From a virus, in the IMG/VR virus record IMGVR_UViG_3300046000_001847, positions 1 through 26,224 of that record: 26,224 nucleotides of DNA. One strand, given 5' to 3'. Of the stretch, positions 1-26,224 are shown piece by piece (the first letter of the stretch is position 1; each line of letters starts with the position of its first letter). The notes beneath the pieces are model-generated. The model saw only the letters and a list, made by a program, of their open reading frames with translations. It was not told the DNA's origin and did not search any database. The translations under genes were made by a program, and so were the position numbers.

Positions 1-648
1 AAGAAAGGATATAAGTTAGTTGGCATTGACGCAAGTGGATTAGAGTTGCGTATGTTGGCTCACTATATGAACGATAATGAATATACGAATGAGGTTGTAT
101 CAGGCGATATACACACAGCGAACCAAACCGCTGCTGGGTTGCAAACGAGGAATCAAGCTAAGACGTTTATCTATGCCTTTCTCTATGGCGCAGGAAGTGC
201 CAAAATCGGGTCGATTGTTGGAGGTAGTGCGAAAGAGGGACAAAAACTCATTGATAGTTTTCTACAAAACACACCGAAACTTAAAAGGCTTAGAGAGAAA
301 GTGGCTCGTCTCTACGCTAAAGAAGGATGGCTACAAGGTCTTGACGGACGAAAGCTACTCGTTCGTGCAGAACATTCGGCGCTCAACACGCTACTGCAAG
401 GCGCTGGTGCGATAGTAATGAAACAGGCTGTCGTGATTTTGCACAAGAAGTTGCGTAAATCAAAGATAGACTTTAAGATGGTTGCCAATGTCCATGACGA
501 GTGGCAGATTGAGGTAGCAGAACAGCGTGCAGAAGAAGCTGGTATTCTCGGTAAAGAATCAATCAAAGAAGCTGGTATAATGTTGAATATGCGCTGTCCT
601 CTGGACGGTGAATACAAAGTAGGTAACTCATGGAAAGAGACACACTAA
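1..648 (+). CDS. DNA polymerase, family A (C-terminal palm/fingers part, 5' cut by window edge)
   Basis: Replicative DNA polymerase of the Pol I/T7 type, only the last 215 residues visible. Frame 1 is open from the first base. Numbering from the first codon, motif A is at residues 8-17 (GIDASGLELR, metal-binding D10), motif B is RxxxKxxxYxxxYG with R50, K54, Y58 and Y62-G63, and motif C is HDE at 165-167 with catalytic D166. Y58 aligns with E. coli Pol I Phe762 and T7 Tyr526, the residue that governs sugar discrimination. The TTG at 46 is internal to motif A, so it is not a real start. Any exonuclease domain would lie outside the window. The stop overlaps the next ATG (TAATG). Identification is secure; the missing N-terminus prevents subfamily placement. 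Confidence 0.97.
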   Translation, partial: KKGYKLVGIDASGLELRMLAHYMNDNEYTNEVVSGDIHTANQTAAGLQTRNQAKTFIYAFLYGAGSAKIGSIVGGSAKEGQKLIDSFLQNTPKLKRLREKVARLYAKEGWLQGLDGRKLLVRAEHSALNTLLQGAGAIVMKQAVVILHKKLRKSKIDFKMVANVHDEWQIEVAEQRAEEAGILGKESIKEAGIMLNMRCPLDGEYKVGNSWKETH

Positions 649-836
649 TGATAGAAGAAAAAGACGAGAACTTACTTGGGATGGTGGCTGTCTCTGCGTA
701 CAAAGATGGGACTTACTCGCTAAGTTCGTCCTTTGATTTAAAGGAAACATACGACCTTTTGAAAGATGCCGTATTGGATATAGAAGATGGGACATTAGAA
801 GAAAGTCTTAATCCCTATACCCAAACCCTGCAGTAG
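648..836 (+). CDS. small acidic protein, unknown function
   Basis: A 62-residue acidic protein with no family I recognise. I chose the ATG at 648 rather than the in-frame ATG at 630: it forms a TAATG overlap with the polymerase stop and has a purine-rich GGAAAGAG about 8 bases upstream, which implies translational coupling to the polymerase. The middle (AVSAYKDGTYSLSSSFD) looks like a short beta hairpin followed by a helix with many Asp, Glu and Leu. No cysteine pairs, signal peptide or membrane segment. It lies between the polymerase and the ssDNA-binding protein, so a replication accessory role is possible but not shown. Confidence 0.6.
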   Translation: MIEEKDENLLGMVAVSAYKDGTYSLSSSFDLKETYDLLKDAVLDIEDGTLEESLNPYTQTLQ

Positions 837-848
837 TTGTGGTACAAT
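837..848 (+). promoter_or_regulatory. extended -10 promoter upstream of the ssDNA-binding protein gene
   Basis: TTGTGGTACAAT contains a TG-n-TACAAT extended -10 element (840-848). No good -35 lies 16-18 bases upstream. It sits in a 57-base gap, one of the few on this strand, about 45 bases before the ATG at 894, which has a strong AAGGAG site at 881-886. The TGTGGTA core recurs at the promoters at 3715-3744 and 19676-19704. The call rests on motif only. Confidence 0.5.
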
Positions 849-893
849 AGCTGTAGCAGTATTCATAAACCGTAGTAGATAAGGAGTTTTAAA

Positions 894-1304
894 ATGGAAA
901 TTAAACCAGTAAAAATCGAAGCAGAAATTCAGTGGGCTTTCTTTGACCGTGTTAACGACATGAGTGGCAAGTTCCAATGTGACTTGGCTAACCTGTCTGA
1001 CAAGGCTGTGGAAGCATTGGAGTCGATTGGTCTTGAGCCACGCAAGCGTGAAGACAAGCCTGAGAAGGGTTGGTTCTTGACAGTTAAATCAAACTACGCT
1101 ATCCAGCCTTACGATAAAGAAGGCAATGAGGTTAAGGACACCGTAGGCAACGGCTCGAAGGCTGTGGCATTGATTAAGCCTTATAGCTGGACTTGGAAGA
1201 ACAAGAAAGGTGTTAGCGCATCACTGGCAAAGATTGTCATTACCGACTTGGTGAAGTACAGTGCTGATGGCGCTGATGCTGATTTGGATGACGACATCCT
1301 GTGA
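894..1304 (+). CDS. single-stranded DNA-binding protein, T7 gp2.5-like
   Basis: Predicted ssDNA-binding protein of 136 residues that would coat template DNA and recruit polymerase and helicase. The body is rich in beta-strand residues and aromatics (WAFFDRV, WFLTVKSNYAIQPY, YSWTWKNKKGV) as in an OB fold. The last 12 residues (125-136) form an acidic tail ending DDDIL, the hallmark of gp2.5 and bacterial SSB C-termini; T7 gp2.5 itself ends in Phe and is longer (232 residues). The start at 894 has AAGGAG 7 bases upstream. Placement between polymerase and 5' exonuclease supports the role. The stop overlaps the GTG of the next gene by 4 bases (GTGA). Alternative: an OB-fold protein of unrelated function, less likely. 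Confidence 0.82.
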   Translation: MEIKPVKIEAEIQWAFFDRVNDMSGKFQCDLANLSDKAVEALESIGLEPRKREDKPEKGWFLTVKSNYAIQPYDKEGNEVKDTVGNGSKAVALIKPYSWTWKNKKGVSASLAKIVITDLVKYSADGADADLDDDIL

Positions 1305-1978
1305 TAACAGCACTCATTGATGCCGATAGCCTATGCTACGCAGTGGGTTTCTCTAGCAACGATACTGAGGAATACATTGCGATAGCAAGGCTTGAGGAAA
1401 CAATGACTGAACTTTGTATGGACTTGGACTGTGAAGATTACAAGGGCTTCCTAACGGGCAAAGGCAACTTCCGTGATTCGATAGCAGTTACAGCTCCATA
1501 CAAGGGTCAGCGCATATCAGAAAAGCCAGTACATTTACAGGCTCTGAGAGACCACCTAGTGAACTCTTGGGGCTTTGAAGTAGTCAACGGTATTGAAGCA
1601 GACGATGCAGTTGGTATCGCTGCTTATGCGGTCTCTGAAGATGAATCAATCATGGTACATATCGACAAAGACCTCAACCAGTTTAGAGGTTGGCATTACA
1701 ACTACCGCAAGAAAGAAAAGTATTATGTCTCTGAGTTTGAAGGTTTACATTCTTTTTATACTCAGATATTAACAGGTGATAGGATTGACAATATCATCGG
1801 TTTAAAAGGAATTGGACCAGTTAAAGCTAAAAGGATACTAGAAGAATGTACCAACGAAACCGAGTTGTACCAAGCAGTCCTGAAAGCCTACGAGGGCGAC
1901 ACGGACCGAGTGCTGGAAAACGCAAAACTCCTGTGGCTGCAAAGAACACCAAACGAGACTTGGAATCCTCCCCAATAG
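1301..1978 (+). CDS. 5'-3' exonuclease, FEN/T7 gp6-like
   Basis: Metal-dependent 5' nuclease of the flap endonuclease superfamily, 225 residues, likely removing RNA primers and supplying nucleotides from host DNA as T7 gp6 does. Acidic metal ligands are visible at D7 and D9 (LIDADS), E99-D101-D102 (EADDAVG), D122 and D124 (HIDKDL), and D160 and D163 (GDRIDN). A helix-three-turn-helix DNA-binding motif follows (GLKGIGPVKAKRIL, 167-180). The GTG start at 1301 overlaps the upstream stop and gives the standard N-terminus with the first Asp at residue 7. It is shorter than T7 gp6 (about 300 residues), mainly at the C-terminus. The stop forms TAGTG with the next gene. Confidence 0.92.
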   Translation: MITALIDADSLCYAVGFSSNDTEEYIAIARLEETMTELCMDLDCEDYKGFLTGKGNFRDSIAVTAPYKGQRISEKPVHLQALRDHLVNSWGFEVVNGIEADDAVGIAAYAVSEDESIMVHIDKDLNQFRGWHYNYRKKEKYYVSEFEGLHSFYTQILTGDRIDNIIGLKGIGPVKAKRILEECTNETELYQAVLKAYEGDTDRVLENAKLLWLQRTPNETWNPPQ

Positions 1979-2301
1979 TGTATGTTGAGTGGGTTGATGC
2001 AGTCTCTGATGGTGGGTGGGAAGACAACGTAAAAGTTGATATTCACGCAGTTTGTACCGTAGGGTTTTTAATTGCAGAAACAAAAGATGGAATCTGTCTT
2101 GCATCAACCGTATCTGGTGATAACAGTAATGCCCGGATGCACATTCCTAAATCATGGATTACTAAACGAAAGGTTATCAATCGTGAAAACAAGCAGCGCA
2201 AAACAGAAAGGAAGGCTGCTCCAGCAGTGGACCGTCAAGCAGTTGCTGGAGAGGTATCCACAGTTGACGGACAAGGACTTACGCAGTTGTCCAATGGGTA
2301 G
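1978..2301 (+). CDS. conserved small phage protein, unknown function
   Basis: A 107-residue protein starting at the GTG at 1978, inside a TAGTG overlap with the exonuclease stop. Residues 1-72 resemble a widespread small phage protein (WxDA start, middle VGFLIAETKDGICLAST, then HIPKSWI) that looks like a compact beta-barrel; no function is known to me. The last 36 or so residues are low in hydrophobics, rich in Lys, Arg, Gln and Ala, and lie entirely over the start of the next gene in another frame, so they may be a read-on extension. Downstream ATGs are too deep inside the conserved part to be the start. Confidence 0.68.
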   Translation: MYVEWVDAVSDGGWEDNVKVDIHAVCTVGFLIAETKDGICLASTVSGDNSNARMHIPKSWITKRKVINRENKQRKTERKAAPAVDRQAVAGEVSTVDGQGLTQLSNG

Positions 2302-2542
2302 TCATGGTGAAGATGTGGTGATGTCTCAGTTTGCTAAAGAGGAACTTCCGGCTACGTTTGAATGTAAGTCTTTAGCAAAGATTGCTGTGTATAATTACTA
2401 CGAGCAGTGCAAGAAACATGGTGATGGCGAACCGATTGTGATTATCAAGCAAAACAATTCTAAGCCACTCGCTGTGATTGATGCAGAACTTTTATTTGAT
2501 TTGATGGCTAACAACGGAGATGAAGATGATTATGAATTATGA
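2183..2542 (+). CDS. PD-(D/E)XK endonuclease, possibly Holliday-junction resolving
   Basis: A 119-residue nuclease with the PD-(D/E)XK signature: D44 (HGEDVVMS), then E60-C-K62 (FECKS), followed by a helix with Y70, N71, Y73 and Q75 typical of resolvase-like members. The N-terminus (KTSSAKQKGRLLQQW) is basic and helical, as in phage junction resolvases. I set the start at GTG 2183 because the frame upstream (back to an ATG at 2072) only antisense-like mirrors the preceding gene; a purine-rich GAAAGG lies about 10 bases upstream. It occupies the place of T7 gene 3 (endonuclease I) near ssb and exonuclease, though its sequence is not clearly gp3. Likely role: resolving recombination intermediates or debranching DNA before packaging. 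Overlaps the previous gene by 119 bases. Confidence 0.75.
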   Translation: MKTSSAKQKGRLLQQWTVKQLLERYPQLTDKDLRSCPMGSHGEDVVMSQFAKEELPATFECKSLAKIAVYNYYEQCKKHGDGEPIVIIKQNNSKPLAVIDAELLFDLMANNGDEDDYEL

Positions 2543-2810
2543 TGACAGCAACGAAACTTTCACAGTAAGTCTAACTGTTGAAGACAGGAATGACACAGTT
2601 ACCAAACAGTTTACTCTGCCTTACGATGAGTCATGGACAACAGTAATGGCTAAAGTAGCTGATGGATTGTCTGCGTACTACGGTTACGACTTAAAGGAAA
2701 AGATACGCTTCGTCGTCACTTATCCAGAATGTCATACAGGCACAGCCGGTGAGTTATGTATTTCTAAGCAAGACTTTGAATCCTTTATGGAAGCACAACA
2801 GAACCTATGA
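2520..2810 (+). CDS. conserved hypothetical protein, replication cluster
   Basis: A 96-residue acidic protein with no recognised family. The N-terminus has three in-frame ATGs (2520, 2526, 2532), all within the last codons of the endonuclease gene, so the true start is uncertain by up to four residues. Residues 8-35 alternate like beta strands (ETFTVSLTVEDRNDTVTKQFTL), and 40-62 look helical. Two cysteines (in PECHTG and ELCIS) are present but no metal-binding pattern. The stop overlaps the next ATG by four bases (ATGA), so it is co-translated with the DEDDy exonuclease and may be a partner of it (inference). Confidence 0.65.
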   Translation: MKMIMNYDDSNETFTVSLTVEDRNDTVTKQFTLPYDESWTTVMAKVADGLSAYYGYDLKEKIRFVVTYPECHTGTAGELCISKQDFESFMEAQQNL

Positions 2811-3544
2811 AAATCCTTCTACTCGATATTGAGACAAGTCCTAACACAGCCCATGTTTGGGGTCTGTGGCAGCAAAACGTCAGTATCAATCAGTTGATGG
2901 AATCTTCTTATGTGCTGTGCTATGCAGCTAAGTGGCTAAACGAGGTAGATGTTCTGTTTGATTCTGTCCACCAATCTAAACCAAAGAAGATGCTTAAAGG
3001 AATACATGGACTTCTCAACGAAGCTGATGCTGTGGTGCATTATAACGGCACTAAGTTTGATATTCCTACTCTTAACAAGGAATTTCTCTTACATTCTTAT
3101 AATCCACCATCGCCTTATAAACAGATTGATTTATTGCGTGTGGTTCGTAGCCAGTTTCGTTTTCCTAGCAACAAGCTGGATTATGTAGCACAGCGACTTG
3201 GTTTAGGTCAGAAACACGCTCACGAAGGACATTCTTTGTGGGTTAAATGTATGAACGGAGATAATGATGCTTGGGAACGGATGCAAGAATATAATATACA
3301 AGATGTTGTCTTGTTGGAGTCGCTTTATCATACGCTGTTGCCGTGGATTAAGACGCATCCTAATCGTAACCTCCACTCTGAATCTGCAGTGTGTCCTACT
3401 TGTGGTAGCAGTGCAATACAGAAACGAGGTCAGGCTATCTCGTTATCAGGTTCGTATCAACGATACCAATGTCGGGACTGCGGAAGCTGGAGTCAAGGAG
3501 TGAAGTCATTACGCAAAGCAGTTGAGGTGAAGCATCATGGATAA
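2807..3544 (+). CDS. DEDDy-type 3'-5' exonuclease with C-terminal zinc ribbon
   Basis: A 245-residue RNase H-fold exonuclease. The DEDDy residues are visible: D7 and E9 (LLDIETSP), D85 (NGTKFDIPTL), and Y162 with D166 (YNIQDVVLLESLY). The C-terminal 55 residues hold a four-cysteine zinc ribbon (C196-P-T-C199 and C222-R-D-C225). Family members are often annotated as a DNA polymerase exonuclease-like or RNase H-like domain protein. Possible roles are stand-alone proofreading, end trimming or RNA/DNA processing; the ribbon may hold nucleic acid or a partner. Start ATG overlaps the preceding stop by four bases. The fold and catalytic set are clear; the substrate is not. Confidence 0.85.
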   Translation: MKILLLDIETSPNTAHVWGLWQQNVSINQLMESSYVLCYAAKWLNEVDVLFDSVHQSKPKKMLKGIHGLLNEADAVVHYNGTKFDIPTLNKEFLLHSYNPPSPYKQIDLLRVVRSQFRFPSNKLDYVAQRLGLGQKHAHEGHSLWVKCMNGDNDAWERMQEYNIQDVVLLESLYHTLLPWIKTHPNRNLHSESAVCPTCGSSAIQKRGQAISLSGSYQRYQCRDCGSWSQGVKSLRKAVEVKHHG

Positions 3545-3857
3545 AAACCCAATAGCGATGCCGACCCCTTTTGGTTATCTTCGTGAAGAAACCTTAAATG
3601 AGTTAATTAAAGAGTACGAAGATAGTATTAAAAGCGACACTTTAAGTCGTCAAGTTGGTGGTACACATTACAAAAAAGGTGTCCAGCCTTGGACAATCGC
3701 CCTTGATTGGGGACTTGACCCGTGGTCACATAATGTGGTAAAATATATCCTCCGTTTCCCTTACAAGAACGGAAAGGAAGACCTAGAGAAAATTCAGCAT
3801 TATTTAGATTTTTTGATAGAGAATTACGATGAAGTAAACAATAAGTATTACAAATAG
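3537..3857 (+). CDS. DUF3310 domain protein, T7 gp1.7-related
   Basis: A 106-residue protein whose C-terminal 70 residues match DUF3310: S-R-QVGGTHYKK, then QPW, then HNVVKYILRFPYKNGKEDL and a helix HYLDFLIE. DUF3310 is found in T7 gp1.7, a nucleotide kinase, and in many phage proteins annotated as nucleotide kinase. This protein is about half of gp1.7's length (196), so kinase activity cannot be assumed. It lies just before the ribonucleotide reductase, which fits a nucleotide-metabolism role. The ATG at 3537 overlaps the exonuclease stop by eight bases; a later start would lose only the unconserved N-terminus. A good promoter-like sequence lies inside this gene. Confidence 0.82.
   Translation: MDKNPIAMPTPFGYLREETLNELIKEYEDSIKSDTLSRQVGGTHYKKGVQPWTIALDWGLDPWSHNVVKYILRFPYKNGKEDLEKIQHYLDFLIENYDEVNNKYYK
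3715..3744 (+). promoter_or_regulatory. sigma70-like promoter inside the DUF3310 gene, likely serving the reductase
   Basis: TTGACC at 3715-3720, an 18-base spacer, then TAAAAT at 3739-3744 preceded by TGG (extended -10, TGTGGTAAAAT). Both hexamers match the consensus at five of six positions. It lies about 280 bases before the reductase start and 120 before the 51-aa gene, and would give the reductase its own transcript. Being inside a coding region, it could be a chance match. Confidence 0.5.
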
Positions 3858-3866
3858 AGAGAAACT

Positions 3867-4022
3867 ATGCCGCTGCTTTTACACGAAATCAAAGAAAGGT
3901 TAACCGCACTTGATGAAGTAACCTTACTAGAACTACTCAACATCAGCAGTGAAGACATAGTAGAAATGTTCTCAGACCGCATAGAGGACAACGCCGATAA
4001 ACTAGAAAAGGAAGTTAAATAA
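3867..4022 (+). CDS. small conserved phage protein (51 aa), unknown function
   Basis: A 51-residue acidic, Leu-rich helical protein: LLLHEIKERLTALDEV, then TLLELLNISSEDIVEMF, ending EDNADKLEKEVK. I recognise this pattern as a small protein common in phages, usually beside replication or nucleotide genes; the amphipathic helices suggest a dimer or a partner-binding module. Start ATG 3867 has a purine-rich GAGAGAA upstream. The stop is one base from the reductase ATG and its last codons (AAAGGAAG) supply the reductase's ribosome-binding site, so the two are coupled. Confidence 0.72.
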   Translation: MPLLLHEIKERLTALDEVTLLELLNISSEDIVEMFSDRIEDNADKLEKEVK

Positions 4023-4023
4023 T

Positions 4024-5931
4024 ATGGCAGCATACAACATGACCCCGTACAACACATTCATCGCCAAGAGCCGGTATAGCCGTTACTTGGACGATAAAGG
4101 TCGTCGTGAGCATTGGAATGAAACAGTAGCACGGTACTTTGACTTTATGGAAAAGCACTTAGCAGAAAAACAGAACTACATACTTACAAAAGAATTGCGT
4201 AACGAGTTAGAGACAGCCGTTGTTGCACTGGATGTCGTACCGTCTATGCGAGCAGTAATGACAGCAGGACCTGCGCTAGAGCGCCAGAATGTAGCAGCAT
4301 TTAATTGTTCGTATTTACCAATCGACGACCCAAAAGCCTTTGACGAAGCAATGTACATCCTTCTCTGTGGCACTGGTGTCGGATTCTCTGTGGAGCAACA
4401 ATATGTTTCTAAGTTACCTGAAGTGCCGACTCAGTTGTTTGATAGTAAGACTTCTATTGTTGTGTCGGATTCTAAAGAAGGATGGGCAAAATCACTTCGC
4501 CAACTCATCGCTCTTTTGTATGCTGGCGAGATTCCAAAATTTGACGTATCTCGAGTTAGACCAGCAGGGGCGAGACTCAAAACTTTCGGAGGACGTGCTT
4601 CTGGACCCGGACCTTTGGAAGAACTTTATCGCTTCTGTGTCATCAAATTCAAAGGAGCAGTTGGTCGCCGTCTCAGTTCCCTTGAGTGCCATGATATTCT
4701 GTGCAAAATCGGGGAAGTTGTTGTTGTGGGTGGAGTCCGACGCTCAGCAATGATTAGCCTGTCTGATTTGTCAGACGACAAGATGGCACACGCTAAAGCA
4801 GGTAACTGGTGGGATGGTCAAGCACAACGTGCATTAGCAAACAACTCTGCGTCATACTTAGAGACACCATCTATTGGTCAATTTATGCGTGAATGGAGTT
4901 CAATCTATGAATCACACAGCGGAGAGCGTGGTATCTTCAATCGTGAAGCAAGTCAAAAGCAAGCTGCTAAGAATGGTCGTAGGGATGCGACTTATGCTTT
5001 TGGTACAAACCCATGCTCAGAGATTATTCTGCGTCCTTACCAGTTCTGTAATCTATCCTCTTGCATCATTCGTTCTGACGATACTGAAGATAGTATTGCT
5101 AACAAGATTCGTCTTGCTACCATTCTGGGTACTTTTCAGGCTAGTCTTACAGACTTCCCTTACTTGCGTAAGATTTGGCAAAAGAACACCGAGGAGGAGG
5201 CGCTTTTAGGTGTGTCAATGACTGGTATTTGCGACAACACTTTACTCAATAACCCTGATGATGAATTATTACCTGCTCGATTGGAGAAACTCCGTGACCT
5301 TGCTGTTTCTGTTAATGCTGAGTTTGCTAGTGCTATTGGAATCAATCAGAGTGTTGCGGTTACGGCTGTTAAGCCGGAAGGAACTGTATCACAACTCTGC
5401 TCTACCGCATCTGGCATCCATCCTCAGCATAGCAAGTATTATATTCGCCGTGTACGAGCTGATAATAAAGACCCTTTGACACAGTTCATGATTCAAGCAG
5501 GATTTGTTGCAGAGCCTTGCGTGATGAAACCTGAGTCAACAACAGTATTTAGTTTCCCTGTTGCTGTGGCTGATGGTGCGTTACTGCGTGAAGACTTGAC
5601 TGCGATTCAGCATCTGCGCTTGTGGTTAATCTTTCAGCGTCATTACTGTGAGCATAAGCCTTCTGTAACTATCTCTGTCTTGGAGAACGAATGGATGGAT
5701 GTCGGAGCATGGACATTTAAGCACTTCGATGAAGTTACTGGTGTGTCGTTCCTACCGATGGATGGTGGCACTTACAAGCAAGCACCTTATGAAGAATGTG
5801 ACGAGGAGACTTACAACAAGTTAAAGTCGTTAGTTCCTGATACAGTAGATTGGGAGAACTTCAAAGAGTATGACGATAATGTCGAAGGCGCTCAGATGTT
5901 AAGCTGCACCGCTGGCGGATGCTCTATCTAA
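4024..5931 (+). CDS. ribonucleotide reductase, adenosylcobalamin-dependent (class II)
   Basis: Complete single-chain class II ribonucleotide reductase, 635 residues (Lactobacillus leichmannii type enzyme: 739). It reduces ribonucleotides to deoxyribonucleotides using a B12 radical, with no oxygen and no second subunit. Visible residues: C95 (FNCSY) and C342 (FCNLSS) as the active-site disulfide pair, C331 and E333 in NPCSEI (thiyl radical and acid), phosphate-binding PEGTVSQLCSTASG (451-464), and the C-terminal shuttle pair C628 and C633 (SCTAGGCSI). CGTGVGFSVE (115-124) is another family signature. AAGGAAG lies about 7 bases before the ATG. It is the last gene on this strand and is followed by a terminator. 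B12 must come from the host. Confidence 0.97.
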   Translation: MAAYNMTPYNTFIAKSRYSRYLDDKGRREHWNETVARYFDFMEKHLAEKQNYILTKELRNELETAVVALDVVPSMRAVMTAGPALERQNVAAFNCSYLPIDDPKAFDEAMYILLCGTGVGFSVEQQYVSKLPEVPTQLFDSKTSIVVSDSKEGWAKSLRQLIALLYAGEIPKFDVSRVRPAGARLKTFGGRASGPGPLEELYRFCVIKFKGAVGRRLSSLECHDILCKIGEVVVVGGVRRSAMISLSDLSDDKMAHAKAGNWWDGQAQRALANNSASYLETPSIGQFMREWSSIYESHSGERGIFNREASQKQAAKNGRRDATYAFGTNPCSEIILRPYQFCNLSSCIIRSDDTEDSIANKIRLATILGTFQASLTDFPYLRKIWQKNTEEEALLGVSMTGICDNTLLNNPDDELLPARLEKLRDLAVSVNAEFASAIGINQSVAVTAVKPEGTVSQLCSTASGIHPQHSKYYIRRVRADNKDPLTQFMIQAGFVAEPCVMKPESTTVFSFPVAVADGALLREDLTAIQHLRLWLIFQRHYCEHKPSVTISVLENEWMDVGAWTFKHFDEVTGVSFLPMDGGTYKQAPYEECDEETYNKLKSLVPDTVDWENFKEYDDNVEGAQMLSCTAGGCSI

Positions 5932-5956
5932 TTCCTTGTGTGTTGTAGTGCTTGAT

Positions 5957-5983
5957 GGCAGCCCTTAATTGGGCTGTCTTTTT
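5957..5983 (+). terminator. rho-independent terminator after the reductase gene
   Basis: Stem GGCAGCCC / GGGCTGTC (8 pairs, one G-U) around a six-base TTAATT loop, followed by TTTTT at 5979-5983. It lies 25 bases after the reductase stop. On the opposite strand the hairpin is not followed by a T run, so it should act mainly on rightward transcripts and keep them from running into the leftward late genes. Confidence 0.88.
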
Positions 5984-6065
5984 ATGTCCCGAACGGGTTA
6001 TTGTGCTTAGTATTTGTGCAGAAACAGAGAAACTTTACCGATAGGGAAATGTATAGAATGAGATA

Positions 6066-6089
6066 CAAAACTGTGTAATATACTACACA
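6066..6089 (-). terminator. possible weak terminator after the lysozyme gene
   Basis: TGTGTA and TACACA (6072-6077 and 6084-6089) form a six-pair, AT-rich stem around a six-base loop just past the lysozyme stop. In the leftward direction it is followed by GTTTTG, a four-T run. It is in the right place to end the late transcript, but the stem is weak. The other 80 bases of this gap hold only a small CCCG-AA-CGGG repeat (near 5988). Confidence 0.4.
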
Positions 6090-6091
6090 AT

Positions 6092-6568
6092 TTATGAGAC
6101 GAACATGGCTCTCTCGTCGTTGCGACGATTGACTAATCCTTTTAGAACCTTGCCGCCACCTATCGTATACTTGAGAAACTCGTCTGCAGCGCCTTCCATT
6201 TCTCCACGAAGAACCTTCTGACGGAGGGTTGAGCGCTGTAGTGTTCCAAGACCCACATTGAAGCTAAAACTGACAAGAGCATCGAACTGCCCTTGTGTAA
6301 GAGTAACAGGACAGTATCGCTCGACACCACGCTCAAAGTTAGCCAAATCTCGTTTAAGAATGTCATCTACTTCTCCCATCGTTATTGTCCTATTCCATCC
6401 ATCAGGGATAGGTAACGCTTTGCGCTCCGCTAAGGGAACACGAGCATGGTTAGGGTCAATAACATGACCTACACCGATTGTCCATAACAGTGCAGGACAC
6501 TGATACGGCTTAGTACGGACACCCTCATGGTGACGGATTACCTCAAGGGCTTTATCGCTTACTTTCAT
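6092..6568 (-). CDS. endolysin, GH24 lysozyme (T4-lysozyme/P21 R-type)
   Basis: Muramidase of 158 residues that cuts the host peptidoglycan at lysis. E15 (HHEGVRTKPY) is the catalytic acid, C24 sits where T4 lysozyme has D20, and T30 (LWTIGVGH) matches T26, giving an E-C-T set seen in many phage GH24 enzymes. The later part has QFDALVSFSFNVG and GLVNRRNDER, both typical. There is no signal-anchor helix at the N-terminus, so export should rely on a holin. The start ATG overlaps the holin-like stop by four bases (ATGA). Last gene of the leftward late transcript. Confidence 0.94.
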   Translation of the reverse strand: MKVSDKALEVIRHHEGVRTKPYQCPALLWTIGVGHVIDPNHARVPLAERKALPIPDGWNRTITMGEVDDILKRDLANFERGVERYCPVTLTQGQFDALVSFSFNVGLGTLQRSTLRQKVLRGEMEGAADEFLKYTIGGGKVLKGLVNRRNDERAMFVS

Positions 6569-7050
6569 TTCTTAGCAAAGGCTTGTGTACCGAACCAGAA
6601 AGCAATAATCGATGCTAGAATCTGCATTTCATCGGCATCAAACACCATTGGGATAGCTTCAACAAAAGCAGTACCAGAAGACCAAGCCCACCAAATAGAA
6701 GCAATGTCAACCACTATCAATAGGAAGACAAACAAATATGTCACCATCGGTCTTACAGAGGCTCTGAGGTTAGTCACCCACTGACTAGCACCCTGACCTA
6801 TAGCGATGTCGTGTGCGTACATTGCAGAGCGTTCCTGAGCTTGTGTCTCCATCTGTACTTGCTCAGTCCTGATTTCCTCAATACGAGCCTGTGCAATAAA
6901 GCCACGCTCCATCATCTGTAGTTCTCTCTCAGTCTGCATACGAGCCATGTCCATCTCGTGTGCTTTATCAGACTTGTCCTGAAAGAAGTCCATCAGTTTA
7001 GGTAAACCACCCATTAAGAATGATAAGGCGGTTGAAATTAGTGTTAGCAT
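6565..7050 (-). CDS. holin-like membrane protein (3TM holin type)
   Basis: A 161-residue protein with an N-terminal hydrophobic stretch (1-15), a charged helical middle (25-85, rich in Glu, Gln, Met and Arg), and two C-terminal hydrophobic segments (about 101-124 and 141-156) ending FAKK. This arrangement and the RPMVTYLFVFL...WFGTQAF pattern resemble the phage/gene-transfer-agent 3TM holin family, and it lies directly before the lysozyme. I start at ATG 7050, which overlaps the previous stop (TAATG) and has GGGGAG upstream; the frame stays open 18 codons further up but those lie in the neighbour's membrane segment. Holin action is inferred from topology and position. Confidence 0.72.
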   Translation of the reverse strand: MLTLISTALSFLMGGLPKLMDFFQDKSDKAHEMDMARMQTERELQMMERGFIAQARIEEIRTEQVQMETQAQERSAMYAHDIAIGQGASQWVTNLRASVRPMVTYLFVFLLIVVDIASIWWAWSSGTAFVEAIPMVFDADEMQILASIIAFWFGTQAFAKK

Positions 7051-7490
7051 TACTTGTCTCCCCAGACGATAAGATAAGAAACTACTGCAGCAACTAAGAA
7101 GCAATAGAGTTGGACTCGACGAACTGCTTTCATGTCGCTGTCAAACATCTTTTTATTTTGTGCTTCTTGTTTTATTAGTCGTTGTTTAATGACTAGAACA
7201 TCATCCCATGCTTTTGGACCGTACTTGTTCACTACTTCTGCTTTCATACGAAGTTCCATCTTCTTTACTTCTTGGACTAATTCGTATTCTTTAAGAGCCT
7301 TCACAACGGTAGTGTCAGGAACAAACTGTTGTTCTTTACGCCTCTCAGCAGCTTTTTGTTGTGCTACCTCAGCCCCGTCCTTTTGGACGTTTTCAATGCT
7401 TTTGGTTAATGATTTAGCACTTACACGAGCAGCATCTAAGCTACCTGTTAGAGTCTTGACTCCTTCGTTTATTCCGTATTGGTCTGACAT
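7050..7490 (-). CDS. membrane-anchored coiled-coil protein of the lysis region
   Basis: A 146-residue protein with a single C-terminal membrane segment (about 126-143, LYCFLVAAVVSYLIVW) and a long charged, helical N-terminal part with coiled-coil character (Ser/Lys/Glu/Gln rich, about 10-120). No signal peptide or lipobox, so the bulk should be cytoplasmic with a tail anchor. It has no family I can name. Between the internal virion proteins and the holin it could be a lysis regulator, a second holin-type protein or a virion component that inserts into the membrane. The stop overlaps the next ATG, implying coupling to the holin. Confidence 0.68.
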   Translation of the reverse strand: MSDQYGINEGVKTLTGSLDAARVSAKSLTKSIENVQKDGAEVAQQKAAERRKEQQFVPDTTVVKALKEYELVQEVKKMELRMKAEVVNKYGPKAWDDVLVIKQRLIKQEAQNKKMFDSDMKAVRRVQLYCFLVAAVVSYLIVWGDK

Positions 7491-7515
7491 AGGTATTCAT
7501 TGTGTGTATAGTGTG

Positions 7516-7530
7516 TATCTAATTTAGATA
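7516..7530. repeat. 15-base palindrome between the transglycosylase and lysis genes
   Basis: TATCTAA-T-TTAGATA is a perfect inverted repeat with a one-base centre, starting two bases after the transglycosylase-protein stop (leftward). Beside it, at 7502-7519, an eight-base GTGTGTAT unit occurs twice. The palindrome is too tight for a strong hairpin and has no T run, so it is not a clear terminator; it could be an operator-like site or chance in AT-rich DNA. Confidence 0.35.
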
Positions 7531-7531
7531 T

Positions 7532-10081
7532 TTAGATGCCTAATATCTTTTTAACGTAATCTTGTGTCTCAGGAATATTTGGAATACCACCTGCAGACGC
7601 AACACGAGAAGGACCAGCGTTGTAAGCAGCCAAGGCTAGTGCAGGGTCGTTAAAACGCTTTAATTGCTGTCCCATGTACCGAATACCGCCGGAAATGTTT
7701 TGATTGACATCAAACGGGTCTGTTACACCAAGTTCTTGAGCTGTTCCCGGCATTAGTTGAAACACACCTTGAGCGCCTACTTTAGACACAGCGTATGGAT
7801 TGTAAGACGATTCTTGTTTTGCTTGACGGACAAACAAATCAGCATAGTTTCCTAAGCCTTGTTTTTCGGCTTCAGCCCGAATCTGTGTTTCAATGTCGGC
7901 AGGGTTATAAGACAAATCCAAATCTGGACGACCTCCCGGAGCTACGGTAGGTGTTGTAGGTGTCGTAGGTCCTGCAGGAGCAGCCTCTGTGTCTGGAATA
8001 GATAAATCTAAATCTGGACGTTGTGTTGGAGCAGCGCCTTGCGTTTGAGGACTTACGCCGACTTCGTTTTCTTGAATGTTTGCTCTGGCTCCAGCAGATA
8101 AGGTAGTTGATAATGCAGGAGATGTAGCACTTTGTACTTTCGTTAGTTTTTCTAAGTTTTTAGCAGCGTTTGGGCTGAGTGAAGAGCTTTTTAAGAAATC
8201 TTTGCCTTCTGGAGTTAACAATAATTTAAAGACTTGGTCATCATTTAATTCGCCTTTAAAATAATTAAAAAGTCTTGCAGTAACGCCGCCTACTTTTCCT
8301 CCTGTATAACTTCCTCCTGTTGAAGCAAAAGCTGCTTCAGAGGCAATAGCAGGATTAACTTGACCTGAAGGCAAGACACCGCCGGACTTCATAGAATAAT
8401 TAAAGAAGCGTTGAGCGTCTGCCATGCGTTCACCAAATTCTTTAGAGTTGCTGCCTAAAGCAAATGCAAGCGTCTCCTGCTCATTCTTTGGTAACGAATT
8501 ATATCTTGCTACTAACTTTTGAAGGTCTACGCCACTTGTATTATCTGGAAGCGTGTTTCTAGATGTAGATACGAAGTCCTCATATATGTTCTTTTGAACT
8601 CGTGCTAAAGCATCTGGATTCTCTACCTCAAGAATTGCTCGTGTCTGTTGTAATTCTTTAGCGTTTAGTCCTTTAAATGCTTTTATTAAATCTTCGTCCG
8701 CAAATTCATATATTTCTTTATCTTTAAATACTTTTGGAAGCCCTCTCGCCCTAAACTTATTTAATTCCTCATATCCGTTTTTTACATCGTTACGAGCAGA
8801 CTCCAAAAGATTAGTAGCTGCTTTAAGCTGTTTATCGGTTGTTGTTTTAGACGCAATTCCTAAGTCGTCTTTTAAAGAACCAAACAATGCTTTAGCGATT
8901 GCTTGTTGGTCGTTCTTTGCTACGTTCCGCAGCATTCCTTCTTGACCAGCGGCTTCAGCTCCAAAAGAAGACAGATTACCTTGCAGCTTTTGAATAGTTG
9001 TTTCTTTTGGTAAGTATCCAACGCTATCAGGAGTACCTAATAAACGTGTCTTAAATCTTTCTAGATAGGCAATCGATGCTTTAGAACTGTCTGTACCGAC
9101 TGCAGAAAAATCTTGAATAAGTTTGTCTATCTTATCTGCTGTTTGATTAACTGGGATTGTTCTATCACCCGCTAATTGCGTAGCTTTCTCAAATTTTGTT
9201 GATACGCCTTTTCCAAACATACCGTCATACAATCGAGCGATTTGTTCTTTATATGCGTTATATACAGGCTCTGCAATTTTTCCTTCTTTTGCTTCTGGCG
9301 TCATTCCAGACAGCACTTTCTTTGTTGCGCCTTTTTCTAACTCAGTAAAGAATTCCGCAAACTTTGGATTATTACGTAATTTATTTATAGTCCCTGCTAT
9401 TAGCGGGTCTTTACTTTCTTGTCCAGAAACCATAAACTGGCGAAGACGATTACTTTCTGCTGGTCCTAACTGCTCAAGAAACTTATTAAAACTTTTGGCA
9501 TCTCTGTAGTTAGAAATGCCACGAACACCGCCATATCCTAACGCACCTAATGCAGTTACTAAAGAAGTAACAGGAGCGCCTTCAAAAATACGCTCGTCAA
9601 TCGCTCCCGTAGTTGCACCAATAGCGGTGACGACAGGACCACCAAACATAGAAGTAGCTGCTCCTTGACCTGCTCCAAATGCTAAAGCAGTTTCAGGCGT
9701 TGTAACCTCAACTCCCGGAAGTACTCTTGGTGTTAATAGATAGTCTTTACGAGGAGTTAGTGTACCCGGAACTTCTGGTAGTAATTTACTTAATTTCTCT
9801 CCCCCTTGCGCAGCTAAATCAACTACGCTAGTAAATAACCTAGGCAATCCCGTAGCTCCGCCTAAAACAGCGGCTTCTACTTGTCCTCTTACTCCTTTGT
9901 TACCTAACTGAGCAACATATAGCTGACGAGACAGTTTATTAATTTCTTCTTGTGCTGCTTCCGCACGTTTTTTTAACACAGCATCGGATGTGTCGCCGAT
10001 GTTAGCTACTTCTGTTCGTTTTGTTTTAATCTTTTGCGTTAAATCAGCAACTGCTTCTTCAGTGTTTTTATAACGTGCCAT
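7532..10081 (-). CDS. internal virion/ejection protein with C-terminal lytic transglycosylase domain
   Basis: An 849-residue protein. Residues about 730-849 form an SLT-type transglycosylase: catalytic E757 in KQESSYNP, then GAQGVFQLMPGTAQELG and ALAAYNAGPSRV. Such enzymes open the peptidoglycan for DNA entry. Before it is a Pro/Thr/Ala-rich linker with two copies of RPDLDLS (about 688 and 718). The N-terminus (1-55) is a charged coiled coil; a Gly/Ala-rich hydrophobic stretch lies around 130-185 and could enter a membrane; the middle is long and helical. T7 gp16 is the functional parallel, but there the domain is N-terminal. Last of the ejection-protein genes; three bases separate it from the gene before it. 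Confidence 0.86.
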   Translation of the reverse strand: MARYKNTEEAVADLTQKIKTKRTEVANIGDTSDAVLKKRAEAAQEEINKLSRQLYVAQLGNKGVRGQVEAAVLGGATGLPRLFTSVVDLAAQGGEKLSKLLPEVPGTLTPRKDYLLTPRVLPGVEVTTPETALAFGAGQGAATSMFGGPVVTAIGATTGAIDERIFEGAPVTSLVTALGALGYGGVRGISNYRDAKSFNKFLEQLGPAESNRLRQFMVSGQESKDPLIAGTINKLRNNPKFAEFFTELEKGATKKVLSGMTPEAKEGKIAEPVYNAYKEQIARLYDGMFGKGVSTKFEKATQLAGDRTIPVNQTADKIDKLIQDFSAVGTDSSKASIAYLERFKTRLLGTPDSVGYLPKETTIQKLQGNLSSFGAEAAGQEGMLRNVAKNDQQAIAKALFGSLKDDLGIASKTTTDKQLKAATNLLESARNDVKNGYEELNKFRARGLPKVFKDKEIYEFADEDLIKAFKGLNAKELQQTRAILEVENPDALARVQKNIYEDFVSTSRNTLPDNTSGVDLQKLVARYNSLPKNEQETLAFALGSNSKEFGERMADAQRFFNYSMKSGGVLPSGQVNPAIASEAAFASTGGSYTGGKVGGVTARLFNYFKGELNDDQVFKLLLTPEGKDFLKSSSLSPNAAKNLEKLTKVQSATSPALSTTLSAGARANIQENEVGVSPQTQGAAPTQRPDLDLSIPDTEAAPAGPTTPTTPTVAPGGRPDLDLSYNPADIETQIRAEAEKQGLGNYADLFVRQAKQESSYNPYAVSKVGAQGVFQLMPGTAQELGVTDPFDVNQNISGGIRYMGQQLKRFNDPALALAAYNAGPSRVASAGGIPNIPETQDYVKKILGI

Positions 10082-10084
10082 AGT

Positions 10085-11152
10085 TTATTTACCTGTAGGA
10101 ACTTTAATTTTACCTGCTTTAATTGCTGCGTCAATTTCTGCGTCTGAAGCGTCATTCCAACCCGGACGGCTTTTAACTATTGAATAAATATTTGAAGGTG
10201 GTTTTGGCTGGTTAGGTTTTTCCGAAACAGGTTCTCCAGACAATGAACGAATATACGCTTCGTTGCCTTTCTTAACATTCTTTTTAGTCTTTTCTAATAA
10301 TTCGAGTGCTTTGTCCATTCCAGCATTACTATTTTGTGCTAAATATGTTTTAATTTGACGTTCTGCTCTGAGTGCGTCGTCTTTAGCTTGGACACCTTTG
10401 GCTGCGTTTAAGACTTCGTTTATTTGACTAATTAAAAACGATTCAATTTCTTGCTGTTTAATAGCATTATCAGTAGGTGAACCGATAGCTGCTGAAGTAC
10501 GAGCTGTTATATTTGTCAACGGTCCGTACTGTACTTCTTTATTTTTAATCATTTCTCTATAATTAGAAATTTCTGCAGTACCTAAATCAATTAACGTATT
10601 TGATTCAACAGCAGCAGCTATTTTTTCTTTATTGGAATTTGATATTCCTTTATCTGCCAAGACTAAATCGGCAGGGTCTTGTGATTTTTCATAAACAGAA
10701 ATAGAAGCAGGAGTGTACTTACCAGAAGCAACTAATGTAGATAAAGCAGTTCTTGTAGGCTCTCTCAAGTTTCTAATTTCTTGTGAACGCTGAGTAGCAC
10801 GTTGTTGTACTCCCAAATCCATCTCATCAGCACGTTTTGCAGCCATCATTGCTTCTTGCGGAGCAAACGGCTGTAATGCACGGGCAAACTGTCTAGCTCC
10901 GTCAGCAGTTGTTAAATCAAACTGTGAAGACAGTTGTTTAATCTTAGAAATTTTCTCTAACTCAGGGTCGCCACCAAGTAAACCTTGAACCCCACGAGAA
11001 AGACCAGCAGCGCCTTGATAGATAGACATTTTAGCTTGCTCTAACGGGTCTAGATTTGCATAACGATACGCATTAGCAGTGTCTGTAGCTTGACGCTGAC
11101 GCTGCAACTGCTCAGGGGATACTCCAAATAAACCGCCTACGATTTCTGCCAT
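10085..11152 (-). CDS. probable internal virion (ejection) protein
   Basis: A 355-residue, mostly helical protein with many Ala, Gln and Lys. It starts MAEIVGGLFGVSPEQLQRQRQ, a pattern I associate with internal core proteins of environmental podoviruses, and ends with a short Lys-rich segment after NDASDAEIDAAIKAGKIKVP. The residues around 45-62 are Gly-rich and weakly hydrophobic. No enzyme motif. Position between the Gly/Ala-rich protein and the transglycosylase protein matches T7 gp15 in the order 14-15-16, so assembly into an inner core or ejection channel is likely. AAGGA precedes the ATG at a good distance. Confidence 0.68.
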   Translation of the reverse strand: MAEIVGGLFGVSPEQLQRQRQATDTANAYRYANLDPLEQAKMSIYQGAAGLSRGVQGLLGGDPELEKISKIKQLSSQFDLTTADGARQFARALQPFAPQEAMMAAKRADEMDLGVQQRATQRSQEIRNLREPTRTALSTLVASGKYTPASISVYEKSQDPADLVLADKGISNSNKEKIAAAVESNTLIDLGTAEISNYREMIKNKEVQYGPLTNITARTSAAIGSPTDNAIKQQEIESFLISQINEVLNAAKGVQAKDDALRAERQIKTYLAQNSNAGMDKALELLEKTKKNVKKGNEAYIRSLSGEPVSEKPNQPKPPSNIYSIVKSRPGWNDASDAEIDAAIKAGKIKVPTGK

Positions 11153-11161
11153 GATTTTTCC

Positions 11162-12124
11162 TTATCCTGCCAACAATTCTGGACCACTCTCAAACAAACT
11201 ACTAAACCAACTGCTTCCTGCGCCACCGCCTCCGCCACCGCCAAAAGAAGAACCAGCACCGCTAAGAGCTGTACCGATTGGGCTATATCCTTGATATTTA
11301 CCATATGCGGTTGCAGCACCAGCTTGTGGCTCTAGGAATAAACGACCTGCGTTTGCACCTGCGGTAGAATAGCGATTTGCCAAGTCTTGACTGAGCAGGA
11401 ATGGCTGTTGTCCTAGCCCTTCAGTTGTTCGCAACAAACCTAACTGAGCTTCTAATGGACCATATCCAGCAGTTGTTATTTTTGGAATCATTCCTAATAT
11501 CTCACCACCTGTACCAAACAAACCAGCACCAAACTTAGCTCTATCCATAGCCGCTTGGTCTGCTCTAGCAGCAATTTCTAAGTCTTGACGACCTTGAGCA
11601 TTAAATAATGCCTGTGCTAATGGATTAGAAGGAGCGCCGCCAGTACCTGTATTAATACCTAAACCACCTGTACCACGACCATAGTTAGTCGCTTGTAATC
11701 GAGCAAAATCAGCAGCTCTTGATGGCTGTAACAAAGCCTGTTGGTCTGCCATGTATTTAGCAGAAACTTGTTCAGGAGATTGACCTAGATAATAATCTGC
11801 ACGATTGAATAAACCAGAAGCACCACTATATAAAGGTTCTGCAGCAGCACCCACTCTTGTAGGGTCATATCCGCCAGCGTATCCCATCACTCTATCGGAG
11901 ATAGCCTGTAGTTCAGGTGATAGTGCATAACTACCTCGACCATCTGCAAAAGTAGACGTGCCGAAGTTAGTAGTCATTCCGTAAGGATTAAACATTGCCA
12001 TTGCTGAGGCTTTATCAGCAGCAGCTCTAAGCGCCTCTGCTTGTCCTCGAGAAGCGGCTGCGGATTTTCCACCTGAAATTGCTCCACCGCCGAGCGACAG
12101 TGCTGAACTTACTAATCCACCCAT
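11162..12124 (-). CDS. probable internal virion protein, Gly/Ala-rich
   Basis: A 320-residue protein very rich in Gly, Ala, Ser and Leu. The N-terminus (MGGLVSSALSLGGGAISGG) and the C-terminus (a run of eight Gly near 297, then SSWFSSLFESG) are flexible, and the middle is helical. This composition and position match the T7 gp14 slot (inner core protein that enters the host outer membrane), although I see no direct sequence match. ATG 12124 overlaps the stop of the gp13-like gene (TAATG), and a GGAG site lies inside the end of that gene. Confidence 0.62.
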   Translation of the reverse strand: MGGLVSSALSLGGGAISGGKSAAASRGQAEALRAAADKASAMAMFNPYGMTTNFGTSTFADGRGSYALSPELQAISDRVMGYAGGYDPTRVGAAAEPLYSGASGLFNRADYYLGQSPEQVSAKYMADQQALLQPSRAADFARLQATNYGRGTGGLGINTGTGGAPSNPLAQALFNAQGRQDLEIAARADQAAMDRAKFGAGLFGTGGEILGMIPKITTAGYGPLEAQLGLLRTTEGLGQQPFLLSQDLANRYSTAGANAGRLFLEPQAGAATAYGKYQGYSPIGTALSGAGSSFGGGGGGGAGSSWFSSLFESGPELLAG

Positions 12125-12420
12125 TATAGACTCCTACTATATATATGATACATTTTATTATCCTGCCCCAAAGAAGGTTGTGTAAACTTAAAACCTATTG
12201 TTTTACTAAACTTTACTAACTTAGTATTTGTTTCTTCTATTAAAGCAACTAAAGGGACAGATACTAAGTGTTGTAATAAATTCAATTCTTCTAAATACTT
12301 TGCTTTAACTGTCGGTGTCCATTTACGAACATCGGTGTGAAACCATATCAAATCTGCATGAAGCTCTAACAACATGGTGTAGTCTTCACGAATGACGACA
12401 GGTACTTTAAAGTTTACCAT
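12124..12420 (-). CDS. T7 gp13-like protein with GNAT-type C-terminus
   Basis: A 98-residue protein whose second half, ETNTKLVKFSKTIGFKF then MYHIYSR, resembles the end of T7 gp13 as I recall it (GNTSHIRFLKTIGAVF, then QLFTI), which is also the pattern of the last strand-helix-strand of GNAT acetyltransferases. No acetyl-CoA-binding loop (R/Q-x-x-G-x-G/A) is visible, so it is probably not an enzyme. T7 gp13 is needed for virion morphogenesis and is next to genes 14-16, exactly as here. The start is ATG 12420; the codon before it is TTG. Shorter than gp13 (138). Confidence 0.6.
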   Translation of the reverse strand: MVNFKVPVVIREDYTMLLELHADLIWFHTDVRKWTPTVKAKYLEELNLLQHLVSVPLVALIEETNTKLVKFSKTIGFKFTQPSLGQDNKMYHIYSRSL

Positions 12421-12446
12421 CAAATTATTACAACCCTGATAGCATA

Positions 12447-12623
12447 TTACACATCTGATTTCAACGCATCAATCTGCTCTTGCAGTTTAGCAATCTGTTC
12501 TTCTTTAGTTGGCTGTGCTGCTAACCATTCTGCGTACTGGGCTTGCGCTTGCGCTACTTCTTCAGCAGTCAATTCAATCACTTGACGAGTACCAGTAATA
12601 ACATCTATCTCTATTCTGTTCAT
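12447..12623 (-). CDS. small protein after the tail fibre gene, possible fibre chaperone-like
   Basis: A 58-residue acidic protein starting three bases after the fibre stop. The N-terminus (RIEIDVITGTRQVIELTAEE) is a beta hairpin and the rest one long helix (AQAQYAEWLAAQ, then KEEQIAKLQEQIDALK) with heptad spacing. Short proteins of this design, ending in a coiled coil and following a fibre gene, are common in phages and often annotated as fibre-assembly or hypothetical. No direct proof of function. Confidence 0.7.
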   Translation of the reverse strand: MNRIEIDVITGTRQVIELTAEEVAQAQAQYAEWLAAQPTKEEQIAKLQEQIDALKSDV

Positions 12624-12626
12624 GGC

Positions 12627-13562
12627 TTATTCATAAAGTATGTTGATTGAACCAGCATCAAAAGTATCTGTGCCGTTTACTGTAGTAATGCGTACTCGGT
12701 CTAAAACACCGCCTAAAGTAACTGTGCCGCCCCCCATAACAAGTCGAGTGGTGTATTGACTCATTGTGCTTGATTCAATATAAATATTTGAACCTAACAA
12801 AGTAATAACAGAATGACCGCTACTTAATACAGAAGAGCCATTTACAGCCGATAAAAGAAAGCCTGCTGTGCTATCAGCACCAGTATTACCACTCGTATAA
12901 TTGGTTGAGTTATATCCTGAAGTTGTTACGCTTCCTGCTCCAATTTGAATCAAATAATTAGAACTTCCATTAGTAGATACACCATTAAAAGAAACAGTAA
13001 TACGCTTTACCCAACTAGGTATGCTAGTAAAGTCAATGCTTGTTCCGCTTGTAGAAGCTGCCGCAGTGCCGCTAGTTAAAGGATATGTGGCAGGCGCAGC
13101 AGATGTCCAACTTGTTCCGTCTGAAGTTAATACATTACCGCTTGTACTAGGAGCTACAGTATTAATACCTGAAGTTCCGTTACCAACTAACACTGCATTA
13201 GCTGTTAATGTTGAACGACCTGTTCCCCCATCAGCAACGGCTAAATCAGTAATACCAACAATAGTTCCACCAGTAATATCTACAGCAGTTGCATTTTGTG
13301 TTGACATTGTACCTAAAGCACTTGCCACTGCAGTAACAAAGGCTGTAGTGGCTATTTGAGTTGTGTTAGTACCTGATGATGCTGTCGGAGCTGCTGGAGT
13401 CCCTGTAAAGGTTGGACTATTGATGTTTGCTTTAGATGCAATAGCGTTTGATACTGCACTAAATTCAGTATCAATCTCAGTGCCTTTAACAATCTTACCA
13501 GCATTGCCTGTTGGTAAGGTATCCTTGGCTGTAAAGTTAGTTGCTTTTGTGTAGTCCGCCAC
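12627..13562 (-). CDS. tail fibre / receptor-binding protein
   Basis: A 311-residue fibre protein. The N-terminal 50 residues (TKATNFTAKDTLPTGNAGKIVKGTEIDTEF when read in pieces) are an attachment-like domain found in podoviral fibres. Next come collar-type repeats (INSPTFTGTPAAPT, ATTAFV), a fibre motif (ADGGTGRSTLTANAVLVGNG, with GNVLTSDGTSW) and a C-terminal beta-rich domain (about 160-311) likely to bind the receptor. The start is GTG 13562 with GAGGG 9 bases upstream. It shares a module (LGTMSTQNATAVDITGG) with the collagen-like protein at 20989-21933. Position after the tail nozzle fits. Confidence 0.85.
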   Translation of the reverse strand: MADYTKATNFTAKDTLPTGNAGKIVKGTEIDTEFSAVSNAIASKANINSPTFTGTPAAPTASSGTNTTQIATTAFVTAVASALGTMSTQNATAVDITGGTIVGITDLAVADGGTGRSTLTANAVLVGNGTSGINTVAPSTSGNVLTSDGTSWTSAAPATYPLTSGTAAASTSGTSIDFTSIPSWVKRITVSFNGVSTNGSSNYLIQIGAGSVTTSGYNSTNYTSGNTGADSTAGFLLSAVNGSSVLSSGHSVITLLGSNIYIESSTMSQYTTRLVMGGGTVTLGGVLDRVRITTVNGTDTFDAGSINILYE

Positions 13563-13577
13563 GATGTATTCCCTCTA

Positions 13578-15197
13578 TTAAACTAATGTTTTTCCAGCTT
13601 TTACCGCAACATCTATCTTTTGAATAGAAAAAGGGTTGCCGTTAATGTCTACTTCTAATCCGAGTTGCATAGTTGTACCTTGACCGCCAGCATTAATAGA
13701 AAAACGGTCTATGACAATACCTGTTGAGTATTCAGCAATATTGTATTCACCAATACCATATTCATACACATTAGAGTCATCTAACATATAAGTAGTTGAG
13801 TGATAACCTTCGGTGTAATCAAAACCCCACTTAACAGCTACTGATTGATTTGTTCCACTAATGAGAACCCAACCAATCTTCTTTAAAATCTTTAGTTTAG
13901 TTGCCGCATCAAAGTCAAAGTAGTTAGTGAAATACTGTAAACGATATGTAGTACCATTGTCAGAGTGTCCGAAGTACTTACCAATGTAAGATGTCTGACC
14001 AATTAATAACTCTTTAGCCTGAGTAATACAAAATGACTTAGGTTCTAAACTATCCCAAATCGTTACTCTAGCTGAACCGTCTTGTAGACGTGAACGGGTG
14101 TCAAAGCAATACACAAAACGTGTCGTGGGTAACGACAATAAATAAATAGCATCTCGTTCGTAATAAATACTTTTAACCTTGCCTAAGTCACCTTCAGCAG
14201 CTACATTACCCATCAAGTCATCACGAACATTCTTAGAGATGTCGTTCATTGGTAGTGACTTCTCTTGAATCACACGAGCAAGGCTACGAACACCAGCATC
14301 AGATAAGAACACAATATCTGTGCCAATGTTCTGTACCGAGTCACGAGCAATACAACCTACATTGTAGATAATGTCTTGTAATACTAAGCTACCCGTATCA
14401 ATCGGGTTAGCGTAGATAGCAATGTTGTTACGACCAAAGATAACCAAGAATCCGTTATGTCCTGCGATAGCGACAATGTTATCACCATTAGGGAATACTT
14501 CTTGTAGGTTTAAATAACCTGCAGAACCTGTTGTAAAGTCAGAACCACGTAGTAAGTCACTAAAATATACTGTCTGTGTGTCTCCAACAATGTTACCAAC
14601 CCAAATACGACCAAAACCAGAGAATACTGCATTAGGTTTAAATGATGCGTTATTGTGATTAGCTGGTAATGTTCCAACATCACTTATCTGTTGAAAGCCA
14701 AACGTACCGCTATCGTGGTCGTGAGGGTCTCCACCAGAGACAGGTAACTCATGCCACACCAACATCGGATGTGCAGCTTGTGCTAAATAAGCATGAGGCT
14801 GAAAGTCATTTACATCACCGTATGGCATTGCTGCCATCTGCCAGTTGTTAGCAGTTATCGTGTATGAAGCGTTTCCTGAATTGTCTGCATTTCGGACAAG
14901 AAGCTGTGTAAGTGTTGTGCGACCAGTGAATAACTTGTTATTGCCAGCCGATATAATTGTATTGCTTCCGCCATCTACTACCTCCATCATTGATTCAATC
15001 GGATTAGAGCCTAAGTCTGTGTTCGTAGCGTTCAGCGGAGTCCAACCCCGTCTTGCACCAATACGACCATAGCGGTCAATAACGCAGTTCTGTGCCTTGA
15101 GAGCAAAGCCAGAAGACAGCGTAATGCTTGACTCTTGAAGATTGAGACCGTAAAAGCCCGGTGCTGCAATCGAGGAAGTTTGCAGTGTGCCAGCCAT
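13578..15197 (-). CDS. tail nozzle/stabilisation protein (T7 gp12 position)
   Basis: A 539-residue beta-rich protein following the adaptor gene, matching tail tubular protein B (T7 gp12) in place and general type. The N-terminus (PGFYGLNLQESSITLSSGFALKAQN) and RYGRIGARRGWTPLN are features I recognise from phage nozzle/stabilisation proteins in which a stretch binds the adaptor; the rest reads as a propeller-like set of strand repeats (VWVGN, VIFGRNNIAIYA, VFLSDAGVRSLAR). The start is ATG 15197, inside a TAATG overlap; the frame is open five codons further (GTG 15212). Homology to gp12 itself is not visible by eye. Confidence 0.74.
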   Translation of the reverse strand: MAGTLQTSSIAAPGFYGLNLQESSITLSSGFALKAQNCVIDRYGRIGARRGWTPLNATNTDLGSNPIESMMEVVDGGSNTIISAGNNKLFTGRTTLTQLLVRNADNSGNASYTITANNWQMAAMPYGDVNDFQPHAYLAQAAHPMLVWHELPVSGGDPHDHDSGTFGFQQISDVGTLPANHNNASFKPNAVFSGFGRIWVGNIVGDTQTVYFSDLLRGSDFTTGSAGYLNLQEVFPNGDNIVAIAGHNGFLVIFGRNNIAIYANPIDTGSLVLQDIIYNVGCIARDSVQNIGTDIVFLSDAGVRSLARVIQEKSLPMNDISKNVRDDLMGNVAAEGDLGKVKSIYYERDAIYLLSLPTTRFVYCFDTRSRLQDGSARVTIWDSLEPKSFCITQAKELLIGQTSYIGKYFGHSDNGTTYRLQYFTNYFDFDAATKLKILKKIGWVLISGTNQSVAVKWGFDYTEGYHSTTYMLDDSNVYEYGIGEYNIAEYSTGIVIDRFSINAGGQGTTMQLGLEVDINGNPFSIQKIDVAVKAGKTLV

Positions 15198-15853
15198 TAG
15201 ACGGGATACCACGCTTCTTCTTCAAAGTACCTTGCAGACTCTAAACCAATAGCATCAGCAAGACTTTGTTTAAATAGTGCATAGGTCTCAGCAGATTGAA
15301 CACCGCCATCTTCGCCTCTTTCCGCTTGCGCCCTAGCCAACGCACCAAGGATGACAGGCTCATGTGGAATTAAGATTTGGTCTGAGTTAGATGCAAGTTC
15401 AGCTTGCGGTTTAGTGATTTTAAACTGTATGCTGTAAACACCATCAGGTATTGGGAAAAGGTCTACTTGAGTATCCCCGTTAGCGTCTGTACCATTAAAG
15501 TTATAATAGTACGGTGAACCTTGTTGTGGTGTTGTAATTAAAAACTGTTCGTTCATAAAACGAGTAGTAGCGTTTCGCATTACAAAGTTACTAGTGTCAT
15601 TCAGAACATCAGTAACACGAAACCGCTGCCCAGTGCCAACTAGAGTATAATTAGTTGTACTTGCGCTTGTTGTGACGGTTATTGTCTCATACAAGGCGTT
15701 CCAGTTGTACGCATCTTCAACCTGACGCTTAGAATCGTTAATGTACCTTGCAATCAGTTTGACATAGGCGTTATCCGATACCGAGGAAGCCTCTGGCTCA
15801 CGCAGTCGAATCAACACATCGTTCGTTAATTCTAGGTAATTTTTAGTTGCCAT
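15197..15853 (-). CDS. tail adaptor protein (T7 gp11-like, tail tubular protein A)
   Basis: A 218-residue head-to-tail adaptor. The N-terminal helices (LTNDVLIRLREPEASSV, then YVKLIARYINDSKRQVEDAYNWNALYET) are typical of gp11/P22 gp4-type adaptors that bind the portal; the middle is a beta domain (residues 55-145) with DTQVDLFPIPDGVYSIQFKI; the C-terminal helix (AQAERGED, LADAIGLESARYFEEEAWYPV) completes the fold. It precedes the nozzle gene with a TAATG overlap. A promoter-like sequence lies just upstream. Confidence 0.82.
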   Translation of the reverse strand: MATKNYLELTNDVLIRLREPEASSVSDNAYVKLIARYINDSKRQVEDAYNWNALYETITVTTSASTTNYTLVGTGQRFRVTDVLNDTSNFVMRNATTRFMNEQFLITTPQQGSPYYYNFNGTDANGDTQVDLFPIPDGVYSIQFKITKPQAELASNSDQILIPHEPVILGALARAQAERGEDGGVQSAETYALFKQSLADAIGLESARYFEEEAWYPV

Positions 15854-15861
15854 ATAGTCCT

Positions 15862-15890
15862 AGTGTATCATACTTTTACAAAAACCACAA
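15862..15890 (-). promoter_or_regulatory. possible sigma70-like promoter for the tail genes
   Basis: Reading leftward, TTGTGG (complement of 15885-15890), a 17-base spacer, and TACACT (complement of 15862-15867). It is in one of the few gaps of this arm (48 bases), just before the adaptor gene. Moderate match to consensus only. Confidence 0.4.
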
Positions 15891-15901
15891 GCTATTTCTG
15901 C

Positions 15902-16147
15902 TCAACAGTCCCACTTTTTTAATGCTAATGCTTTACGGGTTGGTTTACCCTTTTCGTCCTTCATTGGACCAGCGACACCGCCCATCCTAGCGCAGAAGCT
16001 CTTACGCCGTCCAGCCGCTTTAGGCGACTTTGCAGCCTCTTTAGCAGACACTGGTGGCTTTAGCTTAGAACCTGTGGTTTTGTTGTAGTAGTCTCGCCCT
16101 TTCTGATTGAGACCGCCTTCAGGGTTCTGAAATGCTTTCTTAGGCAT
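15902..16147 (-). CDS. DUF6321-like basic phage protein
   Basis: An 81-residue basic protein I recognise as a widespread phage protein (DUF6321): GGLNQKGRDYYNKTTGSKLK, then PPVSAKEAAKSPKAAGRRKS, FCARMGGVAGPMKD, and GKPTRKALALKKWDC. Two cysteines (in SFCARM and the last residue) and many Lys/Arg suggest nucleic acid or capsid surface contact; function is unknown. Its start ATG overlaps the previous stop (TAATG). First (in position) of four tiny basic proteins. Confidence 0.8.
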   Translation of the reverse strand: MPKKAFQNPEGGLNQKGRDYYNKTTGSKLKPPVSAKEAAKSPKAAGRRKSFCARMGGVAGPMKDEKGKPTRKALALKKWDC

Positions 16148-16299
16148 TACTTCTTCTTAGCTGTCTTAGCAGCATCTTTAAAGTCTTGAGCCGAAGGAGC
16201 GCCTTTGCTACCAACCTTACGCATACGCTCACCGGAGCCAGCCTTTATACGAGCTTTCTTGGCAGCGATATTGGCATACAATCCAGGTTTAGTAGCCAC
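16147..16299 (-). CDS. small basic phage protein (50 aa)
   Basis: A 50-residue protein starting at GTG 16299, with 11 Lys and 3 Arg against 3 acidic residues. Sequence features KPGLYANIAAKKARIKAGSG, ERMRKVGSKGAP and a Lys-rich tail (KTAKKK) match a very common small protein of aquatic phages. The start overlaps the end of the next upstream gene by 11 bases; the stop overlaps the DUF6321 ATG. No function known. Confidence 0.78.
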   Translation of the reverse strand: MATKPGLYANIAAKKARIKAGSGERMRKVGSKGAPSAQDFKDAAKTAKKK

Positions 16300-16432
16300 G
16301 ACTCATACCCATCTTCTTAGCTGGTTTAGCTTTAGGAGTAGTCATCTTAGCTCCTGTTTTCTGAGCATACGACTTAGCTTCTTTCTTACCCTTAGCTGTG
16401 TAAGGAAACTTCTTGTCTTTGACCATTGGCAT
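16289..16432 (-). CDS. small basic phage protein (47 aa)
   Basis: A 47-residue protein with 13 Lys and one Arg against two acidic residues: MPMVKDKKFPYTAKGKKEAK, then SYAQKTGAKMTTPKAKPAKK, ending MGMSRGY. The MPMVKxKKFPYT opening recurs in phage small proteins. Start ATG 16432, three bases after the stop of the preceding gene. Likely disordered and nucleic-acid binding; function unknown. Confidence 0.75.
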   Translation of the reverse strand: MPMVKDKKFPYTAKGKKEAKSYAQKTGAKMTTPKAKPAKKMGMSRGY

Positions 16433-16434
16433 GA

Positions 16435-16581
16435 TTACTTCCTTTTCTTTGGTTGTGGTTTAGATTGTCCTGCTTTTGATAGGGCTATTGCGATAGCTTG
16501 TTTCTGTGGCTTTCCTGCCTTCATCTCTTTACGGATGTTAGTAGAGATAGTCTTCTGTGATGTACCTGATTTAAGTGGCAT
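16435..16581 (-). CDS. DUF6496-like small basic phage protein (48 aa)
   Basis: A 48-residue protein with 11 Lys and 2 Arg against one acidic residue. It has the DUF6496 pattern, [20 protein letters not shown], then [16 protein letters not shown], widely seen in phages with unknown function. The helix-like segment ([11 protein letters not shown] and [12 protein letters not shown]) is flanked by basic flexible ends. AAGGA lies about 7 bases before the ATG. It precedes the other three basic genes with only three bases or overlaps between them. Confidence 0.82.
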
Positions 16582-16589
16582 ATCAGTCC

Positions 16590-16937
16590 TTAGGCAAAGT
16601 TCTGTACAGTTGACCTAGCGTCTAACTCTACCGTGATAACCACAGTAGTGGTAGAGCCTGTTTCAGATATAGCTCGAATCTCATCACCTTCTTCTAAAGC
16701 AACATAGTTACCATCACCAAGTAAAAAGAATGTTTTAGTAGACAATGGATAAGCAGAAGCAATCGCTACTTCAACATCTTCACTCTTGTCGTACCACCAG
16801 CAACTAAATGTCTTAGCTGAAGCAGTATTATTAAACGCATACAACAGTCTCCACAATGCTATGTTTCGTGTAGGAACAGTGAACAATGTTGTCTTAGTGT
16901 TTGCTACTAAATTCTTACCTACTGAATGTGAGCGCAT
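16590..16937 (-). CDS. small beta-rich virion-like protein, unknown function
   Basis: A 115-residue protein built of beta strands ([74 protein letters not shown]). I recognise it as a protein found in many phage genomes near head or tail genes, sometimes annotated as a structural or decoration protein. No catalytic motif. The compact all-beta look fits a capsid decoration or tail accessory role; this is inference. Confidence 0.68.
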
Positions 16938-16939
16938 GG

Positions 16940-17146
16940 TTACTTTCTAAATACCATCTCTGAAACATAACTGATAAACGCACCAGCAACGGAAGCAACA
17001 CCCATCAATGCCCACAGAGAACCTTTACTACGCTCTGCCATAGCTACTAACTTCTTAATGTCTACTTCTAAGGCATCTACTTTACGTTCTAGGTTCTCTA
17101 CGGAGTTAACTAACTTACCGTACTCTACTGGGTCAATATCAGTCAT
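16940..17146 (-). CDS. small coiled-coil membrane protein
   Basis: A 68-residue protein: an N-terminal coiled coil (YGKLVNSVENLERKVDALEV, about 9-38), then a C-terminal membrane segment (SLWALMGVASVAGAFISYVS, about 43-62) and basic end FRK. This is the layout of XhlA-type hemolysin/holin accessory proteins. It is far from the lysis cassette and just after the capsid terminator, so a role in lysis is only a possibility. It is separated from the next gene by two bases. Confidence 0.65.
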   Translation of the reverse strand: MTDIDPVEYGKLVNSVENLERKVDALEVDIKKLVAMAERSKGSLWALMGVASVAGAFISYVSEMVFRK

Positions 17147-17194
17147 GGGTTAACTTTCGTATAATAGGTTTGTTTTAATACACTCTATGAATAC

Positions 17195-17243
17195 ACTAAA
17201 ACAAACTCCCCCATCCAAAGTCAGATAGGACAGGGGAGAGTTT
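17195..17243 (-). terminator. rho-independent terminator just after the capsid gene
   Basis: Reading leftward: AAACTCTCCCC, a 20-base loop, GGGGGAGTTT, then GTTTTAG. The stem has six pairs (AAACTC/GAGTTT) plus four C-G pairs with one bulged T, followed by a T-rich tail. It begins four bases after the capsid stop. The same place is used by the T7 terminator after gene 10. A TATTAT (17161-17166, leftward) lies downstream but without a good -35, so I do not call a promoter. Confidence 0.8.
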
Positions 17244-17247
17244 ACTA

Positions 17248-18210
17248 CTAGGCGTTTACAGCCAATACGAAACCAGCTTCTGGACGTACAACTTTAGTGC
17301 CGAACAATGTGTCAGCAGTGTAAAGTGTAGACAGATACTCTTGCTTGTACTGTACTTGTGAGCGAACACCAAGCTGCTCTGCAAACACGGTTGTGTCTGT
17401 ATGGAACAATAGTGCAGCTTTGATTGCGTCGCCAACTGAGTTATCAGCGGCTGTTTCAATAGTTGGCATATTGCTTGATACATAAACATCAATACCATAC
17501 AACTTACCGATTTGACCATTGTTTACGCCACGACCATCAACGAAGTCGCTGGAGTTGTAACGGTCAATGCCCATGATTGCGTTACGCAGTGAAGGAGGAA
17601 TCGCAAACTTACGACCATCCATTGGTACGTCAGCGTCATCCATCAACTGGATTAGCTTACGGAAACCAGCGTCTGTGAACAAGTCAGAAGTGGTTACAGT
17701 GTCAAGAGCATACAGTGTCAAACCTGTGGTTGCATCGATAAAGTAAGCATTGCTGTGAACCCAGTCAGACGCATCGCCATCGCCATAAGACTTACCACCA
17801 GCGATTAACAAGTCATCAACTTTCTTAGCCAAAGCGTAACCAGCGTCTTCTGTGTAGAAAGAACGTAGGGAAGCCAATGATTGAACTTCTGTGATGTCCT
17901 CGATGAAACGTGAGTACTCAAAGTGTTGGTCAACTGCAACCAATACTTCGCTCTCAGTATCAGCTTGAACGGTAACTGCAGTGTTAGCTGCTTTAGCAGT
18001 AGCTACACCACGAGTTGGTTTAGGGATGTGCAGTGTATCGCCTTTTTTGCCTTTGAAAGACATTTTGCGAACAAGGTTAGCCAATACTAGGTTTTTCTTG
18101 TAAGCAGCGATAACTTCATCAGACCAGATTTCTGGAATGAACTTGTCTGCGTTTGCTTTTGTTACTACGGATGTTGAACCACCCGGATATGCTGCGCCTA
18201 CTAATGCCAT
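17248..18210 (-). CDS. major capsid protein
   Basis: A 320-residue HK97-fold-type capsid protein. Recognisable stretches: IPEIWSDEVIAAYKKNLVLANLV near the start, a glycine-rich loop with HIPKPTRGVATAK (about 60-72), the helix ALAKKVDDLLIAGG (about 125-138), then the P-domain style segment RKLIQLMDDADVPMDGRKFAIPP and IGKLYGIDVYVSSNMP, ending GTKVVRPEAGFVLAV. AAAGGA lies about 9 bases before the ATG. It directly follows the scaffold gene and precedes a terminator, which fits the most abundant late transcript. A 13-base inverted repeat (TTAGAA-A-TTCTAA, 18227-18239) lies between scaffold stop and this start. Confidence 0.92.
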   Translation of the reverse strand: MALVGAAYPGGSTSVVTKANADKFIPEIWSDEVIAAYKKNLVLANLVRKMSFKGKKGDTLHIPKPTRGVATAKAANTAVTVQADTESEVLVAVDQHFEYSRFIEDITEVQSLASLRSFYTEDAGYALAKKVDDLLIAGGKSYGDGDASDWVHSNAYFIDATTGLTLYALDTVTTSDLFTDAGFRKLIQLMDDADVPMDGRKFAIPPSLRNAIMGIDRYNSSDFVDGRGVNNGQIGKLYGIDVYVSSNMPTIETAADNSVGDAIKAALLFHTDTTVFAEQLGVRSQVQYKQEYLSTLYTADTLFGTKVVRPEAGFVLAVNA

Positions 18211-18241
18211 GATATTTTTCCTTTAATTAGAAATTCTAAAA

Positions 18242-19069
18242 TTACTTAACTCGCCCTTCGCTGTATGCTTGCATGATTTCATCAGACATTTGCATATAAC
18301 GGTCAGGGTCTGTCATTCTCAGTTTAATAAGGTCTGCTCGACGATATACTTTCCTACTTGTTTCGCCAGCGCCACCAACATCGACTGTAGCTGCTTTCAT
18401 TGCTTGTTCTTGGGCTTTGCTTTCTACTGCTGCTGTTTGAGTGTTTTGAGTCTGTTGTTTGATTTGTCTAAGTTCCTTGTAGGTACTTAACAATTCATCA
18501 GCGGATTCAAAGTCGAATTCAGCGTCAGCTTTAGCAAACAAATTTAAGCGAATAGCTGAAGATTTAACCCAATCTTGAAATCCGCTATCGGATGCGATAG
18601 TGGCAAAGTCTGGGTGCTTTGAGGACAACTGTTGAGCTGTCTTCATGCGCTTCATGTCTAACGCTGCTTGTCTTGCTTCAAGAACTGCAGGATGCTTCTC
18701 TACTTGTCTGTTGACCGCACTAGCTGGGTCTGCAAAAAAGTCTTCTTCGAGCGATTCTTCAAGCGGCTTCGCTTCCTTAGCCTTAGAGTCGAGTTGCTGT
18801 TTTAACAGTTGGTCTGCAAGACTTCGTACTTCGTGAACTTCGTTTGCTTGTCGTCCAATCAACTTTTCAGCCTCTTGGTGCATCTTAGCAATCTCAATAG
18901 CAGACTTACCACGATACTTCTCTGGTAATTCTTCTACTTGTTCACTGACATTAGCTGTTTCAGTTTGTCCTGCAGCAGTGCTGTCAGGTACTGGGGTTGT
19001 AACGTCTTGTACTACTTCTTGCTCACTGCTGTTAAACAGTTCTTCTTCTTGAATAAAGTTTGCTGCCAT
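18242..19069 (-). CDS. scaffolding (capsid assembly) protein
   Basis: A 275-residue acidic, helical protein, Gln/Ala/Glu/Lys-rich, lying immediately before the capsid gene. The N-terminus is disordered and acidic (EEELFNSSEQEVVQD), the centre has coiled-coil runs (IEIAKMHQEAEKLIGRQ, VRSLADQLLKQQLDSKA, KELRQIKQQ), and the C-terminus ends with a basic helix (VYRRADLIKLRMTDPDRYMQ, then YSEGRVK) like other podoviral scaffolds whose C-terminus contacts the capsid protein. GGGAG lies about 8 bases before ATG 19069. Its leader contains several inverted repeats. Confidence 0.88.
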   Translation of the reverse strand: MAANFIQEEELFNSSEQEVVQDVTTPVPDSTAAGQTETANVSEQVEELPEKYRGKSAIEIAKMHQEAEKLIGRQANEVHEVRSLADQLLKQQLDSKAKEAKPLEESLEEDFFADPASAVNRQVEKHPAVLEARQAALDMKRMKTAQQLSSKHPDFATIASDSGFQDWVKSSAIRLNLFAKADAEFDFESADELLSTYKELRQIKQQTQNTQTAAVESKAQEQAMKAATVDVGGAGETSRKVYRRADLIKLRMTDPDRYMQMSDEIMQAYSEGRVK

Positions 19070-19088
19070 TTAAAGTCTCCCGTCACCG

Positions 19089-19138
19089 AATCAAGTGATT
19101 TTAGGATTTGTAATCTAAGGCTTTATCTCCCGATAAAG
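19089..19138 (-). repeat. three consecutive inverted repeats in the scaffold leader
   Basis: In the 74-base gap before the scaffold gene: CTTTATC-TCCC-GATAAAG (19121-19138, seven perfect pairs); TTAG(g)ATT-TGT-AATCTAA (about 19101-19118, seven pairs with one bulge); AATCA-AG-TGATT (19089-19100). The transcript of scaffold and capsid would carry all three just before the ribosome-binding site. None has a T run, so they are not terminators. They may be processing or stability elements. Confidence 0.55.
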
Positions 19139-19143
19139 GTATC

Positions 19144-19371
19144 TTAGGCGTTTTGCTTTGCTTCTTGCTTCTGCTTGTCTTCGTGTCTTTTCGCCCATCT
19201 ATCGTAGGCAGCCACGTAAGTTGGGTCTGTGCCATCTAAACTAATTCTCACAGGTGAGATAATTCGATTAGCTACGTTCCCACAACCACAGGAGATTGTT
19301 GTTGTCTCATAATCAACAAAACCTTCTGTAATATGTTCTTCACTGCATTTAAAATCGTACATCCTACGCAT
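19144..19371 (-). CDS. small zinc-ribbon protein (FmdB-like)
   Basis: A 75-residue protein opening MYDFKCSEEH, then CGCG further on: C9, H13 (or only Cys), C28 and C30 resemble the half-ribbon of FmdB-like phage zinc proteins. The remainder (PTYVAAYDRWAKRHEDKQKQEAKQ) is a helical basic tail. The start is either ATG 19371, overlapping the upstream stop, or ATG 19362 (residue 4), which has AGGA 8 bases upstream. Similar small proteins sit before scaffold genes in marine podoviruses; function unknown, perhaps assembly or regulation. Confidence 0.68.
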   Translation of the reverse strand: MRRMYDFKCSEEHITEGFVDYETTTISCGCGNVANRIISPVRISLDGTDPTYVAAYDRWAKRHEDKQKQEAKQNA

Positions 19372-19624
19372 CCTGAGCTGCTCCCGCAGAGTCGTCCTGC
19401 AATGATGCGTAAGCCTGTTCTGAAGCAGGTTTAAGGGTAATGAGCCACTGAAGTAAGTCCAGTTGTCCCTTCTTTACCATTAAATCCGCTTCACTTTGAA
19501 TTGATAACACATGGTTCAACGAATTGAACATTTCTTGTGCATCTTCCATTAAATCTTGCCACCCTTCAGTTGACATCATTGAAAAGCGGTTTTCGTAATA
19601 GCTTTGTAGTTCCTTGTCTATCAT
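19364..19624 (-). CDS. small acidic helical protein before the head genes
   Basis: An 86-residue acidic protein that is almost all helix: YYENRFSMMSTEGWQDLMED, then AQEMFNSLNHVLSIQSEADL, and LDLLQWLITLKPASEQAY. The C-terminal 15 residues are Ala/Asp-rich and likely flexible. No named family; similar acidic helical proteins precede scaffolds in other podoviruses. It is the first gene behind the 19676-19704 promoter, with an AGGA-type site about 9 bases upstream of the ATG. Overlaps the next gene by eight bases. Confidence 0.65.
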   Translation of the reverse strand: MIDKELQSYYENRFSMMSTEGWQDLMEDAQEMFNSLNHVLSIQSEADLMVKKGQLDLLQWLITLKPASEQAYASLQDDSAGAAQDA

Positions 19625-19646
19625 TCTTCTTTGTCCTATTGGAGAA

Positions 19647-19658
19647 GTAAGTGCTTAC
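19647..19658. repeat. operator-like inverted repeat downstream of the head-gene promoter
   Basis: GTAAG-TG-CTTAC is a perfect inverted repeat in the 5' leader, about 11-22 bases beyond the expected transcription start of the 19676-19704 promoter. A second overlapping pairing (AAGTA at 19645, TACTT at 19660) is possible. Its place suggests an operator or 5' hairpin; this is inference. Confidence 0.4.
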
Positions 19659-19675
19659 ATACTTATTTTGTTGCA

Positions 19676-19704
19676 ATAATACCACACTTTTGCTAAAAAG
19701 TCAA
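19676..19704 (-). promoter_or_regulatory. strong sigma70-like promoter for the scaffold-capsid genes
   Basis: Reading leftward, TTGACT (19704-19699), a 17-base spacer and TATTAT (19681-19676), with TGG directly before it (extended -10, TGTGGTATTAT). It is in an 88-base AT-rich gap that also separates the upstream beta-solenoid gene from the head genes. This is the best promoter in the window and shares the TGTGGTA core with 837-848 and 3734-3744. Confidence 0.75.
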
Positions 19705-19712
19705 GTTATTTT

Positions 19713-20813
19713 TTAATTAAACAGTAAAAAAAAGCTCGAAGTATTGCCTGTGGATGGGGGTGCTGTAAATATCCATCCTGTATTGTTGCTGACGTTTGTT
19801 GAATTTGCCCCTGCGTACCATGTAGCACCACCTGTAGCATTGCTATTTTGAATACTTAAATAATCAGAACTTACAATTCCACTAGATTTGCTTATAGTAC
19901 CCGCAGTAGGTGGAAAAGTTGAATTAATAGTTACTAAGTTTCCAGCCCTTCCACTAATATTAAAATTAGTGACATTAAATGCTGTTCCTGAAAATGAAAA
20001 ATTAATAGTGTGCGCTACTGTTTTATTGCTAGAAAGAGTATTAACGGTCATGCTGCCGTAGTTAAAACTTGTACTGCTGGTACTGGTTGACCCATTAATT
20101 CCTATAGTTCCAAATACTAGACCAGTAGTAGAGCCAAGAGTAAAAGTTCTAGCTGTAGTTGAGGTACTTGTGAAATTAATTGTTGAAGATGCGGCACTAA
20201 ATGTTAGTCCAGTAAGATTTTGTATATTAAAAATAGTTCCTGTACCAGTTAAAGAAACGGTAGAAGTTCCAAGTGTGATTGCTCTTGTATTAACATTGTT
20301 AGAACTTATAGAACTACAAGTAACCGCCATTCCGTTGGAATTAAAACTTCCTCTAGTTACTGTAATCGCTCCTGTACCATTGTAAGCGTCTTGTAAAGTC
20401 CATGCACCACCAGTTCCATTAAAAGCAATGGCAGCTAATGTTTTACCTGCGGTAGTAATGGTTTTACCTGCAGTATTTGCTGTAAAAGATATAGTGCCCG
20501 TATAGCTAACTGTTAAATTTGTAGAAACCAAGGTTAAACTACCAGCAATAGACATTGAAGAAATACCAGTCAATGTCATTACAGCATCAAGGGCTGTTGC
20601 TCCCGACCCAAAACTTAAATCTCTACAAGCCGCACCTGTTGAAACAGTTACAGTAAATATTGACGTTCCTGTATTAGACAAGTTGTCAAATATGACATCA
20701 TCAGCAGTAGTAGGAGCAGACGCACCACTAGAACCGCCTGATGAAGCTGACCAGTTAAGTGTGTTTGAACTTGTCCAAGTTCCACTACCACCTACCCAAT
20801 ATCTAGTTGCCAT
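19713..20813 (-). CDS. beta-solenoid-like phage surface protein
   Basis: A 366-residue Ser/Thr/Asn/Gly-rich protein starting MATRYWVGGSGTWTSSNTLN, then DDVIFDNLSN: a very common opening in environmental phages. The body repeats short strands with T/S/N turns (SMSIAGSLTLV, FTANTAGKTITTAGKTLA, RAITLGTSTVSLTGTG, and so on), as in a beta-helix. It ends GWIFTAPPSTGNTSSFFLLFN. Likely an adhesin or virion decoration; no catalytic motif. It is between the portal and scaffold genes, downstream of the collagen-like and small acidic genes, overlapping the latter (TAATG). Confidence 0.72.
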   Translation of the reverse strand: MATRYWVGGSGTWTSSNTLNWSASSGGSSGASAPTTADDVIFDNLSNTGTSIFTVTVSTGAACRDLSFGSGATALDAVMTLTGISSMSIAGSLTLVSTNLTVSYTGTISFTANTAGKTITTAGKTLAAIAFNGTGGAWTLQDAYNGTGAITVTRGSFNSNGMAVTCSSISSNNVNTRAITLGTSTVSLTGTGTIFNIQNLTGLTFSAASSTINFTSTSTTARTFTLGSTTGLVFGTIGINGSTSTSSTSFNYGSMTVNTLSSNKTVAHTINFSFSGTAFNVTNFNISGRAGNLVTINSTFPPTAGTISKSSGIVSSDYLSIQNSNATGGATWYAGANSTNVSNNTGWIFTAPPSTGNTSSFFLLFN

Positions 20814-20989
20814 TATTCACCTTGTGGCACTTCTTCGGATGGTGTATTAATTAAGGTGTACCAATTATCAAATCGAGCTTGTTTCATTGCTTCGATTTCT
20901 TCATCAGTAAATGTGTGGTTATCCTCTAGGTGCAAAGCATCGGAAAATCGTTCACCATTTTGTTCAATAACAAAGTCAATTTTTATCAT
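20813..20989 (-). CDS. small acidic protein between fibre-like genes
   Basis: A 58-residue acidic protein. The start is ATG 20989 (TGATG overlap with the collagen-like stop) rather than the frame's further upstream codon at 21013. Features: a beta hairpin (MIKIDFVIEQNGERFSDALHL) followed by a helix (TDEEIEAMKQARFDNWYTLI) and an acidic end. Similar in design to the 58-aa protein after the tail fibre gene, though with no sequence identity I can claim. Possible fibre accessory; unknown function. Confidence 0.65.
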   Translation of the reverse strand: MIKIDFVIEQNGERFSDALHLEDNHTFTDEEIEAMKQARFDNWYTLINTPSEEVPQGE

Positions 20990-21933
20990 CACGCCACCGC
21001 TACGCAACGCCAATCTGAATTGGCAACATTATAAATAAAACCAATGTCTAATCTGTTTGTGTTTACTGTAGTGCTTGGTAAGGTTACTGTAGATGATTCA
21101 AAAGATGCGCCCCAAGTAATAGCAATAGCACCTGTTCCTGTAATTGAAATCCACAACTTTTGCCCGTTTACAGGTGTACCAGTTAAATTTGTAGTAAATG
21201 ATGTAATGGCTACAGATTGTCCTGTAATTACCATCATGTCATATAAATCGGTATTTAACGTAGGTGTAGCAGAGTTTGCGGTTGATGCTAATACTCTAGG
21301 GTTAATACGAGTTCCGCTAACCAAGCCACCTGTGATGGCTACGGCACTAGCGTCTTGTTGTGCCATAGTACCTAATGTGCCGTCAATACCAGTTAAGGTA
21401 TTAATCTGGTTCTGTAAAGAAACTAACGTATCGGTAACAGACTGTGAAGTCCCAGAGCCACCGCTGTTGATAATAATGTTTTGAGCAACATCTGGAGACA
21501 GAATCTGACCGCAATCAATCTCAGAACCATTCGATAGGTAAACAACTAACGAACCATCAAAGTCAATCTTAGCGTCAACAACAGAGATACCGTCTTTACC
21601 ATCAACTCCGTCTTTGCCGTCTTTACCATCTTTGCCACTAACACCATTAAGACCGTCTTTACCGTCTACTCCGTCTTTACCTGCTTTACCAGTAGCGCCT
21701 TGAACACCTTGCATTGCAGGGGTGTTGTTCAGTTCTACTAACTTGGCTTCTAACTTAGCTTCAATGGTTTTTAAGGCTTGTACAACCATGTCTGCTTTTT
21801 GACCAACAGACTCATCTCGGCGTTGTTTTGCCTCAACGATGGTTTTCTCAACCTGAGCTAAGGCGGCTTGCTGTTCCTCTAAAGAAACAGTGCCGTCCAT
21901 CACTTTTTTAATGTAGTCTTTTATATTAGCCAT
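20989..21933 (-). CDS. collagen-like tail/virion fibre protein
   Basis: A 314-residue trimeric fibre candidate. The N-terminal 70 residues are a coiled coil (LEEQQAALAQVEKTIVEAKQ, LKTIEAKLEAKLVEL). Residues 76-117 are 14 Gly-X-Y triplets (GKDGVDGKDG and similar), with many GKD, typical of phage collagen-like stalks. Then a beta region with DAKIDFDGSLVVYLSNGSEI, a helix QSVTDTLVSLQNQINTL, the shared module LGTMAQQDASAVAITGG, and a C-terminal domain (VNTNRLDIGFIYNVANSDWRC). The last part resembles a small beta-sandwich head. Starts eight bases inside the portal stop. Confidence 0.84.
   Translation of the reverse strand: MANIKDYIKKVMDGTVSLEEQQAALAQVEKTIVEAKQRRDESVGQKADMVVQALKTIEAKLEAKLVELNNTPAMQGVQGATGKAGKDGVDGKDGLNGVSGKDGKDGKDGVDGKDGISVVDAKIDFDGSLVVYLSNGSEIDCGQILSPDVAQNIIINSGGSGTSQSVTDTLVSLQNQINTLTGIDGTLGTMAQQDASAVAITGGLVSGTRINPRVLASTANSATPTLNTDLYDMMVITGQSVAITSFTTNLTGTPVNGQKLWISITGTGAIAITWGASFESSTVTLPSTTVNTNRLDIGFIYNVANSDWRCVAVA
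21583..21708 (-). repeat. 9-base tandem repeats encoding the collagen-like stalk
   Basis: The 14 Gly-X-Y triplets come from imperfect nine-base units, with GGnAAAGAC (Gly-Lys-Asp) recurring. Such tracts can change length by slippage or recombination, so stalk length may vary among relatives. The unit count is what this sequence shows. Confidence 0.75.
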
Positions 21934-23992
21934 TGCTTGATAGCTTCTCTGTCAGATTATTAAGAAAATCTTCTTCTGTCTTCCCTATTGTAGCAGCTTT
22001 TTCAGACATTTGCAACTCTACAATCTTCGATTTGTTCTTAATATCTGCTTCTTTTAGCATCAAATCAGCAATTTTTACCCTTCTATCAAATTCTCGGTTA
22101 GCTTCGTCGTCTTGACTTGGTAAATTACGAGAAACAGCAGATAAAACCTTGGCTTCTACCTCTTGTGGGGCTAATTGCGCCTCAACCATCGTCTTTTGAG
22201 CATCTGCCATGTCTTTAGCAGCACTAGCATCAAGCTGTTTAATCTGAGCTTGCTGTGTTTGTAGTGCTAATTGAGCCTGAGCTTGCTGTAGTTGCTGTGC
22301 TTCTGGGTTAGGTTGGCTCATTTGCTCTAAAGCAGCTTCCATCTCAGCACGATTAGACAGGCTGGAGTTAGCGATAATGCCTTTGAGGATGATTGGCAAC
22401 ACAGGAGTGTTAGGTCCAAGGGTCTGCAGAAGACCAATAAGCTGTTGCTGTTCGTATTCACGAGCCATAATACCCAAAGTAGCGGTAGGAATGAACTTCA
22501 TGTCTACAGAAGGATAACGCTCTGGGTCAAATTGCATATAACGGAACGCAACCTTTTTAATCAACGGGACCATGAAATCTTCTTGGAAGTTTGTCAGGGT
22601 ACGCTTGTACTTCTTGATGATTCCAGAAACAGCCATCGACATACCAGCACCGCTGGAATCACGAGTGGCTTGTGTTACCATGCCTTGGCTATCCAGAGTA
22701 CCGGTTGCCATGAGTAGCATACGCTCAAAGTCTCGTGCGGTAGCAGCAGACTCAGGGCTTGTTTGTCCGAACTTGAATGGCATCATAATCTCAGCAGGAT
22801 TACCATTGGTGAGGATTGCTTTGCCGGGACGAACTTCAAACTTAGCACCACGAGGTAAACGAGTAGCATCCATCGCAATCATTGGTGCAGTGGTCAATGC
22901 CAAGCTGTCTAAGTGACTGCGGAGCTGTGCATCAATAGCCTTTTGCATATTGTATGCTTTTTCTACTGTGCCACGACCCCAGAAGCGGTTAGGAACGGTA
23001 TCGTCTTGGTAAGCGACTACAGGACGGTCTTTCATCATGTATGGATTCTTCTCAGCCTTGAGAAGTAGACCATCATTAGCAATCACCACAATAGCCTCTA
23101 CGAGGTCGCTGTAGGTGTCAGCAGTGCTGTCCTCGGGGAACAGGTCAACTACCTCGTCTCCGTCGTTCTCAAGCTGTTCTAGGTACTCTCTTGGGACTAA
23201 TCCGTAGTATGTGAGGAGTTTAACCTTGTCATCTTGATACTGCACTACTTCTTGCGTTACTTCTAAGTCGTCATCATTGCCAGCAGGTCCGATGTCTACC
23301 TTGCGATAGATACCTCTTTCCATACCTTCTACCACTTTGTGGATAGAGACAAACTTCTCAATCGCTACACCCATTGCATCCTCAATCGAGGTAGCGTTAG
23401 GGTCAATCAGGAAGTTCTTAGGGTTGACTGGGTTAATCTTAACGCAGAAGTATTCTTTCTCAGTAACTCCATACGCAGCTTGGGTGCTGCCGGGAATAGG
23501 CTGAGTGGACGGAACGTACTCTGTCTCGGTCTTAACCATAATCTCACCGATACCAGTACCATAAATTTCTGCCATCAGTTCAATCTGGTCTACTGACTTA
23601 CGAATCTTGTTCGCAGTTAAGTCTTCCATCAGTAAAGCCCGCATTGCTTGCACATCCATTGGATTACCGTTGTAGTCCACGATGTCGTCTTTGATGTCGA
23701 AGAACTCTCCGTTACCGAAGATAGCTTCCATAATCTCAGCGTGGCGAGTCTCAACTGCTTGCTGCGTTGCGGGACTGATTAAGCGACTACGCTCGGACTC
23801 ACGAGTACGGTCTTCAGAAGCCCAAACACCACGGAAGATACGCTCGTATTCTTTCCAGTCTTCTAAGTAGTTCTCGTCACGGCTATCACGCCAACGGTCA
23901 CAGTGTTGTACAACGAACGCTGCTAACTCTTTGTCAGCCTCAGAAGGTTCTTCCCACTGAGTGCCTTCGTTCATGTCCATATTTTCAGCCAT
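21926..23992 (-). CDS. portal protein (head-to-tail connector, P22-like)
   Basis: A 688-residue portal forming the dodecameric ring through which DNA is packaged. Recognisable parts: RWRDSRDENYLEDWKEYERIFRG near the start, RSRLISPATQQAVETRHAEI, the region INPVNPKNFLIDPNATSIED (about 185-205), PVVAYQDDTVPNRFWGRGTVE (about 320-345), and DSLALTTAPM. The C-terminal 150 residues form a long Gln/Ala-rich helix (QLQQAQAQLALQTQQAQIKQ), as in P22-type barrels. AAGGA lies about 7 bases before ATG 23992. Its length is closer to P22 (725) than T7 gp8 (536). Confidence 0.93.
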   Translation of the reverse strand: MAENMDMNEGTQWEEPSEADKELAAFVVQHCDRWRDSRDENYLEDWKEYERIFRGVWASEDRTRESERSRLISPATQQAVETRHAEIMEAIFGNGEFFDIKDDIVDYNGNPMDVQAMRALLMEDLTANKIRKSVDQIELMAEIYGTGIGEIMVKTETEYVPSTQPIPGSTQAAYGVTEKEYFCVKINPVNPKNFLIDPNATSIEDAMGVAIEKFVSIHKVVEGMERGIYRKVDIGPAGNDDDLEVTQEVVQYQDDKVKLLTYYGLVPREYLEQLENDGDEVVDLFPEDSTADTYSDLVEAIVVIANDGLLLKAEKNPYMMKDRPVVAYQDDTVPNRFWGRGTVEKAYNMQKAIDAQLRSHLDSLALTTAPMIAMDATRLPRGAKFEVRPGKAILTNGNPAEIMMPFKFGQTSPESAATARDFERMLLMATGTLDSQGMVTQATRDSSGAGMSMAVSGIIKKYKRTLTNFQEDFMVPLIKKVAFRYMQFDPERYPSVDMKFIPTATLGIMAREYEQQQLIGLLQTLGPNTPVLPIILKGIIANSSLSNRAEMEAALEQMSQPNPEAQQLQQAQAQLALQTQQAQIKQLDASAAKDMADAQKTMVEAQLAPQEVEAKVLSAVSRNLPSQDDEANREFDRRVKIADLMLKEADIKNKSKIVELQMSEKAATIGKTEEDFLNNLTEKLSSNG

Positions 23993-24001
23993 TTTTATTC
24001 C

Positions 24002-24403
24002 TTATCTTGGTGCAAATTGTTGGATGTAGTTGCCTAATTCTTGTGCAGCTTTAATCTGTTCTGGTGTTGCGTTTTTTGCCGAAGGGTCGCCAGTGAGTAT
24101 ACGAGCTAAAATGGTTTGTCTAGCAGCATCTGGGTTTTTAGCGTATGCACTGCCCTTAAAAAACTCTTTTTGTTCGTCAGTTAAATCAAAGTCTGATGTA
24201 AAATTTGTTTTGTTCATAAACAACCTTAGAGCTTCGTTTTGCGCTACCGCTTGCTGCTCTGCAGGGGTGTTTTTAGAATATGGATTTAAAATGATTTTAT
24301 TATCGTCTGTCGCCATACCAGCTACATTTGGCTTCTTTTTAAAGAACGCAAGTTCCCCTTCTTCAGGCGCTCTAGTTCCAAACATATCTACTAAGAATTC
24401 CAT
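24002..24403 (-). CDS. conserved phage protein between terminase and portal
   Basis: A 133-residue protein with a conserved core I recognise from other phages but cannot name: FKKKPNVAGMATDDNKIILNP, then NEALRLFM, FDLTDEQKEFFKGSAY, ARQTILARILTGDPSAKNAT, PEQIKAAQELGNYI. Rather polar, partly helical. AGGA lies 7 bases before the ATG. Positioned between terminase and portal, so a virion or packaging accessory role is plausible; no enzymatic motif seen. Confidence 0.72.
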   Translation of the reverse strand: MEFLVDMFGTRAPEEGELAFFKKKPNVAGMATDDNKIILNPYSKNTPAEQQAVAQNEALRLFMNKTNFTSDFDLTDEQKEFFKGSAYAKNPDAARQTILARILTGDPSAKNATPEQIKAAQELGNYIQQFAPR

Positions 24404-24411
24404 ATTAATTC

Positions 24412-24891
24412 CTATTGAATTGAGTTACCAAATGGGTCGGTATACATTGGGTTGACCATTTGTTGTGGAGTAGCTTGAACTGCTTTGTCTAAAGTATCTA
24501 ACCCTAGAGAATCAGGGTCTTGACCATATTGCTGCATAAACAGTTCTTTCCACGCAGTTGGGTGTTTTGGAGACTTTAAAAATGTACCATCAGCAGCTCT
24601 TGACGACCAGTGAGGCATATTGTCATAAGGGCTAATTTCTTCAGTAACGCCTTTTTTCCAAGCGCCACGATAGTCATAATCGCCTGACGCAACCATTTCA
24701 TTGATGATGTCATCGTTTGATACTTTATCTACAGGCTTATCTAAGTCTTGAGCGATTAGAGGTTTTAAGTTGTTAAATAGCTTTGTACCTGTAATCCAAT
24801 TTCTAAACTGGCTTTCTTCCTCAGTAGAGAGTTTTGTAGGAGACCAGTCCATTTCCTGTAGTTTGTAGTATTCTTTTAACCAATCATCCAT
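24412..24891 (-). CDS. conserved phage protein next to large terminase
   Basis: A 159-residue protein with a conserved pattern seen in phage proteins: ESQFRNWI, then GDYDYRGAWKKGVTEEISPYDNMPHWSS, ADGTFLKSPKHPTAWKELFM and the end ESP-free DPFGNSIQ. The DYRG and HPTxWKE motifs are well conserved but have no known activity; related segments occur in large polyvalent phage proteins. Starts two bases after the terminase stop with AGGA upstream. Unknown function; sequence class reasonably sure. Confidence 0.72.
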   Translation of the reverse strand: MDDWLKEYYKLQEMDWSPTKLSTEEESQFRNWITGTKLFNNLKPLIAQDLDKPVDKVSNDDIINEMVASGDYDYRGAWKKGVTEEISPYDNMPHWSSRAADGTFLKSPKHPTAWKELFMQQYGQDPDSLGLDTLDKAVQATPQQMVNPMYTDPFGNSIQ

Positions 24892-24892
24892 C

Positions 24893-26146
24893 TCAGTATC
24901 CTGAAATTACATCTAAAGTTTCCCACTCATCACCACCATCATCAGAATCGAAGTTGGGGCGGACTAACTGCTCGATGTACGCTAACGCATCCACCGTGTC
25001 ATCGTGTACTCCCTGTGTGGGGAACATTAGGAGTTCATCGACAAACAAATCAAAATCACCTTCAGCGTTTAGGACAATTCTACCATGCTCTAAGTTACCT
25101 TGTAGCGCCCAAGTCACCCTATCTACTTTTTTCTTGTTACCGTGTGTCAGTTCTTCAATGTGAGCGTAACAGTTCAGTCTTCGCATAGCGTCCATCAGTG
25201 GACTCATAATCGCTTGCTTTGCAATACCTCGCTCAATCCCTACTGCCAGCGGCTGATACTCTTGGATGTTTTTAAGTATTCGCAGTGCTGTGTCTTCAGT
25301 TGACCAACGACCTGTCTCAATTTTATCCACATACCATACATTATTGTTATCTACCTTTACACACGCAATAGCGGTTTTATCTAATCGTTTATTGGTTTGC
25401 CTCTTACCAATTTCTTCAAAACCAGCGCAGTCTACTGCGATGTACCATGAACCGTCTTTTGGTTCTTCACCGAACTTAATCCACTCTTCTTTAAACAAAC
25501 CTGAACCAGCGTTGTTAAAGGAAGACAAATACTCTTGGTTAAACGCAAAAGAACTCAGTGTTCGCTTTGCAGCCTCAATCTCTTTCGGGTCAATCGTTTC
25601 ATTGTCTGCAGTGGTAAAGTGCCACGACTTCCAATCTTCGTCCGTTCCTGACTGCCCTAGCTGATACCACTCATAGAAGTGGTTACGACCAGAAGGGGTA
25701 GAAATAAACATTGCTCTACCTTTTTTATCCGACAGCGCAGCTCGTAATACCCGTTCCCAAATCTCTGCTTTAATAAACGCTACTTCGTCCATTACCAAAT
25801 ACGACAAGGACACACCACGCAAAGAGTCTTGGTTGTCAGCACCTCGAATGAGGATTTTCCTGCCGTTCACCAAGGTAATCTCTAAGTTGTTAATGTGAGC
25901 AGACTTGATTACAGGTCGACCCAAATCCATTAACAAGTCCCACATAATCGTTCGAGCTTGTCCTAGCGTTGGTGCAACGTACATCACGCTAGAACCTTCA
26001 GGACAATTAAGCCCTTCAATCAATAGGGTTATCGCAGATAGTCTGGACTTACCACAACGACGACCAGCAGCAATAACCTTAAAGCGAGTAGTGTCTTTAA
26101 ATACCTTTTGTTGCCATTGCAACAGAGCGAATGTTAGTTCACTCAT
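24893..26146 (-). CDS. terL: terminase large subunit (packaging ATPase and nuclease)
   Basis: A 417-residue packaging motor that cuts concatemers and pumps DNA through the portal. ATPase: Walker A GRRCGKS (28-34), adenine-side WQQKVF (11-16), Walker B LVMDE (117-121, catalytic E121), coupling motif STPSG (149-153). RNase H-like nuclease: D239 (IAVDCAGF), E305 (GIERG) and D382/D383/D387 (HDDTVDALAY). All key residues are present, so it is intact though shorter than T7 gp19 (586). The ATG at 26146 overlaps the end of the preceding frame. Confidence 0.96.
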   Translation of the reverse strand: MSELTFALLQWQQKVFKDTTRFKVIAAGRRCGKSRLSAITLLIEGLNCPEGSSVMYVAPTLGQARTIMWDLLMDLGRPVIKSAHINNLEITLVNGRKILIRGADNQDSLRGVSLSYLVMDEVAFIKAEIWERVLRAALSDKKGRAMFISTPSGRNHFYEWYQLGQSGTDEDWKSWHFTTADNETIDPKEIEAAKRTLSSFAFNQEYLSSFNNAGSGLFKEEWIKFGEEPKDGSWYIAVDCAGFEEIGKRQTNKRLDKTAIACVKVDNNNVWYVDKIETGRWSTEDTALRILKNIQEYQPLAVGIERGIAKQAIMSPLMDAMRRLNCYAHIEELTHGNKKKVDRVTWALQGNLEHGRIVLNAEGDFDLFVDELLMFPTQGVHDDTVDALAYIEQLVRPNFDSDDGGDEWETLDVISGY

Positions 26147-26224
26147 TTACATCTCGTATTACAACATCGCTAATCTCCGCATTAATCTCCGCATCGTTGT
26201 CGATGACTTCCATGCTGGGTCCTC
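26139..26224 (-). CDS. end of upstream gene, probably small terminase (partial)
   Basis: Only the last 28 or so codons are in the window. The reading that fits best ends SMEVIDNDAEINAEISDVV then IRDVNE and overlaps the large-terminase ATG by eight bases; it is strongly acidic. The frame one step over stays open to the edge too (ending RRLMRRLAML) and stops at TAA before the terminase start, so the choice is not certain. Small terminase is the usual neighbour here, so the call is by position. Confidence 0.45.
   Translation of the reverse strand, partial: GPSMEVIDNDAEINAEISDVVIRDVNE
26171..26194. repeat. 12-base perfect tandem repeat in the end of the upstream gene
   Basis: TAATCTCCGCAT occurs twice back to back. 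In the favoured leftward frame it encodes a repeated four-residue AEIN/AEIS unit, suggesting a recent duplication in the acidic tail. Short, and may be incidental. Confidence 0.6.

Follow-up and report, generated by a model that had tools for sequence, protein, structure and literature searches.

A recurrent cassette of four small basic proteins among the head genes of tailed phages

The internal proteins of phage T4 are small and/or basic and are packed with the viral DNA. Small basic proteins in the virion are also a known feature of eukaryotic viruses: in its available part, a chlorovirus paper describes protamine-like proteins of adeno-, asfar- and baculoviruses and basic proteins of chloroviruses packed with the viral DNA, and the same part states that there is no evidence for basic proteins contributing much to the neutralisation of phage genomes (PMC3281028). 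The products of the four-gene cassette analysed here (A to D, Table 1) are likewise small and basic and are proposed to be virion-associated, but they form a multi-gene set with fixed partners, for which packaging and DNA contact are only proposed. No sequence relation to packed DNA-binding proteins was detected in the searches run, and the predicted structures of D and A had no fold match in the PDB at E<=0.001, DNA-binding proteins included. Among phage proteins, the DUF6321 (T4-GC119) proteins of cyanomyoviruses carry at the C-terminus of chains of 297-839 aa the same full DUF6321 domain that constitutes A, whereas A is a free 81-aa protein within a cassette. The phrog_2423 proteins, such as ORF22 of SCUT-S1 and the N-terminus of the AP22 protease, share the hairpin-type sequence of D and adjoin or are fused to head genes; the A and B profiles had no match in the examined neighbourhood of the D gene in SCUT-S1 and AP22. 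The families are already present in Pfam and PHROGs, without function. No mention of 'DUF6321' or 'DUF6496' was found in the literature searched and no description of such a cassette in broader searches, both covering few subscription journals; the cassette, its spread and its link to the virion look new as a described system.

The window is the whole 26,224-base virus record IMGVR_UViG_3300046000_001847. A preliminary description had proposed four consecutive, coupled ORFs of 81, 50, 47 and 48 aa at 15902-16581 encoding strongly basic proteins, and these exist as described, with pI values of 10.3-11.4 and net charges of +12 (D), +12 (C), +11 (B) and +15 (A). Consecutive on the minus strand, they are transcribed in the order D-C-B-A. 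A gap of 2 nt separates D from C; the overlap is 11 nt between C and B and 1 nt between B and A, and a purine-rich, ribosome-site-like stretch immediately precedes D, C and A. The location 'beside the tail genes' is better given as the junction between the major capsid protein and the tail adaptor, small genes of 68 and 115 aa separating the capsid gene from the cassette. This position suggests that the cassette is expressed late.

Table 1. Features of the window in and around the cassette.
Feature	Position	Strand	Length (aa)	Remarks
Collagen-like repeat protein	20989..21933	-	314	head region
Major capsid protein	17248..18210	-		phrog_267 (3.5e-50); upstream border
F115	16590..16937	-	115	just upstream of cassette; weak phrog_1276, phrog_26609
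D	16435..16581	-	48	ORF; phrog_2423; first cassette gene; predicted helical hairpin and basic tail
C	16289..16432	-	47	ORF; no family above cut-off
B	16147..16299	-	50	ORF; GTG start; phrog_16028
A	15902..16147	-	81	ORF; DUF6321 (PF19846); two coupled cysteines
Tail/adaptor protein (SU10 adaptor)	15197..15853	-		PF24175 (8.5e-15); phrog_10775; downstream border
544-aa protein	13578..15212	-	544	after adaptor; phrog_5107 ('amidase') over most of length; partial match to phrog_578 (head closure Hc3)

The 'amidase' label of the 544-aa protein that follows the adaptor may be a misnomer.

Only A passes a Pfam cut-off, matching DUF6321 at 96.7 bits (E 1.2e-27, cut-off 28.5) over profile positions 2-72 of 72, in agreement with the preliminary assignment. 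The second assignment, of another of the four proteins to DUF6496 (PF20106), did not hold. Although D shares a second-helix motif with this family, it scored 11.8 bits, under the cut-off of 24, over profile positions 34-49 only, and was rejected as a member; DUF6496 was kept only as a related, slot-equivalent family. The slot of D is occupied in four other loci (L011, L005, L253 and L015) by DUF6496 genes above the cut-off (40-44 bits), and part of the matches counted as D are partial matches to DUF6496-type genes (L005, L015). Over essentially whole PHROG profiles, B matched phrog_16028 (positions 2-49 of 50, E 1.3e-23) and D matched phrog_2423 (positions 1-47 of 52, E 1.1e-18). For C, no family scored above the cut-off, the best being a weak match to phrog_33179 (E 0.039); two ORFs in other loci (L017 and L050) each match both C and D. 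Two single PHROG profiles each match both A and B: phrog_11180 aligns with B at 13-54 (E 2.4e-4) and with A at 66-141, phrog_28131 with B at 1-44 (weak, E 0.0081) and with A at 300-372. The two proteins are thus probably fused in some phages.

Scans of viral contigs revealed at least 591 relatives of A, 596 of B, 578 of D and 131 of C, those of C being fetched with alignment A3. In every countable comparison with the window copy, pN was lower than pS (A 83/83, B 175/175, C 12/12, D 80/80). The pooled pN/pS ratios were 0.15 for A, 0.25 for B, 0.28 for C (12 pairs) and 0.21 for D; synonymous sites of A, B and D are near saturation, so that values of 0.15-0.28 are rough while their direction is not in doubt. 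Chance ORFs are ruled out by this homology and by pN<pS in all counted pairs: the four genes are real and under purifying selection. B has 16 invariant positions among 19 diverse relatives. The A domain occurs in 536 phage records (one query) and D in 407, of which 277 are from Pseudomonas. The expectation that gene callers often miss genes of this size was borne out in one case, the A gene of S-CBP4 (NC_025464) being unannotated.

Of the A loci, 111 have 1.5 kb of flanking DNA on both sides; within this distance 92 of them contain B, 79 contain D and 43 contain C, always on the strand of A; around random points, B was found at 0 of 731 and D at 4 of 731. Modules standing alone within 3 kb were seen in 13 of 43 (A), 5 of 37 (B) and 10 of 37 (D) interior loci of their own scans. 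The loci behind both sets of counts were fetched because they hold a module, the modules themselves being the baits, and the module HMMs derive from loci found in the scans for A, B and D. Since such baits bias co-occurrence, loci were fetched again with genes outside the cassette. With the tail adaptor of the window as bait, 48 distinct loci with at least 2 kb upstream were obtained; 43 of them contain D, 39 contain B, 38 contain A and 26 contain C, with at least one module present in 46 and none in 2. In another lineage, arranged as terminase, A, B, D, portal, the portal bait gave B in 46, D in 46 and A in 38 of 57 loci, with at least one module in 54 and none in 3. With the capsid bait, modules were present in 11 of the 11 loci that extend to the adaptor, and no module was seen within 4.5 kb downstream in 25 of 41 loci with 2.5 kb downstream. 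The adaptor is listed in none of these 25, which makes this bait mostly uninformative; two of them (L560, L586) list modules after F115 and a third (L619) lists modules outside the examined stretch. These samples comprise the best 80 loci of each scan, of which 48, 57 and 41 were distinct with enough flanking DNA, so that the counts concern close relatives; distinctness was judged by exact sequence, which leaves near-identical contigs in the samples, and some contigs appear in more than one scan.

The order of the genes depends on the lineage: among loci obtained with module baits, D-C-B-A was found in 41 and A-B-D in 33, and within the lineage of the window the block follows F115 in some loci and precedes it in others. 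An apparent loss of the cassette in 10 of 73 F115-adaptor intervals was discarded, as 14 of 14 short-interval loci have modules one gene further upstream, before F115; these loci came from module baits, and absence therefore needed testing with other baits. A, B and D are thus linked to each other and to head or packaging genes in more than one phage lineage. Recurrence across phages, raised in the preliminary description as a point to check, is borne out by A, B and D found together in unrelated phages in differing orders, and the frequent loss in close relatives that would have spoken against it was not seen (46/48 adaptor-bait and 11/11 adaptor-reaching capsid-bait loci with modules). The set persists even where its position changes, as would be expected from a shared function more than from a single inherited arrangement. 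B also occurs in contigs of bacterial and archaeal genomes: the best 80 loci, on contigs that are often short, had B alone in 49, B with A in 23 and B with D in 11, and are probably prophages. Many of these contigs (L319-L398) are MAG contigs, and isolates of Variovorax, Xylophilus and Xenophilus are represented too.

The placement with virion genes proposed at the outset was recovered as a late head/tail module in several phage groups. The cassette of the window sits at the capsid/tail adaptor junction and that of the second lineage at the terminase/portal junction. Neighbours of at least 130 aa were scored in 208 distinct loci with two or more modules, which were fetched because they hold a module, their functions being read from one representative per cluster. 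The downstream neighbour was the tail adaptor in 87 loci and the portal in 28; the upstream one was the terminase in 41 and the capsid in 19, others falling into tail-fibre or virion-protein clusters, and the available stretch contained no qualifying neighbour downstream in 38 and upstream in 46 of the 208. In three loci, head-morphogenesis and scaffold genes flank D-B. In the Pelagibacter phages HTVC168P and Eistla, a Lys-rich protein of 35 and 34 aa, respectively, is followed by B and A between scaffold and capsid; A-B stands between a head-assembly gene and the capsid gene in S-RIP1 and S-CBP4 and is flanked by capsid and tail tube in P-SCSP1b, and in MEP301 A precedes the portal. D directly follows the head-morphogenesis gene in KBS-S-2A and in Pbunavirus Ab28, is found two genes further on in phiEap-2, and precedes the small terminase in BA3. 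As exceptions, the A-type genes of Lederberg and of Vibrio 340E47.2 stand among small genes outside the head genes. Near that of Pelagibacter phage Lederberg, outside known head genes, a C-type match was also observed (L241:5388-5507, E 1.3e-10).

Evidence from virus particles was taken from published proteomics of other phages, which covers relatives of D and longer proteins with an A domain, and proteins of both kinds were found in particles; no virion record was found for B, C or A as a free small protein. The available text on Pbunavirus SCUT-S1 reports ORF22 (7.46 kDa) in purified particles by nanoLC-MS/MS, with 7 peptides and 77% coverage (PMC6521218); this is gene S1_022, and residues 1-50 of its product are homologous to D. 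For Pa193, the accessible portion of the paper gives gp21 as detected by LC-MS, gp19 as the 765-residue portal and gp24 as the protease/scaffold (PMC11042391). In the Pa193 record a 68-aa D homologue is encoded by the second gene after the 765-aa protein, and by gene order gp21 should be this homologue. For A, the part of the S-CREM2 study at hand includes ORF137 (108049-109521) in the virion list with 4 peptides and only 4.1% coverage (PMC10665884); the A domain forms the last 76 residues of this protein. The GC119 proteins of P-HM2 and S-SSM5 are annotated 'similar to Synechococcus phage S-SM1 protein'. Within 36 kb of S-SSM5 sequence, 6 of 55 features bear this note, namely gp18, gp19, gp20, gp21, gp23 and gp3, all genes of the virion or the prohead; no replication gene bears it. 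Since the S-SM1 virion was analysed in that study (PMC3037559), the annotation most likely denotes virion proteins of S-SM1; as a counter-point, the GC119 gene of S-SM1 itself is labelled 'hypothetical' and two of its neighbours are labelled structural. Fold search also matched A to a 517-residue protein that S-SCSM1 lists as 'Virion protein' (E 8.4e-3), and in the one checkable case, NMNAT, the 'virion' label of this phage agrees with the available proteomics (PMC9602691). S-SZBM1_192 (SSZBM1_192) ends in an A domain and is not among the 30 virion proteins found for S-SZBM1 (PMC9146016 Table 1). In papers on E217 and P-SCSP1u, the terms searched for yielded no mention of these proteins.

Another S-SCSM1 product labelled 'virion protein', the 69-aa DUF3008 protein S-SCSM1_93 (L401:1627-1836), may be a further small protein of virions. 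A DUF6321-like domain was also seen by fold search in two BFVD entries, A0A6J5R4H4 (AAA-named, 1143 aa) and A0A6J5N5R9 (ferritin/Dps-named, 679 aa), both proteins of uncultured phages.

In AP22, the D domain forms the N-terminus of the head maturation protease (DUF2213). Prohead proteases act within the prohead, which places the D domain of AP22 inside it. In the accessible portion of the Pa193 paper, a fragment of gp24 is visible under the five-fold vertices (PMC11042391), and in SCUT-S1, a close relative of Pa193, the gene at the place of gp24 encodes a DUF2213 protein. By analogy, D of the window would also be located inside the prohead. AlphaFold2 predicted D as a helical hairpin (pLDDT 84.9, helices 9-21 and 26-36) and A as a compact helical domain (pLDDT 87.9); by sequence, no solved structure was found for A, D or B at E<=1. 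The two cysteines of A were both present in 94 distinct tails and replaced by Leu and Ala in 24, a form that may be a single clade, and no tail had only one of them; 3 tails without a clear Trp and 1 sequence without the motif were set aside from this count, and MEP301, with Ala and Phe at these positions, is a separate case. Their being kept or lost together suggests a disulfide or a shared site. The idea that the prohead protease frees A in cyanomyoviruses was considered and dropped, because the LxE cleavage site, which should immediately precede the packaged domain of a T4-type internal protein, stands directly before A in only 1 of the 5 proteins compared; in 4 of these 5, LxE occurs within A's own motif GGLNE.

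The charge of the modules is not conserved to the same extent. A was net positive in 156 of 156 distinct domains (minimum +5) and B in 160 of 160 (minimum +6), the minimum for C was +3, and D fell as low as +2 among its relatives and ranged from +1 to +4 in AP22 and the two Pbunavirus domains scored. The D relatives of SCUT-S1 (+3) and AP22 (+1) are nearly neutral compared with the strongly basic D of the window, which indicates that charge is not what D conserves, and the low charge of the SCUT-S1 relative found in virions counts against DNA compaction by D. Because A and B are always basic and D is not, a split of roles is suggested in which A and B, with C, most likely contact DNA and D is a docking hairpin. 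One copy of each protein carries +50. On that basis, neutralising a tenth of a genome assumed to be 40 kb long would take about 160 sets, and a local role in organising DNA near the shell or the portal therefore appears more plausible than bulk compaction.

Our tentative reading, which we place just short of evenly balanced, is that these are late head-module proteins of the virion, A and B contacting DNA and D docking to the prohead. The four genes would be a late, co-translated set whose products become part of the virion, most likely in the interior of the capsid. The hairpin of D would dock to the prohead interior, at the scaffold/protease, the portal or the capsid lining, and A and B, together with C, would be its consistently cationic partners contacting the packaged DNA and perhaps tying it to the shell or portal. 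The location in the capsid interior, the contact with DNA, the division of roles and the presence of A, B and C as free virion parts are what we infer. If this reading is right, a set of genes that is very common in aquatic phages but has no name would become a defined virion system, proteins of 47-81 residues that lend themselves to expression and testing would be tied to head assembly across differing gene orders, families mostly recorded as 'hypothetical' in hundreds of records would acquire a testable role, and the result would bear on whether tailed phages organise their packaged DNA with proteins. A wider and rather doubtful proposal is that A, B, C, D and sister modules make up a modular 'mini-chromatin' kit of tailed, above all aquatic, phages, in which small cationic proteins would organise the packaged genome, as separate genes in small podoviruses and as one strung protein (T4-GC119) in large cyanomyoviruses; if true, it would contradict the view on basic proteins in phages given in the part of PMC3281028 available.

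Unlikely, in our opinion, is that the proteins act in head assembly only, as small partners of the prohead, the portal-neck or the scaffold through protein-protein contacts that leave DNA untouched, their basic charge serving to bind acidic scaffold or capsid surfaces. Such a function would suit a cassette adjoining scaffold, protease, portal and capsid genes, as well as the fusion of D to a prohead protease and the near neutrality of D relatives, but it fits poorly with A and B being strongly basic in all distinct domains and with the A domain of T4-like cyanophages lying on a long protein encoded between two terminase genes, outside the scaffold block. As a general expectation, host-specific effectors would not be strongly conserved across hosts. 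It is improbable that the proteins are virion-borne effectors released into the host, where they would bind DNA, RNA or ribosomes or counter defence: their small size, basic charge and virion link, and the occurrence in each phage of several modules that are partly interchangeable, which might fit host-specific tools, are set against the strong conservation of B across phages of different hosts and the strict linkage to head genes. Most improbable are late cytoplasmic helpers without a virion part, aiding packaging or the folding or solubility of head proteins, or else freely moving accessory genes inserted between head genes by happenstance, since D relatives are found in virions, an A-domain protein is in a virion list and the modules are near-universal in the two lineages sampled, even if order and position vary within one lineage, terminase/portal junctions are used, 5 of 105 outside-bait loci have no module and S-SZBM1_192 went undetected.

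Besides the four proteins of the window, other small basic ones were observed at such loci. In one F115-adaptor interval (L049, 1003 bases), fetched because it holds a module, further small Lys-rich ORFs lie between D and A, and the cassette slot thus has more modules than the four. In Roseobacter phage CRP-5, a sister basic module (L003:7499-7762, phrog_7595) stands two genes from B; it also partially matches phrog_220, 'minor head protein and DNA pilot', and a similar protein is encoded two genes after D in KBS-S-2A (L243:5464-5739). The small Lys-rich protein right after B in CRP-5 (L003:8102-8227) contains the motif YMPDGKLMKG, to be compared with the internal VMPDGMLMKG of the GC119 protein of P-HM2 (P-HM2_112, L314:1847-2740). 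Judged by this reappearing motif, it looks as if the separate genes were beads of the larger GC119 protein.
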